This document shows positions 1 to 61,204 of a DNA stretch of 61,204 nt, piece by piece. How positions within the stretch are numbered: position 1 is the first letter of the stretch; each line of letters opens with the position of its first letter. The notes under the pieces are model-generated. The model saw only the letters and a program-made list of their open reading frames with translations. It did no database searches and was not told the origin of the DNA. Source of the stretch: Pseudomonadota bacterium (GTDB lineage: Bacteria; Pseudomonadota; Alphaproteobacteria; Rhodobacterales; Rhodobacteraceae); assembly GCA_963205235.1 (NCBI GenBank), contig CAUJIP010000015.1, positions 1 through 61,204 of the forward strand, given 5' to 3'. Position numbers and translations under genes: made by a program.

Positions 1-357
1 AAGGGCTGGCCGATGGCAGGTCTGTCACCCGAACAGGCCGCCGCGCGCGAGGCCTGGGAAGAAGCTGGCGTCGAAGGCGCCGTCAGTCCGGTCAGCCTTG
101 GCCGGTTTGGCTATCTGAAGGAAATGACCGCGACCGCCGCCGTGCCTTGTGCCGTGGCGGTTTACGGGCTGCGGGTGGAAACCCTAGCCAACAAGTTCCC
201 CGAAAAGGCCGAACGCAAGCGGCGCTGGTTCCGCCCGGACGAAGCCGCGACTATGGTGCGCGAACCCGATCTGGCCGCGCTGATCCAGGGCTTCACGCCG
301 CCGACCCAGGGCCGCCAGCCCCCCATTTCCGCCAAAAGCGCCCAACGTCGCGGTTAG
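1..357 (+). CDS. Nudix hydrolase, 5' end cut by window edge
   Basis: Partial reading frame that is open from base 1, so the true start lies outside the window. The visible part carries a Nudix box: a GWPM segment followed by the REAWEEAGV helix, whose glutamates bind the catalytic divalent metal. The glutamate normally found five residues before the PEQ segment is a leucine, a variant I associate with diphosphoinositol-polyphosphate-hydrolase-like bacterial Nudix proteins. About 118 residues are visible, close to the length of the small family members, so only a short N-terminal piece should be missing. The substrate cannot be told from sequence. It reads in the same direction as the DUF1178 gene 69 bases downstream. 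Confidence 0.8.
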   Translation, partial: KGWPMAGLSPEQAAAREAWEEAGVEGAVSPVSLGRFGYLKEMTATAAVPCAVAVYGLRVETLANKFPEKAERKRRWFRPDEAATMVREPDLAALIQGFTPPTQGRQPPISAKSAQRRG

Positions 358-426
358 TCCCGGCCCCATTGACCTTTCCGGGGAAATCCCTAGCTTTTGC
401 AGGTCAGTCAGGAAACCGACGCCAGC

Positions 427-873
427 ATGATCCGCTACAGCCTGAAATGCCCCGCCGGGCACCGTTTTGAAAGCTGGTTCCAGAATGCCGATGCATTCGG
501 AACGCTGAAATCGGCTGGCCAGCTTTCCTGTGCGATCTGTGGCGACAGTTCGGTGGAAAAGGATCTGATGAGTCCGGGGATTCAATCAGCCCCCACCGCC
601 CCCGATGCTGCCAAGGACAGCCAAGTCCCGGCTGACCTGACGCTGCCCGAGTCCGATCTGCAAAAGGCCATCGCTGCCTGGCGCAAGCATGTCGAGACGA
701 ACTCGGAATATGTGGGCGTCCAGTTTGCCAGCGAAGTCCGGCGCATCCACGAAGGTGAGGCCCCCGAACGGCTGATCCACGGTGAGGCCCGGCCAGAGGA
801 AGCCCGCAAGCTGATCGAAGAGGGGCTGCCCATCGCCCCCCTGCCCTTCATGCCCAGCCGGAAGGTCAACTAG
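427..873 (+). CDS. DUF1178 family protein
   Basis: Protein of 148 residues. It opens with MIRYSLKCPAGHRFESWF and has a CAIC pair around residue 40, giving a C..H/C..C pattern that suggests a small N-terminal zinc ribbon. A charged, helix-rich C-terminal half follows. This is the usual architecture of DUF1178, a family widespread in Alphaproteobacteria and without an assigned function. The ATG at 427 is preferred over an upstream TTG because the family consensus begins exactly there. It follows the Nudix gene and the two could share a transcript. Zinc binding is inferred from the cysteines only. Confidence 0.85.
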   Translation: MIRYSLKCPAGHRFESWFQNADAFGTLKSAGQLSCAICGDSSVEKDLMSPGIQSAPTAPDAAKDSQVPADLTLPESDLQKAIAAWRKHVETNSEYVGVQFASEVRRIHEGEAPERLIHGEARPEEARKLIEEGLPIAPLPFMPSRKVN

Positions 874-1148
874 GGCGATCTGTCCACGCGGGGCAGGATG
901 GAATTCGGCGCTTTTTCAATATGTTGACTGTGGGCATTTACGCTTTGGCAAGCATGACACCACCCTGACCGAACGTGTCAAGCCTATCGCCCAAGCCCGT
1001 TTCCCAAGGCCCTCACACCTACCCTCGCCAAGGAACGCAGACCCCGCGCAATGCGCGCCGGGGCCATGCGCCCAAAGTTGCGACGATAGGAACGCGACCT
1101 CTCTTGGCGTGCGACCTGCTTAACTGCCGTCCGTTCACTGCCCTCGCC

Positions 1149-1646
1149 TTAGTAGATATAGCGGATCTGTTCGGTCCAATACCGTTCCATCCGGCGAAGC
1201 GAGGTATTGATCTCGTCCAGGCCAGAGGTCGTGATGAGGTTCCGCTTCTCCATCCCCTCGGCGTGGCGGGCGAACAACTCCGCCACCATTCCCCGCGTCT
1301 TGCGGCCCTTTTCGGTCAACCGCACCCGCACGGACCGCCGGTCGAGTTCCGACCGCTGATGGTGCATATAGCCCAGTTCCACCAGCTTTTTCAGGTTATA
1401 ACTGACGTTCGATCCCTGGTAATAGCCGCGCGACTTCAGCTCGCCCGCCGTCACCTCATTCTCGCCGATGTTGAACAACAAGAGCGCCTGAACCGAGTTG
1501 ATTTCAAGGATGTTCAGCCGTTCGAATTCATCCTTGATCACATCCAGCAGCAAACGGTGCAGCCGTTCGACCAATGCGAGGTTATCAAGGTAGCAAGACA
1601 GGAAGGCGCGAAGCGATCCGTCAAGCAGCGGGGCGTGATGCGTCAT
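1149..1646 (-). CDS. ldtR: MarR-family winged-helix regulator, LdtR type
   Basis: Protein of 165 residues with a central winged helix-turn-helix (roughly residues 45-110). It contains the recognition helix GYYQGSNVSYNLKKL and the wing signature DRRSVRVRLTEKG, with flanking dimerisation helices. The GYYQGSNVSYN helix is characteristic of the LdtR regulators of Alphaproteobacteria, known in Liberibacter to control L,D-transpeptidase and stress genes. No transpeptidase gene is adjacent here, so its target is not visible. The ATG at 1646 is chosen because the upstream extension has no family similarity. The 275-base spacer downstream (874-1148) holds no gene that I can support, only a GC-rich inverted repeat near 1041-1066 without a T tract. 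Confidence 0.82.
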   Translation of the reverse strand: MTHHAPLLDGSLRAFLSCYLDNLALVERLHRLLLDVIKDEFERLNILEINSVQALLLFNIGENEVTAGELKSRGYYQGSNVSYNLKKLVELGYMHHQRSELDRRSVRVRLTEKGRKTRGMVAELFARHAEGMEKRNLITTSGLDEINTSLRRMERYWTEQIRYIY

Positions 1647-1723
1647 GCCAAGTCTCCACCAGCAATACCGGCACAGAATCAGCACAAAGCGCAAACATTC
1701 CGTAAACTCGCGTCGATTTCGCG

Positions 1724-1996
1724 CTATTTTCCGGCCAGCCGGTCGCGGGCATAGGTGGTGATCCGCGCCAGCAAGGCGGCAAAATCCGCGGGCGGGGTCG
1801 CAGACCCCAGGATCCAGGCCATCAGGTCCTGATCGTTTTCGGCCAGCAGAAGTTCGTATTCCTCAAGCTCGGGCGCCGACAACCCCGCCAGATGTGCATC
1901 CGCCCATGGGCCAAGGACAAGGTCCATCTCCTTGGTTCCGCGCCGCCAGGACCGCATCTTCATCCGCTTCAGGCGCGCTTCAGCCGTCTCGTGCAT
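1724..1996 (-). CDS. sdhE: FAD assembly factor SdhE (succinate dehydrogenase assembly factor 2)
   Basis: Protein of 90 residues, the normal size for SdhE/SDHAF2 (DUF339). It has the conserved RGxxE motif, seen here as R19-G20-T21-K22-E23, and the downstream pattern LLAENDQDLMAWILG typical of the five-helix fold. SdhE binds the flavoprotein subunits of succinate dehydrogenase and fumarate reductase and promotes covalent FAD attachment; the RGxxE surface is the contact site. It lies 77 bases upstream of ldtR on the same strand and is divergent from the aminotransferase gene, so the 84 bases between 1996 and 2081 must hold both promoters. Confidence 0.92.
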   Translation of the reverse strand: MHETAEARLKRMKMRSWRRGTKEMDLVLGPWADAHLAGLSAPELEEYELLLAENDQDLMAWILGSATPPADFAALLARITTYARDRLAGK

Positions 1997-2017
1997 CGCC
2001 CCACCATTCCCGCTTGA

Positions 2018-3283
<1,266 letters not shown>

Positions 3284-3333
3284 CAGGTTCTTGCGGCAAG
3301 ACCCGGGCCAGCATGTGATCCGGGTTGACTACG

Positions 3334-3365
3334 CCCGTCCGCTCGGGAAGGAATGACCGGACGGG
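3334..3365 (+). terminator. Inverted repeat, possible terminator after aatA
   Basis: An 8-bp perfect inverted repeat, CCCGTCCG at 3334-3341 and CGGACGGG at 3358-3365, with a 16-base loop. It lies between aatA and the next gene. It is followed by TCTTCC rather than a clean T tract, so it may be a weak or Rho-assisted terminator, or a processing hairpin. Confidence 0.35.
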
Positions 3366-3404
3366 TCTTCCCGGCGCGCCCTTTTCTTGAACCAGGCACA
3401 GGCA

Positions 3405-3812
3405 ATGACGGCTGACCTTCCGAATTACTACTTCCGGGTGCGCGAAAACGGCGCTGCCGTGTTCCGGGTCAGCACCGAGAACCGCCAGCGCCGGATCGAG
3501 CTTGAGGAAATCGCCGTCGTCAACGTCAAGAACGGCAACGTCAAACCGCATGGCGATACCGACCTGACCAAGGCCGACAAGACCGCGATTGCCGATTGGC
3601 TGGCGGCCCGTCAGGCGCAGCTTTCCGCGCGCGAGGTTGATGACATCCTGCGCACGGTCGACCATCTGAACCTGACCACGCATTGGGTCCAGTCCCGCGC
3701 CTCGGATGTGCAGCTTGATGCGGTCACCGATGCGCTTTTGATGGCGATGCACGATCTGCGCAGCACGCTGGTGCGCAAAAAGGCGGACCGTCTGGGCCGT
3801 CCGCAGGACTGA
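3405..3812 (+). CDS. Conserved hypothetical protein, rhodobacterial
   Basis: Protein of 135 residues with no domain I can name. The N-terminal half looks like a small beta-rich module (YYFRVRENGAAVFRVSTENR followed by IAVVNVKNGNVKP). The C-terminal half is helical and ends in a run of basic residues. There is no signal peptide or membrane segment, so it is probably cytoplasmic. The ATG at 3405 follows a purine-rich CAGGCACAGGC stretch and is preferred to the TTG at 3387. It abuts the convergent FG-GAP-like gene with no spacer (3812/3813). I recall similar uncharacterised proteins in Rhodobacteraceae; no function is claimed. Confidence 0.7.
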   Translation: MTADLPNYYFRVRENGAAVFRVSTENRQRRIELEEIAVVNVKNGNVKPHGDTDLTKADKTAIADWLAARQAQLSAREVDDILRTVDHLNLTTHWVQSRASDVQLDAVTDALLMAMHDLRSTLVRKKADRLGRPQD

Positions 3813-4591
3813 TCAGCAGGGCGGGACGGTCAGGCCCTGCGCTGGCATCGGCCCAAGATCCTTGACCTCTTCGCCCTTGACCCGCAGCACACGGGACCAG
3901 TCCAGCGAGGCCAGGATCAGCTCTGGTCCCGCCCCGCAGTCGCGCACGCCGCCTTGGATGACGCTGTCACCGATCCGGTGATTGGTCACACCGGGAAGGC
4001 GGGCGGTCTCGACCAGCCGCTCGCCCTCCAGCCGCACAAGGACCAGGTCGCCATTGGTATGCGGGTGGTCGACATAGGCAATCTCAAGCTGCCCGTCACC
4101 GTCGAAATCACCCACCCCCGCCGGGGCAAGCCAGCCCTGCGGCGTGCCGATGAAATCCGTGCTGGCAAGTCGCGTCAGGTCGCCGCCCAGGTCTGCATAG
4201 CTCCAGACCGCCAGCCGCGCGCCTGCATCGGGCGAACTTTCCACCACCACGATTTCGGGCTTGCCGTCCCCGGTGACGTCCCACAGACGCGGGGCGACAT
4301 CCTCGAAGACCAGCCCGTCGGGCAGGCGGACCCAACTGTCTTCGAACCCATGCCGACAGGCCCCGCAGGCAAGGGCCGAAACCTCAAGCAACGTCCAGGT
4401 CGGCAGTCCGCCAAAGAGGTCATTGCCCCAACCCACTGCTGGGGTCGTAAGCCGCGCGGATTCGGGCCAGGCGGGACGCTTGGGATCATAGCCCTCGGGC
4501 CCGGGCAGGATGGTTTCGACGTGGTCGACGTCCTGCGCAAGACAAGGCGCGGCAAGCAGCAGGGCCAGCAGTATCGCCAGCCCACGCACCA

Positions 4592-4592
<1 letters not shown>
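3813..4592 (-). CDS. Exported FG-GAP/VCBS-repeat-like protein
   Basis: Protein of 259 residues with an N-terminal signal peptide (MVRGLAILLALLLAAPCLAQ), so it should be periplasmic or surface located. Two calcium-loop-like repeats of the FG-GAP/VCBS type are visible: LWDVTGDGKPEIVVVE near residue 112 and VGDFDGDGQLEIAYVD near residue 164. Each has a DxDGDG/TGDGxxE loop feeding a hydrophobic beta strand, as in beta-propeller blades. A GACRHG segment with a paired cysteine precedes the first repeat. Its ATG shares one base with the ferredoxin stop codon (TGATG), which implies translational coupling. The role is unknown; a link to the ferredoxin is suggested only by the overlap. Confidence 0.72.
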
Positions 4593-6981
<2,389 letters not shown>

Positions 6982-7137
6982 GATGCGAACTCCTGTTCTT
7001 CAGATCATGCGGCGGGAAGCCCAAGCTTCCCCAACCGCGATACTTGGGATCAAACAGTTAGTGAAAGCGTCCTGCAATGCAAACCCCGTCGCGATCCATC
7101 AAAGGGATGTGAAGGAATTTGTCATCGACCCGCGACC

Positions 7138-7323
7138 TTATCCGCGCACCAGCCACAGGATGCCCACGCCCAGCGCCAATGCGCCCAGGCCGATCAGCCG
7201 CCGCTGATCCAGCCGCAGCCCGGTCAGCAGCCGCAAGGCATCTTCAACGCGCCGGGGGGCCAGTGCAAGCACCAGCCCCTCGACCGCCAGAACCAGCCCC
7301 AATGCCAGGGCCAGTTCGGTCAT
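7138..7323 (-). CDS. DUF2065 small membrane protein (YjeT-like)
   Basis: Protein of 61 residues made of two hydrophobic helices (about residues 2-22 and 42-59) joined by a short basic loop with the family pattern RRxxxALRxLxxL. This is DUF2065, found next to hflC in many proteobacteria. Its ATG overlaps the hflC stop as ATGA (7320-7323), so the two are translationally coupled. It probably sits in the inner membrane with the HflKC complex; the role is unknown. Confidence 0.85.
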   Translation of the reverse strand: MTELALALGLVLAVEGLVLALAPRRVEDALRLLTGLRLDQRRLIGLGALALGVGILWLVRG

Positions 7324-8219
7324 GGGGTGGTCGGAGCCTCGGTCGCCTTGGCGTCCGGCACGCTTTCTGACCGCAGATAAGTAAAGAACTCGCTGTCCGG
7401 ACGCATCACGATCGAGGAATTCTCGCCTTTCAGGCTGACCTCATAGGCGGTCAGCGAGCGCAGGAAGGCAAAGAATTCCGGGTCCTTGCCAAAAGCCTCG
7501 GCCAGAATGCGGTTCCGGTCGGCATCGGCCTCACCCCGGATGACATCGGCCTGCCGCCGCGCGTCTGACGTCAGTTCCACCACCTCACGGTCCGCTGCCG
7601 CACGCACTTTCTGCGCCGCTTCGCCACCGCGCGCCTTTTCGTCGGCGGCTTCGCGTTCCCGTTCGGCCCGCATCCGGGCAAAGGTCGCCTCAAGGTTCTG
7701 CGCCGGAAGTTCGGTCCGCGTCAGACGCACGTCGATCACTTCGATCCCCAGCGCCGCCCCTTCGGTCTTGGCGATCTTGAGGATCTGGTTCATCAGCCCG
7801 GTCCGGTCCTGGCTAAGAACCTGGGCCTGCGTCGCGTTGCCCAGCACATCCGGGATGGCCTGGCTCAGGATGCCATCCAAAAGCTGCTGCGCCCGCGCCT
7901 CGCCCTCGGCCCCGACGGCCTGCCGGAACTTGATCAGGTCCGAAATCCGCCAGCGCGAGAAAGCATCCACCTCAAGCCGACGGTCGCCCGACAGCGTTAC
8001 GGTGATCGTGCTGGTTTGCAGGCCAAGGATGCGGTCTTCGTAATAGACCACGTCCTGAACGAACGGCAGCTTGAAGCCAAGCCCGGCGTCTTCCTTGGTC
8101 TGGACCACTTCGCCGAATTGCAGGACCAGCGCCTTCTTGCGTTCGTCGACGATGAAGACCGACGACAGCGCCAGCGCCCCGACACCGACCAGGGCCGGAA
8201 TGATATACATCGCGCGCAT
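7320..8219 (-). CDS. hflC: FtsH protease modulator HflC
   Basis: Protein of 299 residues with one N-terminal membrane helix (about 5-24), an SPFH/band-7 domain (begins VDERKKALVLQFGEV) and a long charged helix rich in AER and DEKARG repeats. HflC and HflK assemble into a large periplasmic dome around the membrane protease FtsH and modulate its access to substrates. The ATG shares one base with the hflK stop (TGATG), and its own stop overlaps the DUF2065 start, so the trio is a tight operon. The length is normal for the family. Confidence 0.95.
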   Translation of the reverse strand: MRAMYIIPALVGVGALALSSVFIVDERKKALVLQFGEVVQTKEDAGLGFKLPFVQDVVYYEDRILGLQTSTITVTLSGDRRLEVDAFSRWRISDLIKFRQAVGAEGEARAQQLLDGILSQAIPDVLGNATQAQVLSQDRTGLMNQILKIAKTEGAALGIEVIDVRLTRTELPAQNLEATFARMRAEREREAADEKARGGEAAQKVRAAADREVVELTSDARRQADVIRGEADADRNRILAEAFGKDPEFFAFLRSLTAYEVSLKGENSSIVMRPDSEFFTYLRSESVPDAKATEAPTTP

Positions 8220-9388
8220 CAGTTGGTCCCTCCGGTCGTCGCCGCACCCGTGGCCGGGTTCATCCGGCCAAGCTCGGTCAGGGGCAGGAAGGGCACGACG
8301 CCCTGTCCGGCCTCACCGCCCGACACGCCGTCAAGGATCACCTTGTTCATGCCGCCAAGCACCCGTTCCATGGTTTCCAGATACAACCGTCGCCGGGTGA
8401 TTTCGGGGGCCTTCACATATTCCTCATAGACCGAGATAAAGCGCGCCGCCTCGCCCTTGGCGCTGTTCACGGCCTGGGCGCGATAGGCTTCGGCTTCTTC
8501 CAGAAGCTGCGCCGCCTCGCCGCGGGCGCCTGCCGTCACCTTGTTGGCATAGGCATCGGCCTCTTTCTCAAGCCGGTCGCGTTCCTGCTGCGCCGATTGC
8601 ACGGCGTTGAAGGCGTCGATCACTTCCGCCGGGGCCTGCGCCACCTTGAGGTTGACGCGGATCACGTTGATCCCCGCGCTATAGCTGTCCAGCGTTGTCT
8701 GCACTGCAGTCCGCAAATCCCGCGCGATCACGCCCCGGTCCCGGTTCAGGATCGGCGAAAGCTGGCTTTGGGCGATGATGTCGCGCATCGCGCTTTCGCT
8801 GACGGCGCGGATGGTGTTTTCCGGATCAGCCAGGTTGAACAGGTATTTCTCGGGGTCCGAAATGTTCCAGACTACCTGAAAGCCGATGTCGACGACGTTC
8901 TGATCCCCGGTCAGCATCCGGCTTGCACCCGACGCATCCTGCCCCTGCGGGATGTCGGTCGTCCGTTCCCCGGTCACAAGCACCTTTTCATAGGTCACGA
9001 TCGGCCAAGGGGCAAAGTTCAGACCCGGCTCGCCCACACCAGCGCTTTCGCCCAGGAACAGCTCGACCGAGCGTTCTTCGGTCCTGACCGAATAGAACGA
9101 CATGAAGGACCAGGCCGCGATCAGCGCCAGAACACCCAGAGCGATGCCCTGCCGTGTCACCAACGGGCCACCCGTGCCGCCGGTCCTTCCGGTTCCACCG
9201 GGGCCACGCCCGCCCATCAGGACGCGCAGCTGTTCCTGCCCGCGCTTCATCAGCTGGTCAATCTCGGATCCCCCAACCGGCCCCGGCCTCCCGCCGCGAC
9301 GATCCTCGTCGTCATCGTCCCGCTTGCCGCCGCCGCCATTGCTGCCCGAGCCGCCACCGCCGCCCCAGGGACCGCCACTACCTGCCAT
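8219..9388 (-). CDS. hflK: FtsH protease modulator HflK
   Basis: Protein of 389 residues. The N-terminal 70 residues are glycine rich with an acidic DDDDED patch, as in other HflK proteins. A membrane helix lies at about 80-98, followed by the SPFH domain (RTEERSVELFLGE) and a coiled-coil helix (VQSAQQERDRLEKEADAYANK). It is first gene of the hflKC-DUF2065-degP operon and partner of HflC in the FtsH complex. The 76 bases between it and gor presumably carry its promoter; I saw no clear heat-shock -35/-10 there. Confidence 0.95.
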   Translation of the reverse strand: MAGSGGPWGGGGGSGSNGGGGKRDDDDEDRRGGRPGPVGGSEIDQLMKRGQEQLRVLMGGRGPGGTGRTGGTGGPLVTRQGIALGVLALIAAWSFMSFYSVRTEERSVELFLGESAGVGEPGLNFAPWPIVTYEKVLVTGERTTDIPQGQDASGASRMLTGDQNVVDIGFQVVWNISDPEKYLFNLADPENTIRAVSESAMRDIIAQSQLSPILNRDRGVIARDLRTAVQTTLDSYSAGINVIRVNLKVAQAPAEVIDAFNAVQSAQQERDRLEKEADAYANKVTAGARGEAAQLLEEAEAYRAQAVNSAKGEAARFISVYEEYVKAPEITRRRLYLETMERVLGGMNKVILDGVSGGEAGQGVVPFLPLTELGRMNPATGAATTGGTN

Positions 9389-9465
9389 TGATCAAAACCT
9401 CACTTCTTCGCGTCTTCCCTAAGCTGGTCATATCCGCCGGGATTTCAAGCCATACCGGCCCAATC

Positions 9466-10824
9466 TCAGCCCTTTCGGACCGGTTTTCGCATCGTCACCA
9501 GTTCTTCGGCCATGGTCGGATGCACGGCACAGGTGCGGTCGAAGTCTTCCTTCGTCGCCCCCATCCCGATTGCGATTGCCGCCAGCTGGATCATCTCGCC
9601 CGCATCGGGGGCGACGATATGGCAGCCAAGCACCTTGCGCGTTGCCTGACTGACGATCAGCTTCATCAGCACCCGGTCCTGCTTGCCCGCGAACAATGTC
9701 TTCATCGGGCGAAAGGCGGTCGAGTAAACCTCGATCGGCTCCCGCTCGCGCGCCGCTTCCTCGCTTAGGCCCACGCTGCCCATCTCGGGTTGGGTGAACA
9801 CAGCCGAGGCGACCAGTTCATGGTCAAAAACCGTCGGCTTGCCACCAAACACCGTATCGGCAAAGGCATGCCCCTCGCGGATCGCGACCGGAGTCAGGTT
9901 GATCCGCCCCGTCACATCGCCCACCGCAAAGATCGAGGGCACCGCCGTCTGGCTGAACTTGTCCACGACAATCTGCCCCTCGCGCCCGAAACCGACGCCC
10001 AGACCCTCAAGCCCCAGCCCCGCCACGTTCGGCCGCCGCCCGGTGGCGTACAGCACCAGATCGAACTCGCGCTCTGTCCCGTCCGTCGCCACCGCGCGAA
10101 TGCCGCTGGCGGTCTTTTCCAGCCGCATCACATCAGTGCCGCAGTGGATATCCACCCCATCCGCGCGCATCGCGTTCGACACATGACCGCGCGCTTCGTC
10201 GTCAAACCCCCGCAGGATCTGCGCACCCCGGTAATACTGGCTGACCTTGACCCCCAACCCATTCAGGATGCAGGCGAATTCGCTGGCGATATAGCCGCCG
10301 CCCACCACCAGCGCCCGCGCGGGCAGCGCGTCCAGATGGAACATCTCGTTCGAGGTGACGGCCAATTCCGCCCCCGGAATATCCGGCACGAAAGGCCGCC
10401 CGCCGGTCGCGATCAGGATATGCTTGGCGGTGAACTCTTGCCCGTCCGCCAACCGCACCCGGTGCGCATCGACCACCGCCGCGCGGGCATCATGCACCGT
10501 GACGCCAGCGTTTTTCAGCGTGTTGCGATAGGCCGCTTCCAGCCGGTCAAGCTCGGCCTCAAGCGTCTTGCGGAAGGCCAACCAGTCAAACCGCGCGCCC
10601 GTAACCTCCCAGCCATAGCCGCGCGCTTCCTCGAACACGCCGGGAAAGGCGCTGGCATAGACCATCAGCTTTTTCGGCACGCAGCCCCGGATGACACAGG
10701 TCCCGCCCATCCGGCTTTCTTCGGCCAGACCCACCTTGGCCCCGTAGTCACCCGAGGCGACCCGCGCCGCACGCACGCCGCCCGAACCCCCGCCAATGAC
10801 GAAAAGATCATAGTCGAATGTCAT
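9466..10824 (-). CDS. gor: Glutathione-disulfide reductase
   Basis: Protein of 452 residues of the pyridine-nucleotide disulfide oxidoreductase family. It has an FAD-binding GGGSGG motif at 11-16, the redox-active pair C43/C48 in GGTCVIRGCVPKK, an NAD(P)-binding GGGYIA segment, the second FAD site AVGDVTGRINLTP, and a C-terminal dimerisation domain with the HPTMAEE motif bearing the active-site histidine and glutamate. It reduces glutathione disulfide with NADPH. The ATG at 10824 follows GGGGCAGG, so it is preferred over the TTG at 10836. The three GSTs and gloA elsewhere in the window also use glutathione, though they are not linked by operon. Confidence 0.95.
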   Translation of the reverse strand: MTFDYDLFVIGGGSGGVRAARVASGDYGAKVGLAEESRMGGTCVIRGCVPKKLMVYASAFPGVFEEARGYGWEVTGARFDWLAFRKTLEAELDRLEAAYRNTLKNAGVTVHDARAAVVDAHRVRLADGQEFTAKHILIATGGRPFVPDIPGAELAVTSNEMFHLDALPARALVVGGGYIASEFACILNGLGVKVSQYYRGAQILRGFDDEARGHVSNAMRADGVDIHCGTDVMRLEKTASGIRAVATDGTEREFDLVLYATGRRPNVAGLGLEGLGVGFGREGQIVVDKFSQTAVPSIFAVGDVTGRINLTPVAIREGHAFADTVFGGKPTVFDHELVASAVFTQPEMGSVGLSEEAAREREPIEVYSTAFRPMKTLFAGKQDRVLMKLIVSQATRKVLGCHIVAPDAGEMIQLAAIAIGMGATKEDFDRTCAVHPTMAEELVTMRKPVRKG

Positions 10825-10864
10825 CGCCTGCCCCAATTTCCGAAGTCACGGCTGACCTAAGCAC

Positions 10865-10899
10865 AAAAGCGCCAAAGCGAAAGACGCCCCGGCGCTTTT
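10865..10899 (-). terminator. Intrinsic terminator of rpiA
   Basis: A perfect 9-bp inverted repeat, AAAAGCGCC (10865-10873) with GGCGCTTTT (10891-10899), lies 36 bases beyond the rpiA stop codon. Read on the minus strand, the stem ends in TTTTGTG. The 17-base loop is long, but position and composition fit a terminator. Confidence 0.6.
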
Positions 10900-10935
10900 C
10901 CCGTCACCATGTGGTGACCGTCGCGGAACCGGACC

Positions 10936-11721
10936 TTACTCCAGATCGGCGAAGATGTTGCTGCTTTGGGTCAGGTCCACAGCGCCCTCATTCGCCTGGC
11001 CCGAGGTGATGTCGCGCACAGTCACCCGCCCGTCTGCGTGACCAATGATCGCCACATCGGCGATGTCGACGAACAAGCCGTTTTCGACCACGCCGGGGAT
11101 CTGGTTCAGGACCAGCGCCAGTTGCCGGGGATTGCCGATCCGTTGCAGGTCAAGATCAAGGATGAAATGCCCCTCGTCCGTCTTCAGCGGCTTGCCATCC
11201 TGCAACCGCAGGGTCGAGGTCCGGTTCTGCACGTCCAGACTGAACAGCGTTTCTTCGATCAGGGCCTGCGTTGTCTTCCAGCCAAAGGGCACCACTTCGA
11301 CCGGCAGGGCAAAGGCCCCCAGCACCGGCACTTCCTTGGCCGCATCCGCGATCACGATCATCCGGTCGCTTGCCGTCGCCACGATCTTTTCCTGCAACAG
11401 CGCCGCCCCGCCGCCCTTGATCAGGTTCAGCGCGGGGTCGATCTCGTCAGCGCCGTCAATCGTCAGGTCCAGCCAGGTCACATCGTCCATGCCGACGACC
11501 TTCAGCCCCAACTCGCGCCCCAGTTCCGCCGTCCGGGTCGAGGTCGAGACGCAGGTGACCTTCAGCCCCTCTTCCCGCACCCGTTCGGCCAGACAGCGCA
11601 CCATCCAGGCAGCGGTCGAGCCCGTGCCAAGACCCAGTTTCATGCCATCTTCGACAAAGTCGACCGACCTGCGCGAGGCTACATATTTTGCCCGGTCAAT
11701 CGGCGAAAGTTCGGCGGCCAT
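10936..11721 (-). CDS. rpiA: Ribose-5-phosphate isomerase A
   Basis: Protein of 261 residues that interconverts ribose 5-phosphate and ribulose 5-phosphate. Family landmarks are GLGTGSTA near residue 31 (phosphate loop), TIDGADEIDP (catalytic aspartates) and KGGGAALLQEKIVA with the active-site lysine and glutamate. The ATG at 11721 follows GAGGGAG at good spacing and matches the family start; an upstream extension is not conserved. It is monocistronic between its own terminator and the methyltransferase gene. It supplies ribose phosphate for the nucleotide pathways encoded nearby (pyrG, purA). Confidence 0.95.
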   Translation of the reverse strand: MAAELSPIDRAKYVASRRSVDFVEDGMKLGLGTGSTAAWMVRCLAERVREEGLKVTCVSTSTRTAELGRELGLKVVGMDDVTWLDLTIDGADEIDPALNLIKGGGAALLQEKIVATASDRMIVIADAAKEVPVLGAFALPVEVVPFGWKTTQALIEETLFSLDVQNRTSTLRLQDGKPLKTDEGHFILDLDLQRIGNPRQLALVLNQIPGVVENGLFVDIADVAIIGHADGRVTVRDITSGQANEGAVDLTQSSNIFADLE

Positions 11722-11854
11722 GGCAACATCTCCCTCTTTTGCGAAACAATACCGCAAAGCTTTCCAGGGGGCGAGTGCAAAGACCACCCGTTAACAAGTG
11801 CTTCGCCCCCCCTTGGCGGTCGCGGTCAGTCTTCGTCTGGATTGCGGGGTTGGG

Positions 11855-12709
11855 TCAACGCTGATCCGTCATCGCGGCAATCTTCCGGTTCAGGAATCGC
11901 AACAGCCGCGTGTTCAGGCTTGGCCTTGCCGGCCTTCCACCAGACGGCGGCTTCCGCAGCGGCGGTTCGGGTGGCTTCACGCGCGACTGTTCAATTTCCG
12001 CATCGGAAAAGAACGACAGAAAGCGGTCTGCCGGAACCAGTCGCAGCAACGCCCGATGCTCGGCCTCGAAAAGATCGTAGGCACTGTCATTGTCCGAAGT
12101 GCCAAGCCACCGTTTCACCAGATCACTGGCGGGCCGGGGCGGAAGCCATCCGCCCGGTGCATCCTGCCCCAGAACGGCATCAAACACCCGGTTCTTGATG
12201 ATCACCCCGCAGCCGTGATCGCAATCCAGCGTAAAGTAATCCAGCGACGGGGTTTGCAGCACGAAATCCAGAAAGGCCTTGTAGGACAGGCCCCACCAGT
12301 TCCCGATCCGGAACCGTGGCGACGCCCCCTCGCGCGATTCCGGCAGGCAGTCATGCACCACCAGAACGCCGCCATCCGACAGAAGATCGAAAAACTCGCG
12401 AAGATCGCGATAGGCGGTCGCATAGGTGTGCCACCCGTCCACCAACGATATGTCCATCGCGCCGCCCAAAGACCGAAAGTCTTCCAGAACCCCGCTTATG
12501 TCCTCATCCGGCGACCGGAAGTCGATCTTCTGGCCGTCATCGAACACGAAAGGCGTGACATACATCATGCGGGCGACGGGATCGAACCAGTCGCGGTCGA
12601 TCTGGAAATAGAACCGGCCCGTGCTGGGCGTGGCCAGTTCCATATAGCTTTTCAGTCCGAACCTTCGGCCCAGAAGATTGACGATCATCATCTTGCCAAG
12701 CTCGGCCAT
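11855..12709 (-). CDS. Class I SAM-dependent methyltransferase-like protein
   Basis: Protein of 284 residues. The middle segment ISLVDGWHTYATAYRDL then LLSDGGVLVVHDCLPE matches the Methyltransf_24 group (macrocin-O-methyltransferase-like), in which a DG-H motif and the strand GGVLVVHD close the Rossmann-like fold. The classical glycine-rich SAM motif I is weak in the N-terminal part (YMELATPSTGRFYFQID), so donor binding is inferred from the family. The C-terminal tail is proline/arginine rich. The ATG at 12709 has AGGGGGG upstream. Family members act on sugars or secondary metabolites; no substrate is evident from the neighbours. The 236 bases upstream to pyrG show no gene. Confidence 0.68.
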   Translation of the reverse strand: MAELGKMMIVNLLGRRFGLKSYMELATPSTGRFYFQIDRDWFDPVARMMYVTPFVFDDGQKIDFRSPDEDISGVLEDFRSLGGAMDISLVDGWHTYATAYRDLREFFDLLSDGGVLVVHDCLPESREGASPRFRIGNWWGLSYKAFLDFVLQTPSLDYFTLDCDHGCGVIIKNRVFDAVLGQDAPGGWLPPRPASDLVKRWLGTSDNDSAYDLFEAEHRALLRLVPADRFLSFFSDAEIEQSRVKPPEPPLRKPPSGGRPARPSLNTRLLRFLNRKIAAMTDQR

Positions 12710-12945
12710 CTTCGCCCCCCTGACCCCGCTCAGACCATCCCCAAATGGCCGGGCACCCGATGCAGGACCCGCCCTGATCGTGACGGTCAGGCGACATCCG
12801 GCATCGACAGCCCCGAACGGATACCCCGCCCCAACCGCCCCCACGGCGGCAAGACAAGGTTTAAGAAATCCCTAACATAGAAATATAACAAGCTGTTTTT
12901 GCGTGATATCTTGAATCTGTCCACCGTGGACACTTTGCCATAAGG

Positions 12946-14589
12946 TCAGACCAGCCGCGACACCTCGACCGCAGCGCGGACAAAATCGGCAAACAGGGGA
13001 TGCGGGGCGAAGGGTTTCGATTTCAGTTCCGGGTGGAACTGGACCCCGATGAACCAGGGGTGATCCTTGACCTCGACAATCTCGGGCAGCTTGCCGTCGG
13101 GGGACATGCCCGAAAAGATCAGCCCGCATTTTTCCAGGTCGCCGCGATACTGGATGTCGACCTCATAGCGGTGGCGGTGGCGTTCTTCGATCACGGTGGT
13201 CCCGTAGATCCGCGCCACTGCCGAGCCTTCCTTCAGGTTGGCCGTATAGGCCCCCAGCCGCATCGTGCCGCCCTTGGCATCATCGGCTTTCCTGCGGACG
13301 GTGTGGTTGCCCTGCACCCATTCCTTCAGGTGGTAGACGACCGGGGTGAACCGCTTTTCGCCGGCTTCGTGGTCAAACTCCTCGGATCCTGCATTCTTGA
13401 CGCCGACCAGATTCCGCGCGGCCTCGATCACCGCCATCTGCATTCCCAGACAGATGCCCAGATAGGGGATCTTCTTTTCGCGGGCATAGCGGGCGGCCTT
13501 GATCTTGCCCTCGGTCCCGCGTTCTCCGAAACCGCCCGGAACCAGAATCGCGTGGAAGCGTTCCAGATAGGGCGCGGGGTCCTCACGTTCGAAAATCTCG
13601 GCGTCGATCCACTCGGCGCGGACCTTGGTCCGGTTCGCCATGCCACCGTGGGTCAGGGCCTCGGCGATGGATTTGTAGGCGTCTTCCAGCTGGGTGTATT
13701 TGCCGACGATGGCGATCCGCACCTCACCCTCGGGGTGGGAGATGCGGTCCATCACGTCTTCCCAGCGGGTCAGATTCGGTTTCGGGGCCGGGGTGATCCC
13801 GAAAGCGTCCAGCACCGCCTGATCCAGCCCCGCACGGTGATAGGCCAGCGGGGCCTCATAGATCGTTTTCAGATCATAGGCCGGAACGACCGCCTCTTTC
13901 CGGACGTTGCAGAAGAGGGCGATCTTTTCCAGCTCACGTTCCGGAATCGGATGTTCCGACCGGCAGACCAGCACGTCGGGGGCAAGGCCGATGGATTGCA
14001 GTTCCTTGACCGAATGCTGGGTGGGTTTCGTCTTCAGCTCGCCACTGGCCGAGAGGTAGGGCAGCAGCGTCAGGTGCATCAGGATCGACTGGCCGCGTGG
14101 GCGTTCGTGGATGAACTGGCGGATGGATTCGAAGAACGGCAGGCCTTCGATATCGCCGACCGTCCCGCCGATTTCGCACAGCATGAAGTCGACCTCGTCA
14201 TCGCCGATGCGAAGGAAGTCCTTGATTTCGTTGGTGACGTGCGGAATGACCTGAATGGTCTTGCCCAGATAATCGCCCCGGCGTTCCTTTTCCAGCACGT
14301 TGGAATAGATGCGACCCGAGGAGATCGAGTCGGTCATCCGGGCATGGACGCCGGTGAAGCGTTCGTAGTGGCCAAGGTCAAGATCGGTTTCCGCGCCGTC
14401 GTCGGTCACGAAAACCTCGCCATGTTCAAAGGGCGACATCGTGCCGGGGTCGACGTTCAAATAGGGGTCAAGCTTGCGCAGGCGGACCGTATAGCCGCGC
14501 GCCTGCAACAACGCACCCAAGGCAGCAGAGGCCAAGCCCTTGCCAAGCGAGGAGACGACGCCGCCGGTGATGAAGATATAGCGTGCCAA
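12946..14589 (-). CDS. pyrG: CTP synthase (glutamine hydrolysing)
   Basis: Protein of 547 residues: an N-terminal synthetase domain with the P-loop-like [10 protein letters not shown] at 9-18, and a C-terminal class I glutamine amidotransferase with nucleophile C380 in LGICLGMQ and the His-Glu pair in GVQFHPE. It makes CTP from UTP, ATP and glutamine. The family begins [10 protein letters not shown], and here the codon at that position is TTG (14587-14589) with GGGGGG about five bases upstream, so I call a TTG start. The longer upstream frame is not conserved. The open frame opposite this gene is an artefact of codon bias. Confidence 0.96.
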
Positions 14590-14654
14590 GGCAGCCCCCC
14601 GTGATTTCAGGCGCGATTCGGGAACGGTGGAATCGCAGCACCACGGGAGTTGAC

Positions 14655-14682
14655 CTATAACGACTCCCAAGACATTAGGCAA
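14655..14682 (-). promoter_or_regulatory. Candidate sigma-70 promoter for pyrG
   Basis: On the minus strand, TTGCCT (14682-14677) and TTATAG (14660-14655) are separated by 16 bases. They lie about 65 bases upstream of the TTG start of pyrG, in the 148-base gap after secG. Both hexamers are moderate matches, so this is a prediction only. Confidence 0.35.
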
Positions 14683-14737
14683 CGCCCGCCGCAAGATGAT
14701 GCGGACGCCACCGGGGAAGCTTCAACCAGTTGTAGAG

Positions 14738-15163
14738 TTAGGGGTTGGTCGCGGGTGCAGAGCCTTCGGCAGGCGCCGCGCCATCTGCAGGCGCGGATGC
14801 CGGAGGTGGCGCTGCAGGCGCGTCCTCGGCCCCCGGTGCCGTCAGGTCACCGCTGAGGGCCGGGTTTGCCGGGGCCTCTTCCGCAGCCGGTGCCGTCGCC
14901 GCGTCGCCTGCAACCGCATCGACGACCGAGCTGTTGCTGCCGCCACGGGCTGCAAGCACCGTCAGCGTCATCGAGGTGATGATGAAGGCGATGGCGAAGA
15001 TCCAGGTCAGCTTGGTCAAGGCCGTCGCAGCGCCTCGGGCCGATACGGCACCGTTCGCGCCGCCGCCCATGCCAAGGCCGCCGCCTTCGGACCGTTGCAA
15101 CAGGACGACGCCGATCAGAAGCAGCGCGAGGATCAGGTGGATGGTAAGGATTACGTTTTCCAT
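14738..15163 (-). CDS. secG: Preprotein translocase subunit SecG
   Basis: Protein of 141 residues with two membrane helices (about 4-23 and 53-73) joined by a glycine-rich loop containing LLQRSEGGGLGMGG, the SecG signature. The last 60 residues are an Ala/Pro/Glu-rich low-complexity tail, common in alphaproteobacterial SecG. It is part of the SecYEG channel and assists SecA-driven export. It lies upstream of pyrG on the same strand, an order I recall from many Alphaproteobacteria. The ATG at 15163 is unambiguous. Confidence 0.93.
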   Translation of the reverse strand: MENVILTIHLILALLLIGVVLLQRSEGGGLGMGGGANGAVSARGAATALTKLTWIFAIAFIITSMTLTVLAARGGSNSSVVDAVAGDAATAPAAEEAPANPALSGDLTAPGAEDAPAAPPPASAPADGAAPAEGSAPATNP

Positions 15164-15223
15164 GGGCCTTCCGGAAAGCTGACGCGCCTATCTAGGCGGA
15201 AGGGGGACGGGTTGCAAGGGTTG

Positions 15224-15616
15224 TCAAACCTGTCTCTCGCACACCGCCGAGAGCTTGTTGCCGTCGGGGTCGCGGACATAGGCAGCATAGAAGCTTGGCC
15301 CATAGGGGCGCAGGCCGGGCGCGCCCTCATCAGTCCCGCCAGCGGCAAGGGCTGCCTTGTGGAAAGCGTCCACGGCCGCAGGGTCAAGGGCAACAAGCGC
15401 CGGCATCGACCCGTTGCCGATCGTCGCTGGTTTGCCGTCATAAGGGCGGGTGATCCAAAGCCGGGTTCGACTGTCATCGGCAAAGCCGTAGCCGACTTCG
15501 TCGTCATAAGTCGCCCGCCGGATCAGGCCAAGGGGTGCCAAGGCCGCATCGTAGAACCGCGCGGCGCGCGCGACATCATTGGTGCCAAGGGTGATGTAGA
15601 GGAAGGTTTCGGTCAT
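15224..15616 (-). CDS. VOC/glyoxalase superfamily protein
   Basis: Protein of 130 residues with two beta-alpha-beta-beta-beta modules of the vicinal-oxygen-chelate fold. It begins FLYITLGTNDVARAARFYDAAL and ends YAAYVRDPDGNKLSAVCE, where the final glutamate position is the usual metal ligand. The group resembles uncharacterised glyoxalase-like or bleomycin-resistance-like proteins rather than lactoylglutathione lyase (gloA is at 28665). It lies 60 bases upstream of secG on the same strand. The reaction is unknown. Confidence 0.82.
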   Translation of the reverse strand: MTETFLYITLGTNDVARAARFYDAALAPLGLIRRATYDDEVGYGFADDSRTRLWITRPYDGKPATIGNGSMPALVALDPAAVDAFHKAALAAGGTDEGAPGLRPYGPSFYAAYVRDPDGNKLSAVCERQV

Positions 15617-15886
15617 TGGCTTCGCTTTCGGGGAGTGGTGTGGGAAAGGGCCGGAAATCCCGCCCGACTGCCGCCAAGCCTAAGCGGGATCGGTCATGAA
15701 GCAAAGCGCCGCAATTTCGTTGAAACGGCGTTGGTTGCGGGCCCGGCGGGAAGGAGTCGGAGCGACTGTGGCGGTTCGGCAACAGTTCACAATATTTTGG
15801 TCCGACCTCTCGGCCGCGAATGGCCAAGCTGGGCGAAAAGTATTAACACAACGCCATTCCGCAATCATATCCTTTGGGGGGATACC

Positions 15887-16765
15887 ATGAAAAAATCTAC
15901 GCTGCTTGCTTTGCTCATCTCCACTGCTCCCGTCGTCGCGCAGGCTGAAATCGTTACCGGTGCCCTGACGCTGTCTTACACCGAGCACAGCAACGATTTC
16001 GGCGACATGACCACTACGGGCCTTGACGGCCGGATGGCGATCGACATGGAAAACGGCCTGACCTTCGGCCTTGACCTTGGTCAAAGCTCGATGTCCGTGG
16101 ACGGCATCCCGATCGACATCGAATCCGACTTCTATGGCCTGAACGCCAAATATGCTTTCGGCAATGGCATGAACGCCGGGGTTTACATGGACCGCTTCGC
16201 CATCGGCCTGGACGGGATTCCGATCGAGCTGACCCTGAAATCGAAAGGCGTCACCCTTGGCTATGTCGGCAACGGCTTTGAGGCTGAGGCCTTCTACGGC
16301 AACACCGATGTCATCATGGTCGATATCGACAACTTCGGCGTCGCGGGCAGCTACACCGGGATGGAAGGGCTTGAGCTTGGCGCGGTCTACCATCGTTCGC
16401 GGCTGTCCATCGGCGGTTCGTCCGAAAACCTCGATTTCAAAGGTGTCGCTGGGACCTATATGGCGACCCCGTCGCTGATGGTGTTCGGCGGCTTCGGGAC
16501 GCTTGACGTTCTGGGCATGGGCGATCTTGACAGCATGGGCCTTGGGATCAGCTATGATCTTGCCGGGGCGACGGGCTTTGCTTCCAGCCTGTCGCTTGAA
16601 TACGGCCAGACCTCGCTTGACGGGCTTGATCTTGACGTCATCCGTGTGGGTTGGACGATCCCGCTGGGCAAGAAAGGCGCAGTCCTGCCGATGAACAGCG
16701 TGGCAGATTCGATCCTGAATCCGCGTCACGGGGCTTTGGTCGCCGGGCTGACCTCTGGCTTCTAA
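15887..16765 (+). CDS. Outer-membrane beta-barrel (porin-like) protein
   Basis: Protein of 292 residues with a signal peptide (MKKSTLLALLISTAPVVAQA). About fourteen amphipathic strands follow, with alternating hydrophobic and polar residues and Gly/Asp-rich turns, for example LTFGLDLGQSSM and LSLEYGQTSLDGL. The barrel strand GWTIPL lies about 35 residues from the C-terminus and is followed by a short tail. It is likely an outer-membrane pore, although it lacks the terminal aromatic strand of classical porins apart from a final Phe. The ATG at 15887 follows GGGGGG. It is monocistronic, with a 270-base upstream gap and a strong terminator behind. Confidence 0.72.
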   Translation: MKKSTLLALLISTAPVVAQAEIVTGALTLSYTEHSNDFGDMTTTGLDGRMAIDMENGLTFGLDLGQSSMSVDGIPIDIESDFYGLNAKYAFGNGMNAGVYMDRFAIGLDGIPIELTLKSKGVTLGYVGNGFEAEAFYGNTDVIMVDIDNFGVAGSYTGMEGLELGAVYHRSRLSIGGSSENLDFKGVAGTYMATPSLMVFGGFGTLDVLGMGDLDSMGLGISYDLAGATGFASSLSLEYGQTSLDGLDLDVIRVGWTIPLGKKGAVLPMNSVADSILNPRHGALVAGLTSGF

Positions 16766-16786
16766 GGTTTGCTGATCTGAACTGGG

Positions 16787-16816
16787 AAAGGGGCGCGTCT
16801 TCGGGCGCGCCCTTTT
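16787..16816 (+). terminator. Intrinsic terminator after the barrel gene
   Basis: GGGCGCG (16791-16797) pairs with CGCGCCC (16806-16812) and is followed by TTTT. Upstream AAA and downstream TTT can extend the stem with one bulge. It lies 22 bases after the stop codon and before purA on the same strand. Confidence 0.8.
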
Positions 16817-16907
16817 CGCATTTGGTGTCCAAGTGCCAATTTGCGGTTTCCCCGCCGCGCGACTGCGGCTATAGGACAGACGGTTTGGAAAACCGGAGGA
16901 TTGAAGC

Positions 16908-18200
16908 ATGGCCAACGTCGTCGTCGTAGGTGCCCAGTGGGGCGATGAGGGCAAGGGCAAGATCGTCGACTGGCTGTCCGAGCGGGCCGATGTGATTGCG
17001 CGCTTTCAGGGCGGCCACAATGCGGGCCACACGCTGGTCATCGACGGCAAGGTCTACAAACTTTCGCTGCTGCCCAGCGGCATCGTGCGCGGTGGCAAGC
17101 TTTCGGTGATCGGCAACGGTGTGGTGGTTGATCCCTGGCATCTGGTGTCCGAGATCGAAAAGCTGCGCGGCCAAGGGGTCGAGATCACACCCGACAACCT
17201 GATGCTGGCGGAAAACGCCAGCCTGATCCTGCCGATCCACGGCGAACTGGACCGGGGCCGCGAGGCGCAAACCTCGGTCGCCAAGATCGGCACCACCGGG
17301 CGCGGCATTGGCCCGGCCTATGAAGACAAGGTCGGTCGCCGCGCGATCCGGGTGGCGGATATCTTTGATGCAGTCACGCTGGACACGCGGATCGGGCGTT
17401 TGTTGCAGCACCACAACGCCCTGCGCGCCGGGCTTGGGCTGGAGCCGGTCGATCCGGCAGCGCTGAAGGCGCAGATCCTTGAAATCGCACCGAAAATCAA
17501 ACCCTATTCCGGCCCGGTCTGGAAAGTCCTGACCGAGGCACGGCGGGCGGGCAAGCGCATCCTGTTCGAAGGCGCGCAAGGTGCGCTGCTGGACATCGAT
17601 TTCGGGACCTATCCCTATGTCACGTCCTCGAACACCATCGCGGGTCAGGCTGCGACAGGCACGGGGCTTGGCCCGACGGCGATCGATTTCGTGCTGGGCA
17701 TCGTCAAGGCCTATACCACCCGCGTCGGCGAAGGCCCGTTCCCCGCAGAACTGCAGGACGCTGATGGCGAACGGCTGGGTGAGCGTGGGCATGAGTTTGG
17801 CACCGTCACCGGACGCAAGCGGCGGTGTGGCTGGTTCGATGCGGTTCTGGTGCGCCAGACCTGTGCCACCAGTGGCGTGTCCGGCATCGCGCTGACCAAG
17901 CTGGACGTGCTGGACGGGTTCAAGACGCTGAAGATCTGCGTCGGCTATGATCTGGACGGCAAGCGGATGGACTATCTGCCGACCGCAGCCGACCAGCAGG
18001 CCCGCTGCACCCCGATCTATGAAGAGCTGGAAGGCTGGTCGGAAAACACTGCCGGGGCGCGGTCCTGGGCCGATCTGCCGGGGGCGGCGATCAAATATGT
18101 GCGCCGGATCGAAGAACTGATCCAATGCCCGGTGGCCCTGGTGTCAACCTCGCCCGAGCGGGACGACACCATCCTTGTCACCGATCCCTTCGCGGACTGA
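16908..18200 (+). CDS. purA: Adenylosuccinate synthetase
   Basis: Protein of 430 residues, the family's usual length. It has the GTP/IMP-binding loop [11 protein letters not shown] at about 11-21, the GHNAGHT motif, the [14 protein letters not shown] segment and the [23 protein letters not shown] signature. It condenses IMP with aspartate using GTP in the first step to AMP. The ATG at 16908 is preceded by GGAGGATTGAAGC. The DUF2842 gene follows after 7 bases and is probably cotranscribed. The terminator at 16787-16816 isolates it from upstream transcription. Confidence 0.97.
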
Positions 18201-18207
18201 TCGCAGC

Positions 18208-18444
18208 ATGGCGCTAAGCTACCAAGCCAGAAAACGTTGGGCGCTGGCGATCCTTTTGATCGGCCTGCCGGTCTATCTGGTCGTCGCGGTCAATCTTGTC
18301 GACCTGTTCGACCGCCCGCCCTTTCTGGTCGAGCTGGCGATCTATATCGGCTTGGGCTTTCTGTGGGCCCTGCCCTTCCGCTTTATCTTCAAGGGGATAG
18401 GCCAGGCCGACCCAGCGGCCAGGACCGACGACGGAACAAACTGA
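18208..18444 (+). CDS. DUF2842 small membrane protein
   Basis: Protein of 78 residues with two hydrophobic helices (about 11-33 and 40-61). The conserved features are the N-terminal RKRWALAILLIGLPVYLVVA and the downstream GLGFLWALPFRFIFKGIG. This is the DUF2842 family, an inner-membrane protein restricted largely to Alphaproteobacteria. It starts 7 bases after the purA stop, in the same direction, and is convergent with the large acidic protein gene. The function is unknown. Confidence 0.83.
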   Translation: MALSYQARKRWALAILLIGLPVYLVVAVNLVDLFDRPPFLVELAIYIGLGFLWALPFRFIFKGIGQADPAARTDDGTN

Positions 18445-18456
18445 CAGGCGGGCCGG

Positions 18457-20697
18457 TCAGGACAACCGGCGCGCCTCGTTCAGGTAGGGCGAGTTCTGCG
18501 ACAGCGAATAGTTGCCGCGACCGTTCTTTTCGATCCGACCCGTGCGCAACAAGGTGCCAAAGCTGCGCAACCCGTCTTCGCGGGTGATCGAGCCACGTTC
18601 GGCGCTGGCCATCAACCGGCGCATCAGCTGCGGGCGGGTGAACTGGCTGCGCTTTTCGACGCAAGTGGCAAAGGCGGCGGCGGCTTCCAGCATTTCGACG
18701 GTCGAGGTCACACCCAGCCGTTCGGCAAACCGGACAAGGCCAGATTCGACTTCGGCGGTCAGCTCTTCGTCAAACTCTTCTTCCTCGTCCACCTCGGGAT
18801 GGCCGACCTGATAGGGTTGCTCCAGCACGATCTTCGGCTGCGGCGCAATCGACAGCGGGGCGGCAGAGCCGACACCGATTGCCCCGGTAAGACGCCCGGT
18901 GCGCAACGCGACCATCGGCTGGCCATCGCGCGGGGTGGACACCACCGTAGCAGCAGCAGGGGCCGCTACGGGCGGGGCCACAGCGGGCGGCGGGGTCAGC
19001 GGCGGCGGTGGCCGATCAATACGCTGTTCAGTAACCAGAACCAGCGGCGGCGGGCCAAAGGCCCCGATGTTCAAGGTGCCGGGGCGTGTGTCGGGCACGC
19101 GAACCGACCGGGTCTTGCGGCGCTTGGGTTGCGCTGTCGGGGGTTCCGGGGCGGGAATCGGTTCGACCACTTGGGCAAGGTCGTCGCGATAACGGTCCTG
19201 CCGGTCTTCATCGGCTTTCCGCGCCTCGTCCAGGCCGGCAAGGTCGGTTTCTGCAACCACAACCGCCGCCTTCATCAGGGAAATCGCTTCAAGCCGACGA
19301 CGATTCTCTTCGTCTGCCATGACGTTTTCGGCCTGACGCAGCAACCGGGACATTTCCGCATCGGCCCCGCGTTCCCGGACAACCCGGGTTGCGTTGGGGT
19401 CGGGCTTGTCCGCGACCGGGCTGGCGGCGTCTTCTTTCGCCGCATCGTCTTCGGCACGAATGCGCACGACGCGCGAACTGACGCGCTCGTACCGCCCGCC
19501 ACCCTTGCCCGTTGCCGGGGCATCGGCCTGTCCGGCCTCGGGAGCATCGGCCGGGGCGTCTGCTGCAGGCGTCATGTCGTCGATCTGGTCGCCAGCAACC
19601 AATGCGGCAGCTTCGCCCAGGTCATCGGCCGCCGCCTCGGCTGCGACCTCGTCGAAGGCGGTTTCCGAGATTTCGTCGGCGAAGACCGCGCTTGCCGATT
19701 CCGGCTCCATTTCCGGCACGAAGTCTTCAGCTTCGCCCGTCAGCACCGGATCGGCGGCAGCGGTGCCTTCGGAGTCATCTTCAAAGCGGTAGTAGACCGG
19801 GGCGCTGGCCAGCGGTTCGACCGGCGGCTCCTCGGCAAGGTCGGCGACTTCGTCCACGATTTCCATCGGGGCTTCGGCGAGGACATCATCCTCGGCGAAA
19901 GCGGCGATTGGCGCGTCGACCACAGGCGCGACTTCGACCATCTCTTCGACTGCGGCTACCTCCGCAACATCGACGATTGCCTCGGCTTCGGCCATCTCTT
20001 CGACTTCGGCGACCTGCTCGACCTCTGGCACCTCGATGTCGACCAAAGCGGCAAAGTCAGCGGCTTCGACGGGGTCAGCCTCGACCGGGGCCAGAGCTTC
20101 GGCAACAGGTTCAGCCACATCTGGCGACTGGATCAGCGCCCCAAGCCGACTGATCACATCCGAAACTTCCGCCGCAGGGCTTTCCGGCAGGAAGGCGCGA
20201 AGCTGGTCTTCCGGCAGCGGTGGGGCCACTGGCGGCGGGTTGGCCGAAGCCCGGATCCGGGCCAGCTTGGCGGAAAACCCCTTGGGCGCCTCGTCCTGCA
20301 AGCTGGGCTCGACCGGGTGATCCGCGTCGCGCGTGGGCAGCGGGCTGGCATCGACAATCTCATCCACCGGGGCGGACCGGGCAGTCAGAGCGGGCTGTTC
20401 ATCGACAATCGGCGCAGCAGGCTGGGCGAGGTCTGCCGGGGCCGCCTCCGGTTGCGGTGCGGCATTGCTTTCGGCCAGTCGGCTTTCGACCAGACGGGTC
20501 ACCTCACGCTCGGCCACGCGGTGCAGCATGGCGGCATCGGGCTGAGGCGGTTCGGCACCGAAATAGCGGTCATGGGCGGCCATGTCGCGGAAATATTCGG
20601 CGATCACCTTCATCGTGTCGAAAGGGTTGTCGAACCCTTCCAGTGTGCAGCTGAACGTCCCGTAGGAAACGGTCAGGATTTTGCTTTCACTGGTCAT
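18457..20697 (-). CDS. Large acidic Ala/Glu/Val-rich protein of unknown function
   Basis: Protein of 746 residues. A conserved N-terminal segment (about 1-70: [21 protein letters not shown], then [21 protein letters not shown]) precedes a long low-complexity region full of E/V/A repeats such as [17 protein letters not shown] basic arginine patch ([20 protein letters not shown]) and proline-rich stretches come next. A folded C-terminal domain of about 110 residues ([21 protein letters not shown] through [14 protein letters not shown]) resembles a winged-helix-like module. I recall rhodobacterial homologues sometimes labelled as chemotaxis CheA, which I see no support for: no histidine-kinase motif is present. 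The ATG at 20697 is chosen because similarity begins there. There is no signal peptide. Confidence 0.65.
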
Positions 20698-20847
20698 CGC
20701 AGGCAGACCTTTCGCCGTACACATTTTGCATTCAGAAACCAAAAAACTCGCACTTAGACAGACTTATACCATGGACAGACCGGGGTAATTTGATGGACTG
20801 ATTGTGGCCGTCGCGAAGAATCTTGCCATAATCGGATACAGTTTTAC

Positions 20848-21513
20848 ATGAAAACCCCGATTGTCCAATCGGCACAAGGGATAACGCTTGCCGGAGGCGG
20901 GCCTTTCACGGGGCGCGACCTGACGCTTTGCCTGACGCGCGCGCCGGTTGCGGTGGCGGCGGACAGTGGGGCCGACCGGCTTTTGCGGCATGGGGTCATG
21001 CCCGAGGCGGTGATCGGCGATTTCGATTCGATCCTGCCAGAGTCGCGCGCCCGAATCCCGGCGATCCGTCAGCATGTCGTGGCCGAACAGGCGACCACCG
21101 ACTTTGACAAGGCCCTGCGATCGATATCGGCCCCCATCGTGCTGGCGCTGGGGTTTGCCGGGGCCAGGCTGGACCACGGGCTGGCCGCGATGACGACGCT
21201 GGTGGCGCGGGCCAGCCAGCCCTGCATCCTGATCGGGCCAAAGGATGTGGCCTTTGCCGCCCCGCCCCGGCTGGAGCTTGATCTGGCGGTGGGCGAGGCG
21301 TTCTCGCTGTTTCCGATGGCGCGGGTCAGGGGCGAAAGCAGTGGGCTGGAATGGCCGATTGCGGGCATCGACTTTGCGCCGGACGAGATGATCGGCACCT
21401 CGAACCGGGTCGTGTCCAGCCGCGTGGTGGTGGAGTTTGACGGGCCGGGAATGCTGGTGATCCTGCCGCGACGCCGCCTTGACGCGGCAATCAGATCGCT
21501 TCGGCGCGCTTGA
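20848..21513 (+). CDS. thiN: Thiamine diphosphokinase
   Basis: Protein of 221 residues that transfers pyrophosphate from ATP to thiamine to give thiamine diphosphate. The family motifs are present: AADSGADRLL near residue 37, GDFDSI near 57, TTDFDKALR near 83 and GFAGARLDHGLA near 102, followed by the beta-sheet thiamine-binding domain. Its 3' end overlaps the convergent DMT transporter gene by 23 bases. I saw no TPP riboswitch (no CTGAGA...ACCTGA-like thi box) in the upstream gap. The symbol follows the bacterial usage for this family. Confidence 0.88.
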   Translation: MKTPIVQSAQGITLAGGGPFTGRDLTLCLTRAPVAVAADSGADRLLRHGVMPEAVIGDFDSILPESRARIPAIRQHVVAEQATTDFDKALRSISAPIVLALGFAGARLDHGLAAMTTLVARASQPCILIGPKDVAFAAPPRLELDLAVGEAFSLFPMARVRGESSGLEWPIAGIDFAPDEMIGTSNRVVSSRVVVEFDGPGMLVILPRRRLDAAIRSLRRA

Positions 21514-22405
21514 CCCGGGCGGCAAGACGTTCGCGGTGGATGACATAAAGACCCGATGAGACGATGATCGCGATCCCTGCCCATGTCAGGGCATTCGGGA
21601 AGTCGTCAAAGATCAGATAGCCGAAGATGACGGCGGTGATGATCTCGGAATAATGCAGCGGCGCAAGGGTCGAGGCCGGGGCATATTTCAGCGCATAGGT
21701 CATGGCCATATGGCTGATTGCTGCCCAGAATCCGACACCGAACAGCCAAAGCCAGTTCCAGCCTTCCGGCCAGATCGGGTCAAGCTCGGGGTGGCCGGTG
21801 CCATTGGCCAAAAGCATGACCGGCAGGCACAGAATGATGCCGGTCCAAGACGTGTGAAACTGCATGGTCACCGGATGCATCCAGGCGGAAATCGCGCGGG
21901 TGACCAGCATGTAGAAGGCGAAAAGGAACGCCGTCGCCAGCGGCCATAGGGCCACAAGGCCGAAGACGGCCAGCGAGGGCTGGATCACCAGCATCGCCCC
22001 GCAGAACCCCACCGCGCAGGCGGCGATGCGGCGGGGGCCGACATGGTCGCCAAAGATCAGGCTGCCAAGGATCAAAAGGATGAACGGCTCGACAAAGACG
22101 ATGGCCAGCGTATCGGCAATCGGCATCACCTTTACGCCGGACACGAAGGCATAGGTCGACACCAGAAGGAACAGCGCACGCAGGGTCGTGAGGAACAGCG
22201 CACGCGACGACAGGCGCAGCGTGAGGCGCATGATCAGGACGACCGGCAGCATCAGCGCCGCCTGAACCACGAACCGCGCTGCGGCGATCTGGCCGACAGG
22301 TACATTGTTTTCAGCGGCCAGCTTGGATGCGACATCCAGAAGCGGCGCAAGCGCACAGAAGGCGAGCATCAGAAGGATGCCCTGCAGGGTCTTGTCCTTG
22401 GTCAT
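21491..22405 (-). CDS. DMT-family (EamA) transporter
   Basis: Protein of 304 residues with about ten hydrophobic helices arranged as two EamA repeats (about 8-145 and 155-290). Typical features are FVEPFILLILGSLIFGDHVG closing the first repeat and YSEIITAVIFGYLIFDDFPN closing the second. Members export amino acids, metabolites or drugs across the inner membrane, and the substrate is not predictable. It converges with thiN, overlapping by 23 bases, and its C-terminal tail is basic (cytoplasmic). The ATG at 22405 is unambiguous. Confidence 0.85.
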   Translation of the reverse strand: MTKDKTLQGILLMLAFCALAPLLDVASKLAAENNVPVGQIAAARFVVQAALMLPVVLIMRLTLRLSSRALFLTTLRALFLLVSTYAFVSGVKVMPIADTLAIVFVEPFILLILGSLIFGDHVGPRRIAACAVGFCGAMLVIQPSLAVFGLVALWPLATAFLFAFYMLVTRAISAWMHPVTMQFHTSWTGIILCLPVMLLANGTGHPELDPIWPEGWNWLWLFGVGFWAAISHMAMTYALKYAPASTLAPLHYSEIITAVIFGYLIFDDFPNALTWAGIAIIVSSGLYVIHRERLAARVKRAEAI

Positions 22406-22547
22406 GCACCCTGCCTAGCCGCAGGTCCGGCGCGCTGCCTGCCTGAAAGCGACATCGCGCGGCATCGGGCGGTTTTCATGCAGAGCGCCCCTTTCAGGGT
22501 CGCAAGTCCTATGTCTCGTCGTCGGGCTTCGCCTCCTCCTCGGGCAT

Positions 22548-22621
22548 GGGGGCGCTTCGCCCCCCAAAGGCGGGCCTGACGGACCCGCCTTCCCCCCCGA
22601 GGATATTTGAGGAAGAGAAAG
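22548..22621. repeat. Intergenic repeat: two hairpins plus GGATATTTG-type element
   Basis: GGGGGCG/CGCCCCC (22548-22564) and AAGGCGGG/CCCGCCTT (22567-22591) are perfect stems. They are followed by CCCCCGAGGATATTTGAGG and AAGAGAAAG (22593-22621). Close relatives of the last element occur at 29201-29234 and, as an inverted pair, at 37934-38047. It lies just beyond the sdaA stop and could act as its terminator or mRNA stabiliser. Confidence 0.6.
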
Positions 22622-22633
22622 GGCTGGTCCCGT

Positions 22634-24013
22634 TCAGCAGTTCGGGACGTTCACCGCAAGGCCACCAAGGCTGGTTTCCTTGTATTTCTCATGCATGTCG
22701 TGGCCGGTCTGGCGCATGGTTTCGATGCAGACATCCAGACTGACAAGGTGCTGACCGTCGCCGCGCAGGGAAAGGCTGGCGGCGGAAACCGCCTTGATCG
22801 CACCCAGGCCGTTCCTCTCGATGCAAGGCACCTGCACCAGCCCCTTCACCGGATCGCAGGTCATGCCAAGGTGATGCTCCAGCGCGATTTCAGCTGCGTT
22901 TTCAACCTGTTCCGGCGTTGCCCCCAGCACGGCGGCAAGGCCAGCCGCACCCATCGCGGCGGCCGATCCAACCTCGGCCTGACAGCCGCATTCCGCGCCG
23001 GAAATGCTGGCGTTGTGCTTGCAAAGCCCACCGATGGCCGAGGCGGTCAGGAGGAAATCCCCGACCTTGGCGGGCGAGGCCCCCGGCACATGGTCCAGCC
23101 AATAGCGGATGACGGCGGGAACCACCCCTGCCGCGCCGTTGGTGGGGGCGGTCACGACCTGACCCCCTGCCGCGTTTTCCTCGTTCACCGCCATCGCGTA
23201 AAGCGACATCCAGTCGTTGATCGTGTGCGGCGGGGTCAGGTTCAGCCCGCGTTCGGCGATTAGCGCGTCATGGATCCCCTTGGCGCGGCGGCGCACTTTC
23301 AACCCGCCGGGAAGGATGCCTTCGCCCTTCATCCCGCGCGAGATACAGTCGTTCATCACCTGCCAGATCCGGTTGATCCCTGCGTCAAGTTCGGCTGCGG
23401 TGCGGAACTTGAGTTCGTTCGCCCGTTTCATCGCGGCAATCGACAGACCGGATTTCTTGGCCATGTCCAGCATTTCGGCGGCGGTTTCAAACGGATAGGG
23501 CACATCGGCCCGCGCCTTCGACTTGGCCCCACCGGCCTCGGCCAGTTCCGCCGCCGTCAGGACAAAGCCGCCGCCGATCGAATAATAGGTTTCCTCGCGG
23601 ATCACGTCGCCCTGGGCATCGGTCGCCTTCAGGATCATGCCATTGGCGTGGCCAGAAAGTGCCGGGCCATAGTCGAACAAAAGATCCTTGGCCGGATCGA
23701 ATGCCATCGTGCCAAGACCGGGAACCTCGATCACCTTGGTCTCTTTGATCCGCGCCAGCACTGCATCGGCCTTGTCGGCGTCATAGGTGGCAGGTTCAAA
23801 CCCGGCAAGGCCAAGGATCGTGGCCCGGTCGGTGGCATGGCCAACGCCGGTAAAGGCCAAAGACCCATGCAACGAGGCGCGCAGCCCGTGGAAATGGAAG
23901 GGCGAGGCGCGCAGCGTTTCAAGAAAGCGCGCGGCGGCGACCATCGGGCCCATCGTGTGGCTGGACGAGGGGCCGATGCCGACCTTGAACATGTCGAAGA
24001 CGGAAAGAAACAT
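22634..24013 (-). CDS. sdaA: L-serine ammonia-lyase (iron-sulfur, single chain)
   Basis: Protein of 459 residues with the beta domain first (MFLSVFDMFKVGIGPSSSHTMGPM) and the alpha domain second (TAPTNGAAGVVPAVIRYWLDH). Cysteines in SGAECGCQAEVG and the C-terminal PNC likely ligate and cap the [4Fe-4S] cluster. It deaminates L-serine to pyruvate and ammonia. Its ATG shares one base with the stop of the upstream GST gene (TGATG). It is therefore the last gene of a translationally coupled GST-GST-GST-sdaA unit, an arrangement for which I know no precedent. Confidence 0.94.
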   Translation of the reverse strand: MFLSVFDMFKVGIGPSSSHTMGPMVAAARFLETLRASPFHFHGLRASLHGSLAFTGVGHATDRATILGLAGFEPATYDADKADAVLARIKETKVIEVPGLGTMAFDPAKDLLFDYGPALSGHANGMILKATDAQGDVIREETYYSIGGGFVLTAAELAEAGGAKSKARADVPYPFETAAEMLDMAKKSGLSIAAMKRANELKFRTAAELDAGINRIWQVMNDCISRGMKGEGILPGGLKVRRRAKGIHDALIAERGLNLTPPHTINDWMSLYAMAVNEENAAGGQVVTAPTNGAAGVVPAVIRYWLDHVPGASPAKVGDFLLTASAIGGLCKHNASISGAECGCQAEVGSAAAMGAAGLAAVLGATPEQVENAAEIALEHHLGMTCDPVKGLVQVPCIERNGLGAIKAVSAASLSLRGDGQHLVSLDVCIETMRQTGHDMHEKYKETSLGGLAVNVPNC

Positions 24014-24678
24014 CAGGCACCTGCATGGGTGAAAGGGTGGGCGCCAAGACCTTCGTCAGCAGCAACGCGCTGGACGGAAGGGCGGTTTTCATGGGCGACA
24101 AGGACGGCACGCAGCATTGGAAACTCGGCCAGATTGATCCGGTAAGGTTCGGGCGGCAACGAGGTCAGCCAGCGGACAAGCACCCCGATATACAGGCCCA
24201 GAACGCCGGGATGATCGGCGGACAGCCAGCGCGGAGACTGCGTGGCAAGCATGGCCTCGATCAGGCCAAGGCGGGCAACGACCTGATCATGGGCCGTGGC
24301 GCGGGCGGCGTCGGTATTGGCCTCGCCCGCCGGGCGGTGCGGGTAGAACATCGCCAGCGCCGCCTGATGCAGCGCGTTCGAGGTGAAGAACAGCCAGGAC
24401 AGGAACGCCCCCCGATCCGTGTCATTCGGGCCGGGGCCAAGGCGACCGGTCTTGTCGACCAGCCACAGAAGGATGGCAGCGGTTTCGAACATCGGGCCGT
24501 CATCGGTTTCCAGCGCCGGGATCAGGCCCACCGGGTTGATCCTGCGGTATTCCGCGCTTTGCAGCGCGCCAGCATCGAAATCGACAATCGACAGTGTGTG
24601 GGGCAGTTCCAGTTCTTCCAGCGCCATGCGGACAATGGTCGAGGCGAAGTCGGGGGCGTGATGCAGGGTCAGATTCAT
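24013..24678 (-). CDS. Glutathione S-transferase family protein (copy 1)
   Basis: Protein of 221 residues with an N-terminal thioredoxin-like domain (MNLTLHHAPDFASTIVRMALEEL, cis-Pro in GLIPALE, and the DGPMFETAAILLWL glutathione-binding segment) and an all-helical C-terminal domain. In place of the classic catalytic Tyr or Cys near the start there is FAST, so a serine or threonine may serve, as in some beta/theta-like GSTs. The start ATG lies 3 bases after the stop of the next GST. Its C-terminus (GAHPFTHAGA) is shared with the other two copies, showing recent paralogy. Confidence 0.85.
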   Translation of the reverse strand: MNLTLHHAPDFASTIVRMALEELELPHTLSIVDFDAGALQSAEYRRINPVGLIPALETDDGPMFETAAILLWLVDKTGRLGPGPNDTDRGAFLSWLFFTSNALHQAALAMFYPHRPAGEANTDAARATAHDQVVARLGLIEAMLATQSPRWLSADHPGVLGLYIGVLVRWLTSLPPEPYRINLAEFPMLRAVLVAHENRPSVQRVAADEGLGAHPFTHAGA

Positions 24679-24681
24679 CGG

Positions 24682-25356
24682 TCAACCTTGGGGTGCGGTG
24701 AAAGGGGTGGGGCCAAGTGCATCGGCCTCGGCGACCTTGCGGGCAGCCGGGCTGGTTTCGTGTGCGGCAAGGACCGACCGCAGTGCCGGGAAGGGACGCA
24801 GCGAAAACCGCATCTCTGGGTCTTTCGGCAGGTAGATCGCCCAGCGGAACAGGATGCCCAGATAATGCCCAAGCGCCCCGGACGAAGCGGACGAAAGCCA
24901 ATCAGGCCGCTGTTCTGTCAGCATTGTCTCGATCAGACTGCACTGGATATTCAGCCGTTCAAGCGCGGCAGCGGCCATCTGTGCAGCAGCCGCCTCACCT
25001 GCAAGCCGCTCGGGGTGGATCATGTCCATCACGGTCGGGTGCAGGGTGTTGGAAACAAAGGACAGCCAGGACAGGAAGGCCGCCCGGTCCGGTTCACCCT
25101 GGCGCGGGCCAAGCCCGCCAAAGCTTTCATTCAGCCAAAGAAGGATCGCGACCGTTTCGAACATCGGGCCGTCGGGCGTTTCCATCGCCGGGATCAGGCC
25201 CTGCGGATTGATCGCGCGAAACCAGGGGGCGCTGAAATCGCCTTCGTCCCGGTCCATCAGGCGAATCTGGAACGGCACCCCGATCTCTTCCAGCGCAAGG
25301 TGGATGATCGACGAGGCCCAGTCGGGGATGTGATAGAGAGTGAGGGGAGAGGTCAA
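24682..25356 (-). CDS. Glutathione S-transferase family protein (copy 2)
   Basis: Protein of 224 residues, same architecture as its neighbours: LYHIPDWASSIIHLALEEIG, GLIPAMETPDGPMFETVAILLWL, and a C-terminal ALGPTPFT motif. The first codon appears to be TTG (25356-25354), overlapping the TGA of the upstream GST as TTGA. GGAAGGA lies about eight bases upstream. It is thus coupled to copy 3 and precedes copy 1 by 3 bases. The substrate and the glutathione reaction are unknown. Confidence 0.83.
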   Translation of the reverse strand: MTSPLTLYHIPDWASSIIHLALEEIGVPFQIRLMDRDEGDFSAPWFRAINPQGLIPAMETPDGPMFETVAILLWLNESFGGLGPRQGEPDRAAFLSWLSFVSNTLHPTVMDMIHPERLAGEAAAAQMAAAALERLNIQCSLIETMLTEQRPDWLSSASSGALGHYLGILFRWAIYLPKDPEMRFSLRPFPALRSVLAAHETSPAARKVAEADALGPTPFTAPQG

Positions 25357-26033
25357 AGGACGCTTCCTTCCGGCGGATTCGGCTGCTGGGGGTCGGTGAA
25401 GGGATGCTTGCCCAACCCCTCGGCCCGGGCGGTGACGGGGGTTTCGACCCGCGCTTCCTGCCCCTGCGCCAGCGCTTCAAGCGCCGGGAAGGCGGCAAGA
25501 TCCATCCAGCGCGGGGCATCGACCGGGTAAAGATGCGCCCAGCGCGACAGGACGACGGCATAGACGCCCAAGGGCTTGGCCGGGGCGAAAAGCCGGGGGT
25601 GCTGGCGGATCGCGGCGTCGATCAGGGTAAAATGGCGGATCATGCGGGCCGTCATGATTTCCAGATGCGCGGGATGGGCCTCGGTCGGGGCATATTGGTG
25701 CGGGTAGAAGATCGTGCGCAGGTCGGCATGGGCGGTGTTCGACAGGAAGAACAGCCATTGTAGAAAGGCAGCACGATCCGCCTCGCCCGGCAGCGGGCCA
25801 AGGTGGTGGGTATCCGACAGCCAAAGCAGGATCGCCGCCGTCTCGGCAATGGCGCCATGCGGGGTTTCCAGCACCGGGACCAGGCCCGTGGGGTTCAGGC
25901 GGCGATAGGCGGCACTGTCCTGTTGCTTGGCAGCGCGGTTCACCAGCGCCGTGCGATAGGGAATCCCGGCCCCGTCAAGGACAAGGCGGATGATCAGCGA
26001 GGCATTGTCGGGCGCGTAATGAAGCGTGTACAT
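25353..26033 (-). CDS. Glutathione S-transferase family protein (copy 3)
   Basis: Protein of 226 residues: MYTLHYAPDNASLIIRLVLDG opens the thioredoxin-like domain, GLVPVLETPHGAIAETAAILLWL carries the glutathione-site E-S/T-A pattern, and a helical domain ends with GLGKHPFTDP as in the other copies. It is the first gene of the GST-GST-GST-sdaA unit, and the promoter should lie in 26034-26131, just after the DUF2177 gene. The ATG at 26033 is chosen because the upstream frame is unrelated to the family. Confidence 0.85.
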   Translation of the reverse strand: MYTLHYAPDNASLIIRLVLDGAGIPYRTALVNRAAKQQDSAAYRRLNPTGLVPVLETPHGAIAETAAILLWLSDTHHLGPLPGEADRAAFLQWLFFLSNTAHADLRTIFYPHQYAPTEAHPAHLEIMTARMIRHFTLIDAAIRQHPRLFAPAKPLGVYAVVLSRWAHLYPVDAPRWMDLAAFPALEALAQGQEARVETPVTARAEGLGKHPFTDPQQPNPPEGSVL

Positions 26034-26131
26034 CGGGGCCTTGGGGCAACTTCGGCAAGACTCGCGCAAGTCTAGCGCGGCCGCAGGGCGAAAAGCGACC
26101 CCCCAACGCCGTTTGGCGCACCAGAGGCGGC

Positions 26132-26524
26132 CTAGCCGTGGATCGCCCGGGTCAGCGTCACCCCGGCCCAGGCTGAGACTGCCGTCAGCAGCCCGCCCCA
26201 GGTGACATCGGTCACCACCATCGTCCAGTGCCAATCCTTCATCACGCTCCACGAGGTGAATTCATAGGTGCCATAGGCCATGAGGCCGATGATCAGCGCG
26301 GGCACCACCAGCGGCGCGCCGGTCTTGATCGCGGGCAGCGACACCAGCGTCACCAGACCCGCCACATAGGCCAGATAGAACAGCGCGGCGGGGGCCATCC
26401 GGATCGGTTCCGCCAGCAAGGGACCGATGTGGCGGGTGAACAGGGGTTTCATCACCAGCGTCAGCATGAGCGCATCCAGGATCAGGAAGACGGCGGCAGT
26501 GGTGGCGTAAAGGGTGAAGGTCAT
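26132..26524 (-). CDS. DUF2177 integral membrane protein
   Basis: Protein of 130 residues with four hydrophobic helices. It shows the family pattern: LDALMLTLVMKPLFTRHIGPL after the first helix, then GLMAYGTYEFTSWSVMKDWHW and a terminal TDVTWGG segment. DUF2177 proteins are small inner-membrane proteins of unknown role. The ATG at 26524 has an excellent AAGGAG ribosome-binding site eight bases upstream, which settles the start; the longer frame is not conserved. It is probably transcribed on its own or with the GST unit 98 bases downstream. Confidence 0.86.
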   Translation of the reverse strand: MTFTLYATTAAVFLILDALMLTLVMKPLFTRHIGPLLAEPIRMAPAALFYLAYVAGLVTLVSLPAIKTGAPLVVPALIIGLMAYGTYEFTSWSVMKDWHWTMVVTDVTWGGLLTAVSAWAGVTLTRAIHG

Positions 26525-26623
26525 TGGGATCTCCTTTCGGCAGGAGATAGCGCGGTTTGTCGGGATGGGTAGGGGTGAACGGCGGCACCGCGCGCGCCCG
26601 CGCGGGTCAATGCAGGGTGACGC

Positions 26624-26682
26624 ACCCCGGCCTTGCGCCGGGGTCTCTGGTTGAAAGGGAGGTCCCGGGTCAGGCCCGGGAC
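26624..26682. repeat. Two GC-rich palindromes in a 265-base non-coding stretch
   Basis: ACCCCGG/CCGGGGT (26624-26644) and GTCCCGGG/CCCGGGAC (26662-26682, 5-base loop) are perfect inverted repeats. The GTCCCGGGTCAGGCCCGGGAC form is a dispersed motif I associate with alphaproteobacterial intergenic DNA. The rest of 26525-26789 shows no credible gene. Confidence 0.55.
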
Positions 26683-26789
26683 GGGGTTGGAGGTGGATCA
26701 ACCAGGGTGTTGCATGGCTCGGCCGGGCATCCGCGGGAGGGACCGTATTCGTCATGGCACCGCGATGCGGGTGGTGATCCGGGGATTTT

Positions 26790-26858
26790 GTAGGGTGGGG
26801 TTTTACCCCACCATGCGGGGGTGGGAGGTGGGTTTGGTGGGGTCGAACCCCACCCTAC
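26790..26858. repeat. REP-like palindromic element, 13-bp terminal inverted repeats
   Basis: GTAGGGTGGGGTT at 26790-26802 and its perfect complement AACCCCACCCTAC at 26846-26858 bound a 69-bp element; a second internal pairing (GGTGGGG/CCCCACC) is possible. The stop codon of the HEPN-like gene (26855-26857, TAG on the minus strand) lies inside the right arm. The same architecture, with a different core, occurs at 32728-32787. Confidence 0.7.
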
Positions 26859-27670
26859 GCATGCTTAACTGGAATACCACTTTTCGTCATCAAATCGATG
26901 AGACCGTTGCAAATTAGACCAGAAACACCAGTGTAAAAGGTGCAAATTTCAGCCAGTTCATGGTTGGCAAGGAGCAGTCTTTCACCGACTGCAAACCGCT
27001 TCTCGCGCAACACCTTCTTTGCGATAACTTGTGCACCACCGGACGACTTCACGACATGCCCGCTGCTGATAGCCAAATCAATGGGTATCTCTTCAAGGCC
27101 ATCAACAAGCAGCACATCCATTGCCGTCCATTCCAGACAAAGATCTGATCCATCAGTGCAATCCCGAGCACGCACATAACCCGCGCCATGTGAGAGGCAG
27201 TTTCGAGCGAAATGCATCGAAGAAATACACTTCAGCCAATGATCATCGACAGCAACGATTGATGCCAGCTTTTGAAGCTTAGTTTTGACGCTGGAAATGT
27301 CTCTGAAGGCCACATCTTCGAGCACATAATCAGATGGAAGCCGTGCTCCGTGCAGACTGATGGCCTTGGACCAATTCCATACTTGATTGAGAAACAACTC
27401 AAAGTACGAATGTAGCTCCCTCAAGGCGCTTCCCAGAATCCAGCTGTCGAACTCCTCTAGCGCGACGCTCGCCGCTTCGGCCGCAACTGGTGACGGCCAG
27501 AAAGAATGCTTGCTAGTCGCACCAAGAGAGAAGTCCGTAAAGTTCTTCGCATCTTTCTCGCGAGTGGCAGCTATTGTCACAAAGGCACTTGCCCGCCGCG
27601 CGCCCAAATGCGCGACGTTCAGAAGCTCATCAGCATGAATATGAATTAAGGGGCTTAGGTCCTCACTCAC
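26855..27670 (-). CDS. HEPN-like protein with an RNxxxH motif, accessory
   Basis: Protein of 271 residues, largely helical, with RNCLSH at residues 156-161 inside [17 protein letters not shown]. This is the R-N-x3-H pattern of HEPN ribonucleases and RiboL-PSP-HEPN proteins. An amphipathic helix about 70 residues upstream ([18 protein letters not shown]) fits the same fold. The GTG at 27670 overlaps the thyX TGA as GTGA, with GGAGG eight bases upstream inside thyX, so I prefer it to the GTG at 27697. Base composition is clearly lower in GC than the neighbours and codon use is irregular, a sign of transfer. RNase activity and a defence role are inference. Confidence 0.62.
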
Positions 27671-28572
27671 CCCCAAACCTCCACAAACTCCCTCCACTCG
27701 CCTTTGCTCATGCCGGAGTCTTCCTGGCCAACCGCCTCACCTGCCAGACGCCGTTTCAAGACCGCAATCGCCTTGCCCGAAAGCGTCACCCCGCCCATCC
27801 GGTAATCCTCAAATGCCGCATAGGCCAGCGGCACCCAGTCCTTCACACAAGCCGCAATTGCCTCGGCGTAGACGCGGATTTCGTATTGGGCGTGGGGGTC
27901 GGCGCGCAGGCGCAGGAAGTGGAAGAGGTTGTGCAGGTCGACCTTCCAGTACCACTGGGTGTAGATGTTGGCGGGCAGGTTCATCCGGGCAAGTTCGCGG
28001 GCAAGGCCCTGCTGGCCGTCCTGGCTTAGCATCGCCTCGTAATGGTCATAGGCGCGGTTGGCGTCGGATTTCAGCAGGTCGAGGACGCGGGCGGCTTCTT
28101 CGCCTTGCAGGACCTCTCCCCTGCCCTGATTGTTCACAACAGATTGTGCCGCAAGCTGTTCGGGGGCCGGGATATAGAATTCGCGGTCCAGAACCGAATA
28201 GCGGGCGGAGTATTCGTTGACGTTGGCAGTGCGGTGGCGGATCCACTGGCGGGCGACGAAGACGGGGAGTTTGACGTGAAGCTTGACCTCGCACATCTCG
28301 AACGGGGTCGAGTGCCAGTGGCGCATCAGATAGCGGATCAGGCCTTCGTCGTTCTGGACATGCTTGGTGCCCGCGCCATAGGACACGCGGGCGGCCTGGA
28401 CGATGGCGGAATCGTCGCCCATATAGTCGATGACGCGGATGAAACCGTGGTCAAGCACGGGGTGGGCGCGGTAAAGATGGGCCTCCATCCCCTCGCTTAC
28501 CGCGCGGAGGGTTTGGCGCGGGGTGCTGCGGGCCGCTTCGATTTCGGCGAGCTGTTCGGGGGTAAGCGGCAT
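27667..28572 (-). CDS. thyX: FAD-dependent thymidylate synthase
   Basis: Protein of 301 residues with the ThyX signature [15 protein letters not shown] at about 112-126 (RHRxxxxNExSxRY) and the downstream helix [17 protein letters not shown] that completes the flavin/dUMP site. It makes dTMP from dUMP with methylenetetrahydrofolate, NADPH and FAD, independent of ThyA. The ATG at 28572 has GGAGG six bases upstream. Its last codons supply the ribosome-binding site of the overlapping HEPN-like gene, so the two are read from one message. Confidence 0.95.
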
Positions 28573-28664
28573 CGCGGCCTCCGTTAAGATGCGAGTCGGT
28601 GTAGACTATAGCTTGCGGGCCGGGGCGGGGATACCGCAAGATGTCCGGGTGTCACGGGGAGAGA

Positions 28665-29096
28665 ATGATGACGATCAGGTATTTGCACACGATGGTCCGG
28701 GTGAAGGATCTGGAAAAGTCGATGAAGTTCTATGCGCTGTTGGGGCTGGTCGAAACGCGGCGGTACGAAAACGAAGGCGGGCGGTTCACGCTGGTGTTCA
28801 TGGCCCCGCCGGGGCAGGAGGATTGCCCGGTGGAGCTGACCTATAACTGGGACGGAGACACCGGGTTACCGTCGGACAGCCGGCATTTCGGGCATCTGGC
28901 CTATGAGGTGGACGACATCCACGCCACCTGCGCGCATCTGATGGCGCATGGGGTGGTGATCAACCGCCCGCCGCGGGATGGGCGGATGGCGTTTGTGCGG
29001 TCGCCGGACAATGTGTCGATCGAGTTGTTGCAGAAGGGTGCGGCCAAGACCCCGGCGGAACCCTGGATCAGCATGGCCTCGACCGGGCACTGGTAA
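28665..29096 (+). CDS. gloA: Lactoylglutathione lyase (glyoxalase I)
   Basis: Protein of 143 residues with two VOC modules. The first begins RYLHTMVRVKDLEKSMKFY, with the metal-ligand histidine at residue 8, and continues to PVELTYNW with a ligand glutamate. The second begins HFGHLAYEVDD with the second histidine and ends SIELLQ with the final glutamate. It converts the methylglyoxal-glutathione hemithioacetal to S-lactoylglutathione. The ATG at 28665 follows GGGGAGAG; the ATG at 28668 is an alternative. It is divergent from thyX with a 92-base gap. Confidence 0.92.
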   Translation: MMTIRYLHTMVRVKDLEKSMKFYALLGLVETRRYENEGGRFTLVFMAPPGQEDCPVELTYNWDGDTGLPSDSRHFGHLAYEVDDIHATCAHLMAHGVVINRPPRDGRMAFVRSPDNVSIELLQKGAAKTPAEPWISMASTGHW

Positions 29097-29200
29097 GGGT
29101 TAACGGAAGGGCTGAACGGCGTTCGGGGACGTCTTGCAAACGTCTTCCTTTCGTCTTCCCTTGCGCGGGCGGCGGGAAGGGTTAACGCCGCAAGGAAGGC

Positions 29201-29234
29201 GCCTTCGGCGAGAGTATTTGCGCCAAGAGGAAGG
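29201..29234. repeat. Short intergenic repeat (GAGAGTATTTG...AAGAGGAAG type)
   Basis: GCCTTCGGCGAGAGTATTTG followed by CGCCAAGAGGAAG. It is related to the element at 22593-22621 (GAGGATATTTGAGGAAGAG) and to both arms of 37934-38047. It lies in the 185-base gap between gloA and the convergent barrel gene, where it could terminate either transcript. Confidence 0.5.
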
Positions 29235-29281
29235 GCGGAGAGGGTCCGGCTGCAGGTCATGACAGCGGCCGGACGCCGGGA

Positions 29282-29923
29282 TCAGAAGCGGAACCCAACC
29301 CGCAGGGACAGGGTGCCGAAATCGCCTTCGACATTGGTATTGGCGATCTGGGGAACGGCTGAGGCAAAATTCTCGGTGTCGAAATTGCGCCAGAGATATT
29401 CAAGGCCAACGGTCATCCGGTCGGACACGGCAAAATCGACCCCGGCACCATAGGCGACGCCCGTACCGGAGATGCTGTCGAAACCTTCCTCCGTCCATTC
29501 GCCCTTGGTCAGGCCAAGAACGGCGTAGACCAGGGTCTTCTGACTGGCGTAGCCAAGCTTTCCTTTCAGGTCGAGGAAACTGGTGAAGCCATAATCGGTG
29601 TCATATTCCACGTTGCCCTTCGAATAGGCCAGTTCGCCACCATAGACCATGTTGCCGCGCTGGACATTGAAACCGGCAAAAAGCCCAGTGAGCGAGCCGT
29701 CAACGGCCTCTCGCGTATCGGGGGCATCGTAGACGAAATATTGCATGTCACCGTTCGAGGTTCCGACGGCAAGCCCGGCATAGGCGCCGGACCAATCCAA
29801 CGCGGCAACAGTCGCGGCGGGCGGTATCATCGGTGGCTCGGGTTCGACTGTGGTCGGGCCACCAGCCAGCGCCGCGATGGGAAGCAACGTTACAAGGGCT
29901 GCAGCGGCAAGAGGTTTTTGCAT
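29282..29923 (-). CDS. Outer-membrane beta-barrel protein (Omp25/31-like)
   Basis: Protein of 213 residues with a signal peptide (MQKPLAAAALVTLLPIAALAG), a short Pro/Glu-rich linker and an eight-stranded barrel. The landmarks are LDWSGAYAGLAVGTSNGD near residue 42 as the first strand pair, GGELAYSKGNVEYDTD in the middle and the closing strand TLSLRVGFRF ending in phenylalanine, the classic BAM recognition end. It resembles the small porin-like Omp25/Omp31 and opacity-type proteins of Alphaproteobacteria. It is monocistronic and converges with gloA. Confidence 0.82.
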   Translation of the reverse strand: MQKPLAAAALVTLLPIAALAGGPTTVEPEPPMIPPAATVAALDWSGAYAGLAVGTSNGDMQYFVYDAPDTREAVDGSLTGLFAGFNVQRGNMVYGGELAYSKGNVEYDTDYGFTSFLDLKGKLGYASQKTLVYAVLGLTKGEWTEEGFDSISGTGVAYGAGVDFAVSDRMTVGLEYLWRNFDTENFASAVPQIANTNVEGDFGTLSLRVGFRF

Positions 29924-30017
29924 GGTCAACTCCAGCGATGATTGAATGCGAAAGTCTAGGCCGGTGACTTGCACAAACGCAATGGTGCAGCAGGTCCCTG
30001 CGTCAAATCGCGCCGTC

Positions 30018-31103
30018 TCAGAGCAGCCAGGAGCCGAACGTATCTACACCAAGCGCCTGTGACGCCAGCAATCGCGGTCGGGGGGCATCGCCAAGCGCGG
30101 CAAGAGCCAGGGACCCAAGCGCCGGGTGACCGTCGGCCCCGATCAGAACGCCGCCCGAGAACATCGCCAGTTCGTCCACCAGCCGCGCCTTGACCAACGC
30201 GGCGGCGATGGTGCTGCCGCCTTCCGACAGGATGCGGGTCAGGCCTTTGGCGGCCAGCGCCTGCAGGGCGGCGGTCAGGTCAAGGTGGCCGTTGATTTCG
30301 GGCGTCTCGATCAGGGTTGCGCCGGTGGTTTCCCAAGCCTTTCGGGCGTCTTCCGGGGCTTGGAGGCCGTGGACCAGCCAGACCGGGGTTTCGCGGGCCG
30401 TGCGGCCCAAGCGGCTGGCCGGGGAGTGTTTCAGGAGACGGTCGAGGACGATCCGCACGGGTTGGCGCTGCGCGCCCATGTCGCGGATGGTCAGGTCCGG
30501 GTCGTCGGCCAAGGCGGTGCCAGAGCCAACCATGACGGCATCATGCGACATCCGCAGGGCATGGACTTTGCGGCGGGCTTCCGGGCCGGTGATCCAGCGG
30601 CTTTCGCCTGTGGCCGTGGCGGTGCGGCCGTCAAGGCTGGCCGCCAGTTTCAGGGTAACGAAGGGCAGGCCTTTGGTCACGCGCTTCAGGAAACCGGCGT
30701 TGAGGCTTGTCGCCTCGGCGGTCAGGACGCCTTCGGTCACGGCGATGCCTGCGGCGCGTAGCATGGCGTGCCCCTTGCCCGACACGCGCTGGTCGGGATC
30801 GGTAAGGGCGGTGACGACACGGGCCACGCGGGCCTTGATCAGCGCCTCAGCGCAGGGCGGGGTGTGGCCGTGGTGGGCGCAGGGTTCAAGGGTGACATAG
30901 GCGGTGGCGCCTTCGGCCTGCGTCCTGGCCTGTTCAAGGGCGCGGACCTCGGCATGCGGGCGGCCGCCGGGTTGGGTCCAGCCACGCCCGGTGATCAGGC
31001 CGTGCTTGACAATGACGCAGCCCACGGCTGGGTTGGGCCAAGTATTGCCCAAGCCCCGCGCGGCAAGGCGCAGGGCGTGGGCCATGTGGTCTGTGTCGCT
31101 CAC
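30018..31103 (-). CDS. ribD: Bifunctional riboflavin biosynthesis deaminase/reductase
   Basis: Protein of 361 residues. The N-terminal cytidine-deaminase-like domain has its zinc site in H50-A-E52 (PHAEVRAL), C75 and C84 ([13 protein letters not shown]). The C-terminal reductase domain starts near residue 146 ([15 protein letters not shown]) and contains [13 protein letters not shown] and the [10 protein letters not shown] nucleotide-binding segment. It performs the second and third steps from GTP to riboflavin. The start is a GTG (31103-31101) overlapping the nrdR stop as GTGA, so it is coupled to nrdR, a pairing often seen in proteobacteria. I found no FMN riboswitch upstream. Confidence 0.95.
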
Positions 31104-31567
31104 TCGTCGCCAGTCGCACCGGGGCGGAGTTCCGAGACGAAGCCGTCAAAGTCATCCGCGGTCTGGAAGTTCTTGTAAACGCTGGCAAAGCGGACATAGG
31201 CGACCGTATCGATCCGGGCGAGGGATTCCATCACGATCTCGCCGATGATCTTGGAGGAGATATCGGTATCGCCAAGGCTTTCCAGCCGCCGCACGATGCC
31301 GGAAATCATCTGGTCGATGCGTTCGGGGTCGATCGGGCGTTTCTGCATCGCGATGCGGATCGAGCGTTCCAGTTTCGAACGGTCGAAATCCTCACGCTTG
31401 CCGGAAGATTTGATGACGACAAGATCGCGCAGCTGAACACGTTCGTAGGTGGTGAACCGTCCGCCACAGGCGGGACAAAAGCGGCGGCGACGGATCGAAA
31501 CGTGATCCTCCGCAGGCCGCGAATCCTTCACTTGCGTGTCGATGTTGCCACAGAATGGGCAGCGCAT
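31100..31567 (-). CDS. nrdR: Transcriptional repressor NrdR
   Basis: Protein of 155 residues with an N-terminal zinc ribbon (C3, C6, C31, C34) and an ATP-cone domain beginning [20 protein letters not shown]. NrdR senses dATP/ATP and represses ribonucleotide reductase genes by binding paired NrdR boxes; no nrd gene is in the window. It is first gene of the nrdR-ribD pair. The 187 bases upstream to the secreted-protein gene contain a CCCGGA/TCCGGG hairpin near 31600 and no gene. Confidence 0.96.
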
Positions 31568-31754
31568 CGGCCCCCTCCTTGCTGTTATGGTTGGTCTGCC
31601 TCAAGGCCCGGATGTTTCTCCGGGTCCCTGCACCAACTATAGGGGCAGGCGGATGATTTGGGGAAGCGCAATATTCTGTCCCCCGCATATAGCCGGGCAA
31701 CTGTTGCAAAGGGGACTCAGTTTGGCCCGACCGGGGGCAGGGATCAGCCTCCGA

Positions 31755-32240
31755 TCACCCGTTATTGCAGGTGGTCTTCCAGCTTTGACTGCTGAATTCC
31801 CAGCACATGCCGACAGCTTCCTTCAGGTCCCATATTCCCTCAAGCGAGTTTGACGGGGTGCCGGGGTCGCAGGTCAGTTCGGCGACAAGCGCGTCGCCCT
31901 GCATGACACGAACCCCGGCTTCGAGCGGCGAGTCCTCTTCGGCGGTGCGTTCCTGCGAGGTCCAGACCTCATAGCCGTAGCCGTCGTTGGTGAAGGTAAC
32001 GGTTTCCCAGATCGAGTTGGAAACCCCCGGCCAGGGCAGGAAGTCGACGCTTTCCATCGGTTCGGTGATCTGCATTTCCGGCTGACCGGGCGGGCCGAAG
32101 CTGTAGGTGATGATGTCGGTCTCGTGGCATATCTCAAGCCGCTTGTCGCCGATCTGGCAGGAAAACACCCCGCCTTCAGGCAGGCAATCGGCAGTGGCGG
32201 GGGAGGCGAGGACGGATAGGGCAAGGGCAAGGCGGCGCAT
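31755..32240 (-). CDS. Small secreted protein of unknown function
   Basis: Protein of 161 residues with a short signal peptide (MRRLALALSVLASPATA, cleavage likely before DC). The mature part has six cysteines (DCLPEGGVFSC, LEICHE, LTCDPG, GMCWEF, KTTCNNG), an even number that suggests disulfides in the periplasm. It is acidic and beta-rich. I do not recognise a family with confidence. It is transcribed toward nrdR with a 187-base gap. Confidence 0.65.
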   Translation of the reverse strand: MRRLALALSVLASPATADCLPEGGVFSCQIGDKRLEICHETDIITYSFGPPGQPEMQITEPMESVDFLPWPGVSNSIWETVTFTNDGYGYEVWTSQERTAEEDSPLEAGVRVMQGDALVAELTCDPGTPSNSLEGIWDLKEAVGMCWEFSSQSWKTTCNNG

Positions 32241-32323
32241 GGAAACTCCTATTTGCTCAGGAGTGTGCGTTGCCGGTTGCGGCCATGCAAGAGGGTTCGG
32301 ACGGGTGCCCGTTTGGGTATCGG

Positions 32324-32351
32324 GAGTCGGGGTGAACCCCGACCTACGGGT
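32324..32351. repeat. REP-like palindrome, first of two identical 28-bp copies
   Basis: The core GTCGGGGTGAACCCCGAC (32326-32343) is an 8-bp stem with a GA loop, followed by CTACGGGT. The 28 bases 32324-32351 are identical to 33508-33535. The element begins directly behind the stop codon of the monooxygenase-like gene on the minus strand, sharing base 32351 with it. Confidence 0.75.
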
Positions 32352-32650
32352 CAGCCCTGATGCAGCACGACCTCACCCGCCCAGGGTTCGGTGACACCCC
32401 TGCCCCCGCCAAGGTCCTCAAGAATGGGCCGAAGCTTGTCGAGGTTGGCGATCATCGCAGGCCGCGCGGCGACCATCGCCTCGTGGCTCTCCCATTCACC
32501 GATGACGATGAAACTGCGCTCGCCCGATTTCACCAGCCAGAAGTTGCGGCTGCCCGGAATGGCCTTGGCGTCAAAGTCTTTATGAAGGCGAATGTATTCA
32601 GCCTCCATCCCCGGCTTCACCCGCATATGCACGACATTCATCACGGTCAT
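32351..32650 (-). CDS. Antibiotic biosynthesis monooxygenase (ABM) domain protein
   Basis: Protein of 99 residues with the ferredoxin-like ABM fold: MTVMNVVHMRVKPGMEAEYIRLH, then GSRNFWLVKSGERSFIVIGEWESHEAMVAARP. Small single-domain members act as heme-degrading or quinol oxygenases, or have no known activity. The residues of IsdG-type heme oxygenases (an Asn-Trp-His set) are not clearly complete here, so a general ABM label is safest. The ATG at 32650 is preferred because homology starts there. The stop codon abuts the REP-like palindrome. Confidence 0.75.
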   Translation of the reverse strand: MTVMNVVHMRVKPGMEAEYIRLHKDFDAKAIPGSRNFWLVKSGERSFIVIGEWESHEAMVAARPAMIANLDKLRPILEDLGGGRGVTEPWAGEVVLHQG

Positions 32651-32727
32651 GGTGGCTTCCCCCCGTTGGTCGTGAGGGAAAGATAGCATGGAATGGGGTG
32701 AGTCGGGGGGGATTTGGTGTGGGAGGT

Positions 32728-32787
32728 GTAGGGTGCGCTACGGCGCACCGTTCCATCCGCCGGGTGGTGCGCTGTAGCGCACCCTAC
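32728..32787. repeat. REP-like palindromic element with 13-bp terminal inverted repeats
   Basis: GTAGGGTGCGCTA (32728-32740) and its exact complement TAGCGCACCCTAC (32775-32787) bound a 60-bp element, with an inner GGCGCACC/GGTGCGC pairing. It shares the GTAGGGTG...CACCCTAC ends with 26790-26858 but has a different core. It lies just upstream of the phd-doc promoter. Confidence 0.7.
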
Positions 32788-32794
32788 GGTTCAT

Positions 32795-32828
32795 TTGCAG
32801 AAACCTACATTTGGGTATATATTCTACC
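32795..32828 (+). promoter_or_regulatory. Candidate promoter and operator of the phd-doc pair
   Basis: TTGCAG (32795-32800) and TATATT (32818-32823) are separated by 17 bases, a good sigma-70 match. GGTA-N7-TACC (32814-32828) is an inverted repeat over the -10 and is a plausible autoregulatory operator for the Phd-type antitoxin. A start site near 32830 gives a leader of about 23 bases with a GAGG sequence. Confidence 0.5.
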
Positions 32829-32852
32829 ACACAATAGAGGACACACCGCACT

Positions 32853-33101
32853 ATGACCCGCCTTCTGACCCCCCATATCGCCACGATGACGGAACTTCGC
32901 GAGCCGCATAAGGTGCTGGAACGCGCGGGGGGCAAGCCGGTGGCGATCCTGAAGAACTCTGCCGTGGTGGCCTATCTTGTTCCCGAGGCGGCGGTGGACA
33001 CCGGCGACCATCGGGTCGCCACGCTGGACGAGGTGATGGAGGCGCTGGAGCGCCGCCGCGCAATCAACCAGCCGGTGCTGGACTACCTCAAGGACAAGTA
33101 A
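32853..33101 (+). CDS. Type II antitoxin, Phd/YefM family
   Basis: Protein of 82 residues. The N-terminal half (about 1-50: IATMTELREPHKVLERAGGKPVAILKNSAVVAYLVP) is the Phd/YefM DNA-binding fold, in which a helix and hairpin grip the operator. The C-terminal half is an acidic/basic helix (TLDEVMEALERRRAINQPVL) that would wrap the toxin. It ends in TAA immediately followed by the GTG of the Doc-like toxin, so toxin translation is coupled. It likely represses its own promoter together with the toxin. Confidence 0.86.
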   Translation: MTRLLTPHIATMTELREPHKVLERAGGKPVAILKNSAVVAYLVPEAAVDTGDHRVATLDEVMEALERRRAINQPVLDYLKDK

Positions 33102-33473
33102 GTGCAGCTTCTTTCGCCCGAACTGGTCGAGGCGATCCACGATGCCATCCTGAACCCCGGCGAGATTGCCGGTCGGGCGCGGGACAAGTCGCTGGAGGCC
33201 GCCCTTGCCCGTGTCGACAACCGCCTTGCCTATGGCATGGTCGCGGATGCGTTTGATCTGGCCGCCGCCTATGCCATGGCCATCGCGCGCGGGCATTGCT
33301 TCAACGACGGCAACAAGCGCACCGCGCACCAGTTGATGGATACCTGCCTTACCTTGAACGGGATCGAGATCGCCTGGTCCGCTGAGGAGGTGGGCCAGAT
33401 CATCATCCGCTGCGCCCAGGGGTTGATGGCGGACGGCGACCTTGCGGGGTGGTTGAGGGGGAGGGTTGGGTGA
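33102..33473 (+). CDS. doc: Type II toxin, Doc (Fic family)
   Basis: Protein of 123 residues with the Fic core H65-x-F67-N-D-G-N-K72-R73 (GHCFNDGNKRTAH). Lysine replaces the second glycine of classical AMPylating Fic motifs, as in P1 Doc, which phosphorylates EF-Tu. The fold is otherwise complete at the usual Doc length. The start is a GTG directly after the antitoxin stop, with no spacer; translation probably depends on ribosomes leaving the antitoxin. The GC content is like the chromosome, unlike the nearby HEPN and GIY-YIG genes. Confidence 0.88.
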   Translation: MQLLSPELVEAIHDAILNPGEIAGRARDKSLEAALARVDNRLAYGMVADAFDLAAAYAMAIARGHCFNDGNKRTAHQLMDTCLTLNGIEIAWSAEEVGQIIIRCAQGLMADGDLAGWLRGRVG

Positions 33474-33507
33474 GGTTTTTTTTGGGGGGGTTCTCCCCGG
33501 CGTCGGA

Positions 33508-33535
33508 GAGTCGGGGTGAACCCCGACCTACGGGT
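33508..33535. repeat. REP-like palindrome, second identical 28-bp copy
   Basis: GTCGGGGTGAACCCCGAC (33510-33527) plus CTACGGGT, identical over 28 bases to 32324-32351. It lies three bases beyond the stop codon of the GIY-YIG gene on the minus strand and 34 bases after the convergent doc gene, so it may serve as a bidirectional terminator. Confidence 0.75.
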
Positions 33536-33538
33536 TCG

Positions 33539-33883
33539 CTAGCTTCTGCTTCGTGTGCGGTGAGATCGATTGTAGCCGATCTGCGGGTCGTTTGACTTGA
33601 GAGACTTGATGAAATCTCCCTCTCTTGAAGACACCAGCACCTTGTCCTCGCTCTCGAAAAGGATCTCTTTCCTTAGAACAAAATCCCTCAAGTCTTCGAC
33701 GGAAAAATCCGCTTCAACTGTCTCGTTGTGCCATGAGCCGAAGTAGCGAAGTGAGTGGCCGGGTTCGCCAATGTCCTTTCCCACATAGATTTTTCCGTTG
33801 GGAAAAGTGATCTTGTAGATGACGTAACGCAGTTTGCGCATCGAATTGGCCCAAAGAAACAGGGCGTCCGAAGGGGCACCCAT
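33539..33883 (-). CDS. GIY-YIG nuclease-like protein, accessory
   Basis: Protein of 114 residues, essentially one GIY-YIG domain. It has V21-I22-Y23 (first motif), Y33-V34-G35 in NGKIYVGKDIG, R46 in HSLRYFGS, the likely metal-binding E88 in SREGDFIK and N105 in GYNRS. All five catalytic positions are occupied. The closest look is to phage Seg/homing-type single-domain enzymes (KIYVGKDI..RYFGS..KEILFE). The GC content is lower than the surroundings. The ATG is only 3 bases behind the rpoD stop, so it is probably read from the rpoD message. The target is unknown; a defence or mobile-element role is inference. Confidence 0.78.
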   Translation of the reverse strand: MGAPSDALFLWANSMRKLRYVIYKITFPNGKIYVGKDIGEPGHSLRYFGSWHNETVEADFSVEDLRDFVLRKEILFESEDKVLVSSREGDFIKSLKSNDPQIGYNRSHRTRSRS

Positions 33884-33886
33884 TGC

Positions 33887-35893
33887 TCACTGATCCAGGA
33901 AACTCCGCAACTTCCTGCTCCTCGACGGATGCTTCAGCTTCCGCAAGGCCTTCGCCTCGATCTGGCGGATGCGTTCTCGGGTGACGCTGAACTGCTGGCC
34001 CACTTCCTCAAGCGTGTGGTCGGTGTTCATCCCGATGCCGAAGCGCATGCGCAGCACACGTTCTTCGCGGGGGGTGAGCGACGCCAAAACGCGGGTGGTG
34101 GTTTCCTTCAGGTTTTCCTGAATGGCGGATTCCAGCGGCAGGATCGCGTTCTTGTCTTCGATGAAGTCGCCAAGCTGGCTGTCTTCTTCGTCCCCGATGG
34201 GGGTTTCCAAGGAAATCGGTTCCTTGGCGATTTTCATCACCTTGCGGACCTTTTCCAAGGGCATCTGGAGTTTTTCGGCCAGTTCCTCGGGCGTCGGTTC
34301 GCGACCGATTTCGTGCAGCATCTGGCGACCGGTGCGGACGAGTTTGTTGATCGTCTCGATCATGTGGACCGGAATACGGATCGTGCGGGCCTGGTCGGCG
34401 ATAGACCGCGTGATCGCCTGACGAATCCACCAGGTCGCGTAGGTGGAGAATTTATAGCCCCGGCGGTATTCGAACTTGTCGACGGCCTTCATCAGGCCGA
34501 TGTTGCCTTCCTGAATAAGATCAAGGAATTGCAGCCCGCGGTTCGTGTATTTCTTGGCGATGGAGATGACGAGGCGAAGGTTCGCTTCGACCATTTCCTT
34601 CTTGGCCTGACGCGCCTCTTTTTCGCCCTTCTGGACCTGGTTCACGATCCGGCGGAATTCGCTGATGTCGACGCCGACGTATTGGCCGACCTGCGCCATT
34701 TCGGCGCGCAGTTCTTCGACCTTTTCGCGCGACCGTTCGATCAGCGCCTGCCAGCCGCGCCCAGCCTTCTGGCCCATGCGGTCCAGCCAGGTCGGGTCAA
34801 GTTCATACCCTTGATATTCCTGAATGAATTCCTGCCGGTTGATCCGCGCGGCATCGGCCAGTTTCACCATGCCCGAGTTGATCGCCATGATGCGTTTGTT
34901 GATGCCGTAAAGCTGGTCGATCAGTGCTTCGATACGCGAGTTGTTCAGGTGAAGCTCATTCACCAGAAGCACGATTTCCGACCGCAGTTTCTGATAGGCG
35001 GCCTCGTCCGTGGTGGAAAACACCTGGGTCGACGACAGCGTTGCGTCCATCCGCAGCTGCTGCATGTCGGCCAGCTTGTCATAGTCGCGCGCGATCAGGT
35101 CAAGCGTTTCAAGGACACGCGGCTTCAGCGCGGCTTCCATCGCGGCAAGCGACATGTTCGAGGCTTCGTCATCCTCGTCATCGTCCATCTCGCGCATGAT
35201 CGGATTGCCGTCGGCATCCAGCTCGGGCTCGGCACCGCCAGCGGCCCTGCGCGGGGCGGCGTCGACATCAACACCGACACCAACTTCGTCCAAGGCTGGA
35301 CCGTCAAGTTCCCCTTCTTCGCCGTCAAGGCTGCGGCCAAAGGTGGCCTCAAGGTCGATGACATCGCGCAGAAGGATTTCTTCGGACAGAAGTTCATCGC
35401 GCCAGATGATGATGGCCTGGAAGGTCAGCGGGCTTTCGCAAAGCCCCGCGATCATCGTGTTGCGGCCAGCCTCGATCCGCTTGGCGATGGCGATTTCGCC
35501 CTCACGGGAAAGGAGTTCCACCGACCCCATTTCGCGCAGGTACATGCGAACCGGGTCATCGGTGCGGTCCAGCGCTTCGGTCGTGGTGGTGGCAACGGCG
35601 ATTTCGCGGCTGGTCGAGGTTTCGACCAACTCGCCCGCTGGGGCTTCGCCTTCTTCGACTTCCTCGTCTTCAATGATGTTGATGCCCATTTCCGAGAGCA
35701 TCGACATCACGTCCTCGATCTGCTCGGACGAAACCTGTTCGGGCGGCAAGACCGTGTTCAGCTGGTCATAGGTGATGTACCCACGCTCGCGTGCGTCGGC
35801 GATCATCTTCTTGACCGCAGCCTGGCTCATGTCCAGCGAGACATCAGCTTCTTCGGCTTCGGGCTTGTCGTCGTCGGTGTCCTTGGCGGCCAT
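33887..35893 (-). CDS. rpoD: Primary sigma factor RpoD (sigma-70)
   Basis: Protein of 668 residues with every expected region. Region 1.1 begins [23 protein letters not shown], an acidic non-conserved insert (DDDEDDEAS) follows, region 2 contains the -10 reader [22 protein letters not shown], region 3 follows, and region 4.2 ([20 protein letters not shown]) reads the -35. It directs transcription of housekeeping genes. The ATG at 35893 is followed after 74 bases upstream by the dnaG stop, so dnaG-rpoD form the usual macromolecular-synthesis pair. The GIY-YIG gene is appended downstream. Length is normal for Alphaproteobacteria. Confidence 0.97.
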
Positions 35894-35909
35894 GTGGTCT
35901 CCTAAAGGC

Positions 35910-35969
35910 GAATCGGGGGCAGCAAATTCGAATCAATACTGCGAATCAGGCCAGAGGAAAGGCCGAATC
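35910..35969. promoter_or_regulatory. Cluster of four GANTC (CcrM-type) sites upstream of rpoD
   Basis: GAATC occurs at 35910-35914, 35930-35934, 35943-35947 and 35965-35969, each preceded by C (CGAATC). The cluster fills the dnaG-rpoD spacer, and the last site touches the dnaG stop. GANTC is the recognition site of the cell-cycle methyltransferase CcrM of Alphaproteobacteria. The promoter of rpoD is expected in or near this spacer, so methylation-sensitive control is conceivable. Confidence 0.45.
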
Positions 35970-37896
35970 AGCGGTTTTTCTTGACCCATACCTGATCGTC
36001 GATCAGCGATTGCAGATGTCTTGACAGGGCGGCCCGGTCTTCGCCCAGATCGGCGCTGTCGGACGGGCCGGATCTTTCAGACCGGTGCCGGGCCTCGGCA
36101 GCCTGTGTCAGGCGCCAGGTGAGGCCTTCGTCGGGCAGTCCATCCATATCCTCCATGGCATCTTCGATCTCGCGCCGCGCGCCCCGGCGGGCTTCAAGTT
36201 TGGCCAGTTCCTCGGCCAGACAAAGGGCGGCAAGGTCGTCATCGGCGATGTTGCGGACCGGGGGGGCAATGGCGACATGGGGGCGCGACATCAGCGCGTC
36301 AAGAGCATGTGGGGCCGATTGCGCGATCTTCGAATGCAGGTCAGGCAGATCGGCCCCGGCCAGGATCATCTGGCGCAGCGTGTCATGGTCGTCGCCGGTC
36401 AGGTCCATACGCTCCAAGGCGGATTCGAAACGGTGGATCAGGGCGGGATGCAGGATCAGGGTGGCAAGGATCACGGCCTCACGCAGGATTTCGTCGACCG
36501 GGCCTTGCGCCTGGGCAAGGAGAGAGGAGCGGGTGGTGGCCAAAGCGCCCACCGGCGGGGCGAATTTGCGACCGGGGCGGAAGGGGCCGGGCTGGAAGGG
36601 GCGGGCCTGTCCGGTGCCGAAAAGCTGCAGCCGCAGGCGTTTCATTTCGTCGGTGTAATGGGTCTTGATCGATTGGTCGGCAATCCGGGCTAGGTGCGCG
36701 CGCAGCGTCTTGTCCAGGCTGGCTCGGCGTTCGGGGCTGTCGAAGACGCGGCCCTCGGTCTCGCGCTGCCAGAGAAGGTCGATCATCGGTTTTGCGGCAT
36801 CGAGGACGGCCTGCATGGCGGGGGCGCCTTGGGCGCGGATCAGATCGTCGGGGTCCATCCCGCCCGGCAGGATCGCAAAGCGCAGCGCCTTGCCGGCCTC
36901 AAGCATCGGCAGGGAAAGGTCGATCACCCGCTGCGCGGCGCGGATGCCTGCGGTGTCGCCATCAAGCGCGATGATCGGTTCATCGGCGATGCGCCAGATC
37001 AGGCGAAGCTGATCTTCGGTGACGGCGGTGCCAAGGGGCGCGACAGCGGCGGTGAAGCCCGCCTCGCTAAGGGCGATCACGTCCATGTAGCCTTCGGCGA
37101 CGATCAGGGGCTTGCCCTTACCGGCGGCTTCGCGCGCCGGGGACTGGTTGAACAGGTTCCGGCCCTTGTCGAAAAGCTCCGTCTCCGGCCCGTTCAGGTA
37201 TTTAGCCCGTGCGTTGGGGTCGAGGGAGCGGCCACCAAGGCTGATCACCCTGCCCCGCCCGTCGCGGATCGGAAAGATGATGCGGGCGTGGAAGCGGTCG
37301 TAAAGGCGACCCGAGTCGGACTTGGCGATGACACCGGACGCGGTCATCAGGTCTTCGGAGATGCCCTTGGCCTTCAGGTGGTCGACCAGCGCCTGCGCGT
37401 TGTCGGGCGACCAGCCGATATCCCAACGGTCCCATGCGGGTTCGTTCAACCGGCGTTTCTGGGACAGGTAGCTGCGGGCGGCGGCCCCGGCACTGGTCTT
37501 GAGCTGCAGGCGGTAGAACTTTACCGCCTCGTCCATCACCTGCGCCAGTTCCGTGCGTCGGTCTGCCTTTTCAGCGGCGCGCGGGTCGCGGGCGGGCATG
37601 GTCATCCCGGCTTCGCGGGCAAGGGATTCGACCGCCTCGATGAAGCTCAGGTTCTCGGCTTCCTTGACGAAGGTGACGGCATCGCCCTTCGCGTGGCAGC
37701 CGAAGCAGTAATAGAACCCCTTTCGGTCATCAACGTGGAAGCTGGCGGATTTCTCCTGATGGAATGGGCACGGCGCCCAGAAATCGCCCTTGGCCATGTT
37801 CGACTTGCGCAAGTCCCAGGTGACCTTCTTCCCAACGATGGAAGAAAGCGTGACGCGGGTGCGCAGTTCGTCGAGGAATCCGTTCGGCAGAGACAT
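35968..37896 (-). CDS. dnaG: DNA primase
   Basis: Protein of 642 residues. It has an N-terminal zinc-binding domain with C43, H46, C64 and C67 (CPFH...CFGC), the RNA polymerase domain with the TOPRIM fold (VAEGYMDVIALSEAG, then ALDGDTAGIRAAQR, acidic metal ligands), and a C-terminal DnaB-interaction domain. It synthesises RNA primers at the replication fork. It is upstream of rpoD, and the pair has a 74-base spacer. The 164 bases before its start hold the long inverted repeat at 37934-38047. Confidence 0.97.
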   Translation of the reverse strand: MSLPNGFLDELRTRVTLSSIVGKKVTWDLRKSNMAKGDFWAPCPFHQEKSASFHVDDRKGFYYCFGCHAKGDAVTFVKEAENLSFIEAVESLAREAGMTMPARDPRAAEKADRRTELAQVMDEAVKFYRLQLKTSAGAAARSYLSQKRRLNEPAWDRWDIGWSPDNAQALVDHLKAKGISEDLMTASGVIAKSDSGRLYDRFHARIIFPIRDGRGRVISLGGRSLDPNARAKYLNGPETELFDKGRNLFNQSPAREAAGKGKPLIVAEGYMDVIALSEAGFTAAVAPLGTAVTEDQLRLIWRIADEPIIALDGDTAGIRAAQRVIDLSLPMLEAGKALRFAILPGGMDPDDLIRAQGAPAMQAVLDAAKPMIDLLWQRETEGRVFDSPERRASLDKTLRAHLARIADQSIKTHYTDEMKRLRLQLFGTGQARPFQPGPFRPGRKFAPPVGALATTRSSLLAQAQGPVDEILREAVILATLILHPALIHRFESALERMDLTGDDHDTLRQMILAGADLPDLHSKIAQSAPHALDALMSRPHVAIAPPVRNIADDDLAALCLAEELAKLEARRGARREIEDAMEDMDGLPDEGLTWRLTQAAEARHRSERSGPSDSADLGEDRAALSRHLQSLIDDQVWVKKNR

Positions 37897-37933
37897 GGGC
37901 TAAATTTCAATCGTCGCGCAGGAGGAACGCCCC

Positions 37934-38047
37934 GGGGCGCTTCGCCCCCGGACCCCCGAGGATACTTATGGACAGAAAATTGGGCGAGCCCAACTGTCAT
38001 TTTCTGTCTTCAAATATCCTTGGGGGGTGCGGGGGGCGAAGCGCCCC
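37934..38047. repeat. Long imperfect inverted repeat (47- and 49-base arms)
   Basis: The left arm 37934-37980 (starts GGGGCGCTTCGCCCCCGG, contains CCCCCGAGGATACTT, ends ACAGAAAAT) pairs imperfectly with the right arm 37999-38047 (ATTTTCTGTCTTCAAATATC through GGCGAAGCGCCCC). The 18-base loop itself contains TTGGGC/GCCCAA. Both arms are versions of the GGATATTTG family repeat at 22593. It lies between the dnaG promoter side and the stop of the oxidase gene, and probably terminates the amine operon. Confidence 0.75.
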
Positions 38048-38060
38048 CGCCACGGGTGGG

Positions 38061-39368
38061 TTACAAGCCCAAGCGGTCGCGCAGGGAGTACCATGTCATC
38101 GCCATGACAAGCATGGGCCAACGCAGTGCAGCGCCGCCGGGGAAGCGCATCTGGGGGATGCTGGCCAGGAGGTCGAAGCCTTCGGCCTCGCCTTGCACGG
38201 TCTGGGCGAGGATCTTGCCGGTAAGGGTCGAAAGTGCCACCCCGTGACCGGAGCAGGCCGACCCGGCCAGCACATTCGGGTGCGGGCGCATCAGGGCGGG
38301 CATCCGGTTGGTGGTGATGGCAAGGGTCCCGCCCCAGGCATGGGTGATCTTCACATCGGCCAAGTGCGGATAGATCTTCAGCATCGGCTTACGCGTTGTC
38401 TTGACCAGATCGGGGAAGCGGTAGCCATAGCTTTCGCCCCCGCCGAACAGAAGCCGGTTGTCATCCGACAAGCGCCAGTAGTTCACCACGAAATTGCTGT
38501 CGGCGACGGCGATGGGTTCGGCCAGCACCTCCTTGGCGCGATCCCCAAGGGGTTCGGTCGCAAGGATGAAGTTGTTGATAGGCATCACGCGCGAGGGGTA
38601 GCTGGGTTCAAGGCCGCCGATATAGCCGTTGCCCGCAAGGATGACGTGGTCGGCGATGACCTGGCCTTCGGCGGTCTTGAGCGTGGCCTTGGGGCCGGGG
38701 ATGAGTTCGAGGACTTCGCTTTGCTCGTGAATCCGTGCGCCAGCGGTTGCGGCGGCCTTTGCAAGGCCGATGGCAAAGTTCAGCGGGTGGATATGGCCCG
38801 CGCCCCGGTCAAGGCTGCCACCGGCAAAGCTGTCTGAGCCGATCAGGCGGCGGATACCGGGGCGGTCGTGGGTTTCGACCTTGTCATAGCCATAGGTCCT
38901 GGCCAGATGGTCGGCATAGGTGCGGGCATGGGTGACCTCGGCATCGGTATAGCAGGCATGGGCCACACCTTCGCGGAAGGTGACCGGCATGTCATGGCGG
39001 GTGATAAGATCGCGCAGAAGCGTCTTGGCATCCTCGGCCATGTCCCAAAGGCGGCGGGCGTGGTCCAAACCCACCGTTTTTTCCAGCCAGTCCTGATCCT
39101 GCCTTTGGCCCGATCCGACCTGCCCGCCGTTGCGCCCCGAGGCGCCAAAGCCGACGCGGTGCGCCTCAAGCACCACGACGGACAGGCCCGCCTGTGCCAG
39201 ATGGAGCGCTGCGGACAGGCCCATGAAGCCCGCGCCAACAACAGCGACGTCGGCCTTGACCTGCCCCGTCAGCGCGGGGAAAGGGTCAAGGTCGGTACGG
39301 GTCGCGGCATAGTAGCTGGCGGGGTATTCGCCCCGCCGGTCATTTGCGTGCAGAAGGTTCAGACCCAT
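38061..39368 (-). CDS. puuB: FAD-dependent gamma-glutamyl-amine oxidoreductase (PuuB-like)
   Basis: Protein of 435 residues of the DAO family. An N-terminal Rossmann motif ([20 protein letters not shown] near residue 40), GFGASGRNGGQVGSG for the flavin pyrophosphate, and a C-terminal GSACSGHGVALSTLTGKILA flavin loop are all visible. PuuB oxidises gamma-glutamylputrescine to the aldehyde with release of ammonia and hydrogen peroxide. The ATG shares a base with the stop of the upstream ligase (TGATG). Substrate amine is inferred from the neighbouring ligase; sarcosine- or glycine-oxidase-like roles are alternatives. Confidence 0.82.
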   Translation of the reverse strand: MGLNLLHANDRRGEYPASYYAATRTDLDPFPALTGQVKADVAVVGAGFMGLSAALHLAQAGLSVVVLEAHRVGFGASGRNGGQVGSGQRQDQDWLEKTVGLDHARRLWDMAEDAKTLLRDLITRHDMPVTFREGVAHACYTDAEVTHARTYADHLARTYGYDKVETHDRPGIRRLIGSDSFAGGSLDRGAGHIHPLNFAIGLAKAAATAGARIHEQSEVLELIPGPKATLKTAEGQVIADHVILAGNGYIGGLEPSYPSRVMPINNFILATEPLGDRAKEVLAEPIAVADSNFVVNYWRLSDDNRLLFGGGESYGYRFPDLVKTTRKPMLKIYPHLADVKITHAWGGTLAITTNRMPALMRPHPNVLAGSACSGHGVALSTLTGKILAQTVQGEAEGFDLLASIPQMRFPGGAALRWPMLVMAMTWYSLRDRLGL

Positions 39369-40723
39369 CAGACGTTGAGGAGCAGATGCTCCCTCTCCCA
39401 CGGGCTGATGACTTGCAGGAACTCTTTGTATTCGTTCCGCTTTACACTGTCATAGACCTTGCAGAAATCGACACCCATCACCTCTTGCAGGGCGGTGTCT
39501 TCCTCCAGAAGGTCAAGCGCATCGCCAAGGTTCGCCGGGATATCCTCGTTGTCGATATAGGCCGAACCGCTGAATTCGGGCCGCGCCTGCGTCTTGTTCA
39601 TCAGGCCAAGATAGCCGCAGGCAAGGGTCGAGGCGATGCCGAGATAGGGGTTGCAGTCCATGCCCGGCAGGCGGTTTTCCACCCGGCGGGCGGCGGAGCT
39701 GGAGATCGGAATGCGCAGGCCGGTGGTGCGGTTGTCGCGGCCCCATTCAAGGTTGATCGGGGCGGCGAAGTCGGGGACGTAGCGGCGGTAGCTGTTGACG
39801 TAGGGCGCGAACAGGGCGACCGCCGCACCAAGATGCTTTTGCAAGCCGCCGATGAAGTTCAGGAAAGCCTCGGTTTCAACGCCCTTTGGTCCGGCGAAGA
39901 TGTTCTTCTTGGTGGCGATGTCCACGACAGATGTGTGGATGTGCATCGCGCTGCCCGGTTCCCCGGCGATGGGCTTGGCCATGAAGGTGGCAAAGCAGTC
40001 GTGGCGAAGGGCAGCCTCGCGGATCAGGCGCTTGAAGAAGAAGACCTCATCCGCCAGACGGATCGGGTCGCCATGGGCGAGGTTCAACTCGATCTGGCCC
40101 GCGCCGCCTTCTTGCAGGATGCCGTCGATTTCAAGGCCTTGCGCTTCCGCATAGTCATAGATGTCGTCGATGACCTTGCCGTATTCGTCGATGGCGGACA
40201 GGGAGTAGGCCTGTTTGCCCGCCGCGCGACGGCCAGAGCGGCCCATCGGCGGGATCACCGGCTGGTTCGGGTCGATGTTGCGGGCGGTCAGGAAGAATTC
40301 CATCTCGGGCGCGACAACCGGTTTCCACCCTTGCGCGGCGTAAAGGTCGACAATGCGGCGCAGGACGTTGCGGGGGCTGAAGGGGACAAGATTCCCCTCC
40401 TGGTCCTTGGCGTCGTGGATCACCTGCAGCGTGGTATCGGCGGTCCAGGGCGCGGCGGTGGCGGTCGACCAATCGGGTTCCAGGATCATGTCGGGTTCGG
40501 TGAAGGCGTCAAAGGGGTTGTCGGCCCACTCACCGGTGATCGTCTGCAGAAAGATCGAGTTCGGCAGGAAGTAGTTGGTCTGCTTGCCGAATTTGGCCGC
40601 AGGCATCGCCTTGCCGCGCGCCACGCCGGCGATGTCACCGATAATGCATTCCACTTCGTCTACCCGGCGGTTGCCGATGTAGTCGCGCGCTGCGTCCGGC
40701 AGCTGGTCGGTCCATTTGGACAT
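39368..40723 (-). CDS. puuA: Glutamine synthetase family ligase (PuuA-like), copy 1
   Basis: Protein of 451 residues of the GS-III-like gamma-glutamylamide ligase group. Metal and ATP-site motifs are EMEFFL near residue 134, GAGQIELNLAHGDP near 205, MHIHTSVVD and the NRTTGLRIPISSSAARRVENRLPG segment. Glutamine synthetases for nitrogen assimilation carry an adenylylation tyrosine motif that is not seen here. It probably joins glutamate to a polyamine or similar amine. It is coupled to the oxidase by TGATG and lies 40 bases behind the amidotransferase gene. Confidence 0.82.
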   Translation of the reverse strand: MSKWTDQLPDAARDYIGNRRVDEVECIIGDIAGVARGKAMPAAKFGKQTNYFLPNSIFLQTITGEWADNPFDAFTEPDMILEPDWSTATAAPWTADTTLQVIHDAKDQEGNLVPFSPRNVLRRIVDLYAAQGWKPVVAPEMEFFLTARNIDPNQPVIPPMGRSGRRAAGKQAYSLSAIDEYGKVIDDIYDYAEAQGLEIDGILQEGGAGQIELNLAHGDPIRLADEVFFFKRLIREAALRHDCFATFMAKPIAGEPGSAMHIHTSVVDIATKKNIFAGPKGVETEAFLNFIGGLQKHLGAAVALFAPYVNSYRRYVPDFAAPINLEWGRDNRTTGLRIPISSSAARRVENRLPGMDCNPYLGIASTLACGYLGLMNKTQARPEFSGSAYIDNEDIPANLGDALDLLEEDTALQEVMGVDFCKVYDSVKRNEYKEFLQVISPWEREHLLLNV

Positions 40724-40763
40724 ATGTCACACGTTTTTTGGGGGGTGGCCCCCGCACCCGGGA

Positions 40764-41471
40764 TCAGGCGCGGAGCTTCTCGGCCCCAGTTTTCGCTTGG
40801 TGGGTCAAAAAGAAACGCGCGATCCGGTCGGCCATCGACGGGCTGTCGAGGGGCGTGTCGACGCGGGCTTTCGCATCGGCAAGGATCGGGTCGGGGACCA
40901 GACCCGGGCCCCGGAACTTGATAAGCCCCTCCATGAACTCTTTGCGGAATTCAGGATGGGGTTGGACGGTAAACATGCGGTCATCGTAAAGCAGCGCCGC
41001 ATTTTCACAGAAATCGGTCGAGGCAAGAACCTGCGCGCCTTGCGGCTTTTGGGTGACCTGATCCTGATGCCAGGCGTTAAGGGTATAGGTCTGATCGCCG
41101 AAATTGTATTCGGTGGGGCCGACGGACCAGCCGCCAGCATATTTTTCGACTTTGCCACCCATGGCTTGCGCGATGATCTGGTGGCCAAAGCAGACGCCGA
41201 CGACCGGCACATGCGCGGCATAGGCGGCGCGGATGAAATCTTCCAGCGGCGGGATCCAGGGGTGATCTTCATAGGCCCCGAAGCGCGAGCCGGTGATCAG
41301 CCAGCCGTCGCAGGCATGGACGTCCTTCGGAAACTCGCTGCGAAGCACGGCATAGCGGCTGAAGGTCAGGCCGCGCCCGGCAAGCAGAGTTTCGAAGAAA
41401 TCCGGGTAGTCGCCCATATCGGCGCGCAGCGCGTCGGGGGATTCGCCGGTCTGAAGGATGCCGATGTGCAT
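40764..41471 (-). CDS. Class I glutamine amidotransferase-like protein
   Basis: Protein of 235 residues with the triad C94 (GVCFGHQ), H172 and E174 (QPHPEF) of class I amidotransferases, and the motif ITGSRFGAYED. By position between two gamma-glutamyl ligases and a PuuB-like oxidase it may cleave gamma-glutamyl bonds, comparable to the role of PuuD, but PuuD is larger and from a different subgroup. The closest general class is the GMP-synthase-amidotransferase-like group often found in such loci. It is in the same transcript direction as both ligases. Confidence 0.8.
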   Translation of the reverse strand: MHIGILQTGESPDALRADMGDYPDFFETLLAGRGLTFSRYAVLRSEFPKDVHACDGWLITGSRFGAYEDHPWIPPLEDFIRAAYAAHVPVVGVCFGHQIIAQAMGGKVEKYAGGWSVGPTEYNFGDQTYTLNAWHQDQVTQKPQGAQVLASTDFCENAALLYDDRMFTVQPHPEFRKEFMEGLIKFRGPGLVPDPILADAKARVDTPLDSPSMADRIARFFLTHQAKTGAEKLRA

Positions 41472-41606
41472 CGTTTGTGCCCCGTGGTTTTCCGTAAGGT
41501 GGTCTGGAGAGAGAGTTTGGTCAAGTGCCGCTCATCGGCCCTGACGGACCTCTTCGCTGTGGTTGCATATTGCGAAGAGGCCCGGCAGGGCTGATGAGCG
41601 ATTGTG

Positions 41607-42947
41607 TCAGACAGTGTCGAGGTAAAGCTCGACCCGTTCTTCCGGGGAAAGCTCGGCGATGTAGTGCAGTTCCTGCCGTTTGGTCTGCACCAGGTTGCGG
41701 ATCAGCTCTTTGGGCAGAAAACGGTAAAGAATGTCCGAGTTTTCGAACGCATCAATCGCCGCTTCCCAAGTCGTCGGGATCTGCGGCAGGTCCATCGCAT
41801 AAGCGTTGCCGGTGACCGCCGGTGGCGGTTCGACCGCGTCTTCAAGGCCGGTCAGGGCCGCGCCAAGGATGGCGGCGAGCATGAGGTACGGATTCACGTC
41901 GCCCCCCGCCACGCGATGTTCGATCCGCCGGGCGCTGGGGTTCCCCGCAGGAATGCGGATTGCCGAAGTGCGGTTTTCATAGCCCCAACTGATCGCGGTC
42001 GGGGCATGTTTGTCAGGCACCAGACGGTCATAGCTGTTCAGATGCGGCGCAAAAAGCAGCGTCGAGTCATGCATCGCGGCAAGGCAACCTGCCACGGCAT
42101 GACGAAGCTGCGCCGTGCCTTTCGGACCGCCGCTGTCAAAGATGTTCTCGCCCTTGTCATCCAGGATCGAGAAATGTGTGTGCAGGCCGGAACCGGAATA
42201 TTCCAGATAGGGTTTGGCCATGAAGCTGGCGGCAAAGCCGTGGCGGCGGGCCAGACCTTTGACCAGCATCTTGAACAGCCAGGCATCGTCGGCGGCGCGC
42301 AGGGCGTCATCGCAATGCATCAGGTTCACTTCGAACTGGCCCAGGCCGGTTTCCGACGTGGTGGTATCGGCGGGAATGTCCATCGCCTCACACGCATCGT
42401 AAAGGTCGGTGAAGAAGGTGTCGAAGGCGTCCAGCGCGCGGATCGACAGCGTCTCGGCGGCCTTGCGGCGCTTGCCCGAGCGGGGCGAGGCGGGAACCTG
42501 CATGGTCTTGCCCGAATCGTCGATCAGGAAGAATTCCAGTTCCATCGCGCAGACCGGGGTCAGGCCCTTGGCCTTGTAGCGCTGCACGACAGAGTTCAGA
42601 ACGTGGCGCGGATCGCCGTCATAGGGTTGGCCGTTCTCGCGGAACATCCAGATCGGCAAAAGCGCGGTCGGCGCCTCAAGCCAGGGCATCGGCATGAAGC
42701 CGCGCTCGGTCGGTTTCAACACGCCATCGGCATCGCCCTGTTCAAAGACGAGCGGGCTGTCGTCAATATCCTCGCCCCAGATGTCGAGGTTCAGGACCGA
42801 GAAGGGGAAGCGGGTTCCGTCCTTCACGACCTTGTCGGCGAAACGGGCTGGGACGCGCTTGCCGCGCGCCTGACCGTTCAAGTCCGCAGCGGCCACACGG
42901 ATGGTCCGCACGTCGGGGTGCTTTCGCAGGTAGTCTTTCATCATCAT
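41607..42947 (-). CDS. Glutamine synthetase family ligase, copy 2
   Basis: Protein of 446 residues (first of three tandem ATG codons taken as start, 42947). Motifs are MELEFFL, GLGQFEVNLMHCDD, LHTHFSILDD and the NRTSAIRIPAGNPSARRIEHR segment, all typical of gamma-glutamyl-amine ligases. It differs clearly from copy 1, so the two probably use different amines rather than being a recent duplication. No good ribosome-binding site stands before the start. It lies 174 bases downstream of the ABC permease genes and may have its own promoter. Confidence 0.82.
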   Translation of the reverse strand: MMMKDYLRKHPDVRTIRVAAADLNGQARGKRVPARFADKVVKDGTRFPFSVLNLDIWGEDIDDSPLVFEQGDADGVLKPTERGFMPMPWLEAPTALLPIWMFRENGQPYDGDPRHVLNSVVQRYKAKGLTPVCAMELEFFLIDDSGKTMQVPASPRSGKRRKAAETLSIRALDAFDTFFTDLYDACEAMDIPADTTTSETGLGQFEVNLMHCDDALRAADDAWLFKMLVKGLARRHGFAASFMAKPYLEYSGSGLHTHFSILDDKGENIFDSGGPKGTAQLRHAVAGCLAAMHDSTLLFAPHLNSYDRLVPDKHAPTAISWGYENRTSAIRIPAGNPSARRIEHRVAGGDVNPYLMLAAILGAALTGLEDAVEPPPAVTGNAYAMDLPQIPTTWEAAIDAFENSDILYRFLPKELIRNLVQTKRQELHYIAELSPEERVELYLDTV

Positions 42948-43121
42948 TCTAACAGGAAAGGCACGATCCCCGCGCCCCGGACCGGAATTGGCCCGCCTGA
43001 TGCGCAGGATGGGACCATGCCCTTGGTCCTTCCCCTGATTTGATCGCCTTCCCGCAAAGCCACTGTCGCGCGGCAAGCAGGTCCGAGCGGGTGCCCGGAT
43101 AATTTGATCAAAAGTAGCCTA

Positions 43122-43955
43122 CTACCGGATCAACTGTGGACGCAAGCGAATTCTGCTGCGCTCGTTCGAGGGCAGATGCCGGTTCAGCCTGCGGTTCACC
43201 CGGCCATAGACGAAGGTGACGATCAGCGTCAGGCAGATGAAGTAGAAGCCGACGATCGGATAGGGGATGAAGGGGTTGAAGGTCTTGTCCGCGAAATAGT
43301 TCGCGTAATACAGCGCATCCCCCTTCTGCGCGAAGGCCGGAAAGCTGGAGAAATAGACCAGCGTCGTGGCGTGGAACAGGAAGATCGCTTCGTTCGTATA
43401 GGCAGGCCAGCCCAGTCGCATCATGGTTGGCCATTCGATGCGGGTGAACTTCTTCCAGCCGGTTATGCCATAGGCTTCGGCGGCCTCCAGATCGCCCTTC
43501 GGGATCGATTTCAGCGCACCGTAGAAGATTTCAGCAGCATAGGCGGCCGTGTTGAGAAACAGCACGAACAGCGCCCCGGCCCAGGCTCGAGTGGTCCATG
43601 ACGTGTTGATATGCAGGCCAAGGAAGTCGATGCCGGCCTTGGGAAGCAGGACAAGTGCCTCATAGGCCAGAAAGAACTGGATAAAGAGCGGAGAGCCGCG
43701 GAAGACGAAGACGAACCAGTCGGCGGGTTTGCGCACCCATGGATTGCGGGCATTCCTGGCAAGGGCAATGGCATTGGCAAGGAAGAAGCCGAAGGCCAGC
43801 GCCAGCACCCCGAAGTACAGGTTCCAGATCAGGCCCGAGCCGATCAGCGTGAACTGTTGGCAGAGTGTGAAGTCGGTCTTCGGCAGAAGGTTTTCGCCGA
43901 TGCCGATGGAACGCAGGCCATAGGCCTGAACGGTTTCCCAGCAGGTCATGCTCAT
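43122..43955 (-). CDS. Polar amino acid ABC transporter permease (HisM-like)
   Basis: Protein of 277 residues with about five membrane helices and the permease coupling motif EAAEAYGITGWKKFTRIEWPTM (the EAA loop contacting the ATPase). The WFVFVFRGSPLFIQ segment is typical of His/Glu/Asp (PAAT) transporter permeases. The ATG at 43955 overlaps the stop of the upstream permease as ATGA. Together the two form the membrane channel of the importer encoded at 43122-47232. Confidence 0.88.
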   Translation of the reverse strand: MSMTCWETVQAYGLRSIGIGENLLPKTDFTLCQQFTLIGSGLIWNLYFGVLALAFGFFLANAIALARNARNPWVRKPADWFVFVFRGSPLFIQFFLAYEALVLLPKAGIDFLGLHINTSWTTRAWAGALFVLFLNTAAYAAEIFYGALKSIPKGDLEAAEAYGITGWKKFTRIEWPTMMRLGWPAYTNEAIFLFHATTLVYFSSFPAFAQKGDALYYANYFADKTFNPFIPYPIVGFYFICLTLIVTFVYGRVNRRLNRHLPSNERSRIRLRPQLIR

Positions 43956-44902
43956 GCTGCGGCCTTTCGCATAGCTTCGCCTGCGGCGGTCGCCTGGCCG
44001 TGGCTCAGGCGTCGGGTCAGGCGTGAGAAGCCGATCTCGGACACCCGGGTGAACACGAGGTAGAAAACGAGAAGGCCAAGGAAATAGTAAAGCCGCCAGT
44101 CGCCATGCGGATATTCATAGACCTGCGTCTTCGACCCGCCCAGTTCGCGGGCGTAATAGACGATGTCCTGCACCCCCAGAAGGAACAAGAGAGGCGTCGC
44201 CTTGATGAGGATCATCCACAGGTTTCCAAGGCCGGGCAGTGCATAGACCCACATCTGCGGCACAAGGATGCGGCGGAAAACCTGCTTGCGGCTCATGCCA
44301 TAGGCTTCGGCGGTTTCAAGTTGGGCACGCGGCACCGCCCCCATCGCGCCATAGATGACGTTTGCGGTGAAGGCCCCGAACACCAGCGCAAAGGTCAGCA
44401 CGGCAAGAAAGAAGCCATAGGCCTTGTGCCAGATCGGGGCGGAACTGCCGAGCGGAACCTTGGCTTCCTGACAGACGCGGAACTCCAGACCCTGCCAGGG
44501 CCAGGCGCCACCATCACAAACGAAGAGGTTCTTGACGTATTCGATGCCCTGATCCAGCGCGATCACGAAGAACAGGAAGAAGATGATGTCGGGAATGCCG
44601 CGCACCATCCAAATATAGGCCTTGCCGAACCAGCGGACCGGCCCGACATGCGACCGGGCGGCAGTCGCCCCCATGAAACCCATGGCAAGCGCTGCGGGTG
44701 CGGTCACGGCAAGCAGCGCCAGCACGGTGACGAAGGACCAGTAGAAATCGACATGCTTGGCCGACGTCAGATAGCAGCTAAACCATGGCAAGGAGTTTAG
44801 AAAACCTGAAATCCACGAGGTAAGCCAAAAACTATCAAGCCAAGGCAATTGAACCCAGATGGCTTCGGCCAAAGCTTTCGGGTCACTGCAATAACTGAAC
44901 AT
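43952..44902 (-). CDS. Polar amino acid ABC transporter permease (HisQ-like)
   Basis: Protein of 316 residues with an unusually long N-terminal segment before the first conserved helix, then the PAAT pattern YIWMVRGIPDIIFFLFF and the coupling loop LETAEAYGMSRKQVFRRI. A cysteine-containing extracytoplasmic loop (LFVCDGGAWPWQGLEFRVCQ) lies between helices. It is second membrane subunit of the importer, placed after the first binding protein gene (52-base gap) and coupled to the next permease. Confidence 0.88.
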   Translation of the reverse strand: MFSYCSDPKALAEAIWVQLPWLDSFWLTSWISGFLNSLPWFSCYLTSAKHVDFYWSFVTVLALLAVTAPAALAMGFMGATAARSHVGPVRWFGKAYIWMVRGIPDIIFFLFFVIALDQGIEYVKNLFVCDGGAWPWQGLEFRVCQEAKVPLGSSAPIWHKAYGFFLAVLTFALVFGAFTANVIYGAMGAVPRAQLETAEAYGMSRKQVFRRILVPQMWVYALPGLGNLWMILIKATPLLFLLGVQDIVYYARELGGSKTQVYEYPHGDWRLYYFLGLLVFYLVFTRVSEIGFSRLTRRLSHGQATAAGEAMRKAAA

Positions 44903-44953
44903 GCCTTGGTCCTTTTTGAGTGGGGCGGACCCAAAGGCCCGCCCCGGTCAAGA

Positions 44954-45709
44954 TCAGCAGCCGGTCTTGCCAGCATCGCCCCAGGCGAGCGGCGAGTCCG
45001 CACCGAAATACTCGGGCTTTCGGATCATCGCATCCAGAGTTCCGTCGCACTTCATCGAGGTGATTGCGGCGTCAAACTTGGCGCGCAGTTCGGTATCGGA
45101 GGACCGGAAGGCCATGCCGACGCCGCCACCGATCATCTCGGTCTTGTCCAGCAGCACAAGCTCGCCACCGGATTCATCGGCGATGGGCTTGAGATAGTCG
45201 CTGTCGGCCAGCACCGCGACCGCTTCGCCGTTCTTCACGGCAGCGACGGTTTCTTCCGGCGTTGCGTATTCGACGACCTGCATGCCGTTTTCTGCAACGA
45301 AAGCGGCCTGGATGGTCGAGGTCTGCGCGGCGACCGCGCCGGACATCAGGTCGGCATCCTTGGACAACGCCAGATAGGCCGACGGCGTGGGTTGCAGATA
45401 GCCCTGGCTGAAATCGACGATCTCTTCCCGCTCGGCCGTGATCGACATGCCGGCGATAATGACGTCATAGTTGCCCGATTGCAGGTTCGGGATGATGCTG
45501 TCCCACTCGTTCGTGGTCCAGGTGCAGGTCAGGCCAGCGCGCTTGCACAGCTCGTCGCCGAATTCGCGTTCAAAGCCCGCGACTTCACCCGCGTCGTTGA
45601 TGAAGTTGTAGGGAGGATAGGCGCCCTCGGTCCCCAGACGCACGACGTCTTGCGCGAAGGCCGCGCCCGAGACAGCCACGAGGGCCGTTGCGATAAGCAG
45701 TTTTTTCAT
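44954..45709 (-). CDS. Transporter substrate-binding protein, family 3 (first)
   Basis: Protein of 251 residues with a signal peptide (MKKLLIATALVAVSGAAFA) and the bacterial solute-binding family 3 fold: RLGTEGAYPPYNFINDAGEVAGFE, NLQSGNYDVIIAGMSITAEREEIVDFS (ligand carboxylate contacts) and a hinge. Its closest look is to arginine/ornithine/lysine or polyamine-type binding proteins, consistent with the gamma-glutamyl-amine genes downstream. It is 36 bases behind the second binding protein gene and is likely its partner or alternative receptor. Confidence 0.88.
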   Translation of the reverse strand: MKKLLIATALVAVSGAAFAQDVVRLGTEGAYPPYNFINDAGEVAGFEREFGDELCKRAGLTCTWTTNEWDSIIPNLQSGNYDVIIAGMSITAEREEIVDFSQGYLQPTPSAYLALSKDADLMSGAVAAQTSTIQAAFVAENGMQVVEYATPEETVAAVKNGEAVAVLADSDYLKPIADESGGELVLLDKTEMIGGGVGMAFRSSDTELRAKFDAAITSMKCDGTLDAMIRKPEYFGADSPLAWGDAGKTGC

Positions 45710-45745
45710 TTTGGTCTCTCCTGTGTTGGATGGTCTTCAAGATCT

Positions 45746-46450
45746 TCAGAACCAGCGGTCTTCCAGTGCTGCAAGCGTGCCATCTGTCTGCATGGCATCC
45801 AGCGCCGCGTTCAGACTGTCAAGCAAATCGGTGTTTCCCCGGCAGACGGCCATGGCAATACCGTCGTCGGGAATCATGACCGGGTAAAGGAAATCCAGGT
45901 CATTCGCGTCGATGAAGGGGGCCAGATCCTCGCGCGTGTAGAAAGGTCCAAGGGCAAGATCGACAGTCCCCAGCGCCAGGGCATCAAGGACCTGGGTTTC
46001 GGTGGCATAGGACCGAAAGGTAAAGCCGGTCTCTTTCAGATGGGCCTCATGCACAGTACCTGACTGGACGGCGATCAGGGCCTGATCAGGCTTTGGCGCG
46101 CCCGGATGGCCGACGAACCATTCTTCAGGGCTGGAATTGCTGAAAGCCCGGGTAAAGTCGACCAGGTCGCGACGTTCCGGAGTTACGGCAATGCCGCCGA
46201 TGATGATGTCGAACCGGCCCGACATGACGCCGGGGATCAATTCATCAAAATGTACGTTCTGCCACTCGCAGCGCCAATGCTGACGAGAGCAGATGTCGTC
46301 CATCAGGTCGCGGTCGTGGCCGGTGATGGTGCCGTCTTCCGCAAGGTAGGTATAGGCCGGAAACGGCGCCTCGGTCCCGATCACCACGGGCTCCGACGCG
46401 GCGAGGACCACCCCCGCCACCAATGAGGCGATGGTTCCCGCGCAGGGCAT
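45746..46450 (-). CDS. Transporter substrate-binding protein, family 3 (second)
   Basis: Protein of 234 residues. A short N-terminal hydrophobic stretch (MPCAGTIASLVAGVVLAASE) may be a signal peptide. It is followed by IGTEAPFPAYTYLAEDGTITGHDR and SGRFDIIIGGIAVTPERRDLVDFTR, the same two lobes as the first protein. Overall similarity is modest, so it may bind a different ligand. The ATG shares a base with the ATPase stop (TGATG). Two receptors for one importer is known in PAAT systems; here the two differ enough to suggest distinct substrates. Confidence 0.82.
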   Translation of the reverse strand: MPCAGTIASLVAGVVLAASEPVVIGTEAPFPAYTYLAEDGTITGHDRDLMDDICSRQHWRCEWQNVHFDELIPGVMSGRFDIIIGGIAVTPERRDLVDFTRAFSNSSPEEWFVGHPGAPKPDQALIAVQSGTVHEAHLKETGFTFRSYATETQVLDALALGTVDLALGPFYTREDLAPFIDANDLDFLYPVMIPDDGIAMAVCRGNTDLLDSLNAALDAMQTDGTLAALEDRWF

Positions 46451-47232
46451 CAGGCCGCCGTTGCCGACAGAAAGCCGCGCAGGCGTTCGCTTTTGGGATT
46501 GCCGAACAGCTCGGCCGGTGCGCCCTGCTCTTCGATCTTGCCCTGATGCAAGAAGATGACATGGTCGGAACAATCGGCCGCAAGCTTCATGTCATGGGTG
46601 ACCAGAAGCATCGTCCGCCCTTCATCCGCCAGAGCCTTGATCACGCGAATGACCTCTTGCTCAAGCTCGGGGTCAAGCGCCGAGGTGGGTTCATCGAACA
46701 ACAGCGCCCGCGGTTCCATGCAAAGCGCGCGGGCAATCGCCGCCCGCTGCTGCTGGCCACCCGAAAGCTGCGCAGGCCAGGCCCCGGCCTTTTCGCCGAT
46801 GCCGACCTTGGCAAGATAGTGGCGGGCTTTCTCTTCGACCTCTTTCGGGTCGCGCTTCAGCACGGTGACAGGCGCTTCCATCACGTTTTGCAGCACGGTC
46901 AGATGGGACCAGAGGTTGAACTGCTGGAACACCATCGACAGGTTGGTGCGGATGCGGGTCACTTGCGCCCGGTCGGCAGGGTGACGGTGCAGGCCTTCGC
47001 CTTTCCAATGCACCGACTCGCCTTCGAACTTGATCTCGCCCTGCTGGCTGTCTTCCAGAAGGTTGCAGCAGCGCAGAAGCGTTGACTTGCCCGAGCCGGA
47101 CGAGCCGATCAGAGACACGACATGGCCGCGCGGCGCGACCAGATCGACCCCTTTCAGAACCTCAAGCTGGCCATAGCTTTTGTGCAGGTCACGAATTTCG
47201 ATGACCGGGGTGTCTTGCGGGGTGTCTTGCAT
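46450..47232 (-). CDS. Polar amino acid ABC transporter ATP-binding protein
   Basis: Protein of 260 residues with Walker A GSSGSGKST, Q-loop VFQQFNLW, signature LSGGQQQR, Walker B LLFDEPTSALDPE, and the H-loop VTHDM. This matches the PAAT ATPase subfamily (GlnQ/HisP). The ATG at 47232 is chosen because the family N-terminus (VIEIRDLHKSYG) follows closely and the longer frame is unrelated. It is first gene of the importer operon (ATPase, receptor, receptor, permease, permease). Confidence 0.92.
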   Translation of the reverse strand: MQDTPQDTPVIEIRDLHKSYGQLEVLKGVDLVAPRGHVVSLIGSSGSGKSTLLRCCNLLEDSQQGEIKFEGESVHWKGEGLHRHPADRAQVTRIRTNLSMVFQQFNLWSHLTVLQNVMEAPVTVLKRDPKEVEEKARHYLAKVGIGEKAGAWPAQLSGGQQQRAAIARALCMEPRALLFDEPTSALDPELEQEVIRVIKALADEGRTMLLVTHDMKLAADCSDHVIFLHQGKIEEQGAPAELFGNPKSERLRGFLSATAA

Positions 47233-47350
47233 GGGCTTCCGTCTCTTGCAGCCGTCAAAGTAGGGACGAGATTCGAGGTCATTGCAACGTCGAATCGCGG
47301 TATTCTGTTCGTTCGGGCAGGCGATCTGCCCAGAGCCGGGCAGCAATCTG

Positions 47351-48100
47351 CTAGGGTGATGGTGGGTTTGGCACCGCAAGGTAGCTTTCGACCGGAATCC
47401 GGACCAGCCCGCGCAGACCCAGAATGTCGCGGTCTTCTGCGGTCAAGGCCGCGACGGCATCGCGCGTGGCGGCGTGGATCGGGTCGGGGTCACGGCCAAG
47501 GGCGGTGATAAAGGGCAAGCCGGGGGTCGGATCGGTCAGGCCCACGACTTTCAGTGCGGACATTTCCGGGGTGTGGATCGTCAGCAGCCGACAGGTCACC
47601 ACATCAAGCGCCGCAATGTCGGCGCGGCCCGTCGCCACCGCCTCGGCCGAAAGGCGATGCCCGCCGGTTTGCAGGGCGGGGGGAAGCCTGATCCCAAGCT
47701 TGGCGGCATGGGTTTGCGGGGCGGCCCAACCGGACTGGGACAACGCCTCGTTATAGGCAAAGCGCGCGCCGTCGAAATCGGCGATGGTGCTGCGCGGATC
47801 ATCGGCGCGGGCGACAAGGACAGACCGGTAATAGCCGGGCGCGCAGCCTTCGACCCCGAAATCGGGCGTGCCGACATAGGTGACCTTGCCCTGCAACCGG
47901 GCGCGGAACGGATAGCCGCAGGTTTGGGACAAGAGCAGATCGGGCGACTGCCACGCCTGCCAATAGGCCCCCTCGCCACGCGTCAGCGCATCGGGCGCAT
48001 CGATCCCATCTGCGCGCAACCGGTCGCGGATCAGCGCCCAAAGCCGGTCATTCACCGCCATCACCGGGCCGAAATCATACATGCCCAGACTTGCGATCAT
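47351..48100 (-). CDS. PhnD/SsuA-type substrate-binding-like protein without signal peptide
   Basis: Protein of 249 residues. It resembles periplasmic phosphonate/phosphate binding proteins (LLLSQTCGYPFRARLQGKVTYVGTPDF, DFDGARFAYNEALSQSGW, then GRADIAALDVVTCRLL). However, its N-terminus (MIASLGMYDFGPVMAVNDRLW) starts at the first strand of the fold and offers no signal peptide, and no transporter genes are next to it. A cytosolic role or use of an unrecognised export route must be considered. Its ATG overlaps the stop of the TerB-like gene as ATGA. Confidence 0.7.
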   Translation of the reverse strand: MIASLGMYDFGPVMAVNDRLWALIRDRLRADGIDAPDALTRGEGAYWQAWQSPDLLLSQTCGYPFRARLQGKVTYVGTPDFGVEGCAPGYYRSVLVARADDPRSTIADFDGARFAYNEALSQSGWAAPQTHAAKLGIRLPPALQTGGHRLSAEAVATGRADIAALDVVTCRLLTIHTPEMSALKVVGLTDPTPGLPFITALGRDPDPIHAATRDAVAALTAEDRDILGLRGLVRIPVESYLAVPNPPSP

Positions 48101-48540
48101 TCCCGTTCCGCCTTTTCCGCCTGTTGCCGGGCAAGCGCGGATTCCACATCCGTCAGGCCCAGCAGGTTGGCGACAAGTCGCAAAAGCTGGTCCTCATGCG
48201 CCTCACGCAGACCATCGGCAAGCGCCACCGACCAAAGCGCGGTCATCAGCGCGGCGCGCTCATCCAGCGCCACCGCCTCTTTCAAGGCACGGGTGAAGCG
48301 GACGGTATCGGGGGCCTCGGCCTCGACCGTCTCCGCCTCGGCCCGCAGACGGGCGGCGGCAAAGGCGTCAAGCCCGTGGCGAAGTGCCAGAACCCGGTCG
48401 ATCCGTTCGACCTCTTCCGCGGAATAAAGCCCGTCAGTCCGGGCAACGCGGACCAGCAGGGCGGCCAGTGCCAGCCTTGCATCCGTTTCGGCAAGGGGCG
48501 CGGGGGTCGGGGCCAGAAGTCGGCGAAGCAGGTCGATCAT
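48097..48540 (-). CDS. TerB-like (tellurite-resistance helical) protein
   Basis: Protein of 147 residues, all helical. It has the TerB pattern: LALAALLVRVARTDGLYSAEEVERIDRVL around residues 25-53 and, after a linker, LMTALWSVALADGLREAHEDQLLRLVANLLGL. The conserved DG acidic positions in each repeat bind metals in the family. It is commonly cytosolic. It lies 9 bases behind the RlmJ gene and is coupled to the PhnD-like gene by ATGA. No other ter gene except terC-like (49449) is nearby. Confidence 0.85.
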   Translation of the reverse strand: MIDLLRRLLAPTPAPLAETDARLALAALLVRVARTDGLYSAEEVERIDRVLALRHGLDAFAAARLRAEAETVEAEAPDTVRFTRALKEAVALDERAALMTALWSVALADGLREAHEDQLLRLVANLLGLTDVESALARQQAEKAERE

Positions 48541-48549
48541 AAACCCAGC

Positions 48550-49347
48550 CTAGGCCTTTGCGGCGGGCTTGGAAAGCCGGGCGAAACGGGCGGTCAGGGC
48601 CGCGAGTTCCTGATCCAGCCCGTAAGGTGGGTTGACGATGAACAGGCCCGAGCCTTCCATCCGGTGGCCTTCCCGCGCAGGCGGAAAACGGACCTCGTGG
48701 CGCAGGCCTTCGGGGAAAGCCTCGGCCAACGCGCGCAGCATCGCGCCCTGCGACCCGCCGCGCAGGATCGGATACCACAGGATCAACAGCCCGACGTTCC
48801 ACTTGCGATGAATGGCCGCTATGTGGCGCGGGATCGCGTCGTAATCGGCCTTCACCTCATAGCTGGGGTCGATCAGCATCAGCCCCCGCCGCGGGGTTGG
48901 GGGCGTCAGCGCAAGGGCAAGATCAAACCCGTCCCGCTGATAGACATTCGCGCCCCATTCCTTGGCCTCGGCCTTCAGATGGGCAAATTCCTGGGGATGC
49001 AGTTCGGCCAGGTGGATCGTGTCCGTCTCGCGGAGGCCAAGGGCGGCAACCAGTGGCGACCCGGGATAGGCGGCAGGGCCATAGGCGGCGCGGGCCTCGT
49101 CCAGCCGCTGGCGATACGGGTGGTCCTTGGGAAACAGCGCCTCGGCCAAGTCGATCCCGGCTGCCGCCTCACCCGTTTTGACCGCCTCATCTGCGCCAAG
49201 GTCATAGACCCCGCGCCCGGCGTGTGTCTCGATATAGGTCAGCGGCTTGTCCTTTTGCACAAGGTAATCCAGCACCCAGGCCAAAGCCGCGTGCTTGTGG
49301 ACATCGGCCAGGTTCCCGGCGTGATAGAGGTGTTGATAGGACAGCAT
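48550..49347 (-). CDS. rlmJ: 23S rRNA (adenine-2030-N6) methyltransferase
   Basis: Protein of 265 residues. It begins MLSYQHLYHAGNLADVHKH, diagnostic for RlmJ, followed by YIETHAGRGVYDL (SAM motif I), LMLIDPSYEVKADYD (the DPxY catalytic motif for N6-adenine methylation) and a C-terminal NPPYGLD segment. It methylates A2030 of 23S rRNA. Length is normal. It is the first gene of rlmJ-terB-phnD-like on the minus strand and divergent from terC. Confidence 0.93.
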   Translation of the reverse strand: MLSYQHLYHAGNLADVHKHAALAWVLDYLVQKDKPLTYIETHAGRGVYDLGADEAVKTGEAAAGIDLAEALFPKDHPYRQRLDEARAAYGPAAYPGSPLVAALGLRETDTIHLAELHPQEFAHLKAEAKEWGANVYQRDGFDLALALTPPTPRRGLMLIDPSYEVKADYDAIPRHIAAIHRKWNVGLLILWYPILRGGSQGAMLRALAEAFPEGLRHEVRFPPAREGHRMEGSGLFIVNPPYGLDQELAALTARFARLSKPAAKA

Positions 49348-49448
49348 CCGCCTGCCCTAACCGTCTTTGGCCGGGTTGAAAAGCACCGGACGCTTGATCC
49401 GCCGCCGCAGGCCAAGTAGGAGCGACGGGAACGCGCAGCGGAGGCGAG

Positions 49449-50117
49449 ATGGAAATCTTTACCTATGAGGGCTTTGTCGCCCTGATGCAGGTCATCGGGA
49501 TCGACCTTGTGCTGGCCGGGGACAATGCCATCGTCATCGGTCTTGCCGCCGCTGGCCTACCCAAGGAACTTCGTGCCAAAGCGATCCTGGTCGGGATCGG
49601 GGCCGCGACCGTCATGCGGATCGGCTTTGCCCTGATCACCACCCAGCTTCTGGCGATTGTCGGACTGCTGCTGGCCGGCGGTATCCTGTTGCTGTGGGTC
49701 TGCTGGAAGATGTGGCAGGAATTGCAGCAAGGGGCACATGCCCATGACATCGAGGCGGTCGAGGCGCTGGCCAATCAGGACATCGACGCCGACGGCGCGA
49801 TTGCCGACGACGCGCCGAAAAAGACCTTTGCCCAGGCCGCGACGCAGATCGTGGTGGCCGACGTATCGATGAGCCTAGATAACGTGCTTGCAGTTGCCGG
49901 GGCGGCCATGGACCATCCGACGGTTCTGATCATCGGCCTGGCCCTGTCGATCGCGATGATGGGCCTTGCGGCAAGCTGGATCGCCGGCTTGCTGAACAAG
50001 CATCGCTGGATCGCCTATATCGGCCTCTTGATCATCCTTTACGTCGCCTTGAAGATGATGTGGGAAGGCTGGCACGAGGTCGAGCCCTGGGTCCGGGAAT
50101 GGTGGGCAGGGGCATGA
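49449..50117 (+). CDS. TerC-family integral membrane protein (YjbE type)
   Basis: Protein of 222 residues with about seven hydrophobic helices and the TerC motif pair DLVLAGDNAIVIG near residue 19 and VVADVSMSLDNVLAVAG near residue 136, whose intramembrane aspartates and asparagines are thought to bind cations. A cytosolic acidic linker separates the two halves. Known members export manganese or assist metallation of secreted proteins. Its stop overlaps the ATG of the ArsC-like gene (ATGA). Ligand unknown. Confidence 0.9.
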   Translation: MEIFTYEGFVALMQVIGIDLVLAGDNAIVIGLAAAGLPKELRAKAILVGIGAATVMRIGFALITTQLLAIVGLLLAGGILLLWVCWKMWQELQQGAHAHDIEAVEALANQDIDADGAIADDAPKKTFAQAATQIVVADVSMSLDNVLAVAGAAMDHPTVLIIGLALSIAMMGLAASWIAGLLNKHRWIAYIGLLIILYVALKMMWEGWHEVEPWVREWWAGA

Positions 50118-50446
50118 TCCTTTACGGTATTTCCACCTGCGACACCTGCAAGAAGGCGCTGAAGGAACTGGAGCGCGCGGGCAAGGACGTGACCTTCCGC
50201 GACATCCGCGCCGAGCCGCTGGATCGGTCCGAGATTGACCGGATTGTGCAGGAATTCGGGTCAAGGGCAGTCAACACCCAGTCGACGACCTATCGGTCGT
50301 TCAACGACTTTCTCAAGGCGTCAGAGCCCGAGGTGCAGATCGCAGCGCAGCCGACCGTGATGAAACGACCGGTCATCCAGGACGAGGATCGCTGGTATCT
50401 GGGTTGGGACAGCGCGACCGCCGAAACGCTTCTGGGGCCGCGCTGA
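50114..50446 (+). CDS. ArsC/Spx-family protein (arsenate-reductase-like)
   Basis: Protein of 110 residues with a thioredoxin-like fold. It has a C-x-x-C pair in STCDTCKKAL near residue 7, and the C-terminal PVIQDEDRWYLGW is typical of the YffB/Spx-like branch. True ArsC enzymes have one nucleophilic cysteine and three arginines (one seen in this family as KRP..), so arsenate reduction is unproven. The ATG overlaps the terC stop as ATGA, so the two are coupled. The downstream cspA gene converges. Confidence 0.83.
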   Translation: MILYGISTCDTCKKALKELERAGKDVTFRDIRAEPLDRSEIDRIVQEFGSRAVNTQSTTYRSFNDFLKASEPEVQIAAQPTVMKRPVIQDEDRWYLGWDSATAETLLGPR

Positions 50447-50450
50447 CTGC

Positions 50451-50657
50451 TTAAAGCAGGCGCAGGTCGCCGGCCGACTGCTTGCCGTCGCGGCCCGCCT
50501 GAAGTTCGTAGCCGATCTTCTGGTTGTCGCTGAGGCCCTTCAGCCCGGCGCGTTCCACCGCCGAGATATGAACGAAGACATCCTTGCCGCCATCATCGGG
50601 GGCAATGAACCCGTAACCCTTGGTAGCGTTGAACCATTTCACGGTGCCAGTCGGCAT
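50451..50657 (-). CDS. cspA: Cold-shock domain protein
   Basis: Protein of 68 residues, the five-stranded cold-shock fold with RNP1 KGYGFI (residues of about 13-18) and RNP2 DVFVHI (about 26-31). The start is MPTGTVKWFN. Such proteins bind single-stranded nucleic acids and act as RNA chaperones. It converges with the ArsC-like gene with a 4-base gap. The 137 bases upstream of it (50658-50794) should hold a long leader as in other csp genes; I did not identify a cold box. Confidence 0.95.
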   Translation of the reverse strand: MPTGTVKWFNATKGYGFIAPDDGGKDVFVHISAVERAGLKGLSDNQKIGYELQAGRDGKQSAGDLRLL

Positions 50658-50794
50658 GCCGCTTCTCCTCTCAGAACCCCCCCGAGGCGAGATTACCCCG
50701 GGCCGTGCAATCAGGACTTCCAGGGCCGTCGTTCAGAGAACCGGTCAGGAATTCTGTCGTCACTGTGGCAATGATGCCTAGGAATTACTGAAAA

Positions 50795-51334
50795 TCAAGC
50801 CGGAAGGCGAACAGTCGCTTTGGCAAGCAGCCGGTCGACCGACAAGGGCCCCGCGCCTTTCAAGGCCAGCACAACCAGAAGCAGCATCCAGAGCGCCCGC
50901 TGATCCAGGATCAGGGCGTCCGAGGCGCGGTCAAACCAGGCGCCGGTTTCCACCCCGTGACCGAAGATGTCGGTCAGGCTTTGCACCAGGACGAAGCCCG
51001 CCATCCCAAGGGCCGCAAACCGTGTCAGAAGGCCCAACAGGATCAGCAGCGGAAGCGCGATTTCCGCCCATGCCCCGGCGACGGCGACCAGCCAATGGAA
51101 CAGGCCAAGCTGGCTTTGGTCATAGCCCACCGCCTCGAAGACGCGGGGAAATATCTGGGCATGGGCCCCTGCGGTCGGGCTGAAGGGACCGTCCAGCTTG
51201 GTCGCGGCCGAGGCCCAGAAATAGCCCGCCAGCACCCCGGCAAAGACCAGCCGCGCAAGGCTTGGCAAAAGCCAGTCGGATTGGCGGTCGGCAAGGCGCG
51301 CGGCGCGGTCGTAAAGGGCAAGGATTTGGGTCAT
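50795..51334 (-). CDS. DoxX-family membrane protein of the bufferin operon
   Basis: Protein of 179 residues with four hydrophobic helices (SLARLVFAGVLAGYFWASAATKL, WLVAVAGAWAEIALPLLILLGLL, FAALGMAGFVLVQSL, ALWMLLLVVLALKGAG) and the DoxX pattern of Gly/Asp turns. It is last of four genes. Its ATG overlaps the stop of the DUF2063 gene as ATGA (51331-51334). DoxX proteins are frequent partners of MNIO RiPP operons and are thought to act in the inner membrane, possibly in electron supply; the exact role is inference. Confidence 0.85.
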   Translation of the reverse strand: MTQILALYDRAARLADRQSDWLLPSLARLVFAGVLAGYFWASAATKLDGPFSPTAGAHAQIFPRVFEAVGYDQSQLGLFHWLVAVAGAWAEIALPLLILLGLLTRFAALGMAGFVLVQSLTDIFGHGVETGAWFDRASDALILDQRALWMLLLVVLALKGAGPLSVDRLLAKATVRLPA

Positions 51335-52062
51335 TTCGATACTCCGACAATGGCCCTGCCCGAAATCAGCAGACCAAGGATTGCGGCCAGATCAATCGGC
51401 CCGGTGGCAAGGTCCAGACTTTCGCCCAAGGTCCGCCCAGCCATCAGGCCCGCAAGGAACGCTGCCCCGCCCGGCGGCAAAAGCTGCGGGCGCGGATCGA
51501 ATTCGGGGCGCAAGATCAGCAGGTCTTCGGCCTGCGGTTTCGGGGTCGGGCCGTTGTCATGGTTCGCCGCCCAGATCGAGAAGATCGGCCAGCGCGACCG
51601 GATCAGTCGAAGGCTGGGGGCCAGGCGCAGCCGCAGCGCGGCGATGTCCTGACCCAGCAGTCTGTGAAACTCGACCTCAGGCAGATGGGTGCTGTCGGCA
51701 GAGTGGTAGCTTTCGCGCAGCGCCTGATCGACACGGGCGATGTCGGGCAGATAGCCAAGATGGGCAACCGGCTGAAATTGTTCTAGAAACCCTGGCATCT
51801 CATCGCCATACAGCATCAATATCCGCGATTTCGGCGGATGCGCACGCAGGAAAGCCAACGCCATGGCGGCAAAGAACTCTTCGCCCAAAAGCTTGACCAG
51901 CATCGGGAAGGCGGCTTTCAGCGCCTCGACCAGAGACCCCGCGACGTTGTTGCGATAGACCGCAAAGCGCTTGGGCGCGGGGTGACCACGCGGGTCAATG
52001 ACCCCGACAGGCACCGGGGCATCAGGGTCAAGCAGCGCGGCGGCAAAATGGCTTTGGGTCAT
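51331..52062 (-). CDS. bufC: DUF2063 partner protein (BufC/HvfC type)
   Basis: Protein of 243 residues. The N-terminal domain has the family hallmark [22 protein letters not shown] (about 32-53) and [13 protein letters not shown]. The C-terminal part is beta-rich ([20 protein letters not shown]). In MNIO systems such partners hold the precursor peptide for the oxygenase. The ATG and stop overlap both neighbours by four bases, implying equal production of BufB, BufC and DoxX. DNA-binding annotation of this family is not supported by the context. Confidence 0.85.
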
Positions 52063-52904
52063 CTGACCGGCTCCAGAATCCGCGCGGCGCGGGTGGCTTC
52101 AGCGGCCAGTCGGGGCCAGTCGGGCACGTCGTTGTCCCATTCGATCAACGTCGGCAGTGGCCCGGCGCGGCGGATCACACGGGCATAAAGCGCCCAGACC
52201 GGATCGGTGACTTCGGCACCATGACTGTCAATCAACAGCCGCTGGCCATGATCGTCGCGATCCTCGTGATGGCCGCCAAGGTGGATTTCGCCCACCAGAT
52301 GCAGCGGGAAGGCGTCGATATAGGCGACCGGATCGTAATTCTGGTTCACGCCTGAAACGTAGACGTTGTTCACATCCAGCAGCAGACCGCAGCCGGTGCG
52401 CCGCGCAACCTCGGTCAGGAAGTCAACCTCGCCCATCGCGGTTTCCGCGAAGGCGACATAGGTCGACGGGTTTTCCAAATGCATCCGGCGGCCAAGCACC
52501 GACTGCACCCTGTCGATGTGGTCGGCCACGCGGGCAAGGGTCGCCATGGTATAGGGCACCGGCAGCAGGTCGTTCAGGAACGCTCCGTCATGGGTCGACC
52601 AGGCCAGATGTTCGGAAAAGCTGGCGGGTTGCAGCCAGTCGCACAGGTATTTCAGCCGATCCAGGTGGTCGCGGTCCAGCGGGCCTTCGCCGCCGATGGA
52701 CAGCCCGACGCCATGCACCGAAATCGGGAACCGTTCGGCCAGATGCCGCAGTTGCGCCAGCGGGCGGCCACCTGCGCCCATGTAATTCTCGGCATGAATC
52801 TCCAGCCAGCCGACCGGGCGGGCATCCTGAAGAATCGCCTGAAAATGCTGCGGCTTGTAGCCGACGCCGGGTTTTGCAGGCAGGCCGTGCGATTGATCCA
52901 ACAT
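52059..52904 (-). CDS. bufB: DUF692 multinuclear nonheme iron oxidase (BufB/MNIO)
   Basis: Protein of 281 residues forming a TIM barrel. Likely metal ligands are H20 (GYKPQHF), E35-H37-E39-N40 (EIHAEN), H64, H142-E144-N145 (HLEN), D177-N180, E206-H208 and H212 (EIHLGGHH), and D226-H228 (DSHG). MNIO enzymes modify cysteines of RiPP precursors, in bufferins yielding thiooxazole-like groups that bind copper. The ATG at 52904 follows GGGGGAC and is preferred to the TTG at 52916. It is separated from the precursor by a strong hairpin and coupled to bufC (ATGA). Confidence 0.9.
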
Positions 52905-52922
52905 GTCGTCCCCCAAGAAAAT

Positions 52923-52944
52923 CCCCCGGCCCGAAGGCCGGGGG
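52923..52944 (-). other. Stable UUCG-capped hairpin between bufA and bufB
   Basis: On the minus strand CCCCCGGCC-UUCG-GGCCGGGGG: a perfect 9-bp stem closed by C(UUCG)G, the most stable common tetraloop. It begins 9 bases after the bufA stop and ends 18 bases before the bufB start. No T tract follows, so it looks like a stabiliser or partial attenuator giving more precursor than enzyme. Confidence 0.8.
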
Positions 52945-52952
52945 AGATGTCG

Positions 52953-53261
52953 TCATGCTTCCGGCAGGTCGCGGTCCAGTTCTTCCATCGACCCGTGGCG
53001 CATCATGCCTGCCTCGTCGGCCGGCAATTCCATCGTCATGCAGGTCCCTGCTGGCACCAGCTTGAACGAGTTGCCCTGATAGTCGACTTTCGAGGTTCCG
53101 GCGCAGGTGGTGCCTTCGCCCGCCTTGCAGTCATTCTGACCGGCAAGCGCCACGCCGAAGCATTTCTCCATCGCATCTTCCGCCGAAGCGACCGAGGCGA
53201 CCGAGCAAAGCGCCGCAGTCAAGGCACCAGCGATGATCAGCGATTTCGAATGATAGGCCAT
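52953..53261 (-). CDS. bufA: Bufferin-type precursor protein (DUF2282)
   Basis: Protein of 102 residues with a signal peptide (residues 1-27, ending ASVASA). The mature part has four cysteines, C34 ([10 protein letters not shown]), C45 (NDCKAG), C53 (TCAGTS) and C74 (PAGTC), in the spacing of DUF2282 precursors, followed by an acidic, Met-containing tail ([14 protein letters not shown]). It is the substrate of the BufB/BufC pair and would be exported as a metal-binding peptide. The ATG at 53261 has AGGGGA upstream. It is the first gene of the operon; the 134 bases upstream (to the thrS terminator) should hold a promoter, possibly metal-responsive, which I could not assign. Confidence 0.88.
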
Positions 53262-53394
53262 GAAAATTCCCCTTTTGGATGGTGATCGCAACCGTTGCGA
53301 TGCCAGAAGGTCTAGGGGAAAGCCGCGCTCACAAGACAGGCACGGGCGCGTGAAGCACGGCGACGTGACGCTGCCCTTTGCAAGCGCAGAAAAC

Positions 53395-53422
53395 AAAAAC
53401 CCCACATCGCTGCGGGGTTTTT
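53395..53422 (-). terminator. Intrinsic terminator of thrS
   Basis: AAAAACCCC (53395-53403) pairs with GGGGTTTTT (53414-53422). On the minus strand the stem ends in a run of T. It lies 24 bases beyond the thrS stop and separates thrS from the bufferin operon. Confidence 0.85.
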
Positions 53423-53445
53423 TCGTTTTCGTTCCGTGGCTTGCC

Positions 53446-55392
53446 TTAGTTTCCGGACGGTGGCAGCGCCTCGACACCCAGGCCTGCAACTGCCGCATCA
53501 AGGCTGATTGTTTCAGTCCGGGTCTCGCCCAGACGGCGCACTGAAACAGTTTTCGCCTCGACCTCTTGCATGCCGATGGCCAGAATCACGGGAACTTTCC
53601 CGACCGAATGCTCGCGGACCTTGTAGTTGATCTTTTCGTTGCGCACGTCAGCCTCGGCCCGGACACCCACCTTACGCAGGGCTGCAACGACTTCATGCAC
53701 GAACGGGTCGGCGTCCGACACAATCGACGCCACGACAACCTGCCGCGGAGCCAGCCAGAACGGCAGGCGCCCGGCGTAGTTTTCCAACAGAATGCCGATG
53801 AAGCGTTCGAACGACCCAAGGATCGCGCGGTGCAGCATGACCGGGCGATGTTTCATCCCGTCTTCGGCCACGAATTCCGCGTCGAGCCGGTTCGGCAGGT
53901 TGAAGTCGCACTGGAACGTGCCGCACTGCCATTCGCGCCCGATCGCATCGGTCAGCTTGAAGTCAAGCTTCGGCCCATAGAAAGCCCCATCGCCGGGGTT
54001 GATCTCATAGGGCAGGCCCAGCTTTTCGATCCCGTTCTTCAAGGCGCTTTCGGCCTTGTCCCAAACCTCATCCGACCCCACCCGCACTTCGGGCCGGGTC
54101 GACAGCTTGATGTCAAACTTTTCGAAGCCAAGATCTTTATAGACGCTGGAAAGGAGGGCGATGAACCCCGCGCATTCCTGCTCGATCTGATCCTCGGTGC
54201 AGAAGATATGCGCGTCGTCCTGCGTGAAGCCGCGCACCCGCATCAGGCCATGCATGGACCCCGACGATTCATACCGGTGGCACGAGCCAAATTCCGCAAG
54301 CCGCAAAGGCAGATCGCGGTAAGACTTCAGACCCTGATTGAACACCTGCACATGGCAAGGGCAGTTCATCGGCTTCAGCGCGTTGATCCGCTTTTCCTTG
54401 GCGCCTTCCTCGTCGACCTCCACGATGAACATGTTCTCGCGGTAGGCCTCCCAGTGGCCCGACTTCTCCCACAACACCCGGTCCACGACCTGCGGCGTCT
54501 TGATTTCCTTGTAGCCAGCCTGCCGCAGCCGCCCGCGCATGTAATCCTCAAGCTGGCGATAGATCGTCCAGCCGTTCGGATGCCAGAAGACCATCCCCGG
54601 CGCTTCTTCCTGCAGATGGAAAAGCTCCATCTCCTTCCCAAGCTTGCGGTGGTCGCGCTTCGCGGCCTCCTCCAGCATGGTCAGATGCGCCTTCAGGTCG
54701 TCGCGGTTCTTGAACGCCACGCCATAGATGCGTTGCAACATCGGGCGGCTGGCATCGCCCAGCCAATAGGCTCCGGCAACATGCGTCAGCTTGAACCCGT
54801 CGGCGGGCACCTGCCCGGTGTGCTGAAGGTGCGGCCCCCGGCACAGGTCCTGCCAGTTCCCGTGCCAGTACATCCGCAGGTCTTCGCCTTCGGGGATGCG
54901 GTCGATCAGCTCGAGCTTGAAGGGTTCGTGGCGGCCCCGATAATATTCTACCGCCCGCGCACGCTCCCAAACCTCGGTCTTGACCGGGTCACGCGCGTTG
55001 ATGATCTGCTTCATCTTGGCTTCAATCGCACCAAGATCCTCGGGCGTGAAGGGCTCGGCGCGGTCAAAGTCATAGAACCAACCCTGATCGCGAACCGGTC
55101 CGATGGTGACTTTCACGTCCGGCCAGATTTCCTGCACCGCGCGCGCCATGATATGCGCCAGATCGTGCCGGATCAGTTCCAGCGCCGGGGCGTCGTCCTT
55201 CATCGTGTTCAGGCTGATCGTCGCATCTCCCGTGATCGGCCAGGCCAGATCCCAGTGCTTGCCGTTGACCTGCGCGGAAATCGCGGCCTTGGCCAGCGAA
55301 GGCGCGATGGATTGCGCCACTTCAAGCGGGGTCACGCCCGCCGCATAGCTGCGCTGATTGCCGTCGGGAAATGTCAGGGAAATCTGGCTCAT
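53446..55392 (-). CDS. thrS: Threonyl-tRNA synthetase
   Basis: Protein of 648 residues. It has an N-terminal TGS domain ([21 protein letters not shown]), an editing domain with the H..H zinc-like motif ([11 protein letters not shown]), the class II catalytic core with [10 protein letters not shown] (zinc ligand cysteine), [14 protein letters not shown] (motif 2), and a C-terminal anticodon-binding domain. It charges tRNA-Thr and proofreads serine. The ATG at 55392 is chosen because the TGS domain starts there; the 147 upstream codons are unrelated. It is followed by its own terminator, and divergent from an alpha/beta hydrolase. Confidence 0.97.
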
Positions 55393-55554
55393 GGCCTTCT
55401 CCTCGTCGTTTTGGCGCCTACGAAACGCCCGGTTGCGGGTTATGTCGGGCGGCTTCTGCCCTGCGGCACAACCGAAGTCAAGCCGTCGGCAAGCTTCCGC
55501 CAGTGGCTTTGCGGGGGCCTCATTGCCGCCCCGTTCCGTTCCTATATCGCAGGC

Positions 55555-56292
55555 ATGACGACATATCTGACCACCCCGCAAGGCCGCCACATCGCCTATA
55601 TCCAGACCCAGGGTCGCGGACCCGGGGTCGTGTTTCTGGGTGGGTTCCGGTCCGACATGACCGGGTCGAAGGCGCAGTACCTTCAATCTTGGGCCGAGGC
55701 GTCGGGCCGTGCCTTCCTTCGGATCGATTATTCCGGTCATGGCGCGTCGCACGGGAAGTTCGAGGATGGCGCGATCAGCGATTGGCTGCAGGACGCCGAG
55801 GCTGTGATCCATGCCCTGACCGAAGGCCCGCAAGTGTTGGTCGGGTCGTCAATGGGTGGCTGGATTGCGCTTTTGCTGGCGCGTTCCGCGCCTGAACGGG
55901 TCGCAGGTCTGGTCACCATCGCCGCCGCGCCCGATTTCACCCGTCGGATGCGCGATGTCGAGTTTTCGGCTGCCGACAGGATGCGGCTGACATCGGCGGG
56001 CCAGGTCGAGCGTCCCTCAGATTACGCGGACACCCCCTATGTCATCACCCGCCGCCTGATCGAGGATGGCGAGCAGAACCTTGTCCTTGACCGCCCGCTT
56101 GCCTTGCCGATGCCGGTCCGGTTTCTGCAAGGGACGGCCGATACGGATGTGCCGCCCTCGGTCGCGCATGACCTTTTCAACCACGCCGCAGGCCCGGATA
56201 TCAGGCTGACCCTCGTGAAAGGCGCAGACCACCGCTTTTCGACGCCGGACTGCCTGAGCCTGATCGCCGAAACGGTTAACGGCCTGCCCTAA
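55555..56292 (+). CDS. Alpha/beta hydrolase (ABHD10-like)
   Basis: Protein of 245 residues with the nucleophile elbow GSSMGG (GxSxG, in [15 protein letters not shown]), a [11 protein letters not shown] oxyanion loop and the catalytic histidine in KGADHRFS, with an acidic residue in [13 protein letters not shown]. It resembles ABHD10/mycophenolic-acid-glucuronide esterase-like and palmitoyl-thioesterase-like proteins. All triad positions look intact. It is upstream of a second hydrolase by 167 bases. The substrate is unknown. Confidence 0.83.
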
Positions 56293-56396
56293 GGGCCAAG
56301 TCGGGCCTGAATTCGAAAATACTTCATCGGGACGAATCGAACACGAAGTTTTAGATCGTTGGATAGGAAGGTTTTTCAGATCCATCAAATCATGCT

Positions 56397-56424
56397 TTGA
56401 AACCATCGCCTTATGCGGTATCCT
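56397..56424 (+). promoter_or_regulatory. Candidate sigma-70 promoter for the second hydrolase
   Basis: TTGAAA (56397-56402) and TATCCT (56419-56424) with 16 bases between them, in the AT-rich 167-base gap between the two hydrolase genes. A start near 56431 gives a leader of about 30 bases to the ATG at 56460. The match is good but unsupported by other signals. Confidence 0.42.
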
Positions 56425-56459
56425 GAAAAAATGCCGATGCGGATTGACTTTCACTTTTC

Positions 56460-57206
56460 ATGCATGATGCGCCGAAAGCCTCGCGCATGAAGGATCATGT
56501 CGTCCTGATCGCCGGTTTCATGGCCGATGCGCGGATCTTCATGCCGCAGATCGTCCGCTTTGGCCTTGACCGTCCGGTCACGATCTTCACGCTTGGCATG
56601 GGCGAAACCGTTGAAAAGCTGGCGGTGGAAATTGCCCCCCTGCTGCCTGCACGCGCCGCCGTTGTGGGCCATGGTCTGGGCGGCAATGTCGCGATCGAAC
56701 TTTTGCGCCGCCGTCCAGAGGCGATCAGCCGGATTGCCCTTATCTCCACCGACCCCTTGCCTGAACCCGTGCAGCAGGTTGCCGCGGAAGAGGCGCTTGT
56801 CGTGGCCGCAAAGACCGGCCATCTGGCAGACTGCATTGCCCAGCTTATCCCCGAGACGGCCCTTTACGATGCGCCCTGGCGGGGCGAGGTCATGGCTCTG
56901 GTGCAGGACATGGCCGCCACTCTGGGGCTGGATCAGTTCATGCGCCAGTTGCGCGCCATGCAGCGCCGCCCCGACCAGCAAAAGACCCTGCGCAAGGCTG
57001 ATGTGCCAACGCTGATCCTGACCGGCGCGCATGACCGGATCGTGCCGCCACGCCGGGCCGAATTCCTGGCCGGGCTGATGCCGCAGGGCTGCCTGGAAAT
57101 CATCCCCGAGGCTGGCTATCTGCCCCAGTTGGAACAGCCCGACGCAGTCACCAAAGTGCTGGAGACCTTCCTGTCGGGCCGCTTGCCGACGCTGTTACTG
57201 CGCTGA
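56460..57206 (+). CDS. Alpha/beta hydrolase-like protein lacking the nucleophile serine
   Basis: Protein of 248 residues with an alpha/beta hydrolase fold. The nucleophile elbow reads G-H-G-L-G-G where the consensus is G-H-S-x-G-G: the serine is replaced by glycine (codon GGT). The acid and histidine regions (LTGAHDRIVPP, EAGYLPQLEQP) are partly kept, but the histidine normally in the last motif (AGH) is tyrosine. It is therefore probably inactive or uses another chemistry. Its last 12 bases overlap the convergent phaZ. The ATG at 56460 has no good ribosome-binding site; the ATG at 56487 is an alternative. Confidence 0.7.
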   Translation: MHDAPKASRMKDHVVLIAGFMADARIFMPQIVRFGLDRPVTIFTLGMGETVEKLAVEIAPLLPARAAVVGHGLGGNVAIELLRRRPEAISRIALISTDPLPEPVQQVAAEEALVVAAKTGHLADCIAQLIPETALYDAPWRGEVMALVQDMAATLGLDQFMRQLRAMQRRPDQQKTLRKADVPTLILTGAHDRIVPPRRAEFLAGLMPQGCLEIIPEAGYLPQLEQPDAVTKVLETFLSGRLPTLLLR

Positions 57207-58463
57207 GGCCAAAGCGATTTTCGCCTTTGGCTTGCCTGCCGCCCGGTCGATGAAGTTCAGCACCAGCGGGCGGATGTTCAGACGCCAGCTTTTGCCCGCG
57301 AAAATCCCGTAATGCCCTGCGCCCGGCTCAAGATGCTGACCTTTCTTGTCGTCGGAAAGACCAGTCAGAAGGTTCAGGGCGGCGACACATTGGCCGGGGG
57401 CCGAGATATCGTCGTTGGCACCTTCCACCGTCATCACCGAAACATTGGTGATCGCGCCGATATCGACCTTGCGCCCGGCCACGACGAAGTCATTCGTCGC
57501 AATCTCGCGGTTCTTGAACACCCTCTCGACTGTCGACAGATAGAATTCCGCCGTCATGTCCATCACGGCAAGATATTCGTCATAGAACCGGTTGTGGGCG
57601 TCGTGATCCGAGGATTCGCCCCGCGCGGCCCGCATGATCTGTTCGGAAAACGCCTTCGAATGCCGTTCGGCGTTCATCGTCATGAAGCTTTGCAGCTGCA
57701 AAAGCCCCGGATAGACCAACCGCCCGGCGCCCTTGTACTTGAAACCAACCCGTTGAATCGCAATATGTTCAAGCTGCCCCATCGTCACACGGCGGCCAAA
57801 GTCGGTCACTTCGGTCGCGGCGGCATCCGGGTCGACCGGCCCACCGATCAGGACCAGCGATTTCGGCTGCGCCTCGGGATCCTCGGCCGCCAGATAAGCC
57901 GTTGCGGCAAGGGTCAGGGGCGCGGGCTGGCAGATGGCGATGACATGGGTGTCGGGACCAAGCGCCTTCATGAACTCGGCCAGGTAAAGCGTATAGTCCT
58001 CGATATCGAACTTGCCTTCGGATACCGGAATGTCGCGCGCATTGTGCCAGTCGGTCACGAAGACATCGGCATCGGGCAAAAGCGAGGCGACCGTCGACCG
58101 CAGAAGCGTGGCATAGTGGCCCGACATCGGGGCAACCAGCAGGATCTTGCGCGCCATTGGCGACCGGCGCCGGACAAAGAACTGCACCAGATCGCCAAAG
58201 GGCTTTTCAACGACGGGCTTCACGTCAACCAGGTGATCCTGCCCATCGGGTCCGACAATCGACCGGATGCCCCAGTCGGGTTTCGCAATCATGCGGTCAA
58301 AGGTGCGTTCCGTCACTTCCCCCCAGGCAGCCATCAGGGGCAACATCGGGTTCATCGACATCGCAAAGGCCGGATAGCTGGCGAAGGCCCGGGCCGAGGC
58401 CCCCAGCCACGCATTGGTGTTGCGCGCACTTTCCATCAGGTCATAGGTGAACATATACTTCAT
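57195..58463 (-). CDS. phaZ: Intracellular polyhydroxyalkanoate depolymerase
   Basis: Protein of 422 residues. It contains the PHB depolymerase N-terminal pattern (MKYMFTYDLMESARNTNAWLGASARAF) and a lipase-box-like AICQPAP with cysteine C178 as nucleophile, as in i-PhaZ of Ralstonia. The C-terminal part carries GHYGIFAGKSWR with the catalytic histidine. It mobilises stored PHA. It is divergent from phaC with a 120-base spacer and converges with the degenerate hydrolase. The spacer contains TGCTGCACAGC, only a partial PhaR-like site. Confidence 0.94.
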   Translation of the reverse strand: MKYMFTYDLMESARNTNAWLGASARAFASYPAFAMSMNPMLPLMAAWGEVTERTFDRMIAKPDWGIRSIVGPDGQDHLVDVKPVVEKPFGDLVQFFVRRRSPMARKILLVAPMSGHYATLLRSTVASLLPDADVFVTDWHNARDIPVSEGKFDIEDYTLYLAEFMKALGPDTHVIAICQPAPLTLAATAYLAAEDPEAQPKSLVLIGGPVDPDAAATEVTDFGRRVTMGQLEHIAIQRVGFKYKGAGRLVYPGLLQLQSFMTMNAERHSKAFSEQIMRAARGESSDHDAHNRFYDEYLAVMDMTAEFYLSTVERVFKNREIATNDFVVAGRKVDIGAITNVSVMTVEGANDDISAPGQCVAALNLLTGLSDDKKGQHLEPGAGHYGIFAGKSWRLNIRPLVLNFIDRAAGKPKAKIALASAQ

Positions 58464-58583
58464 TACGTCTCCTGGCCCTGAATATCAGGAACGGTTTTTC
58501 AGCACGGGTGGCAGATGTCGCATGGTGATGTTGCGAAATCCGGTTATGCTGCACAGCGGCGACGATAAGGGGGAACCATTCGC

Positions 58584-60374
58584 ATGACAACAGAAGACAT
58601 GACCCCCGACGCCACGGAACGTGCCGAACGGCTGACTGCGAACCTTGTGAAAGTCGAAGAACTGTCGCAGCGGCTGACGGCAGCGCTGGCACAGAAGCGG
58701 GTGGTCGACCCGGCGCTGCATGGCCCGGCCCCAGATGTCTACATGAAAGCCGCCGCAGCCTATCTGGCCGAGATGGTGTCAAACCCGGCTCGGGTGATGG
58801 AACATCAGGTCGGCTATTGGGGCAAGGCCCTGAAGCATTATGTCGAGGCGCAACAGACCCTTGCCAAAGGTGAATTCAAGGCCCCGCCCGACCCCGGCCC
58901 CAAGGACCGCCGCTTTCAGAACCCGCTGTGGGAGACGCATCCCTTCTTCAACTATATCAAGCAGCAATACCTTCTGAACGCCGAGGCCATCACCACCGCC
59001 GTAGGCGACATGGAGACGTTGGACCCAGCCGACCGCAAGCGGGTGGAATATTTTACGAAACAGATTGTCGACATGTTCGCGCCGACGAATTTTCTGGGCA
59101 CCAACCCCGACGCGCTGGAAAAGGCGGTCGAGACGGATGGCGAAAGCCTGGTGAAGGGGCTGGAGAACCTGGTCCGCGACATCGAGGCAAACCAGGGCGA
59201 TCTTCTGGTCACCCTTGCCGACCGCGAAGCCTTTCACGTCGGCCAGAACATCGCCACGACCCCCGGCGCGGTCGTCTATCGCAACAAGATGCTGGAGCTG
59301 ATCCAGTACACGCCCACCACCGAAAAGGTCCACAAGACGCCGCTGCTGATCTTCCCGCCCTGGATCAACAAGTTCTACGTCATGGACCTCAAGCCGCAGA
59401 ATTCCTTGATCAAATGGATCGTGGATCAGGGCTTTACCCTGTTTGTCGTGTCCTGGGTGAACCCCGACGCCGCCTATGCCGGGACCGGGATGGACGACTA
59501 TATCCGCGATGGTTTCATGCGGGCCATGGTCGAAGTGCGCCGGATCACCGGGGAAAAGAAGATCAACGCTGTAGGCTATTGCATCGCGGGCACCACGCTT
59601 GGCCTGACGCTGGCGCATCTGCAAAAGGCGGGGGACGAGTCGGTCAAGACGGCCACCTTCTTCACCACGCTGACCGATTTTTCCGATCCCGGCGAAGTCG
59701 GCGTCTTCCTGAACGACGATTTCGTCGACGGGATCGAACGGCAGACCGATCTGGACGGGATCCTGTCCAAGCTCTTCATGTCGAAGACCTTTTCCTTCCT
59801 GCGCTCGAACGACCTGATCTATACCCCGGCGATCAAAAGCTACATGCTGGGCGAAGCCCCGCCCGCCTTTGATCTTTTGTACTGGAACGGTGACGGCACC
59901 AACCTGCCCGCCAAGATGGCCGTCGAATACCTGCGCGGCCTGTGCCAGCACGACGGTTTCGCAAAGGGCGACTTCAAGGTCTTTGGCAAGAAGGTCAAGC
60001 TTTCCGACGTTAAGATCCCGCTTTGCGCCATCGCCTGCGAGACCGACCACATCGCGCACTGGAAGGGGTCCTTCAACGGGATCAAGCAGATGGGGTCAAA
60101 GGACAAGACCTTCATCCTGTCCGAATCGGGCCATATCGCCGGGATCATCAATCCGCCCTCCAAGGACAAATACGGTCACTACACCAACGATGCCCCCGTC
60201 GCCGGTGAGCCGGAGGCGTGGCTGAAGTCCGCGACCTTCACCAAAGGCAGCTGGTGGCCGCGCTGGGGCGCATGGCTGGCAGGCAATTCGGGCCCGATGG
60301 TCAAGGCGCGCGTGCCGGTTGATTCGCTCTGTGCCGCGCCGGGAACCTATGTCGTGGCCACGCCAAAGGTCTGA
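58584..60374 (+). CDS. phaC: Class I poly(3-hydroxyalkanoate) synthase
   Basis: Protein of 596 residues with the lipase-box variant GYCIAG and nucleophile C333. An aspartate follows in ACETDHIAHWKGSF and the histidine in SESGHIAGIINPP. The PWINKFYVMDL and SWVNPD segments are typical of class I PHA synthases such as that of Paracoccus. It polymerises 3-hydroxyacyl-CoA into granules. The ATG at 58584 follows AGGGGGAACC. It is followed by phaP after a 142-base spacer with PhaR operators. Confidence 0.97.
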   Translation: MTTEDMTPDATERAERLTANLVKVEELSQRLTAALAQKRVVDPALHGPAPDVYMKAAAAYLAEMVSNPARVMEHQVGYWGKALKHYVEAQQTLAKGEFKAPPDPGPKDRRFQNPLWETHPFFNYIKQQYLLNAEAITTAVGDMETLDPADRKRVEYFTKQIVDMFAPTNFLGTNPDALEKAVETDGESLVKGLENLVRDIEANQGDLLVTLADREAFHVGQNIATTPGAVVYRNKMLELIQYTPTTEKVHKTPLLIFPPWINKFYVMDLKPQNSLIKWIVDQGFTLFVVSWVNPDAAYAGTGMDDYIRDGFMRAMVEVRRITGEKKINAVGYCIAGTTLGLTLAHLQKAGDESVKTATFFTTLTDFSDPGEVGVFLNDDFVDGIERQTDLDGILSKLFMSKTFSFLRSNDLIYTPAIKSYMLGEAPPAFDLLYWNGDGTNLPAKMAVEYLRGLCQHDGFAKGDFKVFGKKVKLSDVKIPLCAIACETDHIAHWKGSFNGIKQMGSKDKTFILSESGHIAGIINPPSKDKYGHYTNDAPVAGEPEAWLKSATFTKGSWWPRWGAWLAGNSGPMVKARVPVDSLCAAPGTYVVATPKV

Positions 60375-60422
60375 CATCTGCCTGTCATTCCCGCAGTTTA
60401 GGGTCCGGTCTCAAGGATTTTG

Positions 60423-60433
60423 CTGCAGTGCAG
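60423..60433 (+). promoter_or_regulatory. PhaR operator 1 (CTGC-N3-GCAG)
   Basis: CTGCAGTGCAG, an exact CTGC-N3-GCAG palindrome, known from Paracoccus denitrificans as the PhaR binding site. It lies 9 bases upstream of the -35 of the predicted phaP promoter. Confidence 0.75.
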
Positions 60434-60441
60434 AAAAACCC

Positions 60442-60470
60442 TTGAAATGCTGCAGTGCAGCGTCTATATT
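60442..60470 (+). promoter_or_regulatory. Promoter of phaP
   Basis: TTGAAA (60442-60447), 17 bases, TATATT (60465-60470): a strong sigma-70-like promoter. The second PhaR operator lies between the two hexamers, so bound PhaR would block RNA polymerase. The leader of about 40 bases ends with GGAG before the ATG. Confidence 0.75.
60450..60460 (+). promoter_or_regulatory. PhaR operator 2 (CTGC-N3-GCAG)
   Basis: A second copy of CTGCAGTGCAG, 27 bases from the first, situated between the -35 and -10 of the phaP promoter. Its sequence is identical to operator 1. Confidence 0.75.
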
Positions 60471-60516
60471 CTTCTCATGAAAACGGGCCAACTGCCCTGG
60501 CCCAATGGAGAGTGCA

Positions 60517-60966
60517 ATGACCAAGACCCCGGACTTCACCAAAGTCATGCAGGACATGATGGCTTCGTTCCCGGTTGACGCTTCGGCGTTCCAGAACGCA
60601 TTCAAGACCCAGGCCGCCTTCGCCGAGAAATTCTCGAAAGTTGCGATCGAAGCTGCCGAAAAATCGACCGAAATCTCGGCCAAATGGGCCAAGGACGCGC
60701 TGGCCAAGGTTGGCCAGGTCTCCAAGGCCAAGTCGGAGCCGGCTGACTATTCGAAAGCCGTGACCGATTTCGCTTCGACCGCTGCGGAAATGGCTGCTGA
60801 AAACCTGGCTGCCTTCGCCGAAGTCGCGAAGAAAGTGCAGATGGAAACCGTTGAACTGATGCTTGCCGCTGGCAAGAACATCCAGGACGACGCGACCGCC
60901 GCTGTCAAGAAAGCCACGTCCGACGTGACCTCGGCTGCCAAGAAAGCCGCTGCAGCTGCGAAGTAA
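60517..60966 (+). CDS. phaP: Phasin (PHA granule-associated protein)
   Basis: Protein of 149 residues, almost entirely amphipathic helix and rich in Ala, Lys and Glu. It has the phasin pattern FQNAFKTQAAFAEKFSKVAIEAAEKSTEIS, an ALAKVGQVSKAKSEP linker and a Lys/Ala tail (KKATSDVTSAAKKAAAAAK). It coats PHA granules and controls their size. The ATG at 60517 follows GGAG; an in-frame start at 60505 is less likely. Strong regulation by PhaR is predicted from the two operators. A terminator follows. Confidence 0.93.
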   Translation: MTKTPDFTKVMQDMMASFPVDASAFQNAFKTQAAFAEKFSKVAIEAAEKSTEISAKWAKDALAKVGQVSKAKSEPADYSKAVTDFASTAAEMAAENLAAFAEVAKKVQMETVELMLAAGKNIQDDATAAVKKATSDVTSAAKKAAAAAK

Positions 60967-60995
60967 TTCGCTTCAGCTTCTTGCTTCCAAGCATT

Positions 60996-61031
60996 GGGCA
61001 GGCCGGGTGACCCCCGCCTGCCCTTTCTTTT
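60996..61031 (+). terminator. Intrinsic terminator of phaP
   Basis: GGGCAGGC (60996-61003) and GCCTGCCC (61016-61023) form a perfect 8-bp stem followed by TTTCTTTTT. It lies 29 bases after the phasin stop and ends that short, highly expressed message before phaR. Confidence 0.88.
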
Positions 61032-61085
61032 TGTGTCCGCCTCCCCTAGACTTCTCTGCAAGCGCATAATCCCTGGGGGGACACC

Positions 61086-61204
61086 ATGGCCGAAACCACG
61101 AAGCCGCTGCTGATCAAGCGCTATGCCAGTCGGCGGCTCTATAACACCGAGACGTCGGATTACGTCACGCTGGAAGACATCGCTGGCTTCATCCGCCAGG
61201 GGCG
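61086..61204 (+). CDS. phaR: Polyhydroxyalkanoate synthesis repressor PhaR, 3' end cut by window edge
   Basis: The first 39 codons of PhaR, with the N-terminal DNA-binding domain motif LLIKRYASRRLYNTETSDYV and the beginning of TLEDIAGFIRQG. PhaR binds both DNA and PHA granules: it represses phaP until granules form and titrate it. The ATG at 61086 follows GGGGGGA. The gene runs off the end of the window, so length and C-terminal domain are unseen. Confidence 0.93.
   Translation, partial: MAETTKPLLIKRYASRRLYNTETSDYVTLEDIAGFIRQG

Follow-up and report, generated by a model that had tools for sequence, protein, structure and literature searches.

The window, by which we mean the whole stretch of DNA that was analysed (61,204 nucleotides), carries what its genes identify as an ordinary Buf1 bufferin operon, and the new part is its regulation, since the control sequences recognized here and in relatives differ from the described ones. 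The best explanation of the whole, to which we assign a probability of about 85%, is a Buf1 operon directed against copper excess, which would be under a control other than sigmaF/NrsF and in which a hairpin would keep the bufA mRNA in excess over the bufB mRNA. Bufferins have been described as a widespread copper-protection strategy and the accounts of their regulation that we found concern sigmaF/NrsF. The gene set, the conserved residues, the lack of detectable sigmaF/NrsF, and the operator and hairpin with their conservation are all sequence-based findings. The operon bufA-bufB-bufC-doxX spans positions 53261 to 50795 of the minus strand, and its genes and frequent neighbours are as follows:

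52953..53261, minus strand: bufA, exported DUF2282 (Buf1) precursor of 102 aa with C34, C45, C53 and C74 (profile and alignment)
52059..52904, minus strand: bufB, MNIO (DUF692) bufferin maturase of 281 aa (profiles and structure alignment)
51331..52062, minus strand: bufC, DUF2063 partner (PME type 1) of 243 aa (profile)
50795..51334, minus strand: doxX, DoxX-family membrane protein of 179 aa (profile)
53446..55392, minus strand: thrS, frequent upstream neighbour outside the operon (profile and neighbourhood comparison)
50451..50657, minus strand: cold-shock protein gene, frequent downstream neighbour outside the proposed operon (profile and neighbourhood comparison)

A sequence-only reading of this DNA had proposed the same four genes in this order as a bufferin operon. 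We recovered all of them at the positions it had given and confirmed the 4-base ATGA overlaps by which it had linked the last three (bufB/bufC and bufC/doxX). Minus-strand orientation, the bufA-bufB hairpin and the upstream repeats were absent from that reading. The profile searches it had proposed for DUF2282, DUF692 and DUF2063 all gave scores above the cut-offs: BufA reached 88.3 bits with DUF2282 (PF10048, cut-off 22.4), BufB 359 bits with MbnB_TglH_ChrH (cut-off 25) and BufC 94.3 bits with DUF2063 (PF09836, cut-off 27.2, with no separate look at the RRE half). DoxX, which is frequent but not universal in Buf1 clusters, matched PF07681 with 40.3 bits (cut-off 23.6). BufB also passed the cut-off of the BufB equivalog NF050167 of NCBIfam ('MNIO family bufferin maturase'; 382.3 bits, cut-off 310), and its conserved segments could be aligned with those of the solved MNIO enzymes 3bww, 8hci and 7dz9. 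A core Buf1 cluster with the same gene order is already in print (PMC12452194, in excerpt) and thus the operon belongs to a known type. Taken together, the DUF2282 match, the equivalog score, the DUF2063 partner and the published gene order uphold the bufferin assignment. Buf_EGKCG/oxazolin and captophorin clusters (HvfABC, FonABC) resemble this operon in the MNIO enzyme with a DUF2063 partner and, as predicted for the present BufA, in thiooxazoles and copper binding (parts of PMC13097082). However, their precursors carry EGKCG repeats, whereas no EGKCG motif was present in the BufA sequence, and BufB scored below the cut-off of the HvfB model (246.9 bits, cut-off 360) but above that of BufB. 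Matches resembling bufA were found in 83 of the 148 genomes searched, our own genome counted; bufB was present at 79 of the 80 retrieved bufA loci, and thrS shared the locus with bufA in 46/62 family loci.

Two segments of the precursor deserve separate listing:

53103..53129, minus strand: codons C45 to C53, predicted thiooxazole sites, transferred from the scheme published for Buf1 (PMC12452194, in excerpt)
52956..53000, minus strand: conserved C-terminal tail of BufA, residues 88-102 (column counts and structure model)

The four cysteines named by the sequence-only reading (C34, C45, C53, C74) lie at the positions it had given and were invariant in 62/62 aligned family sequences, window counted. 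BufA contains a further cysteine (C19) inside the signal peptide. Judged by eye, with no predictor, the N-terminus resembles a Sec signal, and ASA ahead of residue 28 looks like its cleavage site. The length of the precursor and its Sec signal, which had been set apart from a typical RiPP core, are standard for the bufferin family. We considered BufA as a lipoprotein and rejected this idea by eye, since a lipobox requires a small residue directly before the cysteine and C19 lies in TAALC. The tail follows the family motif R-x-G-S-L-x-x-L-x-R-D-L-P with methionine at the first leucine in the window; among the 62 family sequences, R88, G90, S91, L92, L95, R97, D98 and P100 were its best conserved positions. 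Residues 81-100 were modeled with a pLDDT of 78-79. The methionines of this tail, to which attention had been drawn before, turned out to be partly conserved, but none was invariant in the 62-sequence counts: M75 was present in 6/62, M86 in 20/62, M87 in 6/62 and M92 in 2/62. A methionine copper site thus lacks support as a fixed feature and was rejected as such, but may exist in some form: M77 (37/62, with isoleucine in 20/62) and a methionine at position 89 (32/62, histidine in the window) are common.

By analogy with characterised relatives, the thiooxazole chemistry and the copper binding of BufA are likely. BufB, as iron-dependent MNIO oxidase, would act together with its partner BufC on BufA before export and would oxidise the central residues C45 and C53 to 5-thiooxazoles. 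Afterwards the Sec signal would be removed, the C34-C74 disulfide would form and mature BufA would sequester copper in the periplasm, with DoxX in some supporting role. Copper may, however, not be the main ligand or inducer of this bufferin cluster, and its place could be taken by a different thiophilic metal (Cd, Cr, Au, Hg) or by some stress of another kind. The DUF2282 operon CC3254-CC3257 of Caulobacter is induced by dichromate and cadmium via sigmaF (PMC3511200, in excerpt), gold-induced gig operons and MerC fusions are on record (PMC12452194, in excerpt), and since sigmaF control was undetectable in the present lineage, the inducer may have changed. Against this, copper chelation by the Caulobacter Buf1 product is reported, together with better growth under an excess of copper (same excerpt), and profile searches identified no mercury or arsenic gene among the four genes of the operon. 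We therefore regard a metal or stress other than copper as unlikely. That the locus is a relic, from which BufA is exported unmodified or never made, is very improbable: possibly unmodified precursors do exist and functionality of all such clusters is not established (PMC12452194, in excerpt), but here four frames are intact, the enzyme segments and the four cysteines are kept, and so is the gene block across the family.

Caulobacter vibrioides/crescentus CC3254-CC3257 has the same order of DUF2282, MNIO, DUF2063 and DoxX genes (excerpts of PMC3511200 and PMC12452194). The Caulobacter operon goes with sigF-nrsF and a GTAACC-N16-CGAA promoter, whereas here neither gene was detected and tandem CACG-N4-CGTG dyads stand instead. 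The sequence-only reading had noted that no sigma/anti-sigma pair adjoins the operon, and this holds more widely: NrsF gave 0 matches in the whole assembled genome (97.6% complete) and sigmaF 0 matches at E <= 1e-20 in the same assembly, so that the pair was detected nowhere in the assembly, and not just undetected beside the operon. The 230 nt that precede bufA contain no sigmaF-type promoter (GTAA[CT]-N15-18-CGAA). The best explanation is that the operon of this lineage would not be driven by a Caulobacter-type sigmaF/NrsF pair.

Comparison within the genus of the window points in the same direction. All 12 genus bufA loci with a sigmaF-type promoter (12/12) lie in sigmaF-bearing genomes; of the 11 loci that lack such a promoter none does (0/11), and all 11 have the tandem CACG-N4-CGTG. 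The sigmaF-type loci (e.g. G003, G006, G008, G031) share with the window the thrS-linked locus, the genes, the post-bufA hairpin and the first dyad. Unlike the window, they carry GTAA[C/T]-N15-18-CGAA upstream of bufA, and elsewhere in their genomes, on a different contig, lies a sigF-nrsF operon that has the same promoter type. In one of the 12 (G006), the 19-mer operator pattern can be found too, with one mismatch. A quick single-gene tree of thrS gave 4/4 supported pairs in agreement with the association between promoter and sigmaF gene (sign test p = 0.125); for NrsF, 4 pairs agreed and 1 was without difference. This correlation rests on few independent events.

The candidate operator is a tandem dyad:

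53341..53367, minus strand: CACG-N4-CGTG-N3-CACG-N4-CGTG, proposed operator; unique zero-mismatch copy, with related sites upstream of family bufA

These dyads, just upstream of the gene, are probably the operator of the bufA operon, at which a putative regulator would probably act in place of sigmaF/NrsF. The zero-mismatch tandem occurs as a single copy in the 3.79-Mb genome, and chance matches at up to 3 mismatches averaged 0.67 in the 61-kb window, where the observed match has 0. A scan of our own genome at up to 2 mismatches yielded 4 sites versus 3 for the control, so that no site beyond that of bufA stands out. When 149 family genomes were scanned, we obtained 90 operator sites versus about 20 for a reversed-pattern control, and 20 of the 30 matches retrieved were upstream of bufA (7/7 at zero mismatches, 13/23 at one mismatch). 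A recurrent match away from bufA was one string shared by six of the 30 retrieved loci; the three of these that were translated we take to encode ribosomal protein S4. Identification of the regulator via a shared motif was abandoned, as the own-genome scan pointed to no further site and the family scan gave mainly bufA sites and this recurrent match. Among 71 further bufA loci, neither promoter type as defined here was present in 29, and only 38 carried an operator with <= 1 mismatch.

The CACG repeats might have no role for bufA and belong to the 3' region of thrS or constitute a structural repeat of DNA or RNA; they sit between thrS and bufA, where no transcription start is mapped, and CACG-N4-CGTG is also able to pair as RNA. 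However, where the sigmaF pattern is absent and the match has <= 1 mismatch, the repeats lie at -93 to -134 from the bufA start in every genus and family locus but one (-159), and four of the 20 bufA-upstream matches of the genome scan come from loci in which no thrS was detected. Moreover, the first dyad, which has the form TCACG-N3-CCGTG in sigmaF-type genus loci, occurs about 30 nt upstream of the -35 box in 8/9 genus loci that combine a sigmaF promoter with linkage to thrS, and in 9/22 of all sigmaF-type loci compared with 8/1100 random windows. These data make a repeat irrelevant to bufA quite improbable and argue for the operator.

The second control element lies behind bufA:

52922..52945, minus strand: intercistronic RNA hairpin with a 10-bp stem and a 4-nt loop, followed by TTTTCTT; dG -22.9 kcal/mol

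It begins 7 nt past the bufA stop codon and occupies 24 of the 48 nt that separate bufA and bufB here. No Rfam family matched anywhere in the window at gathering thresholds. Using a fixed 85-nt window after bufA, we found a hairpin scoring >= 24 in 56/62 family loci, compared with 21/1233 coding windows, 0/60 windows after bufB and 0/59 after bufC; 69/72 further loci had one as well. Arms swapped between species paired at 0.50 on average, and the hairpin is kept in shape rather than in sequence. It probably holds precursor output above enzyme output, raising the precursor mRNA over the enzyme mRNA either by partial termination or by protection of the bufA 3'-end. Just 11/62 loci have a U-tract (5 of 9) behind the hairpin, so that termination and stabilisation are indistinguishable.

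The hairpin might also be the plain end of a bufA-only transcript, with a promoter of its own for bufBC-doxX. Its close distance to the stop codon and the T-rich stretch behind it in the window fit this, as does the U-tract frequency behind the best hairpin downstream of thrS, an expected terminator position (14/46 loci, little above that of bufA). On the other hand, the gap that the hairpin half fills leaves little space for a promoter, and in other alphaproteobacterial families bufA and bufB are 2-12 nt apart in 7/18 loci, where a single transcript is likely. Separate transcripts therefore appear improbable, and an effect of the hairpin on the mRNA ratio within one transcript is preferred. 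A similar arrangement is the intercistronic stem-loop of the Rhodobacter capsulatus puf operon, which prolongs the life of the upstream mRNA segment relative to the downstream one and thereby fixes the ratios of the proteins (PMC10253847 and PMC5927463, both in excerpt). The effect of the puf hairpin was measured, whereas the bufA-bufB hairpin is known here from structure and conservation alone. In the comparison with Caulobacter, the hairpin is recorded from the present locus. A word search of three papers that mention bufferins (PMC12452194, PMC13097082 and PMC12509749) gave no mention of a hairpin or terminator, and a literature search on DUF2282 in Rhodobacteraceae or on RiPP terminator hairpins returned nothing relevant.

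We see an even chance that the arrangement extends to much of the Rhodobacteraceae as dedicated bufferin control, which would consist of a putative regulator at the tandem operator, repeatedly swapped with sigmaF/NrsF in the genus of the window, and of the hairpin, joined by another close to the 5' end, keeping bufA mRNA in excess. Should this pattern be borne out, a different, dedicated switch would often govern the same operon in a large bacterial family. The operator would be a defined DNA bait for hunting this switch, the hairpin would offer a simple answer to how bulk precursor and scarce enzymes come from one operon, and both roles are directly testable by reporter fusions and RNA half-lives.

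The possible 5' hairpin corresponds to the following dyad:

53285..53301, minus strand: short dyad ATCGC-N7-GCGAT, possible hairpin close to the bufA mRNA 5' end

A dyad of this type was present at -39 to -43 in 11/11 genus loci with the tandem operator. For the palindrome ATCGCAACGGTTGCGAT, a role as protein operator is less likely than one as RNA hairpin, given that its spacer length ranges between 6 and 8 nt and that a G-U pair occurs in one relative.

The four genes bufA, bufB, bufC and doxX were confirmed to lie on the minus strand from position 53261 down to 50795, as the sequence-only reading had placed them, and its assignment of BufA cysteines 34, 45, 53 and 74 (102 amino acids) and of 4-base overlaps at bufB/bufC and bufC/doxX also held. 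A further BufA cysteine (C19) lies inside the signal peptide, and bufA is separated from bufB by 48 nt. In the profile searches that had been suggested, Pfam DUF2282, MbnB_TglH_ChrH, DUF2063 and DoxX all scored above cut-off, and the whole window genome holds one DUF2282 match. Among NCBIfam models, BufB matched 'MNIO family bufferin maturase' with 382.3 bits (cut-off 310); the HvfC model for BufC and the HvfX model for DoxX matched below cut-off only, and none matched BufA. Three alignments of BufB with solved MNIO enzymes recovered conserved segments, among them VHGV, SEHLAW, LENPS, LDVNN, EIHLGG, LIDSHGA and IEWD. By these matches the four genes form a Buf1 bufferin cluster of the ordinary sort, a new example of a known cluster type. 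Clusters of the same four core genes with Sec-exported DUF2282 precursors are described in the excerpted text of PMC12452194, which places the Buf1 modification on the central cysteines and joins the first and last cysteine in a disulfide; 5-thiooxazoles and copper binding are ascribed to the bufferin class in that of PMC13097082. The cluster type itself is thus already known, and it is the predicted control by an operator and a hairpin that seems undescribed: the searched text of the bufferin-related papers PMC12452194, PMC13097082 and PMC12509749 has no mention of 'hairpin' or 'terminator', and our literature search listed no publication on such control; the founding bufferin paper may mention it.

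The Met-containing tail of BufA had been proposed as a feature to compare with known precursors. Among 62 sequences from the family Rhodobacteraceae, methionine was common at two tail positions, 77 (Met in 37, Ile in 20) and 89 (Met in 32, His in the window), but no tail methionine was invariant; M86 occurred in 20 sequences, M75 and M87 in 6 each and M92 in 2. Position 92, Met in the window, is Leu in 59/62. The four cysteines were invariant (62/62), and the conserved tail residues were R88 (58), G90 (61), S91 (54), L95 (57), R97 (58), D98 (58) and P100 (55). An AlphaFold model built from 53 sequences had a mean pLDDT of 70, with 78-79 for residues 81-100; so weak a model allows no more than that the tail may be ordered. 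As a guess, the tail could serve recognition by BufB/BufC or folding.

The BufA search gave matches in 83 of 148 genomes, the window's own included, and 80 bufA-centred loci were oriented and then searched for bufB, bufC, doxX, thrS and csp. The block thrS-bufA-bufB-bufC-doxX-csp is widely conserved; thrS was found in 46 of the 62 family loci, and NrsF, judged by match positions, lies near bufA in several loci that lack thrS. Near the operon, the opposite strand of the window encodes a TerC/YjbE-family putative metal transport protein (49449-50117), which occurs in only 4/81 compared loci (window counted). A small ArsC/Spx-related protein (50108-50446, opposite strand, outside the operon) stayed under the cut-off of every NCBIfam model matched.

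In Caulobacter, the sigmaF site is GTAACC-N16-CGAA and NrsF is the negative regulator of sigmaF (excerpted text of PMC3511200). When 230 nt upstream of bufA were scanned in the 80 loci, the pattern GTAA[CT]-N15-18-CGAA was present in 12 of 23 loci of the window's genus, and all 12 genomes carry NrsF and sigmaF; across all fetched loci, bufA sites included, its rate was 0.007 per 230 nt. The other 11 genus loci, including the window, lack this promoter; sigmaF matched at E <= 1e-20 in none of their 11 genomes, the window's included, and NrsF was not found in 10. The earlier statement that no metal-sensing sigma/anti-sigma pair adjoins the operon therefore extends to the window genome, which has neither a sigmaF match (E <= 1e-20) nor NrsF. 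Outside the genus, NrsF accompanied the promoter pattern in 6/6 family genomes versus 2/33 without it, and in 4/4 versus 1/14 in the class. The Fisher value for the promoter scan disregards relatedness among the genomes and deserves no weight. On a quick thrS tree (45 rows), promoter type switches 7 times, at least 5 of them forced by supported branches. In the genus, sigmaF tracks promoter type in 4/4 supported independent pairs (sign test, p = 0.125, not significant); in the family set, NrsF does so in 4 pairs with 1 showing no difference, too few for significance. Judged by motifs and gene content, the window's operon is controlled differently from its Caulobacter counterpart.

The sigF-nrsF genes of genomes G003, G006, G008 and G031 lie on contigs other than that of bufA, and their own promoter is of the same type. 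Those of G003 and G031 (loci L122 and L123), the two loci whose genes were inspected, adjoin genes named by eye as a secreted hydrolase-like protein and a membrane protein, and CACG/CGTG half-sites occur near the sigF promoter in L123, L124 and L125. In the genus, G007 combines NrsF with an operator-type bufA promoter but gave no match to sigmaF (E <= 1e-20); its NrsF is apparently an orphaned anti-sigma factor. G015 (assembly 81% complete), also of the genus, has sigmaF and NrsF and no bufA match.

Two dyads precede bufA in the window:
53341-53367, upstream of minus-strand bufA: tandem dyad CACG-N4-CGTG-N3-CACG-N4-CGTG, proposed operator, sole zero-mismatch copy in the genome
53285-53301, near the bufA start: short dyad a little way 3' of the likely promoter

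The 19-mer CGTG-N3-CACG-N4-CGTG was found with at most one mismatch in all 11 genus loci without a sigmaF promoter (zero mismatch in 8), 98-101 nt upstream of bufA; the sigmaF-type genus genome G006 has it at one mismatch and a different position. With up to three mismatches, a chance match in the 61-kb window is unremarkable (shuffles, mean 0.67). Among 71 further loci, 38 carried the 19-mer at up to one mismatch, versus 15/710 random windows; five had the sigmaF pattern, one both patterns and 29 neither, so that the strict-form operator is not universal. A 22-mer form (up to one mismatch) gave 90 sites in 71 of 149 family genomes, versus about 20 for the reversed pattern. Thirty of these site loci were fetched. 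In 20 of them the site is upstream of bufA, and every one of the 7 fetched without a mismatch is among these; four lie elsewhere, and six share one string, presumably ribosomal protein S4 coding sequence (three were translated). Of 13 zero-mismatch sites outside the fetched loci, at least 6 coincide with known bufA upstream positions. Conservation and position lead us to propose that a candidate regulator at the tandem dyads would replace sigmaF/NrsF. The first dyad, TCACG-N3-CCGTG (up to one mismatch), occurs in 11/11 operator-type and 8/9 thrS-linked sigmaF-type genus loci (9/22 of all sigmaF-type loci), against 8/1100 random windows; because it is present in both promoter types, one regulator may serve both in the genus.

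The short dyad, [AG][CT]CGC-N6-8-GCG[AG][CT], follows the tandem dyads in 11/11 operator-type genus loci, where it lies 39-43 nt before the start codon; a paired match lies farther upstream (-65 to -72) in 4/12 sigmaF-type ones. It may form an RNA hairpin close to the 5' end of bufA mRNA.

A second element is predicted between bufA and bufB. Stem-loops were scored in the first 85 nt past the bufA stop codon (G-C 3, A-T 2, G-U 0, one mismatch allowed at -5), and a score of at least 24 was reached in 56/62 family loci, with L052 (21), L058 (8), L064, L065, L075 and L099 below it. The same score was reached in 21/1233 same-length coding windows of these loci, in 0/60 loci after bufB, 0/59 after bufC, 35/46 after thrS and 6/53 after doxX, and after bufA in 3/19 loci of other alphaproteobacterial families. 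Folding energies of -15 kcal/mol or lower were similarly distributed (bufA 57/62 versus coding 59/1233, after bufB 8/60, after bufC 0/59). A second set comprised 72 loci of named genomes, with BufA non-identical to the first set over the last 80 residues; 69 had the hairpin and the remaining three scored 23. The 56 hairpins have 54 distinct left arms; same-species arms pair at 0.99, as expected from how they were picked, and different-species arms at 0.50, with 110/3080 cross pairs at 0.9 or more. Since arms of different species pair poorly and differ widely, the hairpin is conserved in shape and not in sequence.

From its conservation and position, this hairpin would leave bufA mRNA in excess over the enzyme mRNA, by termination or by stabilisation. 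After thrS a terminator is expected; T-rich stretches (at least 5/9) follow the hairpin at 11/62 bufA versus 14/46 thrS genes, so close a count that the T-tract leaves the two undecided. For the Rhodobacter puf operon, stabilisation by an intercistronic hairpin has been measured (excerpted text of PMC10253847 and PMC5927463), which is a precedent. In L058 (genome G038), bufA is duplicated in tandem upstream of bufB, and the hairpin lies 3' of the second copy only.
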